Position numbers and translations under genes: made by a program
Assembly (NCBI RefSeq): GCF_000025545.1
Contig: NC_013889.1
Span: 2,163,501 to 2,227,500, forward strand
DNA: 64,000 nt
Reading direction: 5' to 3'
DNA from: Thioalkalivibrio sp. K90mix
Lineage (GTDB): Bacteria > Pseudomonadota > Gammaproteobacteria > Ectothiorhodospirales > Ectothiorhodospiraceae
Shown: positions 1 through 64,000 of the stretch, piece by piece
Layout: the number at the start of each line of letters is the position of its first letter
Position numbering within the stretch: the first letter of the stretch is position 1
Notes under the pieces: generated by a model
What the model saw: only the letters and a program-made list of their open reading frames with translations
What the model was told of the DNA's origin: nothing
Database searches by the model: none

Positions 1-628
1 GCAGCTGGTCGTCAGCGGTCAGCACCAGCGGGTTGATCTCCAGCAGCTGCGCATCCACCTGCTGGAACAGGGCATGGGCATTGGTCACCAGTTGCGCCAT
101 CGCCTTGGCCGGCTCGCCCGACAGCCCGAGGGCAAACGCGACCCGCCGTCCGTGAAACGGCATCACGCCCGTGGCCGGGTGGATCGGCAGGGTGATCACC
201 GCCTCGGGCCGCTCGGCGGCCAGGGTTTCGATGTCCATGCCCCCCTCGGCGGAGACCACCAGCGCCAGGCGCTCGCGGGCCCGGTCCACCAGCAGGGCGA
301 AATAGAACTCGCGGGCGATGTCCGCGGCTGGCTCCAGCAGGAGCTGATCCACCGGCAGGCCCTCGGGGCCGCTCTGCCCGGTGACCAGACGCGAGCCCAG
401 CAGCTTCTCCGCCGCCTCGCGCGCGGCCTCGGGGGAATCCGCCATCACCACGCCACCGGCCTTGCCGCGTCCGCCGGAATGCACCTGAGCCTTGACCAGC
501 ACACGCTCGGCGCCCAGTGCCTGCCAGGCCGCGGGGAGTTCGTCAGTGTGGGTGATCACCTGTCCGTCGGGAACGGGGATGCCGGCGTCGCGAAAGCGCG
601 CCTTGGCCTGAAATTCGTGGAGATTCAT
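1..628 (-). CDS. sucC: Succinyl-CoA synthetase (ADP-forming) beta subunit, 5' part only
   Basis: The reverse strand encodes the first 209 residues of SucC, which with SucD converts succinyl-CoA, ADP and phosphate to succinate, ATP and CoA in the TCA cycle. The start MNLHEFQAK is the canonical SucC N-terminus. The ATP-grasp region follows, with VLVKAQVHSGGRGKAGGV at about residues 43-60, and EINPLV near the window edge. The gene runs off the left end, so the C-terminal CoA-ligase domain and sucD are not seen. It lies 82 bp downstream of panD on the same strand. That gap holds a direct repeat of CCCTACAACT (658-667 and 674-683) and no clear terminator. Identification is firm. Confidence 0.95.
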   Translation of the reverse strand, partial: MNLHEFQAKARFRDAGIPVPDGQVITHTDELPAAWQALGAERVLVKAQVHSGGRGKAGGVVMADSPEAAREAAEKLLGSRLVTGQSGPEGLPVDQLLLEPAADIAREFYFALLVDRARERLALVVSAEGGMDIETLAAERPEAVITLPIHPATGVMPFHGRRVAFALGLSGEPAKAMAQLVTNAHALFQQVDAQLLEINPLVLTADDQL

Positions 629-710
629 GGGTGTGGAGGATAGCGGTGCGCCCGTTGCCCTACAACTACGGGGCCCTACAACTGCAGGGGCGAACGCGAG
701 GGGTGGTTTC

Positions 711-1091
711 TCAGGCGGCCTGCACCGGGATGCCGTGGCCGGTGCGCACGATCGCGTTGCGGGCGTCGAGATACACGAGGTTCGGGGTGAATTCGCGGGC
801 CGCGGCGGCCTCCATCTGCGCGTAGGCGCAGATGATCACGCGGTGCCCCACCGCCGCCTTGTGCGCGGCCGCGCCATTGACCGAGATGATGCCGGAGCCC
901 GGCTCGCCCTCGATCGCGTAGGTGGTGAAGCGCTCGCCGTTGTCCACGTTGTAGATCTGGATCTGCTCGAACGGCAGGATGCCGGCGGCTTCCAGCAGCC
1001 GCGTATCAATGGCGCACGAGCCCTCGTACTCCAGCTCACAATGAGTGACCTGGGCCTTGTGCAGCTTGCCCTTGAGCATGGTGACGTGCAT
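711..1091 (-). CDS. panD: Aspartate 1-decarboxylase precursor
   Basis: PanD converts L-aspartate to beta-alanine for pantothenate synthesis. The 126-residue product is the usual length. It contains YEGSCAID, where self-cleavage between Gly24 and Ser25 would create the pyruvoyl cofactor, and the conserved [10 protein letters not shown] chose the ATG at 1091, giving MHVTMLKGK, because it matches the family N-terminus better than the internal ATG at 1079. It is the third pan gene, after panB and panC on the same strand, separated from panC by 92 bp. The cytoplasmic enzyme is normally a tetramer, and PanC uses its product. No oddities were seen. Confidence 0.95.
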
Positions 1092-1183
1092 CGGCGATTT
1101 TCCCGGCGATAACCTCTGGGGGCGCAAAATTATCCGCGATTGTGCCAGGCGCGGCAAATGCCCCACCCCGAATCGGGCACGGA

Positions 1184-2065
1184 TCAGTTCGTCGGGCGGG
1201 TGCGGACGTTGTCGATCAGACGGACTTCCGCCAGCCACGCGGCGGCCAGCACGACCAGGTCCTGATCGGCCAGCGCCACGCCATGCTCCGGCTCGGCCAG
1301 GTCCTGCGCGCGGCGGATGGACAGGTATTCGGGGTCGAAGCCGGCCTCGCGGAGACGATCGCAGGCACGCCCCTCGACCTCGGGGATGCGCTCGGCATCG
1401 AATACGGTCGCGCCCCGGCAGACCGTGGCCACTTCGTCCAGCACGCGCTTGAGCTCCGGCGCGATCACCCGCGCCTCTTCGGGCAACTGGTCGTTGCGCG
1501 AGCTGCAGGCCAGGCCATCCCTCTCGCGTACTGTCGGGATTGCCTCGACCCGCACCGGGATATCCAGCCCCTGCACCATCCGCTCGATCAGCTTGAACTG
1601 CTGGTAGTCCTTCTCCCCGAACAGCGCGATATCCGGCCGCACCAGGTTGAACAGCTTGGTTACCACGGTGGCCACGCCGTCGAAGTGCCCCGGACGAAAG
1701 GCCCCTTCCAGAATCTCCGAGAGCCCCGGCACCACCACGCGTACCGGTGGCATGCCGTCGTTCGGGTACATGTCCTCCTCCGACGGGCAGAACACCGCGT
1801 CCACACCCGCCTCGGTCAGCAGGCGCGAGTCCTCCTCCAGGGTGCGCGGATAGCGCTCCAGGTCCTCGGGGCGGTCGAACTGCATCGGATTCACGAAAAT
1901 CGAAACCACCACGCGCTGCGAACGCGCCCGGGCATGCCGGATCAGCGTCATATGCCCCTCGTGCAGGTGCCCCATCGTGGGGATCAGGGCAATGGTTCCG
2001 CGGCCCTTGCGGGCCCATTCTCGATGCATGGCCACCAACTGGGGCCGGTCACGCAGGATTCTCAT
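1184..2065 (-). CDS. panC: Pantothenate synthetase (pantoate--beta-alanine ligase)
   Basis: This 293-residue enzyme joins pantoate and beta-alanine using ATP through a pantoyl-adenylate intermediate. The class I nucleotidyltransferase signature is [10 protein letters not shown] near residue 29; the family usually has PTMGALHEGH. Also present are VNPMQF for substrate binding, [18 protein letters not shown] and a KMSKS-like loop [10 protein letters not shown]. Length and motif order are typical. It lies between panB (51 bp upstream) and panD, consistent with one pantothenate operon in which PanB supplies ketopantoate and PanD supplies beta-alanine. The step from ketopantoate to pantoate (PanE or IlvC) is not encoded in this window. 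Confidence 0.96.
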
Positions 2066-2116
2066 GGGCCAGGGGTCTCTTGGGCCGGGGTCCTCATGGA
2101 CGGAAAAAAGAAAGAA

Positions 2117-2911
2117 CTAACGGTACGTGTGCACGCCGGATTCAGGGAACGTGCGCGCACGCACCGCCTCGCAATAGGCGCGAACTGCGCCCTCCAGCGA
2201 GCCACCGTCGCCCAGAAAGTCGCGGGCGAAACGCGGCGGCTCGGGCGTCAGACCAATCACGTCCTGGATCACCAGGACCTGGCCATCGCAGCGCGGGCTG
2301 GCGCCGATCCCGATCACCGGGATATCGGTCGCGCGCACGATCGCGTTCGCCAGCTCCTCCGGTACGCTTTCCAGGAGCAGGCCCTGGGCACCCGCCGCTT
2401 CCAGGCGTGCGGCCAGCGATTCCATCTCGGCGGCGGCGTGCGGGTCACGACCCTGTACACGATAGCCACCCATGCGATGCACCGCCTGCGGCGTCAGGCC
2501 CAGATGGGCACAAACGGGAATCCCGGCGGCCACCAGGCGCTCGACGATCGGCAGCTCGGCCAGACCGCACTCGACCTTGACCATGTGCGCACCGGCACGC
2601 AGCAAGGCCCCGGACTGCTGCAACGCGGTCGGTGCATCGGCGTCGCCAAGAAACGGCAAGTCCGCCATAATCATTGCGTTATGGGTCACACGAGCAACAT
2701 TTGCGACGTGATAACACATGTCGTCAATTGTCACCGGCAGCGTGGTCGGGTGCCCCTGCACCACCATGCCGAGCGAATCCCCGACCAGGATGACGTCCAC
2801 GCCACAGCGATCCAGTAGCGCGGCAAAGGACGCATCATACGCCGTCAGACAGGTAATCGGTTCGCCGGCCTGCTTGCGCCTGGCCAGCGTATTGACCGTG
2901 ATCGGCCGCAT
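2117..2911 (-). CDS. panB: 3-methyl-2-oxobutanoate hydroxymethyltransferase (ketopantoate synthase)
   Basis: PanB transfers a hydroxymethyl group from 5,10-methylene-THF to alpha-ketoisovalerate, the first committed pantothenate step. The 264-residue product carries the TIM-barrel family motifs: LTAYDASFA near residue 22, VGDSLGMV for metal and substrate binding, KVECG, and LLLESVP containing the catalytic Glu. GIGASPRCDGQVLV corresponds to the usual GIGAGPxCDGQ. The ATG start gives MRPITVNTL, as in homologues. It follows the deoxynucleoside kinase by 36 bp and precedes panC. The folate-dependent reaction and the upstream folK give a reasonable metabolic link within the operon. Confidence 0.96.
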   Translation of the reverse strand: MRPITVNTLARRKQAGEPITCLTAYDASFAALLDRCGVDVILVGDSLGMVVQGHPTTLPVTIDDMCYHVANVARVTHNAMIMADLPFLGDADAPTALQQSGALLRAGAHMVKVECGLAELPIVERLVAAGIPVCAHLGLTPQAVHRMGGYRVQGRDPHAAAEMESLAARLEAAGAQGLLLESVPEELANAIVRATDIPVIGIGASPRCDGQVLVIQDVIGLTPEPPRFARDFLGDGGSLEGAVRAYCEAVRARTFPESGVHTYR

Positions 2912-2947
2912 CAGTCTGCCTCCCGGGCGGGATCGGTCTGCCGCACG

Positions 2948-3598
2948 TCAGAGCGTGATCGGCAGCGGATTGAAATAGTGTCGGCCACCCTGGATCGGCT
3001 CCAGGAACTGCACCAGCTGTTCGAAATCGGCCGGATTGTTCACCCAGTCGATCTCGGTGGCGTTCACGATCACCAGTGCCGCCCCTTCGAAATGATAGAA
3101 GAATTCCGCATAGGCGGCGTTCAGGCGTTCCAGGTAATGCGCCTCGATGTGACGTTCGTACGGTCGCGCACGCTGGCGAATGCGGTCCAGCAGCACTTCC
3201 ACGGGCGCCTGCAGGTAGATCACCAGATCAGGTCGTGGCAGACCCGCGCGCAGATGCCGAAACATCTCGCGGTAGATCTCCAGCTCGTCAGGGTGCAGGT
3301 TGAGCTCGGCGAACAGCGGGTCCTTGTCCATCACGTAGTCGGCCACGTGGCGCTGCTCGAACAGGCCCTTCTGGCTGACCGGCGTCAGCTGCCGCACACG
3401 CTGCACCAGAAAATGCAGCTGCGTGGCCAGGGCGTGTTTGTCCGGCTCCTGGTAGAAGCGCTCGAGGAACGGGTTCTCGTCCGGTGCTTCAAAAATTCCC
3501 TCAGCCCGCAGGTGTTCCGACAGCAGACGCGCGAGGCTGGACTTGCCCACCCCGATCGGTCCTTCCACCGCAACAAAATCGAAGTTGCTCAGACTCAC
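2948..3598 (-). CDS. Deoxynucleoside kinase (dGuo/dAdo kinase family)
   Basis: This 216-residue P-loop kinase resembles the deoxyguanosine/deoxyadenosine kinase family, which salvages deoxynucleosides to dNMPs. The Walker A motif GPIGVGKS is at residues 13-20. The family substrate/lid pattern appears as LFEQRHVADYVMDKDPLF, DLVIYLQAPVEVLLDRIRQRARPYE with lid arginines, and LERLNAAYAEFF. The gene overlaps folK by ATGA (3595-3598), indicating translational coupling. The folK-dNK-panB order recurs in many proteobacteria. Substrate preference (dG, dA or broader) cannot be read from sequence. Thymidylate kinase is less likely because the DRX and lid motifs fit dNK better. Confidence 0.85.
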   Translation of the reverse strand: MSLSNFDFVAVEGPIGVGKSSLARLLSEHLRAEGIFEAPDENPFLERFYQEPDKHALATQLHFLVQRVRQLTPVSQKGLFEQRHVADYVMDKDPLFAELNLHPDELEIYREMFRHLRAGLPRPDLVIYLQAPVEVLLDRIRQRARPYERHIEAHYLERLNAAYAEFFYHFEGAALVIVNATEIDWVNNPADFEQLVQFLEPIQGGRHYFNPLPITL

Positions 3599-4125
3599 CG
3601 CTGCCCTCCAGCACGGGCAACGTTCGGGTCCTCCAGCGCGACCAGCGAGGCGCCATCGAAGCGGCGGGCGAGCCGCTCGATCAGGCCCTCACCCGGAATC
3701 TTCAGACCCGGTGCCAGCTCGGCCAGCGGCAGGACCACGAAGTCGCGCTCGGCCAGGCCCGGATGGGGTACATGCAGCCCGGGCAGGTCCAGCACCTGAT
3801 CCCCGTACAGCAAGATGTCCAGGTCGAGCAGGCGCGGCCCCCAGCGGGTGCCATCGCGCTCGCGGCCACAGTCGGCCTCGATCGCTTGCAGCGCATGCAG
3901 CAGCTCCAGGGGTTCGAGCCGGGTGTGCAGCCGGGCCACGGCATTCACGTAGTCCGGCTGGTCCTGCGGGCCCATCGGCGGGTTTCGGTACAGCCGCGAC
4001 TGCCCCGTCAGCAGCGTCTGCGGCACGTCACCGGCCAGGCGCCGAAAGGCCTCGCGCACCTGATCCTCGGGGTCGCCAAGATTGGCGCCGATGCCCACGA
4101 ACACCTGCAAACCAGCGTCGGTCAT
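3595..4125 (-). CDS. folK: 2-amino-4-hydroxy-6-hydroxymethyldihydropteridine pyrophosphokinase
   Basis: FolK transfers pyrophosphate from ATP to 6-hydroxymethyl-dihydropterin in folate synthesis. The 176-residue sequence shows GIGANLGDPEDQVREA at the N-terminus (family GSNxGD), RNPPMGPQDQPDYVNAVA, the signature RDGTRWGPRLLDLDILLYG containing metal-binding Asp residues, and LHVPHPGLAERDFVVLPLAE. All are diagnostic. Its start overlaps the end of pcnB by ATGA (4122-4125), and its stop overlaps the deoxynucleoside kinase start. The pcnB-folK linkage is well known in gammaproteobacteria. Nothing unusual was seen. Confidence 0.96.
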   Translation of the reverse strand: MTDAGLQVFVGIGANLGDPEDQVREAFRRLAGDVPQTLLTGQSRLYRNPPMGPQDQPDYVNAVARLHTRLEPLELLHALQAIEADCGRERDGTRWGPRLLDLDILLYGDQVLDLPGLHVPHPGLAERDFVVLPLAELAPGLKIPGEGLIERLARRFDGASLVALEDPNVARAGGQR

Positions 4126-5507
4126 GCCGCATCCCCGCCGTCATTCGAGCTGCCGGCTTCGCCATCGCCCGTGCGTCGACGTTTTCGGCGACGCCCGCCA
4201 CGGCGGGCACGGCCCTTACCCTTGCCGCCGCCCCCAGCCATCTTCTTCTGCTCGCCCTCGTCCTTCTCCTGGAACTCGGTCCACCAGCGACACAGTTCCG
4301 GGTCGGCATCGCCCGCGCGGGCGCGCAGGCAGAGAAAATCGTATCCCGCTCGGAAACGCGGATGCGTCAGCAGGCGCAGCGCGCGGCCACCCCGCGCCCG
4401 TTCCAGCCGCGCCTGCAGCTCCCAGATCTCACGCACGATCAGGCTGAAGCGCTTGGGGATCGACACCGTCTTCACCTGGCGATCCAGCACCTCGGCCATC
4501 GCCTGCTGCCAGGCCGGGATCTCCTGCTCGCCGTCCTCGATGCGCCGGGTCGCCGCCACCTGCACCGGGGCCCACAGGATCGCGGCATAAAGAAACGCCG
4601 GGTTGACCCCAAGCTCTTCGTTGATGCGCTTGTCAGTATTGAGCAACGACTCGACCAGGAACTGCCGCCGCTCGGCGCCCACATCCGGATCGGCGAAGCA
4701 CTCGGCCGCCTCCGGGAACATCGGCGCGAACAGACCAAAGCGCTCCAGTTCATCCAGGCAGGTGACCGCCGCACCACTGTGGAACAGCTTGATCACCTCG
4801 TCGAACAACCGTGCCGGGGCCACCGTCTGCATCAGGCCCGCGAGCTCGCGGATCCCGGCCTCGACCTCGGGCGCAATGCGCAGCCCCAGCTTCGCGGAGA
4901 AGCGCACGGCGCGCAGCATGCGTACCGGGTCCTCGCGCAGCCGCGTCTCGACGTCGTCTCCGATCAGGCGCAGCACACCCTCGCGCAGGTCTTCGACCCC
5001 GCCGGTGTAGTCGAGCACCGAGAAGTCGTCGATGTCGTAGTACAGCGCATTCACGCTGAAGTCCCGCCGCACCGCATCCTGCTCGATCGTGCCGTAGCGG
5101 TTGTCGCGCAGGATGCGACCCTCTTCGCTCAGCGCCACCTGCCCGTCGTTGTCGTCGTCCTCGTCGTGCGGCGCACGGAAGGTGGCGACCTCGATCACCT
5201 CGCGACCGAACAGGACATGGGCCAGGCGGAAACGCCGCCCGATCAGACGGCAGTTACGGAACAGCCCGCGTACCTGATCCGGCGTGGCATCGGTCGCGAT
5301 ATCGAAGTCCTTTGGCTCGCGCCCCAGCAGCAGATCGCGCACTCCCCCACCCACCAGGCAGGCGCGATAACCCGCATCGCGCAGGCGATAGAGCACCTTC
5401 AGGGCGTTATCGTCAATCGCGGCGCGCGAAATGCCGTGTTCCTCGCGTGAATACACGCGCGGTTCGGGGATCGCGGCGGACGGGGTTGCAGGATCGGCCT
5501 GGGTCAC
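4122..5507 (-). CDS. pcnB: Poly(A) polymerase I
   Basis: PcnB adds 3' poly(A) tails to RNA, promoting exonuclease decay. The 461-residue product has the class II nucleotidyltransferase head: LVGGGVRDLLLG at about residues 51-62, then KDFDIATD with catalytic Asp67 and Asp69. RRDFSVNALYYD and the RNA-binding motif EDPVRMLRAVRFSAKLGL follow. The latter separates the polymerase from plain CCA-adding enzymes only by context. The last 50 residues are rich in Lys, Arg and Gly, as in E. coli PcnB. The start is GTG with a weak Shine-Dalgarno, so the N-terminus is the least certain part. It is the first gene of the overlapping pcnB-folK-dNK-pan operon. Confidence 0.92.
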   Translation of the reverse strand: MTQADPATPSAAIPEPRVYSREEHGISRAAIDDNALKVLYRLRDAGYRACLVGGGVRDLLLGREPKDFDIATDATPDQVRGLFRNCRLIGRRFRLAHVLFGREVIEVATFRAPHDEDDDNDGQVALSEEGRILRDNRYGTIEQDAVRRDFSVNALYYDIDDFSVLDYTGGVEDLREGVLRLIGDDVETRLREDPVRMLRAVRFSAKLGLRIAPEVEAGIRELAGLMQTVAPARLFDEVIKLFHSGAAVTCLDELERFGLFAPMFPEAAECFADPDVGAERRQFLVESLLNTDKRINEELGVNPAFLYAAILWAPVQVAATRRIEDGEQEIPAWQQAMAEVLDRQVKTVSIPKRFSLIVREIWELQARLERARGGRALRLLTHPRFRAGYDFLCLRARAGDADPELCRWWTEFQEKDEGEQKKMAGGGGKGKGRARRGGRRRKRRRTGDGEAGSSNDGGDAA

Positions 5508-5583
5508 TCGGTTCGGGTTCCGTGAACGAAAGCGCAGTATGGTAACAGCAAGCCGGTACGGGAAAGGACCGGAGGTTCGGACA

Positions 5584-6054
5584 TCATGTTCCGCCCCCTG
5601 GCCCCGCCCCCGGCGACATCAGGCGCAGCGGCGCCGTTTCGCCGGTCAAGCGGTAGCGCAGATAGTCATCGAGGATGCGCCGGTGGTCAAAGACCAGGGG
5701 CTGTCCCTGATCGTCGGGATCCAGCCAGGCACAGTCCGCCGCATCATCGGCCGCACGGGCCTCGCCAGCGCCGCGCGCCACGAATACAGCACTGACGGTG
5801 TGCCCGCGCGGATCCCGTGCGGGATCGGAGTAAACACCCAGCAGGGCTTCGAGCGTGACCTGCAGGCCCGTCTCCTCCAGGGCCTCGCGCACGGCGGCCT
5901 GCTCGACCGACTCACCGACATCCACGAAGCCCCCGGGGAGGGCCCAGCCATGGGGCGGGTTGCGCCGCTCGATCACCAGAACACGGCCAGGGTGGGCGGG
6001 GTGATGGATCACCACATCCGCGGCCAGCAAGGGTGTTTGGGGTGGGCCACTCAT
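5584..6054 (-). CDS. Nudix hydrolase
   Basis: This 156-residue Nudix protein carries the full Nudix box GX5EX7REUXEEXGU at residues 41-64 (GGFVDVGE...REALEETGL), which binds Mg2+ and hydrolyses nucleoside diphosphates linked to another group. The following [19 protein letters not shown] pattern is common in the ADP-ribose/NADH-type and YjhB-like subgroups. The real substrate cannot be decided. The start overlaps the hslR stop by ATGA (6051-6054), so the two are translationally coupled. It sits 76 bp from the divergently unrelated pcnB start region, and both are on the minus strand. Some housekeeping or RNA-quality role is possible but is inference. Confidence 0.88.
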
Positions 6055-6476
6055 TCGTCTTGACCGTCCTGGCGGATGAAACGCCGGATCTGGCGGCGCT
6101 GGCGCTTGTCCGGGCGGCGACTGGGGGCGCTGTCGGCCACCGCCCGTTCCGAGCGCCGACGTTCGGACTCGGCCTCGCGCCGGGCCTCGCTCTCCGACGT
6201 CTCGGCATACAACTCGCGCGCCTCGGGGGCGGGCCGACGCTGATCATTCAGCGCCCGTACGTCGATCTCCCAGGTCTGCTGGCCGCGATGAATCGTCAGG
6301 CGATCGCCCGGGTGCACCCGGCGAGCGGGTTTGCAGCGCTCGCCGTTCACATGGACCTTGCCGCCACTGACGGCCTCGGTGGCCAGCGCGCGGGTCTTGA
6401 AGAAGCGCGCGGCCCAAAGCCACTTGTCGATGCGCAACCCGCCGGCGGGCGCTGCGCGTGCCTCAGCCCCGGCCAA
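6051..6476 (-). CDS. hslR: Ribosome-associated heat shock protein Hsp15 (S4 domain)
   Basis: HslR binds 50S subunits that carry nascent chains after abortive translation. The 141-residue protein begins with an S4 RNA-binding domain ([18 protein letters not shown], then [17 protein letters not shown]). It ends in the basic tail typical of Hsp15, with [12 protein letters not shown] and [15 protein letters not shown]. No ATG precedes the S4 domain. The chosen start is TTG at 6476, with GAGG five bases upstream giving an acceptable ribosome-binding site. It is translationally coupled to the Nudix gene and divergent from the GST-like gene, with 109 bp of shared promoter region. Confidence 0.9.
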
Positions 6477-6585
6477 GAGGCCCTCGCACTGGAGGCACTG
6501 GACTTTCCCGCCGGATCGCGGGCATGGACAATGCGCGACTTTCCACCATCAGAGGATGGGGCCCCGCATGGGGCTTCGGCACGTC

Positions 6586-7275
6586 ATGAAACTCCCGCAT
6601 CTGCACCTGATCAGCTTTGACCTTTGTCCTTTCGTTCAGCGTAGCGTGATCACGCTGAAATACAAGCAGGCACCGTTCGAAGTGACCTATATCGATCTCG
6701 CGAACCCGCCCGACTGGTTTCGCGAGCAGTCTCCGCTCGGCAAGGTGCCGATCCTGAAGGTCGATCACGACACTGTGCTGTTCGAGTCGGCGGTGATCAA
6801 CGAATACGTCGATGCCATCACCCCACCCCCTCTGATGCCGGACCCGCCGCTACAGCAGGCCCGCACGCGCGCCTGGATCGAATATCTGGGCGAGCAGACC
6901 ATGACGCAGTACCGCTGGATGACAGCGGGCGACGAAGAGGCCTTCGAGATGGAGCGCCATGCGGCCTCGCGCGGGCTGGAGCGGCTGGAACGAGAACTGG
7001 CGACCGATTCGTTGCTCATGGGGCATGCCTTCACCCTGATCGACGCGACCCTCGCGCCGGTCCTGCTGCGCTACAGCCTGATCGACGACATCGACAACCC
7101 CTGGGAGCCGGAGGCGTTTCCGCGCCTGGCCGAGCGCTGGGAAACGCTGCGCGACATGGACGCGGTCTCCACCTCGGTCCCCGCCGACTTTGCGGCGCGT
7201 CTGGCCGCCTACCTGCGCGCACAGAAAGGCTTCGCCCCGGCGCACATCGCCTCGCGTCTCGCCGATACGACCTGA
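6586..7275 (+). CDS. Glutathione S-transferase family protein
   Basis: This 229-residue protein has an N-terminal thioredoxin-like GST domain and an all-helical C-terminal domain. The N-terminal motif is SFDLCPFVQRS, with a CPFVQR active-site Cys as in omega, dehydroascorbate-reductase and CLIC-like GSTs. PLGKVPIL (cis-Pro) and LFESAVINEY, the glutathione gamma-glutamyl binding motif, follow. The C-terminal domain contains FTLIDATLAPVLLRY. The likely activity is glutathione-dependent thiol transfer or reduction; the substrate is unknown. Two upstream in-frame ATGs (6556 and 6568) exist. I prefer 6586 because the fold begins there and GGGG lies upstream. It is divergent from hslR. Confidence 0.85.
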   Translation: MKLPHLHLISFDLCPFVQRSVITLKYKQAPFEVTYIDLANPPDWFREQSPLGKVPILKVDHDTVLFESAVINEYVDAITPPPLMPDPPLQQARTRAWIEYLGEQTMTQYRWMTAGDEEAFEMERHAASRGLERLERELATDSLLMGHAFTLIDATLAPVLLRYSLIDDIDNPWEPEAFPRLAERWETLRDMDAVSTSVPADFAARLAAYLRAQKGFAPAHIASRLADTT

Positions 7276-7325
7276 GGCCAGGCCCGGGGCCCCGCCGGGT
7301 CGGACGTGGCAATAGCACACGTCTC

Positions 7326-7430
7326 TGTGGCCGGCTCTGGTTCGGCATCCGGTGTTCACGTGCTTTCGGCCGGCCGAAGCCACCGTAAACACAGGATGAC
7401 CAACCGGGCCCAGCTACAAAGCGGCCGGAC
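7326..7430. repeat. Short palindromic repeat element (miniature of the 18.3-19.0 kb element)
   Basis: Two inverted arms lie almost back to back between the GST-like gene and fur. The left arm reads GTGGCCGGCTCTGGTTC then CATCCGGTGTTCACG. The right arm, on the opposite strand, reads CATCCTGTGTTTACGGTGGC after a GCTGGGCCCGGTTGG-like stretch. The same arm sequence bounds the 726-bp element at 18318-19043. The 177-bp gene-free gap 7276-7452 contains nothing else recognisable. Confidence 0.6.
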
Positions 7431-7452
7431 TGAAAAGCCGCGCGAGGGCGCG

Positions 7453-7878
7453 TCAGACCGGGCGGTGGGGGCAGGCGCTGTCGCTGCAGTCGCCGTACAG
7501 GACCAGGGCGTGGTCCTTGATGGAGAAGCCGTGCTGGCGCGCGACCTCCCGCTGGCGGGTCTCGATGGTCTCGTCGAAGAACTCTTCGACGCGGCCGCAC
7601 TGGTTACAGACGATGTGATCGTGGTGTCCGCCGCGCTCCAGCTCGAACACGGCCTGGTTGCCTTCCAGATGCAGACGGCAGACCAGCCCCGCAGCCTCGA
7701 ACTGGGTCAGCACGCGGTAGACTGTCGCCAGCCCGATCTCCTCGCCAGAGTCGAGCAGCTCGCGGTAAATGGCCTCGGCGGTCAGGTGACGCGTTTCCGA
7801 GTTCTCGAGGATCTCGAGGATCTTCATCCGTGGCAGCGTGACCTTGAGCCCCGCTTTCTTGAGATCGCTTGTTTCCAT
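7453..7878 (-). CDS. fur: Ferric uptake regulator
   Basis: Fur is the Fe2+-responsive dimeric repressor of iron acquisition genes. The 141-residue product has the winged-helix DNA-binding domain (GLKVTLPRMKILEIL, LATVYRVLTQFEAAGLV) followed by the metal-binding dimerisation domain. The latter shows HHDHIVCNQCGRVEEF with the His cluster and CxxC, and a C-terminal CSDSACPHRP with more Cys. The start MetGluThrSer at 7878 fits the family N-terminus; the longer upstream frame reads through the bamE promoter region and is not used. It is divergent from bamE with 100 bp between, an arrangement common in gammaproteobacteria. Confidence 0.96.
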   Translation of the reverse strand: METSDLKKAGLKVTLPRMKILEILENSETRHLTAEAIYRELLDSGEEIGLATVYRVLTQFEAAGLVCRLHLEGNQAVFELERGGHHDHIVCNQCGRVEEFFDETIETRQREVARQHGFSIKDHALVLYGDCSDSACPHRPV

Positions 7879-7978
7879 CCTTCGATTCCCGTCACCCGAT
7901 TGCTTGAGAGCATCCGGACGCTTTGGTGTACCATGCGCGTTCAACGGCCCATCCGACTTCTGGGGACCCGCCGGCTCG

Positions 7979-8341
7979 ATGATCAAGATTCTCATTTCTA
8001 TTGCCGTGGCTGCAAGCCTGCTCAGCGCCTGCAGTGGCTTCAACCAGTTCCGCCTCGATGTACAGCAGGGCAATGTCATCGACGCGACACAAGTCGCCCA
8101 GATCCAGCCCGGCATGACCCCGCAGCAGGTCCGTTTTCTGATGGGTACGCCGCAGATCGACGGCGCGTTCAAGCGCGAAGACCGCTGGGATTACGTCTAC
8201 TATCGCCGTCCCGGAATCGGGCCCACGGAGCAGCGCCGCGTAACGGTGTTCTTCGAAAATGGCGTAGTCAGCTACGTCGACTCCGACGTGCCGCAGCCGA
8301 TCGCGCTGGACGAGTACCCGGTCGAGCTCGACGACAACTGA
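7979..8341 (+). CDS. bamE: Outer membrane protein assembly factor BamE (SmpA/OmlA)
   Basis: BamE is a lipoprotein of the BAM complex that inserts beta-barrels into the outer membrane. The 120-residue product starts with a lipoprotein signal, MIKILISIAVAASLLSAC, ending in the lipobox LSAC with lipidation at Cys18. The conserved IQPGMTPQQVRFLMGTP and WDYVYYRRPG motifs of the SmpA/OmlA domain follow, then RRVTVFFENGVVSYVD. The ATG at 7979 is chosen because it begins the signal peptide directly. It is divergent from fur and convergent with rnfH, part of the conserved fur-bamE-rnfH-ratA-smpB neighbourhood. Confidence 0.96.
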   Translation: MIKILISIAVAASLLSACSGFNQFRLDVQQGNVIDATQVAQIQPGMTPQQVRFLMGTPQIDGAFKREDRWDYVYYRRPGIGPTEQRRVTVFFENGVVSYVDSDVPQPIALDEYPVELDDN

Positions 8342-8348
8342 TCGCGAC

Positions 8349-8370
8349 CGGCCGGCTCAATCGCCGGCCG
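8349..8370. terminator. Hairpin between convergent bamE and rnfH
   Basis: CGGCCGGC (8349-8356) pairs with GCCGGCCG (8363-8370) across a six-base loop that contains the rnfH stop codon. It lies between two convergent genes, so a bidirectional transcription stop is plausible. No T-run follows on either strand, so intrinsic termination is not certain. Confidence 0.4.
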
Positions 8371-8788
8371 AATCCTTCCCGCTCCCGGCCCCGCCCTCCG
8401 GCTTTTCGCCCGCGGGCTTTGCGGACGCCTGATCGCCCGCCTTCTGCGCGTCCCCCTTGCCGGGCTTCTTCCGGTTCTTGCCGGCCCGTTGACGACGCAC
8501 CTCTTTCGGATCGGCGATCAACGGCCGATAGATCTCGATGCGATCCTTCGGGCGCAACACCGTGTCGCGTCGGGTGAGCTTGCCGAAGATCCCCACCTTG
8601 GCGTTGTCCAGATCGATCTCGGGAAACTGCGCGTCGATCTCCGACTGGCGCAGGGCCGCGTCCACGGTCGTGCCTTCGGGCACGACCAAGGGCAGGATCA
8701 CCTGGCGGTCGGGGCGCGCATAGGCGACCTCGATACGGATTGTCCCGTCCCCCGCCTCCGAGCTGACGGCCTCCCGATCATCGGACAC
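8357..8788 (-). CDS. rnfH: RnfH family protein (UPF0125)
   Basis: RnfH-like proteins have a ubiquitin-like/ThiS-type beta-grasp fold and are encoded next to ratA; their function is not settled. The core shows IRIEVAYARPDRQVILPLVVPEGTTV, IDLDNAKVGIFGKLTRRDTVLRPKDRIEIYRPL and DPKEVRRQRA, all typical of the family. The C-terminal ~45 residues are a low-complexity Lys/Gly/Ala/Asp tail not needed for the fold. No ATG fits. I use the GTG at 8788, which overlaps the ratA 3' end by 11 bp and implies coupling. Total length is 143 residues, longer than the usual ~100 because of the tail. Confidence 0.88.
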   Translation of the reverse strand: MSDDREAVSSEAGDGTIRIEVAYARPDRQVILPLVVPEGTTVDAALRQSEIDAQFPEIDLDNAKVGIFGKLTRRDTVLRPKDRIEIYRPLIADPKEVRRQRAGKNRKKPGKGDAQKAGDQASAKPAGEKPEGGAGSGKDSAGD

Positions 8789-9218
8789 CGTAGACCTCGC
8801 GCGCGCGCCGCACAAAGGCGTCGACAAAGGAGTTGGCCAGCTGGTGGAAGATCGGTCCGATCGCGAACGACATCAGGCGGCTGGCAAACTCGAATTCCAG
8901 CTCCAGCGCGATGCGCGTCTGGCCATTGTCCAGCTCGGTGAAACTCCAGGTGCCGTGCAGGCGACGAAACGGTCCGTCCGCCAGACGAATGTCGATGCGC
9001 TCGGGGCGCTGCACGCGATTGCGCGTCGTGAACGACTTGTGCAGGGCGCCCTTGGCCATCTCGATGGTCCCCTCCACCTCATCCTCTCCGCGCATGCGCG
9101 CACGCGAGCTGCGGCAACCCGGCAGAAATTCCGAGTAGGAATCCACGTCATTGACAAGGTCGAACATCTGCTCGCGGGAGTACGGGACCTCCGCCGAGCG
9201 CCGGACTGTCGAGGACAT
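8778..9218 (-). CDS. ratA: RatA-like polyketide cyclase/START-domain protein
   Basis: This 146-residue SRPBCC/START-domain protein is of the RatA (YfjG) family. RatA in E. coli binds 50S subunits and blocks 70S formation; its eukaryotic relative Coq10 binds ubiquinone. Family motifs seen are SAEVPYSREQMFDLVNDVDSYSEFLPGC near the N-terminus, IEMAKGALHKSFTTRN, and WSFTELDNGQTRIALELEFEFASR. It starts one base inside the stop of the upstream symporter gene (TGATG) and overlaps rnfH, so the three genes are read as one unit. The genomic pairing with rnfH and smpB is classical. Confidence 0.9.
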   Translation of the reverse strand: MSSTVRRSAEVPYSREQMFDLVNDVDSYSEFLPGCRSSRARMRGEDEVEGTIEMAKGALHKSFTTRNRVQRPERIDIRLADGPFRRLHGTWSFTELDNGQTRIALELEFEFASRLMSFAIGPIFHQLANSFVDAFVRRAREVYGVR

Positions 9219-10576
9219 CAAATAAGCTCCACCGCGCGCAGGAACACAAACAGAATGGCAATCGGGGCCACGAAGCGCACCAGGAAATACCAGACCTGGT
9301 ACAGACCCCCGAGTTTCATGCGCAGCTCGGACTGGACCGAGCGCTCGGTCATGCGCCAGCCCACAAATACCGCGATCAGAAACCCGCCCAGCGGGAGCAG
9401 GATGTTAGCAGTCACGTAGTCCAGCAGGTCCAGGATCCCCATGTTGAACAGGGTGTAATCCGACCAGACGTTCAGCGACAGCAAGGCCCCGATCCCCAGC
9501 AGCCAGGCGGCGATGGCAATGCTGGCGCTCGCGGCCACGCGCGTCATGCCGACATTCTCCACCAGATAGGCGACCGCCGGCTCGATGATGGAGATCGACG
9601 ACGTCCAGGCCGCGAACACCAGCAGCACAAAGAACATCGTCCCGAAGTAGAGCCCGCCCGGCATCTCCGCGAACGACAGCGGCAGCGTGACGAAGATCAG
9701 CCCCGGCCCCTGCTCCGGCGAGAGCCCCGCCCCCAGCACGATCGGGAAGATCGCCAGCCCGGCCATGATCGCCACCAGGGTGTCGGCCCCCACCACGGCC
9801 GCCGAGGTCCGTGCGATCGAGGCCTCGCTCTGCAGATAGCTGCCGTAGATCATGATCGCGCCCATGCCGAGGCTCAGCGTGAAGAACGCCTGCCCCATCG
9901 CCAATAGCACCGCGTTGGCCGTCAGCGCCGAGAAGTCCGGATACAGCAGGAACTCCAGCCCCGCGATAAAGCGCCCTTCCACCATTGCGTAGCCGACCAT
10001 CACCACCAGCATCACGAACAGCAGCGGCATCAGGATGGTCACGGCCTTCTCCAGACCGGACTGCACCCCGCGTGCGACCACCATCGCGGTCATCACCATG
10101 AAGATCGTATGCCAGGCCAGCAGGGCCTCGGGATTGGAGAGCAGGCCATCAAACATGGCCTCCGAGCCATCCGCATCCAGGCCCATGAAGCCGCCACTGC
10201 CAGACTTGAACACGTAGGACAGCGACCAGCCGGCCACCACGCTGTAGAACGACAGGATCAGGAACCCGGCGAGCACTCCGATCCACCCAACCATGCCCCA
10301 GCCACGGCTCAGGCCCTCCTCGCGCGCCAGCGTCACCATCGTGTTGATCGGGCTCTGGCGGCCGCGCCGCCCCAGCAGGATCTCCGCCATCATCACCGGC
10401 AGGCCGATCAGCAGGATGCAGCCGAGGTAGACCAGCACAAAGGCCCCGCCCCCGTTATCACCGGCGATATAGGGAAAACGCCAGATGTTGCCGAGTCCGA
10501 CAGCCGATCCGGTGGCCGCAAGAATAAAGGCCAGGCGGGTCGTCCACTGACCGTGGATGGAAGTCGTGGCAGGCAT
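9218..10576 (-). CDS. Sodium-dependent neurotransmitter:sodium symporter (NSS/SNF) family transporter
   Basis: This 452-residue inner-membrane transporter of the LeuT/NSS family probably couples Na+ entry to uptake of an amino acid or related amine. The diagnostic TM1 sequence [34 protein letters not shown] is present without gaps, including the unwound GSAVGLGN ion and substrate site. About eleven to twelve hydrophobic segments follow. Family landmarks include [21 protein letters not shown] (TM6) and the later [14 protein letters not shown]. The ATG has AAGGAG six bases upstream. It is the first gene of a unit with ratA and rnfH. The substrate is not inferable; Na+ coupling would suit a salt-tolerant host. 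Confidence 0.9.
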
Positions 10577-10808
10577 CAGCGGCTCCTTGTTGGTGGTACC
10601 CGTTCCATCGCTCGGCGCGGCCAGATCGATGCACGGTCAACGGCACATGGCGGCACAAGCAGGGCTTCGAGTCGCCCGGAATTGTGGGGCAGGCTTCCCG
10701 CGGGCTCAACTGTGCGCGGCAAACGCCGACCCGCGACGCGCGCGATCCTGTACGTTCGTGCGTGTTTCCTCGGCTTTCGCCCCGCGCGTGCAGTACACTG
10801 CGCGGGCC

Positions 10809-11288
10809 ATGGGAAAGCCAAACAAGAAAAAGGACGCCGGTTCCAACACCATCGCGCTGAACCGCAAGGCGCGCCACGATTTCTTTATCGAGGACCGCCT
10901 GGAGGCGGGGCTGGAACTGCAGGGCTGGGAAGTCAAGTCGATGCGCGCCGGGCGCGCCCAGCTCAGCGAGGCGTACGTGCTTCTGCGCAAGGGCGAGGCG
11001 TTCCTGTTCGGGGCCCACATCACCCCACTGCCCACCGCCTCTACCCATATCAACCCGGACCCGAGTCGCACGCGCAAGCTGCTGCTGCACCGCTCGGAGA
11101 TCAACCGTCTGATCGGTGCGGTGGAGCGCAAGGGTTATACCCTGGTCCCCATGGCCCTGTACTGGAAACGCGGCCGCGCCAAACTGGAGATCGGGCTGGC
11201 CAAGGGCAAGAAGGATTACGACAAGCGCGCGGCCAAGAAGGACAAGGACTGGCAGCGCGAACGCGCGCGCATCCTCAAAAGCGGCTGA
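10809..11288 (+). CDS. smpB: SsrA-binding protein SmpB
   Basis: SmpB binds tmRNA and delivers it to stalled ribosomes for trans-translation. The 159-residue product has the conserved start [23 protein letters not shown], then [31 protein letters not shown], and the basic helical tail [19 protein letters not shown] that mimics the codon-anticodon helix in the A site. The ATG at 10809 follows a TACACT box that could be a -10 element. It is divergent from the NSS symporter across a 232-bp region. The ssrA gene itself was not found in this window. Confidence 0.97.
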
Positions 11289-11309
11289 GGAAGCAATCGA
11301 GGCGTGGCA

Positions 11310-11612
11310 TCACTCCGGCGGTTGGGCCTGCCCCTTCCTCCACCAGTGGCGGGTCAGCCAGCCCATCTTGGTCACCGCCAGCACACCCGCCGTCAGTGCC
11401 TTCACAGGCCGCAGCAGGCGCAGCCCGCGCAGCTGATCGACCGCAAACCCCAGCAGGAACGCCCTGGGAACCATCTCCGGCGAACCCAGACGCTGTAACG
11501 CGCGCCACCAGCCGGTCGCACGCACATCGTCACGCAGTTCGTCGACCTCGCCCTGCAGCCGCAGGCGCAGTTCGCGAGCATGGCCCCGCAGGCCCAGCCA
11601 GGTGCCAGCCAT
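11310..11612 (-). CDS. YqjK-like small membrane-associated protein
   Basis: The 100-residue product is basic at its start (RGHARELRLRLQGEVDELRDDVRATGWW) and has weakly hydrophobic central helices. Its function is unknown. It is the last gene of a three-gene minus-strand group with a YqjE-like and a YqjD-like protein, separated by only 3 bp from the former, matching the E. coli yqjD-yqjE-yqjK order. That context is the main support, because the sequence itself has no diagnostic motif. It may be involved in membrane or ribosome association in stationary phase, as proposed for YqjD, but this is inference. Confidence 0.65.
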   Translation of the reverse strand: MAGTWLGLRGHARELRLRLQGEVDELRDDVRATGWWRALQRLGSPEMVPRAFLLGFAVDQLRGLRLLRPVKALTAGVLAVTKMGWLTRHWWRKGQAQPPE

Positions 11613-11615
11613 GGG

Positions 11616-12029
11616 CTACTCGGTATCCCGGCTCTCGGGCCGTGCGACCAGATTCCGCACCAGGGCGCGTGTCTCCGGGTAGGTCATGCCGTGCAGCAGC
11701 CGGCCGATCCCGCGGGCAACCAGCCATGCCAGCACGCCGGTCAGCGCCGCCACGATCACCAGCGACAACGCCGGCGACACGCCCGCGTAGGCCTGCAGCA
11801 GCATTACCACCGCCGCGACCAGCGCCAGCCACACCGTGACCAGCAGCAGCCCCAGCACCACCGCGAACACGATAACCCCCACCGCATTGCGCACCAGTTG
11901 CCGGGTCTCGGTCCCCAACAACTCGCGCGAATCTCCCAGGATGCGGCCGAGGTCCTGCATCACGTCCCCGGGGTCGGCGGTATCGGAATCCGATCGCTCG
12001 CGCGCCGGTCCGTCATCCTGCGCCGCCAT
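11616..12029 (-). CDS. YqjE-like phage-holin-superfamily membrane protein
   Basis: This 137-residue protein has an acidic, polar N-terminal 45 residues and two strong adjacent transmembrane segments (VGVIVFAVVLGLLLVTVWLA and a second at about residues 80-105), then a basic tail. This layout is that of the YqjE/holin-X superfamily. The 'holin' name is historical; in this chromosomal setting lysis is unlikely. It sits 3 bp from both flanking genes in the YqjD-E-K-like trio. Biochemical role is unknown. Confidence 0.75.
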   Translation of the reverse strand: MAAQDDGPARERSDSDTADPGDVMQDLGRILGDSRELLGTETRQLVRNAVGVIVFAVVLGLLLVTVWLALVAAVVMLLQAYAGVSPALSLVIVAALTGVLAWLVARGIGRLLHGMTYPETRALVRNLVARPESRDTE

Positions 12030-12032
12030 GAC

Positions 12033-12350
12033 TTACTTGCGGCGAGTCAAGGCCGAGAACAGGGTCCCCGCCACAAAGGCCAGGCCGATCGCCGTCAGCG
12101 GGTTGTCGCGCACATAGTTGCCGACCACGCGCAGGACGTCCTCGGAACTCTGACGCGCCTTCTCCGCCCTCTCGCGAACCTCTTCATCCGCATGCGAGAG
12201 GCCCTCGCGGATGCGTTCCTCGGCCGTGCCGGCATGTTCCGCCACGCGGTCCACGGCCTCGTGGGCCTGGGCCGCCACGCGCTCGGTCGTGGAGGCCTCG
12301 TGTTCCGCTTCGTCCTGCTTCTTCGCACTGCTGCTTTTCGTCGTTGCCAT
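12033..12350 (-). CDS. YqjD/ElaB family (DUF883) protein
   Basis: This 105-residue protein has a long charged amphipathic helix (about residues 15-75, rich in Glu, Ala and Arg) and a C-terminal transmembrane segment NPLTAIGLAFVAGTLFSAL followed by RRK. This is the classic architecture of YqjD/ElaB/YgaM, C-tail-anchored inner-membrane proteins that bind ribosomes in stationary phase in E. coli. The ATG at 12350 has AAGGAG eight bases upstream; the GTG at 12359 would be too close to that site. It leads the trio with the YqjE-like and YqjK-like genes. Confidence 0.85.
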   Translation of the reverse strand: MATTKSSSAKKQDEAEHEASTTERVAAQAHEAVDRVAEHAGTAEERIREGLSHADEEVRERAEKARQSSEDVLRVVGNYVRDNPLTAIGLAFVAGTLFSALTRRK

Positions 12351-12362
12351 TACACGCACTCC

Positions 12363-13583
12363 TTATCGCGGGCCTGGATCATCTTCCGACCCCTCCCCCG
12401 CGGAATTGGTTGCAGGGTCTTCGAAATCACTCAACCCCGTCAGGATTTCCGGGTCTTCCTCAATCACCTCCGAGGTATCCACCAAGGCCGTACTCCACTT
12501 GACCCTGAAGTGCTTCCAGAGGCTGGCCACAAACGCCGACAACGGCACCGCCAGGATCATGCCGATAATGCCGCCCAGCGCCGTCCCCCAGAAGAAGATC
12601 GAGATCACGACAATCGCCGGATGCAGCCCGGAGCGATCCGCCATGATCTTCGGCGTCAGCAGCCAGCTCTCGATCAGCTGCACCACGGCAAACACCACAA
12701 GCACCAGCGCGACCAGCGTCAGTCCGCCGCCCTCAGGCTGGAGATAGGCCACCGGCAGAGCCAGCGTCAAGCCGACGATCGTCCCCAGATAGGGCACGAT
12801 ATTGAGAAACCCCAGCATCAACCCGAACAGGATCGCCGCCTGCAGGCCGATCAACGAAAACCCGACGGCCAGCAGAACCCCCATGATCAGGGCGATCACC
12901 ACCTGCCCCTGGAAAAACGCCGTCACGTAGCCGACAAACAGGCGACCCAGGAACATCAACTCACGCTGGGTCTGGGGCCGAAAGACCGACAGAACCTCGC
13001 GCCCACCCTCCTTCAGGCGTTCCCCGGACAGCAACGCAAAGAACAGATACAAGGGCACAAAGGCCAGCCCGACGACCACCGTCACGTAGTGCATCAGTTG
13101 CGAACCCACGCCTTCCAGGTTCGGCATGATGCTCTGGAGGTCCAGTTCTTCCAGCATCGAGGCCACGCGCTCGGTGGCGTTAGGGAAATTGCGCGAGAAT
13201 GACTCGTAGGCATTCTCCGCCAGCTCCGGGGCACCCTTGATGAACTCCTGAACCTGATGGCTCGCCGTAGGCACCACCAGTACCGAGACGACCACCAAGG
13301 CGATCAACACCACACCGAACAGCGAGCTCACCGCCCCCATCCGTGAGAATCCCGCAATCCGCTGCAGCCAGCGCACCACCGGGTAGAGGATCAGGCTCAG
13401 CACCCCGGCCACTGACAACGGCAAGAGCAGCGCGTAGAAAAACGACACCACCTGCCCCAGCAACCAGACCAGCAGGGCCACCAGCCCGGTCAACACCATG
13501 AAGGCGGCGAGCACGGCGACATAGCGGAACAATGTCCGCTCGAAGGCGCTGAATTCGATATTCGATTGCGGCTGGTTTTCCAC
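12363..13583 (-). CDS. AI-2E family transporter (PerM-like)
   Basis: This 406-residue integral membrane protein of the AI-2 exporter/PerM family (DUF20) has about seven to eight transmembrane helices. Family features are RTLFRYVAVLAAFMVLTG at the N-terminus, a pair of helices with LILYPVVRWLQR, a cytoplasmic amphipathic section, and the C-terminal GTIVGLTLALPVAYLQ, LTPKIMADRSGLHPAIVVISIFFWGTALGGIIGMILAVPL block. Members export autoinducer-2 or act as Na+/H+ antiporters in haloalkaliphiles; either is possible here. A GTG start is used because no closer ATG precedes TM1. The C-terminus is acidic. Confidence 0.88.
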   Translation of the reverse strand: MENQPQSNIEFSAFERTLFRYVAVLAAFMVLTGLVALLVWLLGQVVSFFYALLLPLSVAGVLSLILYPVVRWLQRIAGFSRMGAVSSLFGVVLIALVVVSVLVVPTASHQVQEFIKGAPELAENAYESFSRNFPNATERVASMLEELDLQSIMPNLEGVGSQLMHYVTVVVGLAFVPLYLFFALLSGERLKEGGREVLSVFRPQTQRELMFLGRLFVGYVTAFFQGQVVIALIMGVLLAVGFSLIGLQAAILFGLMLGFLNIVPYLGTIVGLTLALPVAYLQPEGGGLTLVALVLVVFAVVQLIESWLLTPKIMADRSGLHPAIVVISIFFWGTALGGIIGMILAVPLSAFVASLWKHFRVKWSTALVDTSEVIEEDPEILTGLSDFEDPATNSAGEGSEDDPGPR

Positions 13584-13722
13584 GCAGGGCTCGCATGAGG
13601 GGATCGTTCGACCGTAACCACCCGGCCATGATCTGCCACGGTGCGCACCACCGTTTCAGGCACTGCGTCACAAAAATATGGCGCTCGACCCTGGCCCGCG
13701 CCAGAGGGACGCTATTCAATCC

Positions 13723-13944
13723 CTAGAACAAGTCCGCCCACTCCGTCAGGGCAAACCAGATCACGTAGCCCCCGTAGAGAATCAGGAAAATGATGCTGAG
13801 GATGGTGATCGGGCGAAAGCCCTTCACCCGCACCTCGTAGGAGACATCCTCGCCGCGTGCTCGCCGGCGCCGCACCTCCAGCCAGCGCGATACCCGCCAC
13901 CAGACAAACAGCAGGATCAGGACAACGGTCAGGAACTTCAGCAT
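13723..13944 (-). CDS. Small two-helix membrane protein of unknown function
   Basis: This 73-residue protein has an N-terminal hydrophobic helix (MLKFLTVVLILLFVWWRVSR), a charged stretch rich in Arg (RRRRARGEDVSYEVRVKGFR), and a second helix ILSIIFLILYGGYVIWF. GAGGAA lies upstream of the ATG. No family is recognised. It stands alone, transcribed away from a foldback element that begins 29 bp upstream of its start, so its promoter may be affected by that insertion. Reality as a gene is supported by coding-like composition and the ribosome-binding site only. Confidence 0.6.
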   Translation of the reverse strand: MLKFLTVVLILLFVWWRVSRWLEVRRRRARGEDVSYEVRVKGFRPITILSIIFLILYGGYVIWFALTEWADLF

Positions 13945-13972
13945 CGCGGTTCATTTCCTCGCACGGGACTGA

Positions 13973-14240
13973 GGGAAACACTGATCAATGTACACGCTCG
14001 CGCTCGAGTCGCTTTTGCGTGCGTTTAATGCGCGGCGACTGCCGTGCAGTCATTCTGCACAAGGGAGCCGCAACGCCGTTCCCGCGCAAAAGCGGCCGAG
14101 CCCCTTCGGGGTTGGTACCCCAGGTTCCGCGATCCTGCGTTGCACCGCTTGCGGCTAGAACCACTACCCGCTGCACGCCGCGCCTTGTCTCGGAAAACCT
14201 GGGGTACCAACGCGAGTGTGCACATCGATCAGTGTTTCCC
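13973..14240. mobile_element. MITE-like foldback element, copy 1
   Basis: This 268-bp element has 30-bp terminal inverted repeats that begin GGGAAACACTGATC on both sides (left 13973-14002, right on the opposite strand ending 14240), with about three mismatches. A second inverted pair lies inside: GTTGGTACCCCAGG near 14120 and its complement near 14195-14212. It carries no ORF. Blocks such as CCGTGCAGTCATTCTGCAC and CCACTACCCGCTGCACG are shared with copy 2 at 41791-42099. CTAG follows the right end and CTGAG precedes the left, so any target duplication is imperfect. It is probably mobilised in trans by an IS5-like transposase, which is inference. Confidence 0.7.
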
Positions 14241-14344
14241 TAGGGGAGTCGCTGAACGCGACACTACCCGAGAACGCCACCCGCCGCATCGTCATCCCAC
14301 CGCAGCACCCCACTTCGCCATCCCTGCCACAGCACAGCGACGAG

Positions 14345-14485
14345 CCGGGATCTCCATGGCCATGCACTACCCTAACGCCCGAGATCCCGGATAACCGCTC
14401 TGCGGTTTCCGGGATGACGACACAGAAGCTAATAAACGGCGTCCCGTATTGCCCGGGTCCCTGTGGGAGCCTGCTTGCAGGCGAA
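14345..14485. repeat. REP-like inverted repeats
   Basis: Between the foldback element and hrpB, GCCGGGATCTCC is inverted by GAGATCCCGG, followed by GGATAACCGCTCTGCGGTTTCC, which can fold into a second hairpin. Then comes the half-repeat GTGGGAGCCTGCTTGCAGGCGAA (14464-14485), a REP class also found at 25186. The gene-free stretch 13945-14508 contains this and the foldback element; the rest shows no signal. Confidence 0.5.
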
Positions 14486-14508
14486 GCCCCTGCCAGCCCC
14501 GACCCTGC

Positions 14509-17022
14509 CTACCCGCGCCGCTTCGTATGCCGCGTGGCCGGCGCATTCCATGGATCCTCCGGCCAGGGGTGTTTTGGATAGCGCCCCTTGAGCTCGCGGC
14601 GCACGTCGGGATAGCCGTTCTCCCAGAAGCTCTTCAGATCCTGGGTGACCTGCACCGGGCGCCGCGCCGGCGACAGCAGGTGCAGCACCAGCGCCATGCG
14701 GCCGCCCGCTACCCGGGGTGTCTCGCCCAGGCCGAACAGCTCCTGCAGCTTCACCGCCAGCACCGGGGGGTCCTGCGTGTAATCAATGCGATGGGCGGAA
14801 CCAGAGGGGACCTCGATCCGCGCCGGCGCCTCCCGCTCCAGTTGCTGCTGGTGATCCCAGTCCAGCCGCGCGCGCAGGATCGCTGCGAGGTCCAGCCGCT
14901 CCAGATCCCGACGCCGTGTGATCCCGGCCAGATACGGCCCCAACCAGTCCTCAAGGGCCCTCAGCAGCGCGGTGTCGCGCAGATCCGGAAAGCCGCCCTC
15001 GGGCATCGCCTCGTGCAACAGCTGGATGCGCGCGCGCAGCTGGGTCGCGGTGTCATCCCAGGGCAGCAGCGCAAGGCCCTCGCGGCGCAGCCGTTCGCAC
15101 CAGCGCGGGATGGTGGCGGCGGGGTCGTCCAGCGCGACCATCTGCCGCTCCACCACCAGCGTGCCGATCCGCCGGACCCGCGCGTTCTCCAGCCGTGCGC
15201 CATCCTCCACCCAGTCGCAGCGCGTCTCGCGATGGAAGAGTTCCGGGGCCTCCTGCTCCAGTGCGGCCAGATCCAGCGCCACCGCACAGCGGATGCGCGC
15301 CTCGCGGTCGGCATCCGTGCAGTCCACCGCGACCAGGTAGTCGGTATGCGCCAGACGCTCGCGTTCCGGCAGCCACGCGCCGCGACCGTTCCCCATCACA
15401 AAGCGCCCGGCCGCCTCGCCGCGACGCCGCGCGATGCGCTCCGGCCAGGCCAGCGCCGCCAGCACGCCCAGCGCCGAACTTTCGTCCAGCACTGCTTCCG
15501 TGCCAACGGGGCGGCCCCCGACGCGTGCCAGCGCCTGCTCCAGACGCCGCAGACCGGATGGCCAGGCCCGGCCACCCGAGCGGCGCGCGCGCTCCAGGCG
15601 CGCGCCCAGCTCCAGCGGTGGCTCCGGCCCGGCCACGCCGGGTTCTTCCACGGCTACCGCCAGTTCGCAGGCCAGGCGCGCCAGCCCCCGCTCCCGGCCC
15701 CGCAACAGCATATGCGCCAGACGCGGGTGGGCCGGCAGGCGCAGCAGGGCCTGCCCGTGCCCGGTCACCCGCCCGTCGGCATCCACCGCGCCCAGCTCCG
15801 CAAGGACCGCCTGTGCGGAGGCCAGGCCCTGCGCGGGCGGCGGCTCCAGCCAGTCCAGCTCGGCCACCGCCTCGCCCCAACCGGCCAGTTCCAGGGCCAG
15901 CGGCAGCAGGTCCACCTGCTGCATCCCCGGGGTGGCATAGTCCGGGCGCGCGACCTCGTCGGCCCGCGACCACAGGCGGATCGCCACCCCTGACTCAGTG
16001 CGCCCGGCGCGCCCGGCCCGCTGCTCGGCGGCAGCCTTCGAGGCCGGCCGCGTCACCAGTCGCGAGAGCCCGGTCGCGGCATCGAAGCGCGGCTCGCGGG
16101 AAAGCCCCGTGTCGATCACCACGCGCACGCCCTCGATGGTCAGGCTGGTCTCGGCGATATCGGTCGCCAGCACCACCTTGCGCTCGCCCGCCGGCGCCGG
16201 GCGCACGGCCCGGGCCTGCTCCTGGGCCGATAGCCGGCCGAACAGCGGTGCGATACGCGCGGGGCCGGCAGGCGTGTCCACCCCCTCGCCCAGGCGCGCG
16301 GCCACTTCGCGGATCTCGCGCTCGCCGGGCAGGAAGACCAGGATCGAGCCCGGCTCCACCGCCAGCGCGTCCCGAACCGCCTGTGCCACACCGTCGGCCA
16401 GCGGCGCATCCTTCGCCGTTGGGGCATAACGGACCTCGACCGGGAACTGCCGCCCACGGGCGCGCAGCACCGCAACGGCATCTGCCTCCGGGCCGGCCAG
16501 CAGCCGGGCCACGGCCTCGTCGTCGAGGGTCGCCGACATCACCACGATGCGCAGCTCCGGGCGCAGCAGCCGACGCACCTGCAGGGCAAAGGCCAGCGCC
16601 AGCTCGGCCTCCGGCCGGCGCAGATGGAATTCGTCGAAGACCACCGTACCAACCCCTTCCAGCAGCGGGTCGCCCTGGATGCGCCGCAGGAACAGGCCAT
16701 CGGTCACCAGCTCCACCCGGGTGCGCTCGGAGACCTTCTGCTCGTCGCGCACGCGGTAGCCGACCGTCTGCCCGGCCGATTCGCCCAGCTGCCCCGCCAT
16801 ATAGGTCGCCGCCATGCGCGCGGCCAGCCGGCGCGGCTGCAGCACGATCACGCGGTCCTCGCGGTTGCAGGCGGCCAGATGCAGCGGGACGCGGGTGGTC
16901 TTGCCGGCACCGGGCTCGGCCACCAGCACAGCGGCACCGCGCGATTCCAGCGCAGCATCCAGGGGATTCAGGAGATCTTCCAGCGCCCGGGCCTGCGGCG
17001 CCTCGCTCGGATCTTTACTCAT
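14509..17022 (-). CDS. hrpB: ATP-dependent helicase HrpB
   Basis: HrpB is a DEAH-type superfamily 2 RNA helicase of proteobacteria. The 837-residue protein has Walker A EPGAGKTT at about residues 36-43, the DExH box as FDEFHLR (DEFH), SAT in VVMSATLD, and motifs V-VI in TDIAETSLTIEGVRVVIDTG and QRAGRAGRTESGVAIRLW. The C-terminal HrpB-specific region includes YPDVRRELKGRYPKHPWPEDPW, a hallmark of the family. Length is typical. It is followed on the same strand by the preceding adaptor gene's end, 9 bp away, but functional linkage is not obvious. Its cellular role remains poorly defined in general. Confidence 0.95.
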   Translation of the reverse strand: MSKDPSEAPQARALEDLLNPLDAALESRGAAVLVAEPGAGKTTRVPLHLAACNREDRVIVLQPRRLAARMAATYMAGQLGESAGQTVGYRVRDEQKVSERTRVELVTDGLFLRRIQGDPLLEGVGTVVFDEFHLRRPEAELALAFALQVRRLLRPELRIVVMSATLDDEAVARLLAGPEADAVAVLRARGRQFPVEVRYAPTAKDAPLADGVAQAVRDALAVEPGSILVFLPGEREIREVAARLGEGVDTPAGPARIAPLFGRLSAQEQARAVRPAPAGERKVVLATDIAETSLTIEGVRVVIDTGLSREPRFDAATGLSRLVTRPASKAAAEQRAGRAGRTESGVAIRLWSRADEVARPDYATPGMQQVDLLPLALELAGWGEAVAELDWLEPPPAQGLASAQAVLAELGAVDADGRVTGHGQALLRLPAHPRLAHMLLRGRERGLARLACELAVAVEEPGVAGPEPPLELGARLERARRSGGRAWPSGLRRLEQALARVGGRPVGTEAVLDESSALGVLAALAWPERIARRRGEAAGRFVMGNGRGAWLPERERLAHTDYLVAVDCTDADREARIRCAVALDLAALEQEAPELFHRETRCDWVEDGARLENARVRRIGTLVVERQMVALDDPAATIPRWCERLRREGLALLPWDDTATQLRARIQLLHEAMPEGGFPDLRDTALLRALEDWLGPYLAGITRRRDLERLDLAAILRARLDWDHQQQLEREAPARIEVPSGSAHRIDYTQDPPVLAVKLQELFGLGETPRVAGGRMALVLHLLSPARRPVQVTQDLKSFWENGYPDVRRELKGRYPKHPWPEDPWNAPATRHTKRRG

Positions 17023-17031
17023 CTACTGCGG

Positions 17032-18225
17032 TCAGTTCTCGACCACACGCGTACCCGCCTGCACACGATCCCCCGGGCGGGTGACCACACGCTCGCCCGC
17101 CTCCAGGCCCTCGAGGATCTGCGTGGCGAAGCCCGAGCGCCGCCCCACTTCGACCCGGCGTGGCTCGGCACGGCCGTTCTCGACCACGAACACCGACCAC
17201 TCACCGCGGTCGCGGAACAGCGCGCTGGTCGGAACCTGCAGTACCTCATCTCCTTCCCACAGCAGGAACTCGGCCTCCACGCGGTAGCCCACCGCCAGCC
17301 CGGCCATGCGCGCCTCCACCGCGTCGAGGTCGAGGATCACCGGTACGCGCTGCTCGTCCACGCCCAGCGCGGAGATCCTGGTGAAGCCGAACGGCTGCAC
17401 CCGGCGTACGGTGCCTTCCAGCTCGGCATCGCGGCCCCAGTCGGTCAGGCGCACGCGCATGCCCGGCACCACGCGCACCGCGTCCATCGACAGCAGGTCC
17501 ACCTGCACCTCCAGGTCATCGAGATCGCCCACGACCAGCACCGCCTCGCCGGCCCCGATCGTGCCCTCGCAGCAGCGATAACGCTCCAGCACCACGCCCG
17601 AGACCGGCGAGCGTACGGACAGGGTCTCGGTCTCGGACTCGGGCATCTGGCCGCTGGCAATTTCCAGCACGATTCGCGCACCCTCAATTTCGCTGCGCGC
17701 GACCTCCACCGCGGATTCGCCGGCCCGCACCGCCGAACGTGCGCGGTCGCGCGCGGTCTCCATACGCTCCACCTCGGTGGCCGACACCGCCCCGCGCTCG
17801 AACAGCTCCTGGTGCCGGCGATACTCGGACTCGGCGAAGCGGGCCTCCGCCCGCAGGTTCTCGAGATTCGCCTCGGCGCTTTGCAGGCGCGACCGCGCGG
17901 CGGCGAGGTTCTCGCGCGCCTGCTCGCGCGAACGCACATCCAGCGCCGGGGTCGGCAGCGGTTCCATGCGGAACAGCGTGTCGCCAAGCTCGACCGCGTC
18001 GCCCTCCTCCAGCTGCACGCGATGCAGGAAGCCCGCGATCGGTGCCGAAACGGTAAAGGTGTCGCGCAGCCGCGTGCGGCCTTCCTCGCGCACGGTCTCC
18101 TCGAACGGGCCGGCCTCGACCGTGGTCAGCGATACCGGCACCGGCTGCGGGCGCAGCGCCCACACCAGCGCGGCCACCCCCGCCAGCACGATCAACCCAA
18201 CCGTGATTCGCTTTTTCATCGCCAT
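17032..18225 (-). CDS. Periplasmic adaptor (HlyD/MFP family) of an ABC exporter
   Basis: This 397-residue membrane fusion protein has an N-terminal anchor (KKRITVGLIVLAGVAALVWAL), a barrel/lipoyl domain starting with VRLEEGDAVELGDTLFRME-like sequence, a long coiled-coil hairpin (about residues 90-190, rich in Glu, Arg and Ala) and a return lipoyl strand LSVRSPVSGVVLERY. The beta-barrel and membrane-proximal domains end with VVTRPGDRVQAGTRV. Such adaptors link an inner-membrane transporter to the outer membrane. Its partner is most likely the double-FtsX ABC permease upstream, although an 860-bp non-coding stretch intervenes. I chose the ATG at 18225; an upstream in-frame start would add 22 polar residues before the anchor. 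Substrate unknown. Confidence 0.82.
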   Translation of the reverse strand: MAMKKRITVGLIVLAGVAALVWALRPQPVPVSLTTVEAGPFEETVREEGRTRLRDTFTVSAPIAGFLHRVQLEEGDAVELGDTLFRMEPLPTPALDVRSREQARENLAAARSRLQSAEANLENLRAEARFAESEYRRHQELFERGAVSATEVERMETARDRARSAVRAGESAVEVARSEIEGARIVLEIASGQMPESETETLSVRSPVSGVVLERYRCCEGTIGAGEAVLVVGDLDDLEVQVDLLSMDAVRVVPGMRVRLTDWGRDAELEGTVRRVQPFGFTRISALGVDEQRVPVILDLDAVEARMAGLAVGYRVEAEFLLWEGDEVLQVPTSALFRDRGEWSVFVVENGRAEPRRVEVGRRSGFATQILEGLEAGERVVTRPGDRVQAGTRVVEN

Positions 18226-18317
18226 AGGCTCAGTCTCGCAAATCCCGCCATCCGGCGCTTCCCCCTCATCGCCCGGCACGCCGATATACAAGGTGCCACC
18301 CTCGATTACTAGCCGAC

Positions 18318-19043
18318 TTGTGGCTGGTCCTGGTTCATCCTCCGGTGTTTACGGTGGCTTCGGTCCACCGACTGCCAAGCGCTCACTCGCGAGCGCACCG
18401 CGAGGTACTTCTTTGCTCGTGCAAAGAAGTACCCAAGAAACACGCCCGACTGCCGCGACCCCGGCCCGCTGCGCGGGCCGGGGTTTCCCTCGCTCCGAGG
18501 GTTTTCGCGGGCGGCGCTGAAACTCGCTTCGCTCAGACAGTCAGCGCCTCTCTTCCCGCGAAAACCCTCTCCACTCGGCGCGACGACAACGGGGGGCAAG
18601 GTCAAGACAACGGCCGTCCCGATGGTCTTGCCAGTGGGGGATGGCTAGGTCTTCCGGCATCTGGGCACACTCGGCCTTTGGCCATAGCGTGCCGCGCCCG
18701 CAAGCGGGCGCCGGGGGCTTTCAGGCGGTGATGCCTATGGTTAAGCGCAAACGTGGGGACACGTTCGGTTTTGACCTTCGCCTCCCGTATGGAGCCCCTT
18801 GCGGAAGGGTTCTCGGGCCGGGAGAAGGCGCTGGATGTCTGAGCGAAGCGCAGCGTAGCGAGTTCAGCGCCGCCGGCCCGAGAGCCCTGGAGCAAGGTTC
18901 CCGGGCGGAATCCGGGTGCGCCTCGACGGGTACTTTCTTGGGCAAGCAAGAAAGTACCTCGGGGCGCGCTGGCGAGTCAGTCCTCGGCAGTATGTGGCCC
19001 GGAGGCACGTAAACACCGGATGCAGAACCAGGGCCAGCCACAA
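18318..19043. repeat. 726-bp inverted-repeat element without coding capacity
   Basis: The ends are about 42-bp inverted arms: TTGTGGCTGGTCCTGGTTC... at 18318 and, on the opposite strand, TTGTGGCTGGCCCTGGTTC... ending at 19043. Each continues with TCCGGTGTTTACG. Just inside are two further palindromes, TACTTCTTTGCTCGTGCAAA (from about 18403) and TACTTTCTTGGGCAAGCAAG (from about 18931). The interior has GC-rich inverted segments and no convincing ORF. The arms are shared with 7326-7430. It lies between the permease and adaptor genes of what should be one exporter operon. The rest of the 860-bp gap is featureless. Confidence 0.6.
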
Positions 19044-19085
19044 CAAGGCAGGCGGCCAGCCGAAGCCCCCAAAGGCTGCTGAGGA

Positions 19086-21446
19086 CTACTCCGCCGCCTT
19101 CAGGGCCTGCACGCGGTCGAGCTGCTGCAGGCGCCGCCAGGCGAGGAAGGCGGTCAGGCCGGCCGCGACCAGGATGCCCAGCGCGGCGAAGCCGTAGGCC
19201 TGTGACGTAATCACAAATGGCACGCGCATCAGGTCCATCGCGAAGGCCTGGTTCAGCAGCCAGGCGAACCCGGTGCCGGTCAGCCAGGCGACCGGGATCG
19301 CGGCGAAGGTGAGCACCGCGATCTCGCCCAGCAGGATCCAGCTCACCTGGCCGCGCGAATAGCCGAGCACCTCCAGCGTGGCCAGGTCACGGGCGCGCTC
19401 GGCATAGGTGATGCGCGCATTGTTGTAAGTCACGGCGAAGGCAATGGATACCGCCAGTGCAACGAATACCAGCGCGAACACGATGATGGTCTCGCCGATG
19501 TACTCGCGGATGTTGCGCTCGGCCTCCGCGATCAGACCGACGCTGGCGACCCGCGGGCGATCGGACAGGCTGCGGAACAGAGCCTCCTCCTGTGCGCGGT
19601 CGGTCAGCAGCCAGGCCCCGGAGACGGCCGGCCCCTCGCCGATCAGGCGATTCAGCGCCGGGCGGTACATGTAGGCGCCGACGCCGATCGGCTCCTCCAC
19701 CACGCCGGCCAGCGGCACCGTGACGGTGCGGCGGCGGCCCTCCAGGATCTCCACCTCCACCGGGTCGCCCACGCGCAGCCCGAGCTGTTCGGCCAGGTAG
19801 TCGGTCAGCAGGATGCCCTCCTCGGGCAGCCGGCCGCGCCCGCCCGCCATCGGCAGCTGCCGCAGGCGCGGCGCGGCGTCCAGCCCCAGCAGGCGCACGC
19901 GCTCCTCGCGGTTCACCCCAACCAGCCGCACCGGCACCGCGCGGAAGGTCTCCACCGCCAGCACGCCCGGCTCGTGGCGCAGCTCGCCGGCCGCGCGCGC
20001 CGGCACGGGATCGGTGAACTGCAGATCGATGTCCATCTGCAGGACCTGCCCGTACTGGGTGTCCAGCATCTGATCTACCGCGTTCAGCTGGTAGGCGCCC
20101 ATCAGCAGCAGCCCGCCGGACAGGCCGATGCCGATCACCGACAGCAGGGACTTGAGCCGGTGGCGCGCCAGGTTGCGCAGGATGATCCGGGTCGGCTGGT
20201 CGATTGCCCGCCAGGCCGCCGAGCGCTCCAGCCAGCCGCGATGAAAACGCTCCGGCGCCGGTGGACGCATGGCCTCGGCCGGGGCCATGCGCACCGCCTG
20301 CCAGACCGCGCGGAAGGTGCCGAGCATCGCCGCGCCCATCGCCACGGCCACCGCCAGCACCATCACCCAGGGCTGCAGGCGAAAGCTCATCTCCGGGAAG
20401 CGGAAGTACTCGGCATAGATGCCGGCCAGGCCCTGCGCGGCCCAGGCCCCGAACGCGAGCCCCAGCACGCAACCCGCCAGCACGATGCCCCCGGTCAGCA
20501 GGCCGTAGTGCGCGGCAATCGCGCCGTTGCCGTAGCCAAAGGCCTTGAGCACCGCGATCGGCTCGCGCTGCGAGCGGATGATGCGCCCGACCACGACGTT
20601 CAGCAGAAACGCCGCAACCGCCAGGAAGATGGTGGGGAGGATCGCCGCCTGGGCGCGCAACTGGGTCAGCTCCTCGGACAGGAAACGGTGCGAGAACTGG
20701 TCCTCGCGCCCGTAGGCGCCCAGGCCACCGTAGCGGGCCAGCGCGCGGTCCATTGCCTCGATTACGGGCTCCGGGTCGGCGCCCGCTTCCAGACTCACGG
20801 CGACGGAGTTGAACGCCCCTTCCATGCCGTAGGCGGCGGCCAGCGCGCGGCGGTTCATCCACAGGATGCCGTAGCGCTCGTAGTCCGGCAGCAGGTCGGT
20901 GGGGCTGATCTGGTAGACGAACTCCGGCGACAGCGCGATGCCGCTGATCTGCAGGTCGGTCAGGCGGCCGTCGATGATCGCGCGCAGGGTATCCCCGCTG
21001 CCCAGTCCGTGCGCCTCGGCGAAGGCCTCGCTGACGACCACCTCGCGCTCGCGCCCGGGCTCGGGCAGCCGGCCCTCGCGCAGGTAGAGCCGGTTCAGCA
21101 GCGGCTCACCCCCGTCCGGCAGGGAGAGCATAGTGCCCCGGATCGGGTCGTCGAAGCCGGCGACCTCCAGACGCACCGGGGCCTGTACGCGGGTCTCGAT
21201 CTGGTTGATGCCTGGCGCATCGCGAAAGCGCTCCACCGCACTCTCCGGCGCGCGCGTGATATCCGCGAAGACGTCGGCAAACTGATATTCGGAGTAGAAG
21301 CGTTCCTTGGTGATGGTCAGGGCGTCGAGGCTGGTGACCGCGATCACCAGCGTCATCACGCCGCTGGCGATCACCAGCGCGATCGCGGCCGCCTGCCCCT
21401 TCAGGTGGCCAAGGTCACGCAGGATCTTGCGGTTCAGGGCGCGCAT
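19086..21446 (-). CDS. ABC exporter permease with two FtsX/MacB domains
   Basis: This 786-residue inner-membrane permease has the duplicated FtsX layout. An N-terminal helix (AAAIALVIASGVMTLVIAVTS) precedes a periplasmic MacB_PCD-like domain to about residue 260. Three helices follow (AAFLLNVVVGRIIRSQREPIAVLKAFGY is the FtsX coupling region), then another helix, a second periplasmic domain (about 465-650) and a final three-helix FtsX block with VTYNNARITYAERARDLATLEVLGYS. Related permeases extract lipids, lipoproteins or peptides from the membrane. It lies 18 bp after its ATPase. With the downstream adaptor it would form a DevABC/MacAB-like tripartite exporter. Confidence 0.88.
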   Translation of the reverse strand: MRALNRKILRDLGHLKGQAAAIALVIASGVMTLVIAVTSLDALTITKERFYSEYQFADVFADITRAPESAVERFRDAPGINQIETRVQAPVRLEVAGFDDPIRGTMLSLPDGGEPLLNRLYLREGRLPEPGREREVVVSEAFAEAHGLGSGDTLRAIIDGRLTDLQISGIALSPEFVYQISPTDLLPDYERYGILWMNRRALAAAYGMEGAFNSVAVSLEAGADPEPVIEAMDRALARYGGLGAYGREDQFSHRFLSEELTQLRAQAAILPTIFLAVAAFLLNVVVGRIIRSQREPIAVLKAFGYGNGAIAAHYGLLTGGIVLAGCVLGLAFGAWAAQGLAGIYAEYFRFPEMSFRLQPWVMVLAVAVAMGAAMLGTFRAVWQAVRMAPAEAMRPPAPERFHRGWLERSAAWRAIDQPTRIILRNLARHRLKSLLSVIGIGLSGGLLLMGAYQLNAVDQMLDTQYGQVLQMDIDLQFTDPVPARAAGELRHEPGVLAVETFRAVPVRLVGVNREERVRLLGLDAAPRLRQLPMAGGRGRLPEEGILLTDYLAEQLGLRVGDPVEVEILEGRRRTVTVPLAGVVEEPIGVGAYMYRPALNRLIGEGPAVSGAWLLTDRAQEEALFRSLSDRPRVASVGLIAEAERNIREYIGETIIVFALVFVALAVSIAFAVTYNNARITYAERARDLATLEVLGYSRGQVSWILLGEIAVLTFAAIPVAWLTGTGFAWLLNQAFAMDLMRVPFVITSQAYGFAALGILVAAGLTAFLAWRRLQQLDRVQALKAAE

Positions 21447-21464
21447 GAGACGCGGTCGGTGCTG

Positions 21465-22199
21465 CTACCAGTGCAGCGAGGAGGGAGACTGGCGAGTGGC
21501 ATTCTCATGGATCTCGCTCACGCGACCGTCGCTCAGGTGGATCACGCGATCGGCCATCTCGCCGATCACCGCATTGTGGGTAATGATCGCCACCGTCGTA
21601 TCCAGGCGTTCATTGATGTGCTGCAGCACTTCCAGCACGCGAATACCGGTCTTCGAATCCAGCGCGCCGGTCGGCTCGTCACACAGCAACACCGCCGGCT
21701 GCTTGGCGATCGCGCGGGCGATGGCCACCCGCTGCTGCTCGCCGCCGGAGAGCTGCGAGGGGAAATGGTCCATGCGGTCCTCCAGCCCGACCAGCGCGAG
21801 CGCCTCCTCCGGTGGCATCGGGTCGCGCGAGATCTCGGTGACAATCGCCACGTTCTCGCGCGCGGTCAGGCTGGCGATCAGGTTGTAGAACTGGAACACG
21901 AAGCCGACATGGTCGCGACGAAAGGCCGTCAGCGTGCGCTCGGAGGCCTGCGCCAGGTCCTGGTCGCGGTAGCGCACCTCGCCCTCGGACGCGGTATCCA
22001 GCCCGCCCATGATATTCAGCAGCGTCGACTTGCCGGAGCCCGAGGCCCCCAGCATCACCACCAGCTCGCCGGTGTAGAGCTCCAGATCCACCCCGCGCAG
22101 GGCATGGATGGTCACCTCGCCCATGCGGTAGACCTTGGTCACCCCCGCCGCGCGAAAGATCACCTCCCGCGTGGCCGCGGGGGCCGGGGACGCGCTCAT
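21465..22199 (-). CDS. ABC exporter ATPase (MacB/LolD type)
   Basis: This 244-residue nucleotide-binding subunit has Walker [10 protein letters not shown] at residues 51-59, a Q-loop in FVFQFYNLI, signature [14 protein letters not shown], Walker [13 protein letters not shown] and the H-loop in AIITHN. The [12 protein letters not shown] form and the following permease of FtsX type place it in the LolD/MacB/DevA class. The ATG at 22199 overlaps the stop of the small upstream ORF (ATGA), implying coupling. The C-terminal ~18 residues ([13 protein letters not shown]) are poorly conserved. It energises the permease encoded 18 bp downstream. Confidence 0.92.
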
Positions 22200-22354
22200 G
22201 CGGGTGCGGCCACCACGTGCGTGGTCGGCGGCGCCGAGGCCCCCGGCTCGGGCGCGCTTGGAAGGATGCCGCCTTCGCCGTCCAGGCTCATGGACCACAG
22301 GCTCAGCAGCAACAGCAGAATAATCAGGATCGGAATCAGTACGCGCGGATTCAT
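22196..22354 (-). CDS. Small single-pass membrane peptide upstream of an ABC exporter
   Basis: This 52-residue ORF encodes [20 protein letters not shown], a strong transmembrane or signal-anchor segment, then a short Pro/Ala/Glu-rich periplasmic-type tail. GAGAG lies nine bases before the ATG, and the stop codon overlaps the ATPase start (ATGA), so it looks translated and coupled. No family is recognised. It could be an exporter accessory subunit or a leader for coupled translation; composition and coupling are the only evidence. Confidence 0.55.
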
Positions 22355-22466
22355 CAATCGCACTCTCGGTCGCGGGAATAGCCCCATGCTGCCACAAAGC
22401 CCCTGGCACAACGTGGCGATCGCCGCCCAGAACCACCCGAGCCCGCCGCACAGCCAGCTTCACCCG

Positions 22467-22532
22467 ATTGCCACGGCCCCTGCGGGGCCTCGCAATGACG
22501 ACTTTTTACGGCGTGTTCGACCTCGTCATTGC
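22467..22532. repeat. REP-type palindromes next to the IS1111-like element
   Basis: ATTGCCACGGCCCC-TGC-GGGGCCTCGCAAT forms a hairpin at 22467-22496. CGCAATGACG is then inverted as CGTCATTGCG at about 22524-22533, directly at the IS left edge. Beyond the other IS edge (23923-23960) a related sequence, CATTGAGGAGACGAAGGCGA then GCAATCG, resembles the missing half of such a repeat. A related hairpin occurs at 33541-33570. Confidence 0.55.
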
Positions 22533-22548
22533 GTACATGGACGCCCCC

Positions 22549-22807
22549 GGTTTGCCAAGCGTTTGAGTAGATGGTTTCGGGGCGACGATTGCTCCCGTAC
22601 ATTCGGACTGCGTGTGCGGCTTTCATTCGCCACGGTCCCGGATGGATTCCGCGGGTGGAGGGTCCCAGCGAGGTCGCGCACTCGAGGTGCTTCGCAATGA
22701 TCGGACTGGCCCCCACCGGGATCGCTCCCGTTGCCATCATGCTCAATCGCTTGCGCAATCGAGGGTTGGGTACGTAATAACGCGTTCGCTTCTCCGTTTT
22801 TTCAGGC
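22549..22807 (-). ncRNA. Candidate guide ('bridge') RNA region of the IS1111-like element
   Basis: This segment lies between the transposase stop and the 3'-side inverted repeat. In the IS110 superfamily a structured RNA from the non-coding end recognises donor and target DNA; in the IS1111 group it lies on the 3' side of the gene. No ORF fills the segment, and several local inverted repeats are visible, for example around TCGCTTGCGCAATCGA. Position and absence of coding are seen. The RNA itself is inferred from the family and no folding was computed. Confidence 0.45.
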
Positions 22808-23839
22808 TTACGCGGCGGCGCCGCGTAAGCCGGGGTCAAACGTCCGGTCATGGGCCATCAGGGCCCAGACCGTGCGGGCATTCTTGTTGGCCAGGGCCAC
22901 GGTGGCCACGTTGGAACCGCGCCGCTGGCGTAACCCTTCGAGCCAAGGGTCGCCGCCCTCGCCGCGGCGCTGATCCGCCAACAGGGCGGACCGCGCCCCG
23001 TGGATCAGCAGCATGCGCAGGTAGCGGTCGCCGCGCTTGCTGATCCCCAGCAGGTTCGACTGGCCGCCACTGGAGTGCTGCTTGGGCACCAGCCCCATCC
23101 AGGCGGCCAGCTGGCGACCGTTCTTGAAGTGCCGGGCATTGCCGATCGCGGCGACCAAGGCGGTCGCGCTGATCGATCCGATCCCCGGGATCTCGGCCAG
23201 GCGCCGGCTGACTGCATGACTTCGATGCCAGGCCTGGATCTGGCGCTCCTGTTCCTTCACGGCCTGGTCCAGTCGCCGCAACTCGTCGAGCCGGTCGGCC
23301 AGCAGCGTGCGGAACAGATCCGGCAAGCCGTTCTCCGCGTCCTCCAGGATCCCCGGGAGCTCGCGGAACAGGGTCGTCATCCCCTGGGGCACCACGATCC
23401 CGAACTCAGCCAGCAAGCCGCGCAACTGGTTGGCCTGCGCGGTGCGCGCCTTGATCTGGCCCTCGCGCACCCGGTGCAAAGCCAGTACCGCCTGCTGGTC
23501 GGGCGTCTTGATCGGCACGAAACGCATGTTCGGGCGGGTCACCGCCTCACAGATCGCCTCGGCGTCCGCCCGGTCGTTCTTGTTCGTCTTCACGTAGGGC
23601 TTCACGAACTGCGGCGCCATCAGCCGCACCTCGTGCCCCAACGCCTGCAACTCACGGGCCCAGTAATGGGCACTCCCGCAGGCCTCCATGCCCACCCGGC
23701 ACGCCGGCAGCTGCGCCAGGAACGCAAGCAGCTTCTTCCGCGTGATCGCCTTCGAAAACACCTTCCGGCCCTGCGCATCCACGCCGTGGACCTGAAACAC
23801 GTTCTTCGCGAGATCAATGCCGAGTGTTGTAACCTGCAT
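22808..23839 (-). CDS. IS110/IS1111 family transposase (DEDD recombinase)
   Basis: This 343-residue recombinase has an N-terminal RuvC-like DEDD_Tnp domain with GIDLAKNVFQVHGVDAQG (first Asp) and VGMEACGSAHYWAREL (Glu), then VKPYVKTNKNDRADAEAI carrying the final acidic residues. A central coiled coil follows. The C-terminal Transposase_20 domain has LAEIPGIGSISATALVAAIGNARHFKNGRQLAAWMGLVPKQHSSGG, which contains the conserved catalytic Ser near HSSGG. All motifs appear intact and there is no frameshift. Its reading direction is opposite to the neighbouring kinase gene. It differs clearly from the second IS110-type transposase at 25454. Confidence 0.95.
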   Translation of the reverse strand: MQVTTLGIDLAKNVFQVHGVDAQGRKVFSKAITRKKLLAFLAQLPACRVGMEACGSAHYWARELQALGHEVRLMAPQFVKPYVKTNKNDRADAEAICEAVTRPNMRFVPIKTPDQQAVLALHRVREGQIKARTAQANQLRGLLAEFGIVVPQGMTTLFRELPGILEDAENGLPDLFRTLLADRLDELRRLDQAVKEQERQIQAWHRSHAVSRRLAEIPGIGSISATALVAAIGNARHFKNGRQLAAWMGLVPKQHSSGGQSNLLGISKRGDRYLRMLLIHGARSALLADQRRGEGGDPWLEGLRQRRGSNVATVALANKNARTVWALMAHDRTFDPGLRGAAA

Positions 23840-24007
23840 CTGGACGCCTCCGTCGCTTCGAGTGAGAGTTCACACCCCCACTCTGGCACATCGCGATGCC
23901 GTAATAGGGCGGGGGCGTCCATTCCATTGAGGAGACGAAGGCGACGTAGCAATCGCTGAAATCGAGCGCAAAGCCAGCGCGGCCCCAGTACCCGACACCC
24001 CCCCGAT

Positions 24008-24036
24008 TTGTTGTTTTGCGCCCAAATATTTACCCT
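24008..24036 (+). promoter_or_regulatory. Candidate sigma-70 promoter for the PfkB kinase gene
   Basis: TTGTTG (24008-24013) and TACCCT (24031-24036) are separated by 17 bases, leaving a 5' leader of roughly 110 nt before the ATG. The -10 match is weak (three of six). The 316-bp stretch 23840-24155 otherwise holds the IS end and a REP-like remnant. Confidence 0.35.
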
Positions 24037-24155
24037 ATGCCCACCGTCCGGCCTGCCGCAGACGCGCCGAGCATCCCGAAATCGCGCGCCGCAGAGCCGT
24101 TTTGGCACCGCGATCGGTGCCATGCCAACCCGTTTCAACAACGCAAGGAGTCAAC

Positions 24156-25088
24156 ATGTCCGCACTCATCTGTGGGTCCATCGCGTACGACACCATCATG
24201 GTGTTTCCCGACCGCTTCAAGAACCACATCCTGCCGGACAAGGTGCACATGCTGAACGTGTCTTTCCTGGTCCCGGACATGCGTCGCGAGTTCGGTGGTT
24301 GCGCCGGTAACATCGCCTACAACATGAAACTGCTGGGCGGCGACCCCACCATCATGGCCACCGTCGGCGGCGACTTCGCCCCCTATGCCGACTGGATGGA
24401 CAAGCACGGCATCTCGCGCAAGCACATCAAGGAACTGAACGACACCTACACCGGTCAGGCGTTCATCACCACGGACCAGGACGACAACCAGATCACCGCC
24501 TTCCACCCGGGCGCGATGGGCTTCTCGCACCAGCAGAAGGTCACCGAGGCCGACGGCATCAAGGTCGGCATCGTCTCCCCGGACGGCCGTGACGGCATGA
24601 TCGAGCACGCCCAGCAATTCGCCGAGGCCGGCATCCCGTTCATGTTCGACCCGGGCCAGGGCCTGCCGATGTTCGATGGCGACGACCTGAAGCGCTTCAT
24701 GGAGCAGGCGACCTATGCCGCGTTCAATGACTACGAGGCGCAGCTGACCGCCGACCGCACCGGCCTGAGCCTGGAGCAGATGGCCGAGATGGTCGACGCG
24801 ATGATCGTCACCCGTGGTGGCGAGGGCTCCGACATCTACACCGGCGGCAAAAAGATCACCATCCCGTCGGTCGAACCGGCCGCGATCAAGGACCCGACCG
24901 GCTGTGGCGATTCCTATCGCGCCGGCATCCTGTTCGGCCTGGAAAAGGGCTATGACTGGGAGACCACTGGCCGCATCGCCTCGCTGATCGGCTCGATCAA
25001 GATCGCCCACTCCGGCACCCAGAACCACCACTTTACGCCGGAAGCGTTCGCCGACCAGTTCGAAAAGGCTTTCGGCTACCGTTACTAA
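24156..25088 (+). CDS. PfkB family carbohydrate/adenosine kinase
   Basis: This 310-residue ribokinase-fold enzyme phosphorylates a sugar or nucleoside with ATP. It starts MSALICGSIAYDTIMVFPDRF, with the N-terminal GG region FGGCAGNIAYNMKLLGG. The PfkB signature 2 is DPTGCGDSYRAGILFGLEKG, which contains the anion hole and catalytic Asp. The adenosine-kinase-like N-terminus (GSIAYDTIM, HMLNVSFLV) and AFNDYEAQLT suggest a bacterial adenosine kinase, but ribokinase-like substrates cannot be excluded. AAGGAG lies six bases before the ATG, and a strong terminator follows. Codon use is strongly biased to C/G-ending codons, consistent with high expression. It stands alone between two insertion elements. 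Confidence 0.88.
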   Translation: MSALICGSIAYDTIMVFPDRFKNHILPDKVHMLNVSFLVPDMRREFGGCAGNIAYNMKLLGGDPTIMATVGGDFAPYADWMDKHGISRKHIKELNDTYTGQAFITTDQDDNQITAFHPGAMGFSHQQKVTEADGIKVGIVSPDGRDGMIEHAQQFAEAGIPFMFDPGQGLPMFDGDDLKRFMEQATYAAFNDYEAQLTADRTGLSLEQMAEMVDAMIVTRGGEGSDIYTGGKKITIPSVEPAAIKDPTGCGDSYRAGILFGLEKGYDWETTGRIASLIGSIKIAHSGTQNHHFTPEAFADQFEKAFGYRY

Positions 25089-25127
25089 GCGACCTCACGC
25101 TGCCCCGGGCACCCCGCCCGGGAACGC

Positions 25128-25167
25128 AAAAGGCCCGGCCCGAGTTTCCTCGGTCCGGGCCTTTTTA
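25128..25167 (+). terminator. Rho-independent terminator after the PfkB kinase
   Basis: AAAGGCCCGGCCCGAG pairs with CTCGGTCCGGGCCTTT around a TTTC loop, followed by a T-run. It lies 40 bp after the stop codon. This is a textbook intrinsic terminator and also symmetrical enough to work in both directions. Confidence 0.9.
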
Positions 25168-25185
25168 TTGGTTTATTGCGCCCCG

Positions 25186-25265
25186 TAGGAGCCTGCTTGC
25201 AGGCGAATGCCCCTGCCTGCCCGCGTCCGATTCTGGCGGGAGCCTCGCCTGCAAGCAGGCTCCTT
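25186..25265. repeat. REP-like inverted repeat
   Basis: GTAGGAGCCTGCTTGCAGGCGAA is followed about 30 bases later by its complement GCCTGCAAGCAGGCTCC. Each arm also contains a small hairpin (GCCTGC-TT-GCAGGC). The same class is found as a half-copy at 14464-14485. Confidence 0.65.
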
Positions 25266-25279
25266 GTGTCTTGCGGTTC

Positions 25280-25453
25280 ACGGATCGCTACCATGAACCG
25301 TATTGGGCTCGGGTAACCCGTCAGGCTCCTGAGGTCACGAACCTGTTCTGTAGATTGGCCCCGAGTCCTTTCTCATCTCGAAGTTTGAACGGTATCCAAG
25401 ACCCCCCTCCGTGACGGACGGGTGAGGCTGTACGGACAAGGCGAGAGGACGAG
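25280..25453 (+). ncRNA. Candidate bridge RNA leader of the IS110-like element
   Basis: The non-coding region directly upstream of the transposase start contains successive small inverted repeats: GGGTAACCC, TCAGG-CT-CCTGA, GGTcacgaACC and GTCCGTCACGGA-type pairs around 25410. In the IS110 group, the roughly 150-200 nt bridge RNA is transcribed from this position. Placement and local dyads are seen; transcription and target-binding loops are inferred and were not computed. Confidence 0.45.
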
Positions 25454-26446
25454 ATGGCTCATATTGGCGTTGATGTTAGCAAGAACAAGCTCGACTGCAT
25501 GTGGGTCCGGGATCTGGAGGCGGGCAAGGTGAAGCCCAAGGTGTTCCCGAACCGCCAAGACCAGTACCGGGAGCTGCTGCACTGGCTCGAGCGCAACACC
25601 GGCGAGACCCCCGAGGGGCTCCATGTGTATCTGGAGGCCACTGGCATCTACCACGAGCCGCTGGCGTACTGGCTTCATGATCAGGGGGTGCAGGTCCACG
25701 TGCTGAACCCGGCCCAGGTGCGTTCGCATGCCAAGGGCATGGGGGTGCGCAACAAGACCGACCGCAAGGACAGCATGATGCTGGCCCGCTACGGCATCGA
25801 ACGCGCACCACGGCGCTGGCAGCCCGAACCGCCGGAGGTGCGGGAACTCAAGCGCCTGCTCAGCCGCCTGGAGGCTCTGGAACAGGATATGCGGCGCGAA
25901 GAGAACCGCCTGGAGAAGGCGCGTTTCAGTGAGGACACCCTCGCTCAGGCGTCGATCGACAACGTCCTGCAGGCCCTGCGTGAGGAACACCGTCGGCTCC
26001 AGCAGCAGATCGACGATCACTTCGACGCCCATCACCACCTGAAGCGGGATCGGACCTTGCTGGAGAGCATCCCCGGCATCGGCCGCGTGCTGTCGGCCTC
26101 GATGACCGCAGCGCTGCGCAGCCGCGCGTTCACGAGCGCTCGACAAGCGGCGGCGTTCCATGGGCTGGCGCCGGTCCTGGAAGAATCGGGGGCCACGGTC
26201 CGGCGGCCCTCGCGGTTGGCAAAGATCGGTTCCAGCCGACTGCGCAAGGCGCTCTACATGGCGGCGGTGGTGGCGACCCGGTACAACCCGGACGTGCGAC
26301 ACCAACATCAACGTCTGCTGACACGCGGCAAGGCCAAGATGTCGGCGATCGGGGCGGCCATGCGCAAACTCCTGCACATCGCCTTCGGTGTGCTCAAATC
26401 CCAAACCCCGTATCAAGCCCGCCATGAAACCCCTTGCACCCCGTAG
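25454..26446 (+). CDS. IS110 family transposase (DEDD recombinase)
   Basis: This 330-residue recombinase has IGVDVSKNKLDCMW with the first catalytic Asp, YLEATGIYHEPLAYWL with the Glu, and RNKTDRKDSMMLARYG with the final acidic pair. A coiled coil (about residues 120-190) follows. The C-terminal domain has LLESIPGIGRVLSASMTAAL, ARQAAAFHGLAPVLEESG and KIGSSRLRKALYMAAVVATR, including the conserved serine region. There is no frameshift or internal stop. It starts with ATG preceded by GAGAGGACGAG. Its sequence is only distantly similar to the 22.8-kb transposase, so the two elements arrived separately. Confidence 0.95.
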   Translation: MAHIGVDVSKNKLDCMWVRDLEAGKVKPKVFPNRQDQYRELLHWLERNTGETPEGLHVYLEATGIYHEPLAYWLHDQGVQVHVLNPAQVRSHAKGMGVRNKTDRKDSMMLARYGIERAPRRWQPEPPEVRELKRLLSRLEALEQDMRREENRLEKARFSEDTLAQASIDNVLQALREEHRRLQQQIDDHFDAHHHLKRDRTLLESIPGIGRVLSASMTAALRSRAFTSARQAAAFHGLAPVLEESGATVRRPSRLAKIGSSRLRKALYMAAVVATRYNPDVRHQHQRLLTRGKAKMSAIGAAMRKLLHIAFGVLKSQTPYQARHETPCTP

Positions 26447-26480
26447 GGCAAGACGGTATCTACGGGGGGTTAGCCAAAGG

Positions 26481-26957
26481 TCAGTCGCGCTGGTAGGTAC
26501 CAACCAGCCGGTTCATGCCGATCACGTGGGGTTCGGCACGATCCAGGAATTGCCAGAGCGTGAGGCCGGCGGGGAGCTGCAGATCGCGGTCCAGCGCCAG
26601 CAGCCAGAAGAAGTAGTGGTGTTTGCTGTGGCCCTCGGGCGGCATCGGGCCACCGTAGCCGGTGCCACCAAAGTCGTTCTCGCCGACATCGCCCAGCGTG
26701 GCCGCCTCAGGCAGGCCGTCGGTATCCGGCGGCAGGTTGTACAGCACCCAGTGCACAAAGCCGTAGGTGCCGGACTTGATCAACGGGGCATCCGGATCAT
26801 GGCAGATGACGGCCAGCGAACGCGTTTCCCGCGGGAGGTTGCTCCACTTGAGCGCCGGCGAGGTATCCTCGCCTTCGCCCGTATGGCGCTTCGGGATCGG
26901 CTGGCCAGGGCCGAACGCGGAACTGGACAGCTGCAGGTCGGACAGTGCAAAACCCAT
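26481..26957 (-). CDS. YbhB/YbcL-type phosphatidylethanolamine-binding (PEBP) protein
   Basis: This 158-residue PEBP-family protein has the two conserved blocks: SPALKWSNLPRETRSLAVICHDPDAP and GTYGFVHWVLYNLPPDT, then GENDFGGTGYGGPMPPEGHSKHHYFFWLLALD. These form the anion-binding pocket (DPDAP, GxHR-like HxxF). The ATG at 26957 has CAGGAGA seven bases before it. Bacterial members have no settled function; kinase modulation has been proposed but is unproven. There is no signal peptide, so it is likely cytoplasmic. It stands alone, close to the right end of the IS110-like element. Confidence 0.9.
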   Translation of the reverse strand: MGFALSDLQLSSSAFGPGQPIPKRHTGEGEDTSPALKWSNLPRETRSLAVICHDPDAPLIKSGTYGFVHWVLYNLPPDTDGLPEAATLGDVGENDFGGTGYGGPMPPEGHSKHHYFFWLLALDRDLQLPAGLTLWQFLDRAEPHVIGMNRLVGTYQRD

Positions 26958-27057
26958 CGCCAATCTCCTGATCAATGCGTACCCGCCACCCTAACGCGCG
27001 CCCCGGGCCCACACCAACCGGTTGCAGCCGCCCGCCGTCACGCGGATCATCGAGGGC

Positions 27058-27489
27058 ATGCTGAATGCCGTAAAACGCTGGCTGGGCCGAGAAGATCCCC
27101 TGACCGGGGCTGCACGGGCGATCGACCGCGGCCGCTCGGGAATCGAGACCGTGCTGGGCCTGCCACACCGGCTCGCCGTGCCACTGTTACGCCGCCACTT
27201 TGGCGAGGCGGTTCACCCCTCCGACGAAGAATTCCGCGAGACGGGCCAGAACGGGTACTGGTCCCTGCCCGCGCCCGGCTCGGAGTTCGAAGTGCGCCTG
27301 TTCGGCGACGATACCGGACGCATCACCGTCGGTACCGTCCGCGGTACCAGTATCTATGCGGGCCTGGTGGTGATCAGCGAATGGTCGCCGGAACACCCCG
27401 TCGCCGTATGGCAGGTGCGCCTGGAAGAGTCGGCCACGGAGTCCGCCCGGACCCTGCACGACTTCCTTCTGGGTGACACCTCCTCGTAA
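27058..27489 (+). CDS. Hypothetical protein of unknown function
   Basis: This 143-residue protein has no recognised domain. It starts MLNAVKRWLGREDPLTGAAR and continues with a helix carrying RGRSGIETVLGLPHRLAVPLLRRHFGE. It then has a predicted beta-rich half with EFEVRLFGDDTGRITVGTVRG and WQVRLEE. There is no signal peptide or transmembrane helix. The ATG at 27058 is chosen; an upstream TTG would add 12 residues. It is followed 20 bp later by the patatin-like gene, so the two may be cotranscribed. Conservation outside close relatives is not known to me. Confidence 0.65.
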   Translation: MLNAVKRWLGREDPLTGAARAIDRGRSGIETVLGLPHRLAVPLLRRHFGEAVHPSDEEFRETGQNGYWSLPAPGSEFEVRLFGDDTGRITVGTVRGTSIYAGLVVISEWSPEHPVAVWQVRLEESATESARTLHDFLLGDTSS

Positions 27490-27509
27490 CCCCATCGAGC
27501 CACCGCAGG

Positions 27510-28487
27510 ATGCACGATCACGAACAGTCGATTTCGCTGGTACTGGGCAGCGGTGGCGCCCGGGGCCTGGCCCAGATCGGGGTCATCCGCTGGCTGGAGG
27601 AGCACTCCGACTACCGCATCCGCTCCATCTCGGGCGCTTCCATGGGCGCACTGATCGGCGGCATCTACGCAGCCGGCAAGCTGGATATCTACGAGGACTG
27701 GGTCAAAACCTTGCGCCGCCAGGACGTCTGGCGGCTGCTCGACTTCTCGTTCCGCGGTGCCGGGCTGATCCGGGGCGACCGCCTGATCGGCAAACTGCGC
27801 GACATGCTGGGCGACATCGACATTGAGGAACTGCCGATCTCCTTCACCGCTGTCGCGACCGACATCGAGCGCGAACGCGAGGTCTGGCTGAACTCCGGCT
27901 CGCTGTTCAACGCGATTCGCGCCTCCATCGCCATCCCCACCGTGTTCACTCCCGTGCGCCATCGCGGCCGCCTGCTGGTGGATGGCGCCCTGCTAAACCC
28001 GGTCCCCATCGCGCCGACCCTGAACGACCACACCGACATTACCGTGGCCGTGAGCCTGAACGGACGCATGGGAGACGAACTCACGCGCGTCACCCGCCCC
28101 AACGCCTTCGACGACGTCGACGCCGAAAAACTGGGGCGCAACCGCCTGAATCAGCGGCTGCAGGGCGTATTGCCGGACCGGGTCGGCGGCTGGCTCCAGG
28201 ACTGGCCAGGCAGGCTTGGCCTCGGCTCCACCACCGCCGGCATGAGCCGCGCCCAGGAGGCCCGGGCGCTCAGCCTGATCGACGTGGTCTCCCACTCCAT
28301 CGAGGCCATGCAGGGCTCGATCGCGCGCTTTCGCATCGCCGCCTACAACCCCGAGTACCTGATCGAAGTGCCGGTCAACGCCTGCGGCATCTTCGACTTT
28401 CACCGCGCCCGCGAGATGATCGAACTCGGCTACCACCTCGCCGAACGCAGCCTGGGCAACCAGGACCCGTCGCCCCGCCCCCTGTAG
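27510..28487 (+). CDS. Patatin-like phospholipase (RssA-like)
   Basis: This 325-residue protein has the patatin fold with a Ser-Asp dyad: oxyanion loop GSGGARGLAQIGVIRWLEE at residues 13-31, nucleophile GASMG (Ser44), and DGA in LLVDGALLNPVP for the Asp. The RssA-like subgroup pattern FTAVATDIEREREVWLNSGSLFNAIRASIAIPTVFTPVR is clear. The remaining 130 residues are helical and less conserved. It has no signal peptide and likely acts on membrane lipids from the cytoplasm. It lies 20 bp after the hypothetical gene at 27058, and a REP pair follows its stop. Confidence 0.9.
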   Translation: MHDHEQSISLVLGSGGARGLAQIGVIRWLEEHSDYRIRSISGASMGALIGGIYAAGKLDIYEDWVKTLRRQDVWRLLDFSFRGAGLIRGDRLIGKLRDMLGDIDIEELPISFTAVATDIEREREVWLNSGSLFNAIRASIAIPTVFTPVRHRGRLLVDGALLNPVPIAPTLNDHTDITVAVSLNGRMGDELTRVTRPNAFDDVDAEKLGRNRLNQRLQGVLPDRVGGWLQDWPGRLGLGSTTAGMSRAQEARALSLIDVVSHSIEAMQGSIARFRIAAYNPEYLIEVPVNACGIFDFHRAREMIELGYHLAERSLGNQDPSPRPL

Positions 28488-28552
28488 GAGGCCAGCCCTC
28501 TGGCCGATAGGGTTTTGCCGGCGCCGAATCGGCCAGAGGGTGGCCTCCTGCA
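28483..28552. repeat. REP-like inverted repeat pair
   Basis: TGTAGGAGGCCAGCCCTCTG (from 28483) and its complement-like CAGAGGGTGGCCTCCTGCA (to 28552) flank a 20-bp centre. They lie between the convergent patatin and Smr genes. A single arm of the same class occurs at 58139-58165. A stem could form in the transcript and end both genes. Confidence 0.65.
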
Positions 28553-28574
28553 ACGGAAGAGAGAACGTTGTCGG

Positions 28575-28829
28575 TCAGTGCTTGAAATGCACAAACAACC
28601 GTCCATGGTTCTTCGAGTCCTTCTCCACCCGGTGGTAGCGCTGCTTGATCTCCGGCTGCTGCAAAAAACGCAGTACGCGCTTTTTCAGTTGCCCGCTGCC
28701 CTTGCCGTGGATGATCTCCACCGTCTTGATGCGCTTGTCGCAGGCCTCTTCGATCGCGCCATTCAGCGCCGCATCGATCTGGCGCCCGTTACGAAAGCAT
28801 TCGTGCAGGTCGATGGAAAGCCGCGACAT
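28575..28829 (-). CDS. Stand-alone Smr domain protein
   Basis: The 84-residue product is essentially one Smr domain: LSIDLHECFRNGRQIDAALNGAIEEACDKRIKTVEIIHGKGSGQLKKRVLRFLQ, with the DLH and IIHGKGxGxLKxxV motifs that make up the nuclease core. Stand-alone Smr proteins are structure-specific endonucleases or ribosome-associated factors. Its short size is typical of the stand-alone class and not of the MutS2 fusion. It lies 9 bp from the UspA gene on the same strand, suggesting an operon. Exact substrate unknown. Confidence 0.88.
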   Translation of the reverse strand: MSRLSIDLHECFRNGRQIDAALNGAIEEACDKRIKTVEIIHGKGSGQLKKRVLRFLQQPEIKQRYHRVEKDSKNHGRLFVHFKH

Positions 28830-28838
28830 CGCGGGACC

Positions 28839-29324
28839 TCAATTAACCGTCACCACAATGCAGCGCGCCAGCTGCTGCACCTTGTGCGACACGCTGCCGG
28901 CCAGCAGCCCCTGCAACCCCCCCAGCCCGCGGGAGCCCATGACGATCATGTCCACATCGTGATACTCGGCCTGCTGCAGGATCACCTTGGCCGGGGAGCC
29001 ATCCTCGACATGGTGCCCGATATCCGTCACACCCAGGGCGGTGAAGTACTCGTGGGCCTGCTCGTTCAGTTTCTTTGCGATGTCGCGCAGCACCTTCGGC
29101 GGCACCGACGAACCCACCGCCGCGCCCCCGACCGCGAGCGGTGGATCATTCGGGTCGGGCAGATCCGACAGCTTGCGGATATGCGGCGGCACCTCGCCCT
29201 GCAGCAGCACGCTCACCAGCACCACCCTTGTCTGGTATTTGGCGGCCAGGTCAGCCGCCACCTCAACCGCGCGCCAGGCGTTGGCCGAGCCGTCTACCGG
29301 CACCAGCATCGTCTTCAGTTCCAT
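28839..29324 (-). CDS. Universal stress protein (UspA family)
   Basis: This 161-residue single-domain Usp has MLVPVDGSANAWRAVEVAADLA at the N-terminus and the ATP-binding signature GSRGLGGLQGLLAGSVSHKV (G-2x-G-9x-G(S/T)) near the C-terminus, so it likely binds ATP. VDMIVMG precedes that motif. Insert sequence at about residues 40-75 (PPHIRKLSDLPDPNDPP) is unusual for the family. It probably modulates stress survival; no partner can be named. It is divergent from corA and lies upstream of the Smr gene. Confidence 0.9.
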   Translation of the reverse strand: MELKTMLVPVDGSANAWRAVEVAADLAAKYQTRVVLVSVLLQGEVPPHIRKLSDLPDPNDPPLAVGGAAVGSSVPPKVLRDIAKKLNEQAHEYFTALGVTDIGHHVEDGSPAKVILQQAEYHDVDMIVMGSRGLGGLQGLLAGSVSHKVQQLARCIVVTVN

Positions 29325-29448
29325 CGGCTCCGCGCTCCTCGTTACCGGCCACCGTCCAGCCTGCCAGAGTTGCCGCGTCCCCGCACCCGCGTGTCGTCCG
29401 CGCCGGCGAACACCCTATACTCGGGGCAATGCCGAGCCGGGAGAACCC

Positions 29449-30522
29449 ATGACACGACTGTTCGAGAAAACCTATCCGCAGCCCGGAACGGCCCCGGGCC
29501 ACGGCGCACACGCTCACGAACACCCCCACCCTTCCGAGGCCGCTGTTTCCGCATGGCTCTACCACAATGAACAACTGAACCCGCAGGATCCGGACGCGAT
29601 CCTGCGCAAAGGCACGCCGACGGACGGGTTCGTCTGGCTGCACTTCCAGGGGGCACCCAGTCCCCATCAGCTGCAGCGCCTGGGCGAGGCCTTCGGGCTG
29701 CACCCACTGGCGCTGGAGGATGTGCGCCATCGCGGCCAGCGCCCCAAGCTCGACTACTTTGACGACTACGCGGTCATCATCCTCAACCAGCCGCAGCTGG
29801 ACGGCGATAGCGTGCGCCTGGAGCAGTTCAACCTGTTCGTACACCCGCAGTTCGTGATCAGCGTGCACAGCGGCGAGACCGACCCGTTCGAGCCCATCCG
29901 CCAGCGCATGCGTGGCACCAACCGCAACTTCAATCGCCTGGGCGCCCCATACCTGGCCTATGCCCTGATGGACGTGGTCGTGGACCAGGCCTTCCCGCTG
30001 ATGGAACAACTCGGCGACCGCATTGAAGACCTGGAAGAACGCGTGCTCTCGCAGCCCAACCACGACACCCTGAGCCGCATCCATGTCGTGCGCCGCGAGC
30101 TGCTGGTGCTGCGCCGCCAGCTCTGGCCCACGCGCGACGTGATCACCCGCCTGATGCGCGACGACCAGGACCCGTTCGGCCCCGACATGATGCCCTGGCT
30201 GCGCGACGTCCACGATCACACCATCCAGATCATGGACCTGCTGGAGTCCTATCGCGACATGGCCTCCAGCCTGATCGAGGCCTACCTCTCGGCCGTCAAC
30301 CAGCGCTCCAACGACGTGATCCGTGTGCTCACCATCATCGCCACCATCTTCATCCCGCTCACGTTCATCGTCGGCATCTACGGCATGAACTTCGACCACC
30401 CCGACAGCCCGTGGTCAATGCCCGAGCTCTACACCTACTACGGCTATCCCGTCCTGCTCGGCATCATGCTCGCCATCGTCCTCGGCATGCTCTACCTGTT
30501 CCGCCGCCGCCGCTGGCTGTAG
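29449..30522 (+). CDS. CorA family magnesium/divalent cation transporter
   Basis: This 357-residue protein has a large N-terminal cytoplasmic domain (PLALEDVRHRGQRPKLDYFDDYAVIILNQ) and two C-terminal transmembrane helices. The CorA signature YGMNF follows TM1 (TIIATIFIPLTFIVGIYGMNF). The short loop PDSPWSMPELY and TM2 (YPVLLGIMLAIVLGMLYLF) end in basic RRRRW. The N-terminal 25 residues include a His cluster (GHGAHAHEHPHP) not typical of CorA, which may bind metal. The ATG at 29449 is preceded by GGGAGA. Substrate could be Mg2+, Co2+, Ni2+ or, in ZntB-like members, Zn2+. Confidence 0.92.
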   Translation: MTRLFEKTYPQPGTAPGHGAHAHEHPHPSEAAVSAWLYHNEQLNPQDPDAILRKGTPTDGFVWLHFQGAPSPHQLQRLGEAFGLHPLALEDVRHRGQRPKLDYFDDYAVIILNQPQLDGDSVRLEQFNLFVHPQFVISVHSGETDPFEPIRQRMRGTNRNFNRLGAPYLAYALMDVVVDQAFPLMEQLGDRIEDLEERVLSQPNHDTLSRIHVVRRELLVLRRQLWPTRDVITRLMRDDQDPFGPDMMPWLRDVHDHTIQIMDLLESYRDMASSLIEAYLSAVNQRSNDVIRVLTIIATIFIPLTFIVGIYGMNFDHPDSPWSMPELYTYYGYPVLLGIMLAIVLGMLYLFRRRRWL

Positions 30523-30530
30523 CCCCACCA

Positions 30531-30557
30531 TGTGGGAGCGGGCTTGCCCGCGAAGAC
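30531..30557. repeat. Short REP-like hairpin
   Basis: GCGGGCTTGCCCGC (30538-30551) within TGTGGGAGCGGGCTTGC... lies just after corA. Its core resembles the 25186 class. Confidence 0.5.
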
Positions 30558-30567
30558 ATTGCCCAAC

Positions 30568-30601
30568 AAAAAAGCGCCCGGGTCACCCCGAGCGCCTTTT
30601 T
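30568..30601. terminator. Bidirectional intrinsic terminator between corA and katG
   Basis: AAAAAAGCGCCCGGG and CCCCGAGCGCCTTTTT pair around TCA, giving a GC-rich stem with an A-run before and a T-run after. This suits termination of the convergent corA and katG transcripts. Confidence 0.85.
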
Positions 30602-30637
30602 GCTTGAACCGGGCTCGTCACCCGGCACGTGCCGTGC

Positions 30638-33007
<2,370 letters not shown>

Positions 33008-33046
33008 TCAATCCGATAGCCTGGGGTTATCACACCGGCGGGCCGC

Positions 33047-33070
33047 ACATTGATCAGTGTTTCCGTAGGG
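33047..33070. mobile_element. Solo end of a copy-1-type foldback element
   Basis: CACATTGATCAGTGTTTCC then GTAGGG closely resembles the right terminus of copy 1 (CACATCGATCAGTGTTTCCC then TAGGG). No matching left arm is found within 300 bp, though weakly similar sequence (CGGAA...GGGTACCA) lies at about 32976-32995. It is likely a degraded copy. Confidence 0.5.
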
Positions 33071-33194
33071 AGTCCGACCGCCCCGGCCCCCTCCAGTTCA
33101 TGGCCACGCGCAACACGCCCCGTCCGCGCAACCACGGATCGTGGATCGGGGGCGTTACACTGGGCCGGTATCCCTGTCCCGCGACACAATCATT

Positions 33195-33524
33195 ATGCTG
33201 CTCACGCTGCTGATCATGTTCGCTGTATTGGGCCTTGGCGTCGCACTGATGCTCTGGCACGCAAGGCTGGTCTTTTCAGTGGAACTGCGCGAGGGCGCCG
33301 CCCGCGTGCGGCGCGGCAGGCCGCCGTCCGGGTTCGCACGCGGCTGCGAGGATGTGGCGCGAAGATACCGCCTGGAGCGCGGCCGGATCGATGCCGTGCG
33401 TACTGACCAGGGTGTTCAGCTGCGCTTCTCCCGTCATCTCCCGCCGAAGACGCACCAGGCCTTTCGCAACGTCTGGACACCCCCGCCGGGCGGAGGGGGC
33501 GGCGGCATGCGCGCGACGGGATAG
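33195..33524 (+). CDS. DUF3634-like small membrane protein
   Basis: This 109-residue protein has one N-terminal transmembrane helix (MLLTLLIMFAVLGLGVALML) followed by a domain with RLVFSVELREGAARVRRGRPP, DVARRYRLERGRIDAVRT and VQLRFSRHLPPKTHQAFRNVW. This follows the DUF3634 pattern. The paralogue at 46388-46720 shares layout and the ARRY...RGR...R motif. The C-terminus here ends in Pro/Gly runs. An upstream GTG could extend it by 18 residues; no good ribosome-binding site marks either start. Function unknown. Confidence 0.7.
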   Translation: MLLTLLIMFAVLGLGVALMLWHARLVFSVELREGAARVRRGRPPSGFARGCEDVARRYRLERGRIDAVRTDQGVQLRFSRHLPPKTHQAFRNVWTPPPGGGGGGMRATG

Positions 33525-33540
33525 CGGGCCGGTCCGCGAG

Positions 33541-33570
33541 ATTGCCTCGGCCTCTGCGAGGCCCCGCAAT
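33541..33570. repeat. REP-like hairpin
   Basis: ATTGCCTCGGCCTC-TGC-GAGGCCCCGCAAT is an almost perfect hairpin and matches the class at 22467-22496. Confidence 0.6.
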
Positions 33571-33702
33571 GACAAAGGGCCCAGGTTCGCACCAAGACAC
33601 CAACGAAATGCATGATATGGGCGAGGGGCAACGCTACCTTCTGGGTGGTTCACGGAAAGATGACGGGTAACGACCCGGCGGAGTCAGGGGGCGATCGTAC
33701 AA

Positions 33703-33910
33703 CTGAATATCGACGAGCCGAGCCAGTATCGGTTCGCCCTGAGTCACCTGGGCTTTCGCCCGTTCCTTTTGCTGGCGGGGTTGTACGCCGTGCTGGTTGT
33801 GGCTTGGTGGAGCTCGCTCGGTCCATGGCCCCGTCGTGCGGCTGCTCGCCGCCTGTGCCGCAGCCGCCTCGGTTCTGGCCCATGGATGACATGCGGGACG
33901 GAAGCATTTA
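33703..33910 (+). pseudogene. 5' fragment of an nnrS-like gene
   Basis: The frame starting at the CTG at 33703 reads LNIDEPSQYRFALSHLGFRPFLLLAGLYAVLVVAWWSSL, which resembles the N-terminal helix region of NnrS haem/copper membrane proteins (LFxLGFRPFxLLAxxxAVLxVxxW). Downstream, the match continues only in another frame as FWPMDDMRDGSI, reminiscent of the family WHxHEMLxG, and then stops. This suggests a decayed remnant with a frameshift near 33815 and loss of the remaining ~350 residues. No start codon fits. The region 33525-33963 contains only this and a REP hairpin. Confidence 0.45.
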
Positions 33911-33963
33911 GCGTACACGCATGTCTGAGCCGCTCAGACGCAATGTTTCCAGGGAGGGAAACG

Positions 33964-34473
33964 ATGAAGAAGACACGCAGTTCTGCACGCCCGGGCCTCA
34001 TGCGGCCCACCACCCCGACCCGAGCCACCCGAAAGCCATCTTGCTGGCCACGCGCCCCGTCTCGCGCGGCCGCGGCGCTCGGCTCGCTCGCGCTGATACT
34101 AGGCTTCAGCGCCCCGGCCGGGGCCGAAGAACCACCCGAAATCCTGAACATCCTGAGTCAGTTCGTCGCATCCAGTACGGCCGCGGCCCGCTGCGACGAA
34201 ATCGATGACGACCAGATGGTCGCGTTTCTGGCCAACCAGCAAATGATCTACCTGCAATCCGTCATGGCGCTGCAGGAACAGCACCCGGAAGCGACGGGAG
34301 AGCAGATCGCGGAAACCCTGATGCGTGGCCAGGAAGACATCCAGTCTCAGGTGGGGCAGCGCATCGACGCGCACGGCTGTGACGATCCGAACGCCCGGGC
34401 ACTGATCGAGCTGTTCGCGGTGCAGGCCGAGTGGCGCCCGGGCGAATCGCCGCGACAGGATGCCGACGACTAG
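33964..34473 (+). CDS. Hypothetical secreted protein
   Basis: This 169-residue protein has a long basic N-region (to about residue 36) and then a hydrophobic signal segment (AAAALGSLALILGFSAPAGAEEPPE), with a likely signal peptidase site after AGA near residue 54. The mature part is helical and acidic: ILNILSQFVASSTAAARCDEIDDDQMVAFLANQQ and a matching second Cys in DAHGCDDPNAR, so one disulfide may form. GGAGGG precedes the ATG by seven bases. No family is recognised. It may be cotranscribed with the broken gene that follows 85 bp later. Confidence 0.65.
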   Translation: MKKTRSSARPGLMRPTTPTRATRKPSCWPRAPSRAAAALGSLALILGFSAPAGAEEPPEILNILSQFVASSTAAARCDEIDDDQMVAFLANQQMIYLQSVMALQEQHPEATGEQIAETLMRGQEDIQSQVGQRIDAHGCDDPNARALIELFAVQAEWRPGESPRQDADD

Positions 34474-34557
34474 CGCTCTCAACACGTTTGCCTGCGACAC
34501 AGGCCAGCGTGCCGATACGCAGCCACCAGCGAGTTCCCCATCACGGAGTGTGCCCAC

Positions 34558-35031
34558 ATGGAAGGGGCCCTGAGAGTTACCCTGAAAGGCATCATGCTGG
34601 CTGCCCTGGCCTGATCGACAGTGGTCTTCTGGTGCCTGTTCCGGGTCGCCTGGCTGGCGAGCACGTATGTCACGCCAGATCAGGGACTCAATCAGGTGTT
34701 TAATCAAGTACCAGAGGCACTTGTGCGTGAACACGGCATTGGCGATGAGGAAATCGCGAGGGCCAAAGTTCTCTTCGAAGCACGAAGCATATTTGGCGCA
34801 CTCGCGGGCCTTTGGGGCTGGGTTGCACTGTACGCCGGCGCGGCCCTGATCAATCGAGCGTATCAAAGGGCGCCGCTGGCGATCAGAGCGGGGCTGATCG
34901 CGGGGATTCTGGCCGTGGCGGCCATTCCGGGTGCCGGCCTGACACTCGCGAGCTATCCCGTCGCAACGTCGGCACTGCTGTTCGCTATATGGTGGCTGAA
35001 CCCCGTCGGCGAGAAGACCGGAACGATTTGA
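34558..35031 (+). pseudogene. Membrane protein gene interrupted by an in-frame TGA
   Basis: From the ATG at 34558 the frame reads MEGALRVTLKGIMLAALA, then TGA at 34612-34614. It continues in the same frame with STVVFWCLFRVAWLASTYVTPDQ and a further ~115 residues containing three more hydrophobic segments (FGALAGLWGWVALYAGAALI; AGLIAGILAVAAIPGAGLTL; SALLFAIWWL). The stop falls inside the first transmembrane helix, so an intact ancestor of about 157 residues is likely. A GTG at 34621 could restart translation with a truncated helix. Family unknown. A sequencing error or a recent nonsense mutation (TGG to TGA) are the simplest explanations. Confidence 0.6.
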
Positions 35032-35204
35032 TTCAGTACTGGCAGGCCACCAAGGGCCCTGGACTGTTTTCGCGCAAGAGGCGATAGCAAATGCTGCTCG
35101 CTCGGGGCTTGTGTCTGCGATGATGCAGGCCGTAGACGGCCCGCGTGCATAACACAAAGGCAGCGGCCGGGGCCGGTGCGGCACAGTGCGGGAAAGAGGG
35201 AGCG

Positions 35205-35834
35205 ATGCTGGAGCTGGGTGTGGTCGCACTGGCGACCTTTTTCGTGACGGTCGGGCCGGTGGATGTAGCGGTGGTCTTTGCCGTGCTGAGCCAGGGCATG
35301 GGCCGCGCGCAACGGCGCCGGATGGCCTGGCGCGCGGCGTTGCTGGCCACCGGCATCCTGATGCTGTTCGCGCTGTTTGGCGAGGCCGTGCTCTCGGTGC
35401 TGGGCATCACCATGCCGGCGCTGTACACGGCCGGCGGCATCCTGCTGTTGCTGATCGGGATCGACATGGTCTTCGCGCGCAGTTCCGGTGGGGTGTCGGC
35501 AACCCCGGCGGAGACCAGCGAGGCGCGCAGCCGGGGAGACATCTCGGTATTTCCGCTGGCCACGCCCATGCTCGCCGGGCCGGGGGCGATGGGGGCGGCG
35601 ATCCTGCTGATGAGTCGGGCCGGCGATGACTGGATGGCCCAGGCGGTGGTGCTGGGCGCTCTGGCGGCGATCATGGTGCTGGCGCTCGTCTGCCTGCTGG
35701 TGGCGTCGCGCCTGCAGCACCTGCTGGGGGTGACCGGCGCCCATGTGCTGACCCGCATCCTCGGCGTCCTGCTGTGCGCACTGGCGATGCAGTTCATATT
35801 TGACGGCCTCGAGAAAAGCGGCCTGCTGGGCTGA
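35205..35834 (+). CDS. MarC family integral membrane protein
   Basis: This 209-residue protein has six predicted transmembrane helices, with the MarC/UPF0056 pattern ALATFFVTVGPVDVAVVFAVLSQGM at the start, LYTAGGILLLLIGIDMVFAR, and ISVFPLATPMLAGPGAMGAAILLM in the centre. ILGVLLCALAMQFIFDGL is at the C-terminus. The ATG at 35205 begins the first helix and has GAGGG upstream; a longer start would add 20 polar residues. Members were first linked to multiple antibiotic resistance but their transport role is unproven. It stands alone between accessory genes. Confidence 0.88.
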   Translation: MLELGVVALATFFVTVGPVDVAVVFAVLSQGMGRAQRRRMAWRAALLATGILMLFALFGEAVLSVLGITMPALYTAGGILLLLIGIDMVFARSSGGVSATPAETSEARSRGDISVFPLATPMLAGPGAMGAAILLMSRAGDDWMAQAVVLGALAAIMVLALVCLLVASRLQHLLGVTGAHVLTRILGVLLCALAMQFIFDGLEKSGLLG

Positions 35835-36009
35835 GCCCCGGCGTCGTACGCGGCCGGGATCACAAGCGGGATGTTCGACAGCAAACCCTTCGCGGGGGTC
35901 TACACTTCTCAGGATGGCCTAACGGATTCCTCGGGATTGATGGGCGCGCCCTTTTGCCAGCGCTTTCGCTCGATTCGCAATGGCCCCGGATCAGCCCCCG
36001 GAGGATCTT

Positions 36010-36951
36010 ATGCCCGCCCACTCGCAGAATGGACCCACCCCCTGGCCCGAACTCCCACCCCTCGATCAGTGGGCGGATACCTGCACGACGGTCCACATGT
36101 GGACACAGATTGTCGGCAAGATCCGTCTCGAACAGGGGCCCTGGGTGAATCACTCGTGGGGTTCCACGCTGTATGTCACCAGCACCGGGCTGACGACATC
36201 GCCGATTCCCTATCAGGGGCAGACCTTCACCATCGACTTCGATTTCGTTGCGCACCAGCTGGTGATCACCACATCGAACGGCCGCAAGGTGGTCTTTTCG
36301 CTGGAACCGATGAGCGTTGCCGATTTCCATGACAAGATCTTTGACGCACTGGCGTGCCTCGGCATTCAAGTACACATCCTTGCGCGCCCGGTGGAGGTGC
36401 CGGAAGCCATCCCCTTTGCCAGGAACACACGAAACCGCAGCTATCATCGCCAGGCCATCCACGCTTTCTGGCAGGCACTGGTGCAGGTGAACCGGGTGTT
36501 CTCGGAGTTCCGCGCGGGCTTTCTGGGAAAGTGCAGCCCCGTGCACTTTTTTTGGGGTGCGTTCGATCTGGCCGTCACGCGCTTTTCCGGCCGCGAGGCG
36601 CCGAAGCATCCCGGAGGTGTCCCCAACTGTGCCGACTGGGTGATGGAAGAGGCTTATTCCCATGAGCTGGCGAGCGCCGGCTTCTGGCCCGGCACGGGAC
36701 TGGGTGAAGCGGCTTTCTATGCATATGCCTACCCGGAACCTCACGGATATCGCGAGGCCGCCATCCAGCCCGCCGCGGCCCGCTTCCACGAAGGCCTCGG
36801 GGAATACATCCTGCCATTCGACGCTGTTCGGGCGTCGAGCGATCCCGATGCGGCGCTGCTGAGCTTTCTGCAGAGCACCTACCAGGCGGCTGCCGACAAT
36901 GGCGGATGGGACCGCGAAACCCTCGAGTGCCTCCCTCCCAACCCGAAATAG
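36010..36951 (+). CDS. DUF5996 family protein
   Basis: This 313-residue protein matches the DUF5996 pattern: WPELPPLDQWADTCTTVHMWTQIVGKIRLEQGPWVNHSWGSTLYVTSTGLTTSPIPY and TFTIDFDFVAHQLVI, then SPVHFFWGAFDLAVTRFSGR and AYSHELASAGFWPGTGLGEAAFYAYAYPEP. Function is unknown, although the conserved HFFWGAFDL and His/Asp-rich blocks suggest an enzyme. The ATG at 36010 is chosen because GGAGG lies five bases upstream; the ATG at 35980 has none. No signal peptide or helix anchor. It is isolated and probably horizontally acquired, but composition is not obviously different. Confidence 0.8.
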   Translation: MPAHSQNGPTPWPELPPLDQWADTCTTVHMWTQIVGKIRLEQGPWVNHSWGSTLYVTSTGLTTSPIPYQGQTFTIDFDFVAHQLVITTSNGRKVVFSLEPMSVADFHDKIFDALACLGIQVHILARPVEVPEAIPFARNTRNRSYHRQAIHAFWQALVQVNRVFSEFRAGFLGKCSPVHFFWGAFDLAVTRFSGREAPKHPGGVPNCADWVMEEAYSHELASAGFWPGTGLGEAAFYAYAYPEPHGYREAAIQPAAARFHEGLGEYILPFDAVRASSDPDAALLSFLQSTYQAAADNGGWDRETLECLPPNPK

Positions 36952-37155
36952 CGGCGGAAAGGCACTTCGGAGCCGCGCGGCGCGCACACAGGACTCGCAC
37001 ATGCACCGAGGCTCCCGAAACCCAGCGCAAACGCGCGCATTTGGTGCTATGAACTAGTTAATCGCCGCCTGTTCGCATTCCGTTCGCTGTGGGCCGCGGT
37101 TCCCGTCCTGTTGCATTGCTTTGTGTTCGGTTAGGGGGAACCGAGGGAGGCAGCC

Positions 37156-37821
37156 ATGAACACCCTACCGAGTTTTACCGTGCCAGCCGTCGCGGGTCTG
37201 GCTTTTGTGTTGATCACGTTTTCCGGCTGCGGCCAGTCGAACGACTCGGCCCAGGCCGCGGAACAGCACGCCCCGATCCAGGAAGAACCGGACGCGCCGG
37301 CGATGGAGCGCGCGATCGGCTTCATGGAGTCCTGGATCGAATTGTTCGACGCCATGAGTGCGGAACTGGCCGGGGTCGACAGCCAGGAGGCCGCCAATGA
37401 GCACGCCACCTGGCTGACCGAGGAACTGACGCCACGCCTGGAACAGCTGGCGGGCGAGATGATCATCTTCATGGAGTCGATCGAGGAACACGAGATGGAG
37501 CTCATGGAGGCGTCGTTTGATGCCCCGGAAAACCACCAGCGCATGCTGGAACTGGAAGGACGCATGGAGCAGTCGCTGGATCGACTGGAAGAGAACATCA
37601 TGCGTGTCGAGAGCACGTACGCAACGCCGGCACTGGAGGTGGCATGGATGAACTTCGCCCGGACCAACGAGCGGCTGGAACGGCAGATGGAGGCCACGTT
37701 CGCCGGTGGCGCACAGGCGGTGGGCAGTCCCGCATGGTGCGACGCCATGGCCAACACGCCCCAGGCCCAGTGGACGATGAACGACGCCTTCGCCTTTGCC
37801 AACCACTGCGTGGGTCGGTGA
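37156..37821 (+). CDS. Orphan lipoprotein with helical mature domain
   Basis: This 221-residue protein has a lipoprotein-type signal (AVAGLAFVLITFSGC) with a lipobox FSGC and Cys25, so it is probably membrane-anchored. The mature part is almost fully helical and strongly acidic (ERAIGFMESWIELFDAMSAELAG, repeated EEHEMELMEASF-like runs), with a Trp-Cys-Asp element near the end (PAWCDAM, NHCVGR). GGGAGG precedes the ATG. No family recognised. The 204-bp upstream gap has an unremarkable promoter region. Confidence 0.65.
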   Translation: MNTLPSFTVPAVAGLAFVLITFSGCGQSNDSAQAAEQHAPIQEEPDAPAMERAIGFMESWIELFDAMSAELAGVDSQEAANEHATWLTEELTPRLEQLAGEMIIFMESIEEHEMELMEASFDAPENHQRMLELEGRMEQSLDRLEENIMRVESTYATPALEVAWMNFARTNERLERQMEATFAGGAQAVGSPAWCDAMANTPQAQWTMNDAFAFANHCVGR

Positions 37822-37886
37822 TCCGGGGCTCCGGACGGTACGGAATTACTCGCGCAGGCCGGCGCGCGGCCACATCGCCCGTGCGC

Positions 37887-38354
37887 TCATGCCACGCTCA
37901 GCTCCACGAGATCCGTGTGCCCGAACCCCTTCGAGTAATCAAGGACGGATATCACCGTCGGGGTCACGCGGAAGATCCGGACGTCCTCCGGGCTGGGCAT
38001 CTCCATGTCCAGCTTGGCGGTGTCCTGCTCGGGATAGGCCTGCACGAGCAGGTCCAGCACCTTCTGCGCTTCATCCCGATCGACCACGGGCTCTGCATGC
38101 GCCGCCATGGACAGCCCCGAAATCGCCATCAGGTCGGAGGTGTCGTGATCGATGGTGAGAGAAACCCGGTTGTCGTGCGCCAGGTTTCGCGCCTTCTGGC
38201 TGTCCAGTCCGCAGAGGAAGTACAGCGTCATCCCTTCATGCACGTAGCCGACCGTCGTCACCTGGGGCCAGCCATCCTCGCGCAGGGTGGCAATGCTCAT
38301 GATCCGGTGTTCGTCCAGCAGGACCTGGATCTTCTTTCTGAGTGCCTCGTCCAT
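37887..38354 (-). CDS. Pyridoxamine 5'-phosphate oxidase family (FMN-binding split-barrel) protein
   Basis: This 155-residue protein has the split-barrel FMN fold: VLLDEHRIMSIATLREDGWPQVTTVGYVHEGMTLYF, then KARNLAHDNRVSLTIDH and RIFRVTPTVISVLDYSKGFGH. It is of the general F420/FMN-linked PNPOx group and not true PdxH, which is longer. It may reduce or bind a flavin-dependent substrate. GGAGG lies six bases before the ATG. The 207-bp gap to the SDR gene shows no signal other than AT-rich TATATATC. Confidence 0.85.
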   Translation of the reverse strand: MDEALRKKIQVLLDEHRIMSIATLREDGWPQVTTVGYVHEGMTLYFLCGLDSQKARNLAHDNRVSLTIDHDTSDLMAISGLSMAAHAEPVVDRDEAQKVLDLLVQAYPEQDTAKLDMEMPSPEDVRIFRVTPTVISVLDYSKGFGHTDLVELSVA

Positions 38355-38561
38355 CTGCCACCTCCTGAAGATGCGTGGACTCCAGGGCGACGGAATCGCC
38401 CGATGGCCATTTCATGCACCCGCTCGCGAGATCGCAGGAAAGCGGCCAGGATCTTTCGATATATAGACGCTCTCCGGACGATGTAGACGCGCTCGACAGC
38501 GTGCCGCACGGCCGGACCCGCGATGCGCTCCCCAGGTCCCGCCGCACGTACGCACAGGCGG

Positions 38562-39326
38562 TTACTGCGAACAGAGGCCGCCGTCGACGACGTAGGTGTT
38601 GCCGGTGCAGCCGGAGGCGGCGTCGGACAGCAGGAACACCGCCATCCCGGCGCATTCCTCGTTGCTGACGTACCGACCCAGCGGGATACGCGCCTCGAAG
38701 GACTTGTGCACCTCGTCGGCGTGGCCCGGGTTCGCCTGCTCCTCGATGGACTGCATCATGCGGTTCGCGACCGGGCCGGGGTTAAGCGTATTCACGCGGA
38801 TGTTCTCCGGCCCCAGCTCGGCGGCCAGACACTTCATCATGCCCACCACCGCGTGCTTGCTGGACACGTACGGCGAGAGGCCGGCGGCCCCGCGCAGCCC
38901 GGCTACGCTGGAGGTGATCACAATGCTGCCGCCATTGCCCCGGCGCAGCGCCGGCAGGGCCGCCTCCGCGCCCAGGCGCACGCCATGCACATTGACGGCA
39001 AAGACCTTCTCCCACGCCGCGTCGGAGCGGCTGTCGAACGGGCCAACCTCGCCCTCGATTCCGGCGTTCAGGAAGACCCCATCCAGGCGTCCGAAACGTT
39101 CCAGTGCCGTCGCGACCATGCGCTCGTTGTCCTCGCGCCGCGTGACGTCCACGGCCAGGCCCACCGCCCGCTCACCCAGGGACTGGGCAATGGCCTCCAC
39201 CGGCCCGGCCTCGCGGTCGGTAATCACCACACTGGCGCCCTGCGCGTACGCCGTGCGCGCCGTGCTCTCGCCGATACCACCGGCGCCACCGGTGATTGCG
39301 ATCACTTTTCCTACCAGGGGGCTCAT
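38562..39326 (-). CDS. Short-chain dehydrogenase/reductase
   Basis: This 254-residue classical SDR has the cofactor motif GGAGGIG at residues 13-19, NAG (FLNAGI) at about residues 87-89, catalytic Ser in ITSSVAG, and Tyr153/Lys157 in SPYVSSK. Asp37 at the end of the second strand (VVITDREAG) suggests NAD(H) over NADP(H). NPGPVANRM and DGG near the C-terminus (YVVDGGLCSQ) complete the family pattern. The alcohol or keto substrate is not inferable. It stands alone, 143 bp from the MazG-like gene on the same strand. Confidence 0.9.
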   Translation of the reverse strand: MSPLVGKVIAITGGAGGIGESTARTAYAQGASVVITDREAGPVEAIAQSLGERAVGLAVDVTRREDNERMVATALERFGRLDGVFLNAGIEGEVGPFDSRSDAAWEKVFAVNVHGVRLGAEAALPALRRGNGGSIVITSSVAGLRGAAGLSPYVSSKHAVVGMMKCLAAELGPENIRVNTLNPGPVANRMMQSIEEQANPGHADEVHKSFEARIPLGRYVSNEECAGMAVFLLSDAASGCTGNTYVVDGGLCSQ

Positions 39327-39469
39327 GCTGTGTCTCCTTCGTCATGCAGTCGGGGAACCGCGGCAAGACGCTCGCGGACAAGACCATTATCAGCCCGGCA
39401 AAGGCCAGGAATCTTGATCCGGGTCACGACTCTTACCGCATACGCCTCGGGGCGGGACGAACGAGCGAT

Positions 39470-39832
39470 CTACAGGTTCGTGTACTTGCGCGCGAGACCC
39501 CGCGCCTTGTCCACCGGGTATTTTTTCGCGTTGATTTCCAGCTTGTCGCTCGCCGCCTGCACGAGGTCGATGTTCAGCTTGCGCGCCAGCATCAGCAGAT
39601 AGATCTGCACATCCGCGATCTCGGCCCGCACTTCCTCCAGCGCCTCGCCGGACAGGCCACGCGACTGCTCCTCGGTCAGCCACTGGAAGTGCTCGATCAG
39701 CTCGCCGACCTCCCCCGCCAGCGCCATCGAGAGATTCTTCGGCGAATGGAACTGCGCCCAATCGCGCTCTTCGACGAACGCCTCCAGCCGAGCCGCCAGT
39801 TCATCCTGCTCCCGCGCGTTATTCGACCCCAT
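39470..39832 (-). CDS. MazG-type nucleotide pyrophosphohydrolase (dCTPase-like)
   Basis: This 120-residue all-alpha NTP pyrophosphatase is of the RS21-C6/DCTPP1 group: FVEERDWAQFHSPKNLSMALAGEVGELIEHFQWLTEEQ carries the EXXE metal-binding motif (EVGELIE), followed by VRAEIADVQIYLLMLARKLNIDLVQAASDKLEINAKKYPVDKARG with the paired ExxD motif. It probably removes pyrophosphate from dCTP or modified dNTPs, cleaning the nucleotide pool. The ATG at 39832 is preferred because AGGAG lies eight bases upstream; the ATG at 39838 would be too close to it. Confidence 0.9.
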   Translation of the reverse strand: MGSNNAREQDELAARLEAFVEERDWAQFHSPKNLSMALAGEVGELIEHFQWLTEEQSRGLSGEALEEVRAEIADVQIYLLMLARKLNIDLVQAASDKLEINAKKYPVDKARGLARKYTNL

Positions 39833-40032
39833 AGCCATCACTCCTGTCGCATCCATCTCTCTGGACTCGACACCGTAACGAACTCTCGCGGCGCCGTAAT
39901 CCGCCTGGGAATGGCTCGCGGAGTAGCAGGAGCAACATCACCGGGACCTTCATATGCCGGAGATGCCCGCTCTTCGCTTCGCTGCGGCCGGGATGACATG
40001 GGATGAGATGCGCCGACCAACCGATGCCAGGC

Positions 40033-40938
40033 CTATCGCGACGCTAACCCGTTCGGCGTACCTAGCTGCTGCGCCAGGAAGTCGATCAGGGCGCGGGTCT
40101 TGGGCAGGAGATAGCGGCGGCTGGGGTAGACCGCGTGGATGCCGAGCGTGGCGGTTTCCCAGTCCGGGAACAGCACCTGCAGGGCGCCGGTTTGCAGATG
40201 CGGCTGCAGCAGGAACTCCGGCTGGTAGACGATGCCCTGCCCGGCCAGGGCCGCGGCGACGCAGGTCTCGCCGTTGTTGCTGCGCAGCACGGGGCGGGTC
40301 GTGACCGCGACCGGCCCGTCCGGGCCCGTGAGGGTCCAGTCGTCGCCGGTCGCGTGGTAGCTGTAAGCGATGGTGGCGTGGTCCGCCAGCTCGCGCGGGT
40401 GTGCGGGCAGACCGCTGGCCGCCAGGTAGTCCGGCGCGGCACAGATGCGCATGCGCGTGGTCGCCAGGCGGCGCGCGACCAGGCTGGAGCTGTCGAGCGT
40501 GCCAATGCGCACGGCCAGGTCAAAGCCTTCGTCGACCAGATCCACCGAACGGTCGTTCAGGGTGACGTCCAGCTCCACCCTGGGGTGTCGGGCCGTGAAT
40601 GTGCCCCACAGCGGCGCCAGGTGCTGGATGCCGAAGCTGACCGGTACATTGATGCGCAGCCGGCCGCTGACGGCGGTGCCGCGTTCGCTGATCTCGCCCT
40701 CGGCGGCGGCCAGTTCCTCAAGCAACAGCTTGCTGCGGCCAAAGAAGGTCTCGCCCTCGCTGGTCAGCGACAGGCGCCGGGTCGTGCGGTGCAGCAGCCG
40801 AGCACCCAGCCGTTCCTCGAGGCCGTTCACCGCGCGCGAGACGGCCGCCTTGGACAGGCCCAGCGTCTCCGCCGCATGCACGAAGTGCCCGGTCTCGACT
40901 ACGGCCACGAAGATCTGCATCTGCTGGAAACGATCCAT
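40033..40938 (-). CDS. LysR-type transcriptional regulator
   Basis: This 301-residue LTTR has an N-terminal winged helix (FVAVVETGHFVHAAETLGLSKAAVSRAVNGLEERLGARLLHRTTRRLSLTSEGETFF) and a substrate-binding domain with RLRINVPVSFGIQHLAPLWGTF and DLAVRIGTLDSSSLVARRL. The GRLRINVP...AVRIG pattern places it in the CrgA/DsdC-like group that includes aldehyde or quinone responders. It is divergent from doxX, with a 121-bp intergenic region containing a dyad at 40956-40974, so it probably controls the DoxX-pirin-reductase cassette and itself. The inducer is unknown. Confidence 0.92.
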   Translation of the reverse strand: MDRFQQMQIFVAVVETGHFVHAAETLGLSKAAVSRAVNGLEERLGARLLHRTTRRLSLTSEGETFFGRSKLLLEELAAAEGEISERGTAVSGRLRINVPVSFGIQHLAPLWGTFTARHPRVELDVTLNDRSVDLVDEGFDLAVRIGTLDSSSLVARRLATTRMRICAAPDYLAASGLPAHPRELADHATIAYSYHATGDDWTLTGPDGPVAVTTRPVLRSNNGETCVAAALAGQGIVYQPEFLLQPHLQTGALQVLFPDWETATLGIHAVYPSRRYLLPKTRALIDFLAQQLGTPNGLASR

Positions 40939-40955
40939 TGTTTCGACATTTGCAA

Positions 40956-40974
40956 CTATATGTGCCCTTTATAG
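40956..40974. promoter_or_regulatory. Candidate LysR-binding dyad in the lysR-doxX intergenic region
   Basis: CTATA (40956-40960) and TATAG (40970-40974) form a dyad with nine bases between, fulfilling T-N11-A. It lies in the middle of the divergent promoter region, 18 bp from the lysR start. Confidence 0.4.
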
Positions 40975-41059
40975 CCGTTTATTGCTCATCAAGAAATATC
41001 CAGACTCTCCCTGACCGGCCAGAACCGCCGGCCTTCGCAAACCCTCCAGGAGAGTCAAA

Positions 41060-41509
41060 ATGAATTCGTCCTTCATGCAGCAGCTGTTTGGCACCAACGC
41101 CGGCTGGGCGGCCCTCGCCCTGCGCATCCCGGTCGGGATCATCTTCATGGCGCATGGCGCGCAGAAACTGTTCGGCTGGTTCGGCGGTCACGGTCTGGAG
41201 GGGACCGGCCAGTGGATGGCCTCGATCGGGCTGGAGCCGGGTTTCCTGATGGCCCTGATGGCCGGCGGCGCAGAGTTCTTCGGCGGTCTGGCCCTGATCA
41301 TCGGGTTGCTGGTGCGCCCGGCGGCAGCGGTGCTCGCCTTCACCATGGTCGTGGCGATCTTCGCCGTACACTTCGAACATGGCCTGTTCATGAGCAACAA
41401 CGGCTACGAGTTCGCGCTGTCGCTGCTGGCTGTCTCCGTCGCACTGGCGATCAGCGGCGCCGGTCGGGCCTCGATCGACAACCGCCTGGCCGGGACGTAC
41501 CGCGGCTAG
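41060..41509 (+). CDS. DoxX family membrane protein
   Basis: This 149-residue protein has four predicted transmembrane helices and the DoxX/SURF4-like pattern: [35 protein letters not shown], then [28 protein letters not shown] and [29 protein letters not shown]. Homologues are linked to redox stress and thiosulfate:quinone reduction, but the function is not established. AGGAG lies eight bases before the ATG. It is the first gene of a plus-strand cassette (pirin, FMN reductase, pirin), divergent from a LysR gene. Confidence 0.9.
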
Positions 41510-41582
41510 CCGCACTCCCCCTTGCCGGGCCATCTGGCTCGGCAAGGGTCGCCTGATCGGTAACACCCGGGAGGAGGACACC

Positions 41583-42588
41583 ATGATCACCCTGCGCCCC
41601 AGTGCCGAACGCGGCCATGCCCGACACGGCTGGCTGGATTCCCGCCACAGCTTCTCGTTTGCCAGTTACTTCGACCCGGAGCACATGGGGGTCTCCGACC
41701 TGCGCGTGCTGAACGAGGACCGGGTCGCACCGGGTGCCGGCTTCGGCGCCCACCCGCATCGGGACATGGAAATCATCACCTGTGTGCTAGGAGACGCTGA
41801 TTGAATCGCGCGTCCGCGCTCGAGTCGCTTTTGCGTGCGAACAAGGCGCGGTGACTGCCGTGCAGTCATTCTGCACAAGGGAACCGCAACGTTGTGCGCG
41901 CGCCCGTTCTTGATAACAACGGGCGGCCGAGCCCCTGCTTTCAATGGCTTGTGGGGTTGGCGCCCCCTGTTCCCCGATCCTGCGTTGCGCCCCGAATCAA
42001 TCAAGAACGGGCGGGTAGAACCACTACCCGCTGCACGACGCGCCTTGTCTCGGAAAACGGGGGGCGCCAACGCGGACGTGCGATTCAATCAGCGTCTCCC
42101 TAGACGGGGCCATCGAGCACCGGGACACGATGGATCACCAGACCCGGCTGAGGGCCGGCGAGGTCCAGGTGATGAGTGCGGGCACGGGCATCCGGCACAG
42201 CGAGTTCAACGCATCAACCACCGATCCGCTGCACTTCCTGCAAATCTGGATCATCCCGGATCACAAGGGTGGCGAACCGTGCTACGCCCAGAAGGATTTT
42301 TCGGGTGCCGGCGGGCACGTCCTGCTGGTCTCGCCCGATGGCCGGGATGGCTCCCTGCCCATCCGGCAGGACGCCTGCATCCACAGGCTCCGGATGGCGC
42401 ACGATGCCACTCGGTTTCCGGCGGACCCGAGCAGGGTCTATTACGTACAGATCACCCGAGGCGAACTGACCCTGAACGACCAGACGATGGCTGCCGGCGA
42501 CGGCGCCACCATCCGCCAGGAACGCGGGCTCGAATTCACCACCGACGGCGAGGCCGAGGCCCTGCTGTTCGATCTGCGCGGCGGCTGA
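41583..42588 (+). pseudogene. Pirin-like gene split by a foldback element
   Basis: The reading frame begins [69 protein letters not shown], the N-terminal cupin of a YhaK/YhhW-type pirin with the HPHRD iron-ligand motif. At 41787-41790 (CTAG) a 309-bp element begins. Removing 41791-42103 joins GTG CTA GAC and restores DGAIEHRD and the remainder (EVQVMSAGTGIRHSEFNAS, LQIWI) as one 230-residue frame, the usual pirin length. The downstream part has a potential ATG at 42130 but would lack the metal-binding cupin half. The intact function would be an iron-dependent cupin (quercetinase-like or regulatory). Confidence 0.88.
41791..42099. mobile_element. MITE-like foldback element, copy 2, inside a pirin gene
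   Basis: This 309-bp element has terminal inverted repeats starting GGAGACGCTGATTGAATCG on both sides (one mismatch and one extra base over ~28 bp) and CTAG on both flanks (41787-41790 and 42100-42103), a 4-bp target duplication. Internal inverted pairs are GTTGGCGCCCCC near 41957-41970 with its complement near 42060-42072, and CCCGTTCTTGA near 41905 with TCAAGAACGGG near 42000. No ORF. It shares blocks such as CCGTGCAGTCATTCTGCAC with copy 1 but has different arms. The CTAG duplication resembles IS5-family target choice (YTAR), so a trans-acting IS5-like transposase is suggested. Confidence 0.85.
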
Positions 42589-42615
42589 TGCCGCCCCCCT
42601 GACGAGGACACACCC

Positions 42616-43203
42616 ATGTCACTGAAGCTTCAGACCCTCATCGCCAGTACCCGCCCGGGCCGCATCGGCCCCTCCGTGGGGGACTGGTTTCATACGCTGG
42701 CCAGTGAACACAACGCGTTCCAGTGCGAGCGGGTCGACCTGGCCGACTTCCAGCTGCCGGTATACGACGAGCCCCACCACCCCCGGACGCAGAAGTACAC
42801 GCAGGAGCACACCCGGAACTGGTCGCGCAGTGTCGCCAGCGCCGATGCCTATGTGTTCGTGATCCCCGAATACAACTACTCCGCACCCCCCGCGCTGATC
42901 AACGCCCTCGATTACGTCTATCCAGAGTGGAATTACAAGCCCTGCGCGTTCGTGAGCTACGGCGGGGCCTCCGGCGGGCTGCGCTCGGCACAGATGGCCC
43001 GGCAGATGGTGACGGCCCTCAAGATGATGCCGATCCCGGAGGGCGTGATGATCCAGATGCCCTGGAATCACCTGGACGACGAGCGGCGATTCGTCCCCGA
43101 ACCGATGCACGATGAATCCGCCCGGGGCATGCTGGAAGAACTGGCGAAATGGGCCCGCGCCCTCCGGCCCATGCGCGACGCGACACCCGGAGCCCCCCGA
43201 TGA
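42616..43203 (+). CDS. NADPH-dependent FMN reductase family protein
   Basis: This 195-residue flavodoxin-fold protein has TLIASTRPGRIGPSVGDWF for FMN phosphate binding, VFVIPEYNYSAPPALINALDYVYPEWNYKPCAFVSYGGASGGLRSAQMARQ for the isoalloxazine site and the family GGxxGG loop. It belongs to the SsuE/ArsH/azoreductase-like superfamily that reduces quinones, azo compounds or chromate using NAD(P)H. The stop overlaps the following pirin start (ATGA), so both are coupled. It lies 27 bp after the disrupted pirin. It is probably part of an electrophile or quinone stress response under the divergent LysR. Confidence 0.9.
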   Translation: MSLKLQTLIASTRPGRIGPSVGDWFHTLASEHNAFQCERVDLADFQLPVYDEPHHPRTQKYTQEHTRNWSRSVASADAYVFVIPEYNYSAPPALINALDYVYPEWNYKPCAFVSYGGASGGLRSAQMARQMVTALKMMPIPEGVMIQMPWNHLDDERRFVPEPMHDESARGMLEELAKWARALRPMRDATPGAPR

Positions 43204-44114
43204 GCAACACCCTGGAGACCACCGAACAGCCCTGTATCGCCTCGCCTGCCCCCTGCGCGGCAATCGAGACCGTGCTGCAGCCCCGCGAGCGCGACCTGGG
43301 CGGCTTCTCCGTGCGCCGGGTGCTGCCCACCGCACAACGGCGGATGGTCGGGCCGTGGATCTTTTTTGATCACATGGGCCCGGCGCGCTTCCCCGCAGGC
43401 GAGGGGATCAACGTGCGCCCGCACCCGCACATCGGGATCGCGACGGTCACCTACCTGTTCCAGGGCGAGATCCTGCATCGCGATTCGCTGGGCTCGCACC
43501 AAGCCATTCGGCCCGGGGATCTCAACCTGATGGTCGCCGGACGCGGCATCGTCCATTCCGAGCGGGAACGACCGGAGGTCACAGCCGAGGAACACACCCA
43601 ACACGGGCTGCAGCTGTGGCTCGCCCTTCCGGAAGCCGACGAGGAAACCGAACCCGCCTTTCACCACTATCCGGAACAGACGATCCCGACCGTCACCGTC
43701 GAAGAGATCCCCGTCCGCGTGATGATGGGTAGCGCCTATGGCGTGCAGTCGCCGGTGCGGGTGTTTTCCGAGACACTCTATCTGGAGGCCCGCCTGCAGC
43801 CCGGCCAGACCCTCACCCTGCCCGATGGCGACGAACGCGCCGTCTATGTGGTCTCCGGCGAGCTGCGCGCGCAGGACACCGCGATGCCAGCCCATTCGAT
43901 GACGATCTTCTCCCGCCAGTCCGGCATTGCAGTCACCGCCACCACGGCCTCGACCATCGCCCTGGTTGGTGGCGCACCCGTGGGCGAGCGCCACATCGAA
44001 TGGAATTTCGTCTCCAGCCGCCGCGAGCGCATCGAGCAGGCCAAACAGGACTGGCAAGGCGGCCGCTTTCCCAGGGTCCCCGGCGACGAAGACGAGTTTA
44101 TCCCCCTGCCCTGA
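43200..44114 (+). CDS. Pirin family protein (cupin)
   Basis: This 304-residue bicupin is of the pirin/quercetin 2,3-dioxygenase type: GGFSVRRVLPTAQRRMVGPWIFFDHMGPA at the start, the metal-binding GINVRPHPHIGIATVTYLFQGEILHRDSLGSHQAIRPGDLNLMVAGRGIVHSER, then LQLWLALPEADEETEP and PLMG-like MMGSAYGVQSPVRVFSETLYLE. The His ligands (HPHIG and the later Glu/His) are intact. It is longer than the disrupted pirin at 41583, so the two are different paralogues. The start overlaps the FMN reductase stop. Function may be oxidation of an aromatic compound or regulation by oxidation state. Confidence 0.9.
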   Translation: MSNTLETTEQPCIASPAPCAAIETVLQPRERDLGGFSVRRVLPTAQRRMVGPWIFFDHMGPARFPAGEGINVRPHPHIGIATVTYLFQGEILHRDSLGSHQAIRPGDLNLMVAGRGIVHSERERPEVTAEEHTQHGLQLWLALPEADEETEPAFHHYPEQTIPTVTVEEIPVRVMMGSAYGVQSPVRVFSETLYLEARLQPGQTLTLPDGDERAVYVVSGELRAQDTAMPAHSMTIFSRQSGIAVTATTASTIALVGGAPVGERHIEWNFVSSRRERIEQAKQDWQGGRFPRVPGDEDEFIPLP

Positions 44115-44198
44115 AGGTCCCCTGCTGGCGACGGACTCGAGCTACACGAGCCGCGTTGCCACAACCAGCCCCTGCCGGGCGGCATTCGGGCGCACTGA

Positions 44199-44945
44199 TC
44201 AGGCCGGTAGCGGCAGGTGCCCCTGATAAAGAAATTGGCTCAACGGGAATTCATACAGAGTGCCGTCGCGGGGCTTGAGGAAGCGGACGCATTCCGCGTT
44301 GAGCTGGCACAGCCAGGGGTCCTGGCGCGTCGGCTTGTTGCGGGTAAACGGGCGCGCATTGAAGAGCGCGAGGTTCAGGCCGGCCTCGCGGTCACGGGCA
44401 GACGCATACTCGAACAGGTCGACGCCGCTCTCGCGCATGATGGCACCCAGGGCCTGTGTGGCCTGGTAGTCGGCGGGGTGCCGCAGCCGCTTTATGTGTT
44501 CCGCGAACGGAGGCTCGTGGAGCTGCAGGCCATCGGGGCTCAGGTAGCGCGCGGCCAACAGGGTGTGCTGTGTATCCAGCTTGCGCGCTGGCGGCGTCGC
44601 CATGCCGTGCCAGAAGACGAACCGGTAATAAGCGGCCTCGGCCAGGACGGTGCGCTCGCGCAGGGCGCCGTAGAACAGGCTGGGCTCGTGGCGACGGCCG
44701 AAGCGCGAACCATGGCGCAGTGGCGGATAGCGAAACGGGGTCGCCAGCAGATAATGCAGCCGTTCCGTGCCCGGGCGCCGGGGCGGCTTGGTCGCCTCCA
44801 GCATCTCCTCCAGCACAGCCTGACGGTCGAGTGAGGAAACGAGCTGGTTGGTAGCGACCTGCTCCTGGCTCTCGACCAGGCGCAATACCTCCCCTCTCAG
44901 CGTGACGCGCGGCGCGGCTTCGACCAGCGCATTCCAGTCCGGCAT
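44199..44945 (-). CDS. RES-domain toxin
   Basis: This 248-residue RES protein has the Arg-Glu-Ser landmarks: FRYPPLRHGSRFGRRHEPSLFYGALRERTVLAEAAYYRFVFW with the Arg and Glu, and a later Ser in YASARDREAG (assignment approximate). RES toxins are related to ADP-ribosyltransferases and deplete NAD+ or modify a target; Rv1989c/MbcT is the known example. Its N-terminal 70 residues include LVSSLDRQAVLEEMLEATKP, a family-typical helix. It lies 12 bp downstream of its antitoxin gene on the same strand. It appears intact. Confidence 0.88.
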   Translation of the reverse strand: MPDWNALVEAAPRVTLRGEVLRLVESQEQVATNQLVSSLDRQAVLEEMLEATKPPRRPGTERLHYLLATPFRYPPLRHGSRFGRRHEPSLFYGALRERTVLAEAAYYRFVFWHGMATPPARKLDTQHTLLAARYLSPDGLQLHEPPFAEHIKRLRHPADYQATQALGAIMRESGVDLFEYASARDREAGLNLALFNARPFTRNKPTRQDPWLCQLNAECVRFLKPRDGTLYEFPLSQFLYQGHLPLPA

Positions 44946-44957
44946 GTCAGTTTCGCA

Positions 44958-45317
44958 TCACAGCTTGCCGCGGATCGCGTCGAGATACTCCAGCACGCCC
45001 ACCAGCCCCTGCACCGTGCGGATCTGCTCGGCGGGCACTCCGCCGGTGTGATGATTCTGCGTGTGCATCCAGTGTTTCATGGCCGCGGCGTCCCCGCCGG
45101 TCAGGACGTACAGCGCGCGATAGCAGCGGATCAGCAACAGCGCCAGCTCGCCCGGCTTGCTGGCCGGATCGATGTTGCCGCGGCTGATATCCGTACGGCC
45201 GCGCCCGACGACGTCGCCCAGATCAGCCTGGGTGAGACCCAGCGCCTTGCCGGCATTGACCAGCGCCTCGCGCAGGACATCCGCGCGCTCCGGGACGGCT
45301 ACCGTTGCGACACTCAT
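44958..45317 (-). CDS. Xre/MbcA/ParS-type antitoxin (DUF2384)
   Basis: The 119-residue antitoxin consists of a helix-turn-helix part (LREALVNAGKALGLTQADLGDVVGRGRTDISRG) and the C-terminal DUF2384 toxin-binding part (KPGELALLLIRCYRALYVLTGGDAAAMKHWMHTQNHHTGGVPAEQIRTVQGLVGVLEYLDAIRGKL). It would neutralise the RES toxin and repress the pair. The ATG at 45317 is preceded by GGAGG six bases upstream. Three copies of ATGCACAT/ATGTGC upstream fit an autoregulated operator. Confidence 0.92.
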   Translation of the reverse strand: MSVATVAVPERADVLREALVNAGKALGLTQADLGDVVGRGRTDISRGNIDPASKPGELALLLIRCYRALYVLTGGDAAAMKHWMHTQNHHTGGVPAEQIRTVQGLVGVLEYLDAIRGKL

Positions 45318-45337
45318 GGCACACCTCCACACCAATC

Positions 45338-45373
45338 ATGCACATTTACAATCATTATGTGCTTTATGCACAT
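45338..45373. promoter_or_regulatory. Operator repeats upstream of the RES/Xre pair
   Basis: ATGCACAT at 45338-45345 and 45366-45373, and the inverted ATGTGC at 45357-45362, form a cluster; ATGTGC-TTT-ATGCACAT is a palindrome. It lies 20-55 bp upstream of the antitoxin start, where the HTH antitoxin would bind. It also lies about 165 bp upstream of the divergent M48 peptidase gene. Confidence 0.6.
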
Positions 45374-45538
45374 TATGGATCGAGATCCCGCGAAATACCA
45401 GCAGCCTGGACATCCACGCACCCCGGCAAGCCACAACGGGCACACTGTCACGAACTGGATGCGCACAGGGCTCCCGGTCCGTGACAAAACCCTCTATGTT
45501 GAGGGTGTCGATGGACACAAATCACAACGAGGCAAGGA

Positions 45539-46381
45539 ATGACGGTGATCAGAATGCGAGCGGCGTACGGACGACTGGCAGCGGTGCTGGCGCTGGTCGG
45601 AGTATTCGTGCTGGCCAGTGCCTGCGCGCCCCGTGTATCGGTACAGGAGGAGCGCGAACTGGGGGACGAGCTGGCCCAGGACCTGAACGCGGAGCTGCCG
45701 ATTGTCGAGGCGCCCGCGATCCGCGATTACATCAACTCGCTGGGCCAGTCGATTGCGGCGGTGGCCGATGACCGCGACGAGATCGACTACACCTTCTATG
45801 TCGTCAACGGCCCGGACGTGAATGCCTTCGCCGTACCAGGCGGGCACATCTACATCTATCGCGGGCTGATCGAACGCGCCGACGACATGTCCGAGCTGGC
45901 CGGGGTACTGGCGCACGAGGTCGGACACGTAGTGAAGCGCCACGGTATCGACCAGTGGCGCCGCGCGCAGCAGGCGGAAATGGGGCTTGCGGTCGTCTAC
46001 GGCGTGATACTCGGGCGCGACCCCGGCGCGGCCGAGCAGGTGGCCGTGCAAGTGGGTGCGGCGGGCGTGTTCGCCGGCTACAGCCGCGAGGCCGAACGCG
46101 AGGCGGACGACGTGGCCATCGGCTATCTGGTGGATGCGGGTATCCATCCGATCGGCCTCGTCTCGTTCTTCGAGACCCTGCTGGACGAACGCGATCGGGA
46201 CCCCAGCCGGGTCGAGCAGTTCTTTGCTACCCACCCCGCTACCCGCGAGCGCGTTGAAAACACCCAGGCCCGGATCGACTCGATACCGGCGGAGACGCTG
46301 GACGGCCTAGCCCGCGACAGCGACGATTTCCAGCGTTTTCGCCGCGAGGTCGAGGCGTTGCCGGAACCGGAGTCGGACTAA
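45539..46381 (+). CDS. M48 family metallopeptidase lipoprotein
   Basis: This 280-residue protein has a lipoprotein signal (AVLALVGVFVLASAC) with Cys29 as lipidation site, then an M48 peptidase domain with HEVGH at residues 126-130 and the third zinc ligand Glu in EREADDVA. FYVVNGPDVNAFAVPGGHIYIYRGLI precedes the HEXXH, as in BepA/LoiP/YggG. It is therefore a periplasmic, probably outer-membrane-attached zinc metalloprotease. GAGG lies six bases upstream of the ATG. It is followed 6 bp later by the DUF3634 gene, suggesting cotranscription. Confidence 0.92.
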   Translation: MTVIRMRAAYGRLAAVLALVGVFVLASACAPRVSVQEERELGDELAQDLNAELPIVEAPAIRDYINSLGQSIAAVADDRDEIDYTFYVVNGPDVNAFAVPGGHIYIYRGLIERADDMSELAGVLAHEVGHVVKRHGIDQWRRAQQAEMGLAVVYGVILGRDPGAAEQVAVQVGAAGVFAGYSREAEREADDVAIGYLVDAGIHPIGLVSFFETLLDERDRDPSRVEQFFATHPATRERVENTQARIDSIPAETLDGLARDSDDFQRFRREVEALPEPESD

Positions 46382-46387
46382 AACGCC

Positions 46388-46720
46388 ATGTCCATGCTTA
46401 CCGCGTTACTGCTCATGATCGCGCTTCTGCTCGCAGCAGCAGCGCTGATCATCTGGCAGGCCAGCATCCTGTTCAGCATCGAGATCACAGACGGCAAACC
46501 CCGGGCACGACGCGGCGACGTGCCCATGCACTTCGAACATGCCGCCCGGGATATCGCCCGCCGCTACGGGATCCAGCGCGGGCGCCTGACCGCCATGCGC
46601 ACCCGCGAGGGCCCTCGCCTGCGCGCCTCCAGCTCTATCCCACGGGAGGCGCGCACCGAACTGCAGACCGCCCTGCAACGCATCAAACTCGGGCGTCGCC
46701 GCAGAAGAAGACGCCGCTAA
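46388..46720 (+). CDS. DUF3634-like small membrane protein (paralogue)
   Basis: This 110-residue protein has an N-terminal transmembrane helix (LTALLLMIALLLAAAALIIW) then a domain with SILFSIEITDGKPRARRGDVP, DIARRYGIQRGRLTAMRTREG and LRASSSIPREARTELQTALQ. It ends in RRRRRRR. It shares layout and motifs with the protein at 33195-33524. It lies 6 bp after the M48 peptidase gene. Function unknown; the basic C-terminus may contact nucleic acid or phospholipid, which is speculation. Confidence 0.75.
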   Translation: MSMLTALLLMIALLLAAAALIIWQASILFSIEITDGKPRARRGDVPMHFEHAARDIARRYGIQRGRLTAMRTREGPRLRASSSIPREARTELQTALQRIKLGRRRRRRRR

Positions 46721-46919
46721 GGGAGACGCCGAACAGGGCTACGTCGGCCTGCCCAAAGGCCGTCAGGACCGGCACGCCCCGCTTTGTGCCCCCATCGTCC
46801 GCAGATCCTCCGGACCCGGGATGATCAAGCCGCCCCTTCGCCATGATCGGGGGAACGACTCGATGCCGCCCCGGTCGGAAAACCGCACGGAACCACAACG
46901 CACGAAAGGACAACGGCCC

Positions 46920-48026
46920 ATGGCTGAGCAGGATGACGCACTTTTTCGCCCCTACAGTCTGGGCCCGCTGGAACTTCCGAACCGGATGCTGATGTCGCCG
47001 CTGACGCGCTCGCGCGCCGGACAGCCAGGCGATGTGCCCACGGACCTGAACGCCGAGTACTACGCCCAGCGCGCCGGCGCCGGTCTGATCATCAGCGAGG
47101 CCACCCAGGTCTCGCCGCAGGGCAAGGGCTACGCGTTCACCCCGGGCATCCACTCGCCCGAGCAGATGGCGGGCTGGCGCAAGGTGACGGACGCCGTGCA
47201 TGGCGCCGGCGGACGCATCCAGGCGCAGCTGTGGCACGTGGGCCGGATCTCGCGCCCGGAGCTGCAGCCCAATGGCGCACTCCCCGTCGCGCCCTCCGCG
47301 ATCAAACCCGAGGGGGCCTACACCTTCATCAGCGCCGAATCGGGCATGGTCGAGGTGCAGCAGCCACGCGCGCTGGAGCTCAACGAACTGCCCGGGATCG
47401 TGGAGCAGTACCGTCAGGGCGCTCGGAATGCCAAGGCCTCCGGCTTCGACGGCGTGCAGATCCACGCGGCCAACGGCTATCTGCTGGACCAGTTCATCCG
47501 CAGTGGCAGCAACCATCGCACCGACGCCTACGGTGGGACGGTGGAGAATCGCATCCGCCTGCCGCTGGAGGTGGTGCGCGCCGTGATCGAGATCTGGGGA
47601 CCGGAACGTGTCGGCATCCGCGTGAGCCCCACCGGCAGTTTCAACGGCATGCACGATGATGATCCGCTAGAAACGTACAGCGCCTTCGCCGAGGCCCTAG
47701 ACGCCACCGGCATCGCCTACATCGAGGTGGTGGAGGACTCCTTCCAGGGCAACCACGAGACCGGTCGCCCGGAATCCATCATCGAGGCGATCCGTTCGCG
47801 TTTCAGGCGTACCTACATCGGCAACGGCGCCTACACCGCCGAAGAGGCCCGCCAGCGCATCGACGCCGGCCGCTGCGACCTGGTCACCTTCGGCCGCCCG
47901 TTCATCGCCAACCCGGACCTGCCCGAGCGCTTCCGCCGGGGCGCCTCGCTCAACGAGTGGGACGAAGCCACCTTCTACGGCGGCGACGAACACGGCTACA
48001 CCGACTACCCGGCGCTATCCGACTGA
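46920..48026 (+). CDS. Old yellow enzyme family NADH:flavin oxidoreductase (NemA-like)
   Basis: This 368-residue TIM-barrel flavoenzyme reduces alpha,beta-unsaturated carbonyls, N-ethylmaleimide or nitro compounds. Landmarks: LPNRMLMSPLTRSRAG at the start, LIISEATQVSPQGKGY, IQAQLWHVGRISRPELQPNG, GFDGVQIHAANGYLLDQFIRSGSNHRTDAYGGTVENRIRLPLEV (conserved His/Asn pair and FMN site), and TFGRPFIANPDLPERF. Its substrate pair HxAN (HAAN) indicates the NemA class. It follows the DUF3634 gene by 199 bp and has AAAGGA upstream. It may belong to the electrophile-stress functions also represented by the pirin/FMN reductase cassette. Confidence 0.93.
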   Translation: MAEQDDALFRPYSLGPLELPNRMLMSPLTRSRAGQPGDVPTDLNAEYYAQRAGAGLIISEATQVSPQGKGYAFTPGIHSPEQMAGWRKVTDAVHGAGGRIQAQLWHVGRISRPELQPNGALPVAPSAIKPEGAYTFISAESGMVEVQQPRALELNELPGIVEQYRQGARNAKASGFDGVQIHAANGYLLDQFIRSGSNHRTDAYGGTVENRIRLPLEVVRAVIEIWGPERVGIRVSPTGSFNGMHDDDPLETYSAFAEALDATGIAYIEVVEDSFQGNHETGRPESIIEAIRSRFRRTYIGNGAYTAEEARQRIDAGRCDLVTFGRPFIANPDLPERFRRGASLNEWDEATFYGGDEHGYTDYPALSD

Positions 48027-48030
48027 AACC

Positions 48031-48054
48031 GACCCCCGGGGGTCCCCGGGGGTC
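48031..48054 (+). terminator. Hairpin after the OYE-family gene
   Basis: GACCCCCGGG (48031-48040) pairs with CCCGGGGGTC (48045-48054), loop GGTC. A short T-run (ATTT) follows. It is probably an intrinsic terminator separating this gene from the metal-efflux operon. Confidence 0.6.
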
Positions 48055-48120
48055 ATTTACGCAACCCATGCACGCGTGGCGTCTTGCCCTTTTCCTGGAC
48101 CCGGCGTAGAATGCGGCTCG

Positions 48121-48501
48121 ATGCGCACTGCCAACCGTCATACGTGGCTGCACGCCCTGCTGGTCCTGAGCCTGGTGCTGGCCGTGCCCCTGCTGCAGGG
48201 CGCAGGGCTGCACCTGCACGTGGGCGATCACGATCATCACGATCACCCCTCGCCGCTGCATGCGGCGCACGATGCCGAGCATGTGCACCATCATAACGAG
48301 GCGGCCGAGGTCGATCTGACGCCGCAGGCCACCGGCAAGCCGGTGATCGGATTCGATCTGCCCGGCGCGGCGCTGCCCACCACGGCCGGCGACCTGTCCG
48401 TGGCGACCCCACGCGCACCCCCGCGCATCGCCGACCTTGCCTGGCCCCTTCGCGCATCCCCTCCCTGGCTCGCGCCGCCGCTGCGCGGGCCGCCCGCCTG
48501 A
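48121..48501 (+). CDS. His-rich periplasmic protein next to a heavy-metal RND system
   Basis: This 126-residue protein has a signal-like N-terminus (LHALLVLSLVLAVPLLQGAG) followed by a His cluster: HLHVGDHDHHDHPSPLHAAHDAEHVHHHNEA, about 13 His in 31 residues. The remaining half is Pro-rich. It would bind transition metal in the periplasm. It sits 75 bp upstream of the outer-membrane subunit gene of a CzcCBA-like system; small His-rich proteins of this kind (for example CzcI/CzcL-like) are common there. No family name is certain. It could be a sensor or buffer for Zn, Ni or Co. Confidence 0.75.
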   Translation: MRTANRHTWLHALLVLSLVLAVPLLQGAGLHLHVGDHDHHDHPSPLHAAHDAEHVHHHNEAAEVDLTPQATGKPVIGFDLPGAALPTTAGDLSVATPRAPPRIADLAWPLRASPPWLAPPLRGPPA

Positions 48502-48576
48502 CCCGTTGATTCGAACGTAGCGTGCTGACGCCTTTCGGGGCGCAGCCTGGATCGTCATCAATGGGGAGTGCTTCCC

Positions 48577-49836
48577 ATGCCCAATTCGGTAACTTCCTGG
48601 TCGGTCGCCGGACTGATCGGACTGCTTTGCCTGCCCGCCGTGCACGCGGACACGGACCGCTGGACCCTGGAGCGCGCGGTCACGCACGGGCTTTCTGTGG
48701 CCCCCGAGGCCGAGGCCTTCGAACACCGTATTGACGCGCAGCGCGGCGCGCGCGATCAGGCGGGACGCTGGCCCAACCCGACACTGGAGGCCGAGGCCTC
48801 CGACGGGCTCGGGATGGAGGACGGGCGCGGCGGCTATTCGCTGAGCGGGATCGCCGTGACTCAGCCCCTCCCGCTGTGGGGGCAGATCGGACACCGCCGT
48901 GATGCCGCCAGCGCCCGTCTCGCCGCGACCGAGGCGCAGACCCACGCCGACCGCCTGGAACTGGAAGGCCGGATCGGCGCGGCGTTTCATGCCTGGCAGC
49001 AGGCAGAGGCGGGGTTCGAGCTGGCGCGCGAGCGCCTGGACGAGGCCGAGCGCCTGGGGCGCATCGCCCGACTGCGACAGGAACGCGGCGACCTCTCCGA
49101 ACGCGAGCGGCTGCGCATCGACCTGTTCCGTTCCGAGGCCATGCGTCAACTGGAGGCCGCCGAGGGCGAACGGACCGAGGCCCGCGCCACCCTCGCCGCC
49201 TGGCTCGACCGGCGCCCGGCCGGGATGGGCACCGCCCCCGCCTTCGACGCCCCGCCGCCGCGGCCCACCCGGGCCGCGCCCGGGACGGTGGTGGACCGCC
49301 ACCCCGCCCTGCGCGCTGCCTCCGAGCGGCAACAGGCGGCGCAGCTGGAGATTGCCCGTGCCCGCGCCGAAGGGCGCCCGGACATCGGCATCCGGCTGTT
49401 CCAGGAACGTGAGGTGATCGACGGCCGCCGCGACACCTCGACCGGCATCGGGCTACAACTGGAACTACCGCTGTGGGACCGCAACCAGGGTCGCGTGCGC
49501 GAATCGGTGGCGGATCACTACACCCGCCAGACCGAGCGCCGGGCCCTGCAGCGCGACCTGACCCGACAGGTCGAGGTCGGCACCGTGCACCTGGCGCACC
49601 TGCTGGACGAACTCGAGCGCCACCGGGGCGAGACGCTGGCACCCGCCCGGCGCGTGCGCGAGCTGACCTACCGCGGCTACGAGGCCGGCGAGGCCTCGCT
49701 GCTGGAGCTGCTCGAGGCCTACAACACCCATTTCAACGCGATCGAACAGGAACACGAGCTGCTCGCCCAGAGCTGGGCCGAGTGGCGCGAACTGCGCATC
49801 GCAGCGGGGCTTAGCCTCGTGGAGGACACCCAATGA
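48577..49836 (+). CDS. Outer membrane factor of a heavy-metal RND efflux system (CzcC-like)
   Basis: This 419-residue TolC-superfamily protein has a cleavable signal (SVTSWSVAGLIGLLCLPAVHA) and two repeats of the OMF fold with coiled-coil segments (LELEGRIGAAFHAWQQAEAGFELARERLDEAERLG and the Ala/Glu-rich equivalent further on). GVAVTQPLPLWGQ-like and GLQLELPLWDRNQGRV are the paired signature strands. EAGEASLLELLEAYNTHFNAIEQEHELLAQSW ends it. It forms the outer-membrane channel of the efflux complex. The stop overlaps the adaptor start by four bases (49833-49836). GGGGAG precedes the ATG. Confidence 0.88.
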   Translation: MPNSVTSWSVAGLIGLLCLPAVHADTDRWTLERAVTHGLSVAPEAEAFEHRIDAQRGARDQAGRWPNPTLEAEASDGLGMEDGRGGYSLSGIAVTQPLPLWGQIGHRRDAASARLAATEAQTHADRLELEGRIGAAFHAWQQAEAGFELARERLDEAERLGRIARLRQERGDLSERERLRIDLFRSEAMRQLEAAEGERTEARATLAAWLDRRPAGMGTAPAFDAPPPRPTRAAPGTVVDRHPALRAASERQQAAQLEIARARAEGRPDIGIRLFQEREVIDGRRDTSTGIGLQLELPLWDRNQGRVRESVADHYTRQTERRALQRDLTRQVEVGTVHLAHLLDELERHRGETLAPARRVRELTYRGYEAGEASLLELLEAYNTHFNAIEQEHELLAQSWAEWRELRIAAGLSLVEDTQ

Positions 49837-51494
49837 CCCACCGAATCGCCCACCGCATCGCCCACCGCGTCGCCCATCGGATCACGCGCATCATCACCCT
49901 GCTGGCCCTCGCCCTCGCGACGGCCCTCGCTACCGGTCCCGCCCTGGCCGACGACCTCGAGATCACGCACTGGGGCGCCGAGCTGGAATGGTTCCTGGAG
50001 GCCGGCGCCCCGGCGCCGGGGGCAACGGAGACCTTCGTGGTCCATGCCACCTGGCTGGACGACTTCCGGCCGGTCACCACGGGGGAGGTAACCCTGCAGA
50101 TGCATAACCGCTACGGGGAGATATTCAGCGAGGCCACGGCCGGCCTCGACCGGGAAGGCATCTTCGCGGTCCCCCTGACCCTGCCCGCGCCGGGACGCTA
50201 TTACCTGACGGCCGTCCACGAAGACGCCGACGGCATGCGCGAGAGCACGCTCGGTCAGGTACACGTCCCCGGGGATCACGACCAAGGGGACGAAGATCAC
50301 GGTCACGACCATGACCATGACCATGCGGGCGACGACCGCAGGCATGCCCATGGCGAGGACGACCACGGAGACGATCACGGCCACGATGACCATGGACACG
50401 ATCACGGCCATGGCGACGAAGGGCACGCGCACGACGCGGACGACACGATCACCTTTCTCAAGGAGACCCAGTGGCGCATGCGCTTCGCCACCGCCCCGGC
50501 CCGTTATGAGCCGTTCGCCGAACGCATCGAAGTCCCGGGGACCATCCGCGAGGTACCCGGCAAGCGCACGCGGCTGATCGCGCCCGCCGATGGCGTCATC
50601 ACGGCCGACGGGGAATGGCCGGCACCCGGGCGCGAGGTCAACGCCGGGGACAGTCTGATGCGTCTGGCGGTCTTGCCGGACAGCGGCACCTCCAGCGGCC
50701 TGGCCCTGGATCTCGCCCGCGCACAGGAACGTCTGACCGCGGCCGAGGCGGATCTGGAGCGTCTGACGGCGCTCGCCGAGGAGGGCGTGATCGCCGACAG
50801 TCGGGTGGTGGAGGCCCGCCGCGAACGCAACACCGCGCGGGCCGAACTGGACGACGCCCGCGACCGCCAGGAACGGCTCGACGGTAGCGCCGTCTCCGGC
50901 ACCCTGGCCCTGCGCGCCCCGGCGGGTGGCCGGGTGGAGTCCCTGGATGTCAGCCCCGGAGAGGTCGTCCAGGCCGGCCAGCAACTGGCCCGCGTGCTCG
51001 ATGGCGAGACGCTGTGGCTGGTGGCGCACCTCTACCCGGCGGACCTGGAGCGGGTCACCTCCCTGGCCGATCCGGCCATGCGCCACCCGGGCAGTCGCGA
51101 GTGGCATGCCATCGGCGGCGAACCGGTCTGGGAAGGCGGTGCATTCGACGGGCCCGGGCAGACGCTGCCGGTCGCCTTTGCGCTGGAGGACACGGACACC
51201 CGGTACCGGCCCGGCATGCCGCTGACCGTCTCGCTGGCGGCAGGGCCATCGCGGCACCGCGTCACGCTCCCGGCCGCGGCACTGATCGACGACGACGGCG
51301 TGCAGGTGGTGATGGTCCAGACCGGGGGCGAGACGTTCGAGCGGCGACCGGTGCGTACCGGGATTCGTTCCGCCGGCCGGGTGGAGATCCTCGCCGGGGT
51401 CGAGGCGGACGAACGGGTGGTGGTCCAGGGCGCCTATGCAGTCCTGCTCGCGGGCCGCGATACCGATGACATCGGCCACGGCCACAGCCACTAG
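49833..51494 (+). CDS. Periplasmic adaptor of a heavy-metal RND efflux system (CzcB-like)
   Basis: This 553-residue adaptor is unusually long. Its N-terminus has a tandem HRIA repeat (THRIAHRIAHRVAHRITR) before the signal helix. A beta-rich domain of the CzcB/FixH-like type follows (EVTLQMHNRYGEIFSEATAG). A His/Asp linker of about 60 residues with more than 20 His then precedes the classic adaptor core: PGKRTRLIAPADGVITADG, a coiled coil (about residues 290-345), LALRAPAGGRVESLDVSPGEVVQAGQQLARVLDG, and VQGAYAVLLAGRD at the end. The His linker probably collects metal. It lies between the OMF and the RND pump. Confidence 0.88.
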   Translation: MTHRIAHRIAHRVAHRITRIITLLALALATALATGPALADDLEITHWGAELEWFLEAGAPAPGATETFVVHATWLDDFRPVTTGEVTLQMHNRYGEIFSEATAGLDREGIFAVPLTLPAPGRYYLTAVHEDADGMRESTLGQVHVPGDHDQGDEDHGHDHDHDHAGDDRRHAHGEDDHGDDHGHDDHGHDHGHGDEGHAHDADDTITFLKETQWRMRFATAPARYEPFAERIEVPGTIREVPGKRTRLIAPADGVITADGEWPAPGREVNAGDSLMRLAVLPDSGTSSGLALDLARAQERLTAAEADLERLTALAEEGVIADSRVVEARRERNTARAELDDARDRQERLDGSAVSGTLALRAPAGGRVESLDVSPGEVVQAGQQLARVLDGETLWLVAHLYPADLERVTSLADPAMRHPGSREWHAIGGEPVWEGGAFDGPGQTLPVAFALEDTDTRYRPGMPLTVSLAAGPSRHRVTLPAAALIDDDGVQVVMVQTGGETFERRPVRTGIRSAGRVEILAGVEADERVVVQGAYAVLLAGRDTDDIGHGHSH

Positions 51495-51505
51495 GAGGCC
51501 ACCCA

Positions 51506-54500
51506 ATGCTGGATCGACTGATTCGATGGTCCCTCGCCAACCGCCTGCTGGTGATGGCCGGGGCCCTCGGCCTCCTGCTGCTGGGCGCCTGGCAGGCCAG
51601 CCAGACCCCGATCGACGTATTCCCGGACCTGACCGCACCCACCGTAACGGTGATGACCGAGGCCCCCGGCCTGGCCGCCGAGGAGGTGGAACAGCAGGTC
51701 AGCTACCTGATCGAGTCCGCGGTCAGCGGCGCGAGCGGGGTGCGCCGCGTGCGCTCGCAGTCCGTGGCCGGCTTCTCGCTGGTGTGGGTGGAGTTCGAGT
51801 GGGGCGAGGAGATCTACCAGGCCCGGCAGGTCGTCAACGAGCGGCTGGGGCGCGTGCAGGCGCAACTCCCCGAAGGCGTCGCCGCCCCGCAGCTGGGGCC
51901 GATCAGCTCGATCATGGGCGAGATCGCCTATCTCGGCGTACGTGACGACGCCCGTGCGGATGGCATGCGCGCCCGCGAAGTCGCGGACTGGGTGGTAGCG
52001 CGGCAGCTGGAGGCCATCCCCGGCGTGGCCCAGGTGACCACCCTGGGCGGCCAGGTCCGCCAATACCAGGTGCAAGTCTCCCCGGAGCGCCTCGCGGCGT
52101 TCGGCCTGAACCTCGCCGAGGTCCGGGACGCACTGGAACAGGCCAGCCGCAATGCGGGCGGCGACCGGCTCAGCGAGGGCGGCCAGGACTACCTGATCCG
52201 CTTCCTCGGTCGCGCCGAGCGGCTGGACGAGATCGAACAGGCCGTGGTCGCAGTACGCGACGGCATGCCGATCCTGGTACGGCATGTCGCGGAGGTCGCG
52301 ATGGGGCCCTCCATCCCGGTCGGGGATGGCGGCGTGAACGGCCACCCCGGTGTGGTGCTGGCCGTCTCCAAACAGCCAGATGCCGACACCCTCGACCTGA
52401 CGCGTTCGATCAACGAGACCCTCGCGCGGCTCGAAGCCGGCCTGCCCGAGGGTGTCACCATCGAACCCAACCTGTTCCGCCAGGCCGATTTCATCCAGAC
52501 GGCAGTGGCGAACGTGGGCAAGGCCCTGCGCGACGGGGCGATCTTCGTGGTGCTGATCCTGCTGGTGTTCCTGCTGAGCGTACGGATCACGCTGATCTCG
52601 GCGCTGGCCATCCCGCTGTCGTTGACCGTCGCCCTGCTGGTGCTGCACGCGCTGGGCATCACCATCAACACCATGACCCTGGGCGGCATGACCATCGCCA
52701 TCGGCGCGCTGGTCGACGATGCCATCATCTTCGTGGAGAACATCTATCGCCGCCTGCGCGAGAACGGCGGCGACCGCGATCGGGCCAGCCTGGACGAGAC
52801 CGTACGCCGGGCCTGCTCGGAGATGCGCTATCCGGTGGTCTATTCCACCGTGATCATCATGCTGGCGTTCGCCCCGCTGTTCTTCCTGAGCGGGGTGGAG
52901 GGCCGCCTGCTGCAGCCGCTGGGGCTGGCCTATCTGGTCGCGATCGCGGCCTCGCTCATGGTCGCCCTGACCGTGACGCCGGTGCTCGCCCGTTGGCTGC
53001 TGCCCGCGGTCGCGGAGCGTAGCGCGGGTCGCGAACCGCCGGTGGCCGCGGCCCTGCAGCGCGCCTACCGCCCGCTGCTGCGCGCCACCCTGCGCTTTCG
53101 CCGCAGTGTGGTGGTCATCTCGGCAGCCCTTGCCATCGCCACCCTGGCGGCCACGCTGCTGCTCGGGCGCTCCTTTCTGCCCGACTTCAACGAAGGCAGC
53201 CTGACCATCGAGATGGCGACCCCGCCCGGCACCGGCCTGGAGACCGCGGCGGAGATGGCCGGCCAGGTGGAACGCTGGCTGCTGGAACAGGATCCGATCC
53301 TCTCCGTCGCCCGCCGTACCGGACGGGCCGAAGGGGCCGAACACACCCAGCCGCCCCATCTGAGCGAACTGGATGTCCGTCTGGGCCCGCTGCCGCAGGG
53401 GAAGGAAGCGTTTCTCGAGGAGCTGCGCGAGGGGCTGGCCGCGTTTCCTGGCCAGTTCAACATCGGCCAGCCGATCTCGCACCGCATCGACCATATGCTG
53501 ACCGGCGTGCGCGCGAACCTGTCGGTGAAGATCTTCGGCCCGGGCCTGGGCGAACTGCAGCGCCTGGCGGGCGAGGTCGAGCGAACCCTCGAGGGCATCG
53601 ACGGCCTGGTCGACCTGTCGATCGAGCCCGTCGCCGCGGTGCCACAAATCCGGCTGCATGCCGATCGCAGCGCCCTCGCCCGCTACGGCCTGACCGTGGC
53701 CGACGCCGCGGAGACCCTGGAGACCGCTTGGCGCGGCGCCCGCGTCGCCCAGATCTTCGAGGGGGAGCGGCGTTTCGACCTGGTCGTGCAGCTGCCCGTG
53801 GAGCGGCGCGAGCTGGACCGCCTGGCCGACATCCCGATGCGCACGCCGACCGGGCACAACATCCGGCTGGGCGACGTGGCCGAACCGCGGATCGAACGCG
53901 GCCCCGCCCAGGTCAACCGCGAAAACGCCGAACGCCGCCTGGTGGTCAGCGCCAACGTGGCAGGGCGTGACCTGCGCGGGGCGGCCGACGAGGTCCGCGC
54001 CACCATCGACGAACGGGTAGCACTGCCCGAGGGCTATCGCGTGGAACTGGGCGGCCAGTTCGAGGCCGAGGCCCAGGCCAGCCGGACCATCGCCATCGTG
54101 TCCGCCGGCGTCCTGGTCGCCATGCTGGTGGTGCTGCAACTGGCCCTGCGCTCGCTGACCCTGGTCCTGCTGGTGATGGTCAACATCCCGCTGGCGCTGA
54201 TCGGCGGGGTGATCGCCGTGTTCGCCATGGGCGGCGTGCTGACCATCGCGGCGCTGGTCGGGTTCATCACCCTGTTCGGCATCGCCGTGCGCAACGGGCT
54301 GCTGCTGATCAGCCGCTACCAGAGCCTGGCGGCCGAGGGCGTGCCGCTGGACGAGGCCGTGGAACGCGGCGCACTGGAGCGGCTGACGCCGATCCTGATG
54401 ACCGCGCTCACCGCCGCGCTGGCGCTCGTCCCGCTGGCGCTGGGCCTGGGCGAGACCGGCACCGAGATCCAGGCCCCGATGGCCATCGTGATCCTCGGCG

Positions 54501-54586
54501 GCCTGCTCGGCTCCACCGCGCTCAACATGATTGTGCTGCCGGCCCTGTACCACTGGGTCCGGTCGCGCGCCGCGGCGCGGGCCTGA
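51506..54586 (+). CDS. Heavy-metal RND efflux pump (HME-RND, CzcA-like)
   Basis: This 1026-residue inner-membrane pump has twelve predicted transmembrane helices and two large periplasmic loops, with IDVFPDLTAPTVTVMTEAPGLAAEEVEQQV at the start and LGGMTIAIGALVDDAIIFVENIYRRLRENGG for TM4. The proton-relay motif reads AIGxxVDDAxxxVEN: the first acidic position of the CzcA DFG motif is Ala-Ile-Gly, while the second Asp and the Glu remain. It therefore differs from both the Zn/Co/Cd (DFG) class and the Cu/Ag CusA class. It is the third subunit gene, 11 bp after the adaptor. Confidence 0.93.
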   Translation: MLDRLIRWSLANRLLVMAGALGLLLLGAWQASQTPIDVFPDLTAPTVTVMTEAPGLAAEEVEQQVSYLIESAVSGASGVRRVRSQSVAGFSLVWVEFEWGEEIYQARQVVNERLGRVQAQLPEGVAAPQLGPISSIMGEIAYLGVRDDARADGMRAREVADWVVARQLEAIPGVAQVTTLGGQVRQYQVQVSPERLAAFGLNLAEVRDALEQASRNAGGDRLSEGGQDYLIRFLGRAERLDEIEQAVVAVRDGMPILVRHVAEVAMGPSIPVGDGGVNGHPGVVLAVSKQPDADTLDLTRSINETLARLEAGLPEGVTIEPNLFRQADFIQTAVANVGKALRDGAIFVVLILLVFLLSVRITLISALAIPLSLTVALLVLHALGITINTMTLGGMTIAIGALVDDAIIFVENIYRRLRENGGDRDRASLDETVRRACSEMRYPVVYSTVIIMLAFAPLFFLSGVEGRLLQPLGLAYLVAIAASLMVALTVTPVLARWLLPAVAERSAGREPPVAAALQRAYRPLLRATLRFRRSVVVISAALAIATLAATLLLGRSFLPDFNEGSLTIEMATPPGTGLETAAEMAGQVERWLLEQDPILSVARRTGRAEGAEHTQPPHLSELDVRLGPLPQGKEAFLEELREGLAAFPGQFNIGQPISHRIDHMLTGVRANLSVKIFGPGLGELQRLAGEVERTLEGIDGLVDLSIEPVAAVPQIRLHADRSALARYGLTVADAAETLETAWRGARVAQIFEGERRFDLVVQLPVERRELDRLADIPMRTPTGHNIRLGDVAEPRIERGPAQVNRENAERRLVVSANVAGRDLRGAADEVRATIDERVALPEGYRVELGGQFEAEAQASRTIAIVSAGVLVAMLVVLQLALRSLTLVLLVMVNIPLALIGGVIAVFAMGGVLTIAALVGFITLFGIAVRNGLLLISRYQSLAAEGVPLDEAVERGALERLTPILMTALTAALALVPLALGLGETGTEIQAPMAIVILGGLLGSTALNMIVLPALYHWVRSRAAARA

Positions 54587-54604
54587 CGCCGGTTCGACCC
54601 TGAC

Positions 54605-54628
54605 GCTGTGGCGTCATGACGCCACAGC
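54605..54628. promoter_or_regulatory. 24-bp perfect palindrome, probable operator of the RHH/RelE pair
   Basis: GCTGTGGCGTCA pairs exactly with TGACGCCACAGC at 54605-54628, directly upstream of a TACAAT box (54631-54636). A -10 box here would place the -35 within the palindrome, so repression by the ribbon-helix-helix antitoxin is expected. Confidence 0.75.
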
Positions 54629-54667
54629 GCTACAATGAACCTTGTATCCATCATCCCGGAGGCTCCA

Positions 54668-54901
54668 ATGAACGAGCCGAACAAGCGTTCCACCGTGTAT
54701 TTCGAACCGGACCTGCACCGCGCCCTGCGTATGAAGGCCGCCTCCACCCAGTGCTCGATCTCCGATCTGGTCAATCGCGCCGTGCGCCAAGTACTGATCG
54801 AGGACCAGGAGGATTTGAGGGCGTTCGAGGATCGCGTTGCAGAGCCGACCATGTCCTACGAGGCGCTCCTCGACGACCTGAAGGCGCATGGCAAGCTTTG
54901 A
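54668..54901 (+). CDS. Ribbon-helix-helix antitoxin
   Basis: This 77-residue CopG/RelB-like protein has the strand-helix-helix pattern RSTVYFEPDLHRALRMKAASTQCSISDLVNRAVRQVL at residues 8-44, which forms the dimeric DNA-binding fold. The acidic C-terminus (EDLRAFEDRVAEPTMSYEALLDDLKAHGKL) would wrap the toxin. GGAGG lies six bases before the ATG. The last codons overlap the toxin start (ATG at 54888), so the two are translationally coupled. It should repress its own promoter through the palindrome upstream. Confidence 0.9.
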   Translation: MNEPNKRSTVYFEPDLHRALRMKAASTQCSISDLVNRAVRQVLIEDQEDLRAFEDRVAEPTMSYEALLDDLKAHGKL

Positions 54902-55145
54902 GGTTGTGGTCCGCAAGTCCGTCGCCAAGGATCTGCGACGGGTTCCCGACAGGGACGTACGCCGCATCCTGGAGCGCATCGCTTCGCTGGCAGAGGACCC
55001 CCGCCCACCGGGCAGCGAGAAGCTTTCCGCGCAGGAACGCTACCGTGTGCGGCAAGGCGCCTACCGCATCCTCTACGAGATCCAGGACGAGCAACTGATC
55101 GTCACGGTGGTGAAGATCGGCCACCGCCGTGAGGTCTATCGGTAA
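54888..55145 (+). CDS. RelE/ParE family toxin
   Basis: This 85-residue protein has the RelE/ParE fold: FEVVVRKSVAKDLRRVPDRDVRRILERIASLAEDPRPPGSEKL, then YRVRQGAYRILYEIQDEQLIVTVVKIGHRREVYR. The GxYRIxYEIxD and C-terminal KIGHRREVY pattern suits an mRNA-interferase (RelE) or gyrase-targeting (ParE) member; the RelE-type catalytic Arg/His/Tyr are present. It overlaps its antitoxin by 14 bp and follows the RND pump gene. Whether it is still active cannot be seen. Confidence 0.9.
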   Translation: MASFEVVVRKSVAKDLRRVPDRDVRRILERIASLAEDPRPPGSEKLSAQERYRVRQGAYRILYEIQDEQLIVTVVKIGHRREVYR

Positions 55146-55172
55146 CTCTAGGTGTGATCTCTCAACAGGCTG

Positions 55173-58067
<2,895 letters not shown>

Positions 58068-58138
58068 TCAGGCAAACACCGACGCCCTCATCCACGCGTC
58101 GGGGACCTCGCAGGCAAGCCCGATCCTGCATGTGCTGC

Positions 58139-58165
58139 ATCGGCCAGAGGGCTGGCCTCCTACAG
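58139..58165. repeat. REP-like single arm
   Basis: ATCGGCCAGAGGGCTGGCCTC followed by CTACAG matches the class at 28483-28552. Confidence 0.5.
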
Positions 58166-58214
58166 GGCGATGTCCCGGGATGGATCGAGGCAACACCACC
58201 CGGGAGCTGCTGGC

Positions 58215-58928
58215 TCAGCTACCGCCGACGATCCGTTCGATCACGGCCTCCGGCTCCTGGTAGCCGGACATCTGCTGGCCGTCCTCGGTGATCAGGGCCG
58301 GGGTCCCGCGCACGTTCAGCTGCTGGCCCAGTGCCAAGTGTGCATCCTGCGGGGTATCGCAGCTGCCGTCGATATGGTCCAGGGTGTCGCCAGTCTTGGC
58401 GCGGTCCATCGCGTCCTCGCGGTCATCCGCGCACCAGATCCGGTCCATGATCTCCGGGGAATTCTGTCCCAGCACAGGGAACATCAGGTAGCGCACCTTG
58501 ATGCCGGCCTCCAGGTACTGCGGGATGTCCTGGTGAAGCTCACGGCAGTAGGGGCAATTCGGATCGGTAAAGACATTCAGCACGCCGCGGGTGTCGCCGT
58601 TCGGTGAATAGACCACCAGTTCGCGGTCGTCGATCTCGGCGAACATGTCAGCGCGCACACCACGCAGTGACCCTTGGGTCAGGTTGTCGCGGGTATCCAG
58701 GTCAATCAGGTTGCCCTGCAGCAGGTACTTGCCATCCCCGGAGACATAGAAGATCTCGGTGCCATAGCGCACCTCATAGATCCCGTCCATGCCGGTCTCC
58801 TGGATGCTGTCGATCTCGGCATTGGGGATCACGTCCGCCATGCGCTCTTCGATGGCATCGGTCGCGGCGGCGGTGGAGGTGAAGGCGGCCAGCAGCATGG
58901 CCAGGGGCAGTGCGCGTTGTACAAACAT
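58215..58928 (-). CDS. dsbC: Thiol:disulfide interchange protein DsbC
   Basis: DsbC isomerises wrong disulfides in the periplasm. The 237-residue protein has a signal peptide (to about Ala22), an N-terminal dimerisation domain (EERMADVIPNAEIDSIQETGMDGIYEVRYGTEIFYVSGDGKYLLQGNLIDLDT), and a thioredoxin domain with CPYC (Cys125/Cys128) in VFTDPNCPYCRELHQ. The cis-Pro region LNVRGTPALITEDGQQMSGY and a second cysteine pair (WCADD...SCDTP) complete it. The domains match DsbC and not DsbG. It is a stand-alone gene, 94 bp from xerD. Confidence 0.95.
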   Translation of the reverse strand: MFVQRALPLAMLLAAFTSTAAATDAIEERMADVIPNAEIDSIQETGMDGIYEVRYGTEIFYVSGDGKYLLQGNLIDLDTRDNLTQGSLRGVRADMFAEIDDRELVVYSPNGDTRGVLNVFTDPNCPYCRELHQDIPQYLEAGIKVRYLMFPVLGQNSPEIMDRIWCADDREDAMDRAKTGDTLDHIDGSCDTPQDAHLALGQQLNVRGTPALITEDGQQMSGYQEPEAVIERIVGGS

Positions 58929-59021
58929 GGACTCTCTCGTAGCTGTGCAAGAAAACGGGGCCAGTCTAGCAGTCCCGAAGCGGGGTGCCTGCCGAGGCCG
59001 GCAAGATCGCAGTAATAGACG

Positions 59022-59927
59022 TCAGCCGCGGGGATGATGTTCCGCATGCAGGCTCTGCAGGCGGGCGCGTGCGACGTGGGTATAGATTTGCGTGGTCGAC
59101 AGGCTGCTGTGGCCCAGCAGCATCTGCACCACACGCAGATCCGCGCCGTGGTCGAGCAGATGGGTCGCGAACGCGTGGCGCAGGGTATGGGGCGACAGCG
59201 GCACTTCGATTCCGGCCACTTGGGCGTAGTGCTTGATGCGATACCAAAAGGCCTGACGGGTGAGCCCCCTGCCTCGCCGGGTCACGAACACGGTATCCAC
59301 TGGCGGATGGCCGGACATCAGTGCACCGCGTGCCTCTCGCAGATAACGCGCCAGCCAGTGGGCAGCCTCCTCACCCAGCGGTACCAGGCGTTCCTTGTCG
59401 CCCTTGCCAGTGATGCGCACCACCCCCTGACGGCTGTTCACCTCGGACTGCTCCAGCCCAACCAGCTCGGATACGCGCAGGCCGGTGGCGTACATCAGTT
59501 CGAGCATCGCGCGGTCACGCAGACCCACTTCAGTGTGCAGCTCGGGGGCCGCCAGCAGCGCATTGACTTGAGTCTCGGACAGGCTGTCCGGCAACGGGCG
59601 GCCGGCACGCGGGGATTCGATTCCGGCGCTGGGATCGTCCTCGCGTTCGCCCTGATGCACCAGATAGCGATAGAAGCGACGAATACTGGACAGCGCGCGG
59701 GTAATGGATTTCGGCCGTGCCCCCGCCTGCATGCGGGCACTGACGAACGCCAGAAGATCGGCGCTACTGGCTGCCTCGAGCGCAACCCCGCGCCCATGCA
59801 GCCAGCGCGCCAGGGCCTCGAGGTCGCGCCGGTAGGCCGCCAGGGTATGGTCCGAGAGGCCCTCGACCGCCCAGAGCTCGTCCAGGAAGCGGTCGAGGAC
59901 CGGTGAGGTCGTCGCGGCGGTGGTCAC
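59022..59927 (-). CDS. xerD: Site-specific tyrosine recombinase XerD
   Basis: XerD with XerC resolves chromosome dimers at dif. The 301-residue protein has an N-terminal core-binding domain (FLDELWAVEGLSDHTLAAYRRDLEALARWL) and a catalytic domain with R151 in TGLRVSE, K175 in GKGDKER, H247/R250 in SPHTLRHAFATHLLDHGADLRVVQMLLGHSSLSTTQIYTH, His273 and nucleophile Tyr282. The start MTTAATTSPVLDRFLDELW lines up with XerD and not with the XerC N-terminus. It lies 4 bp downstream of the slipin gene and 94 bp from dsbC; the xerD-dsbC linkage is common in gammaproteobacteria. Confidence 0.95.
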   Translation of the reverse strand: MTTAATTSPVLDRFLDELWAVEGLSDHTLAAYRRDLEALARWLHGRGVALEAASSADLLAFVSARMQAGARPKSITRALSSIRRFYRYLVHQGEREDDPSAGIESPRAGRPLPDSLSETQVNALLAAPELHTEVGLRDRAMLELMYATGLRVSELVGLEQSEVNSRQGVVRITGKGDKERLVPLGEEAAHWLARYLREARGALMSGHPPVDTVFVTRRGRGLTRQAFWYRIKHYAQVAGIEVPLSPHTLRHAFATHLLDHGADLRVVQMLLGHSSLSTTQIYTHVARARLQSLHAEHHPRG

Positions 59928-59930
59928 GCG

Positions 59931-60758
59931 TTACGACTGACCGCCTCCGGGAGTACCCGGGTTGCCCATATTGCCGGGCGCCTCCGGGTTCTCTGCACGA
60001 AACTTGCCGGCGAGGTTCTCGAAGACCTTAGTCAGCTCCAGCGGCAACGGGAAGAAGATGGAGTTGGCGTTGCCGTTGGTCGACATGTCGGCCATGGTCT
60101 GCAAATAGCGCAGCTGCAGCGCGGCGGGGCTCGCCTCCATCTTCTGCGCGGCCTGCACCAGCTTTTCGGCCGCCTGCAGCTCGCCCTCGGCGTGGATGAC
60201 CTTGGCGCGCCGCTCGCGCTCGGCCTCGGCCTGGCGGGCAATGGCGCGAATCATCGAGTCGTCCAGGTCGACATGCTTGATCTCGACATTGGTGACCTTG
60301 ATGCCCCAGGCATCGGTCTGGCTGTCGAGGATTTCCTGGATGTCGTTGTTCAGCTTGTCGCGCTCGGAGAGCATCTCGTCCAGATCATGCTTGCCGAGCA
60401 CCGAGCGCAGCGTGGTCTGCGCAAGCTGGCTGGTGGCCGCGTAATAGTCCTCGACCTGGATCACCGATTTGGCGGAATCCACTACGCGGAAGTACAGCAC
60501 CGCGTTCACCCGGACCGTCACGTTGTCCTGCGAGATCACGTCCTGGCTGGGCACGTCCAGCGTAATGATGCGCAGGTCGATCCGCACCATCTGCTGGATG
60601 CCCGGGATCACGATGATCAGGCCCGGGCCCTTGACCGACTGGAAGCGACCGAGGAAGAAGATGACGCCGCGCTCGTACTCGCGCAGCACCTTGATCGACA
60701 TCACGATGATGGCGACCAGGATGACTAGCGGGACGACAAAGAAACCGAGATCGTTCAT
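59931..60758 (-). CDS. Slipin (stomatin/prohibitin, SPFH domain) family protein
   Basis: This 275-residue protein has an N-terminal membrane hairpin ([20 protein letters not shown]), a SPFH domain with [38 protein letters not shown] and [28 protein letters not shown], and a coiled-coil C-terminal part rich in Ala/Glu ([30 protein letters not shown]). SPFH proteins scaffold membrane microdomains. The adjacent NfeD gene (37 bp upstream) and this gene form the classical nfeD/slipin partner pair; the NfeD protease may cleave the slipin C-terminus. Confidence 0.93.
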
Positions 60759-60795
60759 GTCCTGCTCCTTCTTGTTGTGAACACCGTTCGACCGG

Positions 60796-62328
60796 TCAGC
60801 CGGCCGAGGCGGTATCCGGGGTGTCTTCTTCGGTCACGGGTTCGACCTGCAGCTTCAGGCCGTCGATGGCCGTTACGCGCACTTTCTGCCCTTCGCGGAC
60901 CGGTGCGGAGCTCTCCGCGTTCCATTGCTCGCTGTGGACCCATACCCGGCCACTGTGGTCGAAGTCCTCGCGCGCCTCGCCGATCATGCCGATCATCTCT
61001 TCATAGCCGGTGGCGGGCTTCTTGCCACGCAGACTGAACAGCCGGCCCAGCACCCACACCGACAGGATGCCAATGGCAATGGCGGTGCCGATCACCAGCG
61101 GGATCGCCACATTCAGCTGCGGGTCGTCCCACAAGATGATGGAGCCAACGGTAAAGGCCACGATTCCTCCTATGCCCAGCGCCCCGAAACTGGGTACGAA
61201 GGCCTCTGCAATCATGAAGATCATGCCCAGCAGCATCAGCGCCAGGCCCGCGTAGTTCACCGGCATCACCTGCAGCGCGAAGAACGCCAGGATCAGCGCG
61301 ATCGAGCCGATCACCCCGGGATAGATCGCACCCGGGTTGGCCAGCTCGAAGATGATGCCGTAGATCCCGAGCAGCATCAGGATATAGGCAATGTTCGGGT
61401 TGGTGATCACTGACAGCAACTGGGTGCGCCAGTCCGGGTCCATGCGCACGATCTCCAGCCCCTCGGTGGACAGTGTGCGCTCGCCATCGTGCATGCGCAC
61501 AGTGTGGCCGTCGATCTGTGTCAGCAGGTCGTCGAGGTTGTTCGCGACGAAGTCGATCACGTTCTGTTCCAGCGCGGCAGTCGCGGTCAGGTTGGAGCCC
61601 TCGCGCACGGTCTCCTCGGCCCACTCGGCGTTGCGGTCGTAGCGCTCGGCCAGGCCGCGGATGTAGGACACCGCATCTTCCAGCACCTTGCGCTCCATTG
61701 CATCGCCCCCGCGACGGGGCGAGGGCGGATCGTCCTCCAGCAGCTCGTCCTCGGTGGCCGGCTCGACCTCGCCGTTATCATTGCCATTACCGTTGTCGCC
61801 GTTCTCCCCGTTCTCGGCGCCGTTCCCACCGTTGCCGTTGTCATTGGCCTCGTCGGCAGCCTCTTCTGCCTCCTCTTCCGGCGGATCCATACCCGGCAGA
61901 CCGCCCCCGCCCATCTGCACGGGGGTGGCAGAGCCCAGATTGGTGGCTGGCGTCATGGCCGCGACGTGCGAGCCATAAAGAATGTAGGTGCCGGCACTGG
62001 CGGCGCGTGCGCCCGACGGGTGGACATAGGTGACGACCGGCACATCCGACTGCAGGATGTTGCGGATAATGCTGCGCATGCTGGAATCGAGCCCGCCGGG
62101 CGTATCCAGCATCAGCACCATCACCTCCGCATCGTCGGCCTCCGCACGCTCGATACCGCGGCGAATGTAATCTCCAGTAGCCGGCCCAATGGCATCCTCT
62201 ACGGTCAGCACCAGGGCGTGCCGTTGTCCGGTTTCCGCCAGTGTGGACACCGCCAGCCAGCCGGCCCCCAGCAGCAGGAACGCCAGCCAGATTGCGGTTC
62301 GCCAGACGCGCATGCCGCCTCGCTTCAT
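60796..62328 (-). CDS. NfeD family membrane-bound serine protease (long form, ClpP-like)
   Basis: This 510-residue protein has a signal anchor, a ClpP-like serine protease domain ([48 protein letters not shown], with the Ser-Lys dyad likely in [11 protein letters not shown]), then an unusual ~60-residue insert rich in Asn, Gly, Asp and Glu (about residues 150-205). Four or five transmembrane helices ([46 protein letters not shown]) and a C-terminal OB-type NfeD domain follow. It pairs with the slipin gene. Its substrate is presumably the slipin C-terminus. Confidence 0.9.
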
Positions 62329-62438
62329 GGGCTTCCTCTCCCGTCGGTCCTGTTTCGTCGTACACTCGGCAACGCTTCACCCGGTACGTGCCCCCACCCT
62401 AAACCATAGGCTATTGCGCCGCTGATTCCCCAATCCCG

Positions 62439-63032
62439 ATGTCCGCATCCCCCACGAACAAGGCAATGCATCCGCCGCTTGGCCTGGTTCTGGCCGGCGG
62501 ACAGGGTCGGCGCATGGGCGGGCGCAACAAGGGCTGGGTGGAGTATCGGGGCCGCCCGCTGGTGGAACAGGTGATCGAACGTCTCGCGCCGCAAGTGGAC
62601 TCCATCGTGATCAGCGCCAACACCGATATCGACCGTTATCGCGCGCTAGGGTTTCCCTGTCTGCCGGATACCCGTCCGGACTACCCGGGACCGCTGGCCG
62701 GGATCGCCGCGGCATGGGCGCACTACCCCGGACACACCCTGCTCAGTGTCCCGGTGGATGCCCCGCACCTGCCGCTCGACCTGTCCGAACGACTGGGTCA
62801 GGCGCTGGACACCGGTGACGCCCCGGCCGCGATCGCCCACGACGGCGAACGGCTGCAACCGCTATTCGCCCTGCTCAGACCCGACCTGGCCGCGCGCCTG
62901 GAGACGGATCTCGCACATGGCCCACTCGCAGTTGGCCGCTGGTTTCGCGATATCGGCGCCACGGTGGTCGACTTCTCCGACCAGCCCGGCGCCTTCGCCA
63001 ACCTGAATACGCCCGAGGACCTGGTCGGCTGA
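62439..63032 (+). CDS. mobA: Molybdenum cofactor guanylyltransferase MobA
   Basis: MobA joins GMP to molybdopterin to give the bis-MGD cofactor of DMSO-reductase-type enzymes. The 197-residue protein has LVLAGGQGRRMGGRNKGWVEYRGRPL (family LAGGxSxRMGxDKG; Asn replaces the usual Asp of DKG), DSIVISANTDIDRY, DTRPDYPGPLAGIAAAW and LLSVPVDAPHLPLDL. FANLNTPEDL closes it. It is divergent from nfeD and followed by mobB and moeA, giving a molybdenum cofactor cluster. Confidence 0.93.
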   Translation: MSASPTNKAMHPPLGLVLAGGQGRRMGGRNKGWVEYRGRPLVEQVIERLAPQVDSIVISANTDIDRYRALGFPCLPDTRPDYPGPLAGIAAAWAHYPGHTLLSVPVDAPHLPLDLSERLGQALDTGDAPAAIAHDGERLQPLFALLRPDLAARLETDLAHGPLAVGRWFRDIGATVVDFSDQPGAFANLNTPEDLVG

Positions 63033-63096
63033 ACACCCCCTCCCGCTGCCGCCGGTTATCGCTATACTCGGGCGTGCATAACGCAAGCCAACGACC

Positions 63097-63633
63097 ATGA
63101 CGCCACACCCGTTCAATCTGCCGCGCATCGGCTTTGCCGCCTGGAGCGGCAGCGGCAAGACGACCCTGCTCAAGGCGGTAATCCCCGCCCTGCGCGCCCG
63201 TGGCCAGCGCCCGGCCGTGATCAAGCATGCCCATCACGCCTTCGACGTAGACACCCCCGGCAAGGACAGTTACGAGCTGCGCCATGCCGGCGCGGACCAG
63301 ATGCTGGTCGCCTCCTGCCGGCGCTACGCCCTGATGGTGGAGACCCCGGAGACCGACGATGGCCGCGTACCGGACCTGGACATGCTCTGCTCGCGCCTGG
63401 ACCCGGAGCGCGCGGACCTGATCCTGGTCGAGGGCTTCAAGCAGGCCGACCTGCCGAAGATCGAGGTCCACCGCCCAGCCGTCGGCAAGCCCCCGCTGTA
63501 CCCGGAGATCCCCGGCGTGATCGCGGTCGCGACCGATGCCGCCGAGCTGGACTTTGACGGCCCCCTGCTGCCGGTCAACGACCCCGATGCGGTCGCGCGC
63601 TTCATCATCGACTATTGCAACCTGAACCCCTGA
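63097..63633 (+). CDS. mobB: Molybdopterin-guanine dinucleotide biosynthesis protein MobB
   Basis: MobB is a P-loop GTP-binding helper of MobA. The 178-residue product has the Walker A WSGSGKTTLLKAVIPALRARGQRPAVIKHAHHAFDVDTPGKDSYELRHAGADQMLVAS, with the conserved HAHH and DTPGKDSYxxRxAGA patterns, then DLILVEGFKQADLPKIEVHRP. Length and order are typical. It lies 64 bp after mobA and 19 bp before moeA, and all three are in one direction. Confidence 0.95.
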   Translation: MTPHPFNLPRIGFAAWSGSGKTTLLKAVIPALRARGQRPAVIKHAHHAFDVDTPGKDSYELRHAGADQMLVASCRRYALMVETPETDDGRVPDLDMLCSRLDPERADLILVEGFKQADLPKIEVHRPAVGKPPLYPEIPGVIAVATDAAELDFDGPLLPVNDPDAVARFIIDYCNLNP

Positions 63634-63652
63634 CCCGGAGACGCCGAGCGCC

Positions 63653-64000
63653 ATGTCCGTGCCCAGCTGCGATGAGTTCGACCCCAACGCCCTGACCCTG
63701 GAACAGGCACGCGCGGCCATCCTGCAGGCCTGCGATGCACTGACCGAATCCGAGACCGTACCGCTGGAATCCGCGCTGGGGCGTACCCTGGCCGAGCCGG
63801 TCGCCGCCCGCATCGACGTCCCGCCGGCCGCCGTCTCCGCGATGGATGGCTATGCCCTGCGCGCCGACGATGCCGTCGCGGGCCGCGAGCTAATGCTGGC
63901 CGGGACCTCGGCCGCCGGGCATCCCTGGGATGGCCGCGTGGAACCGGGCCAGTGTGTGCGCATCCTGACCGGTGCCGTGGTCCCGGACGGCGCCGATGTC
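63653..64000 (+). CDS. moeA: Molybdopterin molybdotransferase MoeA, 5' part only
   Basis: The window ends within moeA; 116 codons are seen. The N-terminus LTLEQARAAILQACDALTESETVPLESALGRTLAEPVAARIDVPPAAVSAMDGYALRADDA has the conserved MoeA LPxFDNSAMDGYA-type motif, here with PPAAVSAMDGYA. The next block, AAGHPWDGRVEPGQCVRILTGAVVPDGADV, is the IxTGAxxPxGADxV motif of the catalytic domain. MoeA inserts molybdate into adenylated molybdopterin. The start ATG at 63653 follows the mobB stop by 19 bases. The C-terminus lies off the right edge. Confidence 0.95.
   Translation, partial: MSVPSCDEFDPNALTLEQARAAILQACDALTESETVPLESALGRTLAEPVAARIDVPPAAVSAMDGYALRADDAVAGRELMLAGTSAAGHPWDGRVEPGQCVRILTGAVVPDGADV

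Follow-up and report, generated by a model that had tools for sequence, protein, structure and literature searches.

Among the described systems closest to the element reported here, REPINs consist of two hairpins in opposite orientation, ERIC/RU-type repeats often lie inside operons, and the IS5 family of insertion sequences (IS) has YTAR as its target. Covariation between paired positions is the usual proof of a functional RNA.

Bacterial MITEs, in the available part of their description (PMC10969869), are short and gene-less, with inverted ends, a target duplication and a stable fold, and occur in many copies alongside an IS of that genome whose ends match theirs. The element shares all of these properties; its interior, in contrast, is formed by two homologous hairpin domains and not by a deleted IS, is exchanged at fixed sites, and has the same core in many genera with unrelated arms. 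Judged from sequence, the element appears MITE-like in its working, with an interior without IS origin as far as tested. IS5-family insertion sequences (NCBIfam NF033581) have in common with it the CTAG duplication and the outer ~16 bp, but these outer ends alone, and they carry no hairpin domains. REP, BIME and REPIN palindromes (PMC3116915, PMC3733652) are also dispersed palindromic mobile sequences, and ERIC/RU-type repeats (PMC2759123) are also imperfect intergenic palindromes; from the partial descriptions available, the element appears to be set apart from the former by its 265–311 bp, its arms and its target duplication, and from the latter by size and sequence. Finally, inverted-repeat template switching (PMC8604942, PMC8794818, PMC7202029) is a mutational process and no element; the portions of these papers at hand report that it makes the arms of an inverted repeat alike and flips the spacer between them (PMC8604942), and that RNA hairpins are formed and preserved by it (PMC8794818). 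Homogenised arms and an inverted spacer were also seen here, whereas two-sided changes in resident outer arms were few.

The window analysed is a stretch of 64,000 nucleotides from the genome of Thioalkalivibrio sp. K90mix (2.99 Mb, two contigs). In the accessible parts of the open-licence papers searched, no description of the element was found. We consider it fairly probable that the repeats are gene-less hairpin-dyad elements, moved in trans by an IS5 transposase, whose arms are bound to the site and whose interiors are exchanged, with stems shaped by template switching and by a constraint that acts on the hairpin or cruciform form.

Anatomy of the Two Copies

Both repeats were located where the original prediction had placed them, with limits refined to 13974–14239 and 41790–42099 (both + strand). 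Copy 1 is 266 bp long, has type I arms and is in the short state at all three length modules. Its left outer arm (13974–14001, +, 28 bp counted) pairs with the right outer arm (14212–14239, +). Domain 1 (14002–14104, − strand; 62.8 bits with the domain model R2) is the inverted homologue of domain 2 (14108–14211, + strand; 98.0 bits), and between them lies the central mini-hairpin CCCCTTCGGGG, the short state of module B (14101–14111, +). Domain 2 is composed of a closing stem, the core GCGTTGC...GCGCCTTG and a terminal hairpin with the loop AACCA. The right flank is the target duplication CTAG (14240–14243) and the left flank TGAG (13970–13973) is its decayed counterpart, which reads TTAG in the orthologous copy L161. 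Copy 1 is intergenic, the nearest large neighbour being an HrpB-type helicase gene on the minus strand (14509–17022). A REP-like palindrome, GTGGGAGCCTGCTTGCAGGCGAAG, lies downstream of it at 14455–14495.

Copy 2 is 310 bp long, has type II arms and is long at all three modules. The left (41790–41817, +) and right (42072–42099, +) outer arms are partners; the part of domain 1 matched by R2 on the other strand is 41833–41906 (34.6 bits), and domain 2 occupies 41953–42071 (+, 86.2 bits). The long modules A, B and C lie at 41902–41926, 41932–41956 and 41990–42014, respectively, all on the + strand. CTAG flanks the copy on the left (41787–41790, its last G being also the first arm base as drawn) and on the right (42100–42103). 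Copy 2 interrupts a pirin gene at CTAG, leaving a 5' piece (41583–41789, +; PF02678 profile positions 7–58) and a 3' piece (42103–42588, +; PF02678 positions 59–108 and PF17954), so that PF02678 is continuous across the break (58 | 59).

Of the outer 29 positions, 26 agree between the two arms of copy 1 and 28 between those of copy 2. The inner segments predicted to vary between copies, GTTGGTACCCC / GGGGTACCAAC and GTTGGCGCCCC / GGGGCGCCAAC, were found, each with the matching change on its partner. Two internal conserved strings (20 and 29 bases) were each counted exactly two times in the window, where chance would give 0.03 and 0.00 occurrences.

Family Size, Length Modules and Fold

A 26-base core with up to three mismatches was matched 52 times in the whole source genome (27 forward, 25 reverse), and the same core read backward, used as a control, was matched 0 times. 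By BLAST the element was present in 17 of the 58 genomes searched, the source genome included, 16 of them in the genus and one a weak match elsewhere; among the matches listed, the relatives carrying it include Thioalkalivibrio. When 30 genomes of the genus were scanned with R1, a covariance model built on domain 2, 19 gave matches. From the loci fetched, 240 distinct full copies were retained as the working set; a copy was kept if its profile match came within 12 positions of both ends and exceeded 100 bits, a rule by which copies with decayed arms may be missed.

Most copies are 265–311 bp long and cluster near 266, 281, 296 and 311 bp, because three places each carry a short or a long state of an optional module of ~15 nt. 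The suggestion that the inner segments behave as interchangeable modules was borne out, as eight combinations of the three states occur in the 240 copies (sss 90, sLs 76, LLs 23, Lss 21, LLL 18, LsL 5, sLL 4 and ssL 3). Folding of the four length classes with RNAalifold gave an identical three-way layout of arms (P1), domain 1, mini-hairpin and domain 2. At columns 16–17, two arm types dominate, about 146 against 47 of 196. For the 34 type I copies of the source genome, the mean pairwise difference was 12.2% in the arms and 11.7% in the interior. At L236:2217-2262, two type II arms are joined almost directly in an arms-only remnant.

Target Duplication and a Probable IS5-Family Partner

In 183 independent copies with intact ends, the flanking bases were identical at four positions in 68 copies, at three in 52, at two in 36, at one in 22 and at none in 5; in the control, the next 4 bp outward, all four matched in only 4 of 183. 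The most frequent flank ends (n = 366) were CTAG (150), TTAA (40), CCAG (27) and CTGG (20). The last two, variants of the CTAG target, resemble the bias of very-short-patch repair.

The proposed search for an IS5-like transposase with the same ends was successful. The source genome contains three identical 1.2-kb IS, each with a 321-aa transposase (DDE_Tnp_1; NCBIfam transpos_IS5_4, NF033581), with the ends GGAAACGCTGATCAAT and GGAAACACTGATTTAT and, in two of the three, CTAG flanks on both sides. The outer ~16 bp are common to IS and elements, with about one difference per end from the common copies; beyond these ends the element interior is unlike the IS, and a scan of the three IS copies (L223-L225) gave no match to the hairpin core or domain. 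On this sequence likeness, the IS5-family IS probably moves the small elements in trans. Against such mobilisation stands the sharing of no more than the outer ~16 bp; moreover, a search of genomes from the other genera, drafts among them, found no IS carrying their arms. In one place of the source genome (L091, C1:84310 onward) a type II copy adjoins an IS5 copy, with one CTAG common to both.

An autonomous parent carrying the hairpin domains was looked for and not found: the 20 stretches around solo arms of the source genome yielded the IS5 element only, and a 1.6-kb repeat (L391) proved to be two copies around one ORF. In L391 these are two superfamily copies with TTAACCCGGCAAC arms flanking an ORF of 315 aa, and a composite cassette is possible. 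It had also been considered that the two copies of the window might derive from two different full-length IS parents. This was not borne out: one interior is common to both arm types, and the only full-length IS found has just its outer ~16 bp in common with the elements.

The repeats might be plain MITEs, with arms that are the terminal inverted repeats of several IS lineages, a covariation that is an inherited difference between subfamilies, and a conservation due to recent homologous exchange between strains. The dominance of two arm types fits such an account, as do the target duplication and the IS partner, but the pair types within one arm type do not. Among the 196 independent copies, columns 13/299 carry TA in 87, CG in 82 and GC in 10, and columns 14/298 carry AT in 112, CG in 30, GC in 24 and TA in 17; at both, all four pair types occur inside type I. 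Together with the evidence from orthologous sites and from the superfamily given below, this makes the plain MITE improbable.

Orthologous Insertion Sites

Homologous flanks on both sides were taken as evidence of one insertion in at least two strains, which gave 62 pairs of copies in 31 groups (75 copies). In the most diverged pair of each group, differences were counted at 39 of 1733 sites in the arms and at 120 of 1719 in the 28 bp next to them (p 1.8e-11); for the interior the count was 391 of 6482. In the least diverged pairs the values were 26 of 1733 for the arms and 104 of 1729 for the adjacent 28 bp. A cleaned set of 29 groups, without L114 (doubtful site) and L060 and L076 (internally deleted), gave 29 of 1621 and 110 of 1617, respectively. 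That resident arms diverge so little suggests that the host, or some protein, constrains them. Homologous exchange between strains, as the plain MITE account holds, would bring the adjacent 28 bp along, yet these differ three times more.

The nearest copy, ties included, was the ortholog for 59 of 75 copies when compared by arms and for 22 of 75 when compared by interior. The module state differed in 22 of the 31 groups (20 of 29 in the cleaned set), and in five groups a linked block of five columns in domain 2 switched allele, two more flagged groups being deletions. Copy 1 and its ortholog L161 illustrate this pattern, having arms alike but for two single differences and, in L161, a long module A. 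From the module and nearest-copy data it follows that interiors are swapped between copies and that arms stay with the site.

The original prediction had offered gene conversion between the arms as one source of their paired change. Frequent conversion at resident sites is not supported, because the arm changes in the 31 orthologous pairs, one per group, were one-sided in 34 cases and two-sided in 2 (28 and 0 in the cleaned set). Since two-sided changes in resident arms are so rare (2/36; 0/28), arm copying would be either confined to transposition or slow.

Paired Change in Arms and Stems

The covariation of the two arms, predicted from two copies, holds across the family, with Watson–Crick pairs in 3769 of 3884 cells at arm positions 1–20 of 196 independent copies. 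The mismatch between arms was 1.20 to 1.55 of 28 irrespective of the state of the target duplication. Paired change extends to the interior: in 61 short copies from different sites, pairing was kept by two-sided change in 25 of 96 predicted pairs, and 81 domain-2 sequences, two of which are inverted domains, had 91 cells with two-sided change against 30.3 after shuffling.

The prediction had attributed paired change to selection for a foldback structure. A functional structured RNA read from the + strand, with compensatory changes and mobility as a secondary property, would account for the three-way fold predicted for each length class, for the two-sided changes in domain 2 and in the 96 predicted pairs, and for the slow divergence of the arms in place. 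A selected RNA should accept G-U over A-C, and the parts of the element speak differently in this respect. Arm positions 21–29 do favour G-T over A-C (94 vs 16; shuffled 181 vs 100), and in domain 1 A-C is depleted (47 vs 71 shuffled); both are expected under selection on one strand of RNA or ssDNA and count against the explanation preferred here. However, in arm positions 1–20 the two departures are almost equal (G-T 44, A-C 36; shuffled 248 and 239), domain 2 has hardly any wobble preference (G-T 247, A-C 222), and in the superfamily stems no G-T excess was found (139 vs 144). RNA-foldback selection is thus unsupported as the sole cause, given the near equality in arm positions 1–20 and in the superfamily stems, while the G-T preference in positions 21–29 would fit it. 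With the gene context described below, we regard the RNA explanation as unlikely, though less so than the plain MITE.

Template switching that copies one arm onto the other, joined to a constraint on the hairpin, fits the data better than selection on one RNA strand alone. Both marks of the process are present, namely in-place inversion of a domain and over-long perfect terminal hairpins. Domain 2 is inverted in place between the arms of its closing stem in two of the 240 copies (L229:4699-4802 and L185:3337-3440). The terminal hairpin of domain 2 is 8 bp in 180 of the 229 copies measured and is perfect over 17 bp in L022 and over 14 bp in L138; these long hairpins look like the product of a single event in which one side served as template for the other. 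In the outer arms, arm copying may play a role, with the rarity of two-sided resident changes counting against it.

Gene Context and Coding Potential

Gene calls were obtained with a codon-bias gene finder made for this analysis. Because removing one copy of the target duplication can remove a stop codon, the classes of elements inside a gene are inflated, and tandem contexts only were used. At 181 independent sites, tandem neighbours were on the minus strand of the element in 76 cases and on the plus strand in 21 (p 1.7e-8), a bias of orientation to the neighbouring genes that none of the explanations accounts for. Since 76 of the 97 tandem sites have minus-strand neighbours, read-through would yield the strand opposite to the supposed + RNA. 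Around copy 1, neither a sigma-70-like promoter nor a terminator-like site was detected. At curated scores, no Rfam covariance model matched the window or the two copies, and in 20 superfamily loci Rfam gave no match besides a tRNA piece in L391 and matches at chance level. An orientation bias with respect to replication was not found (58 places, 23 vs 30 with 5 left out, p 0.41); in 20 sampled stretches, the GC skew changed sign near 1.36 Mb and about 2.7 Mb.

The prevalence of minus-strand neighbours and the ~15-nt modules would also suit a protein-coding palindrome of the Rickettsia type, through which host genes are read. Minus frame 0 is long and open in many 266-bp copies, and plus frame 0 has no stops in 113 of 199 copies, a count that amounts to about one observation because the copies are related. 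Yet minus frame 0 is stop-free in only 44 of 199, the B modules bring stops, length differences of 1 nt (265/266, 280/281) break the frame, and of the 100 genes ending in the direction of the element's right end, 51 stop at most 10 nt from it. A coding palindrome is therefore rejected, the element not being open in frame with a host gene, and we consider this explanation very improbable.

Phages gave no match for copy 1. In plasmids, each of two superfamily queries had one short match in Azotobacter.

Dyad Architecture and Superfamily

The broader domain model R2, whose underlying alignment includes antisense self-matches of the same domains, matches domain 2 on the + strand and domain 1 on the − strand, so that each element holds two homologous domains head to head. 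With R1, a like layout was found in two sister genera and in Thioalkalivibrio genomes without the main form. Twelve of 17 such loci were 257–269 bp long with paired arms that do not evidently resemble GGAAACACTGATC, an example being CTAG-TGTCCTGAGTCAGAGATTCG. In the sister genera, the order of the domains flips between copies (L366, L368 and L375 vs L371).

In a sample of the class including one Thioalkalivibrio and the source genome, with at most 10 candidates per genome scored, R2 had matches at E up to 1e-4 in 89 of 369 genomes and 70 of 272 genera. As controls, all six matches in the window up to E 10 lay inside the two copies, and in 400 kb of the source genome all 23 matches below E 1e-4 lay at places already listed by the earlier searches, outside of which there were two weak matches (E 0.006 and 0.007) and three at E 1.6-2.2. 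Among 38 loci (36 from other genomes, two from the source), 29 had two head-to-head domains; of these, 27 had paired arms, and a strict test, which gives an undercount, placed YTAR at each end in 12.

In 71 non-overlapping domains, Watson–Crick pairs filled 2100 of 2571 cells against 1197 ± 19 after shuffling, a percentage that leans upward because the alignment (A6) was fitted to its own model. All four Watson–Crick types occurred at 15 of the 16 pairs of the closing stem, and the conserved letters include GCGTTGC, CTTG..AAGG and GCGCCTTG. Such freely covarying stems are no terminal repeats, which also speaks against the plain MITE. For the dyad elements, it is conceivable, although we hold it only tentatively, that they belong to a mobile superfamily spread across the gammaproteobacteria, with one core, varied arms for different transposases and complementary stems with free letters, kept at gene ends and trading cassettes. 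In Rfam and in those parts of the literature that were available, this superfamily has no name.

Proposed Mechanism and Significance

The dyad, two hairpin domains of ~100 nt head to head around a mini-hairpin and closed by arms of ~29 bp, would be mobilised by a transposase of the IS5 family, with the outer ~16 bp of the arms as its recognition site and YTAR (CTAG, TTAA) as the duplicated target. After insertion, the arms would be constrained, and the interior would be repeatedly overwritten by cassettes of other copies, presumably through ectopic gene conversion. Paired change in stems may arise mainly by hairpin-mediated template switching, which would copy one arm onto the other and sometimes invert the spacer, and complementary stems would be retained by constraint on the hairpin or cruciform form.

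The family is a large natural set in which strong covariation, most stems without wobble preference and a mobile-DNA life style come together, so it can be used to test how far template switching alone imitates RNA selection. At sites where the arms are fixed and the interiors exchanged, gene conversion among dispersed copies can be measured directly, and a core present in nearly a quarter of the genomes sampled (89/369) is a reason to look for the protein by which it is recognised. If the superfamily is real, the inherited unit of this transposable element would be its structure and not its sequence.
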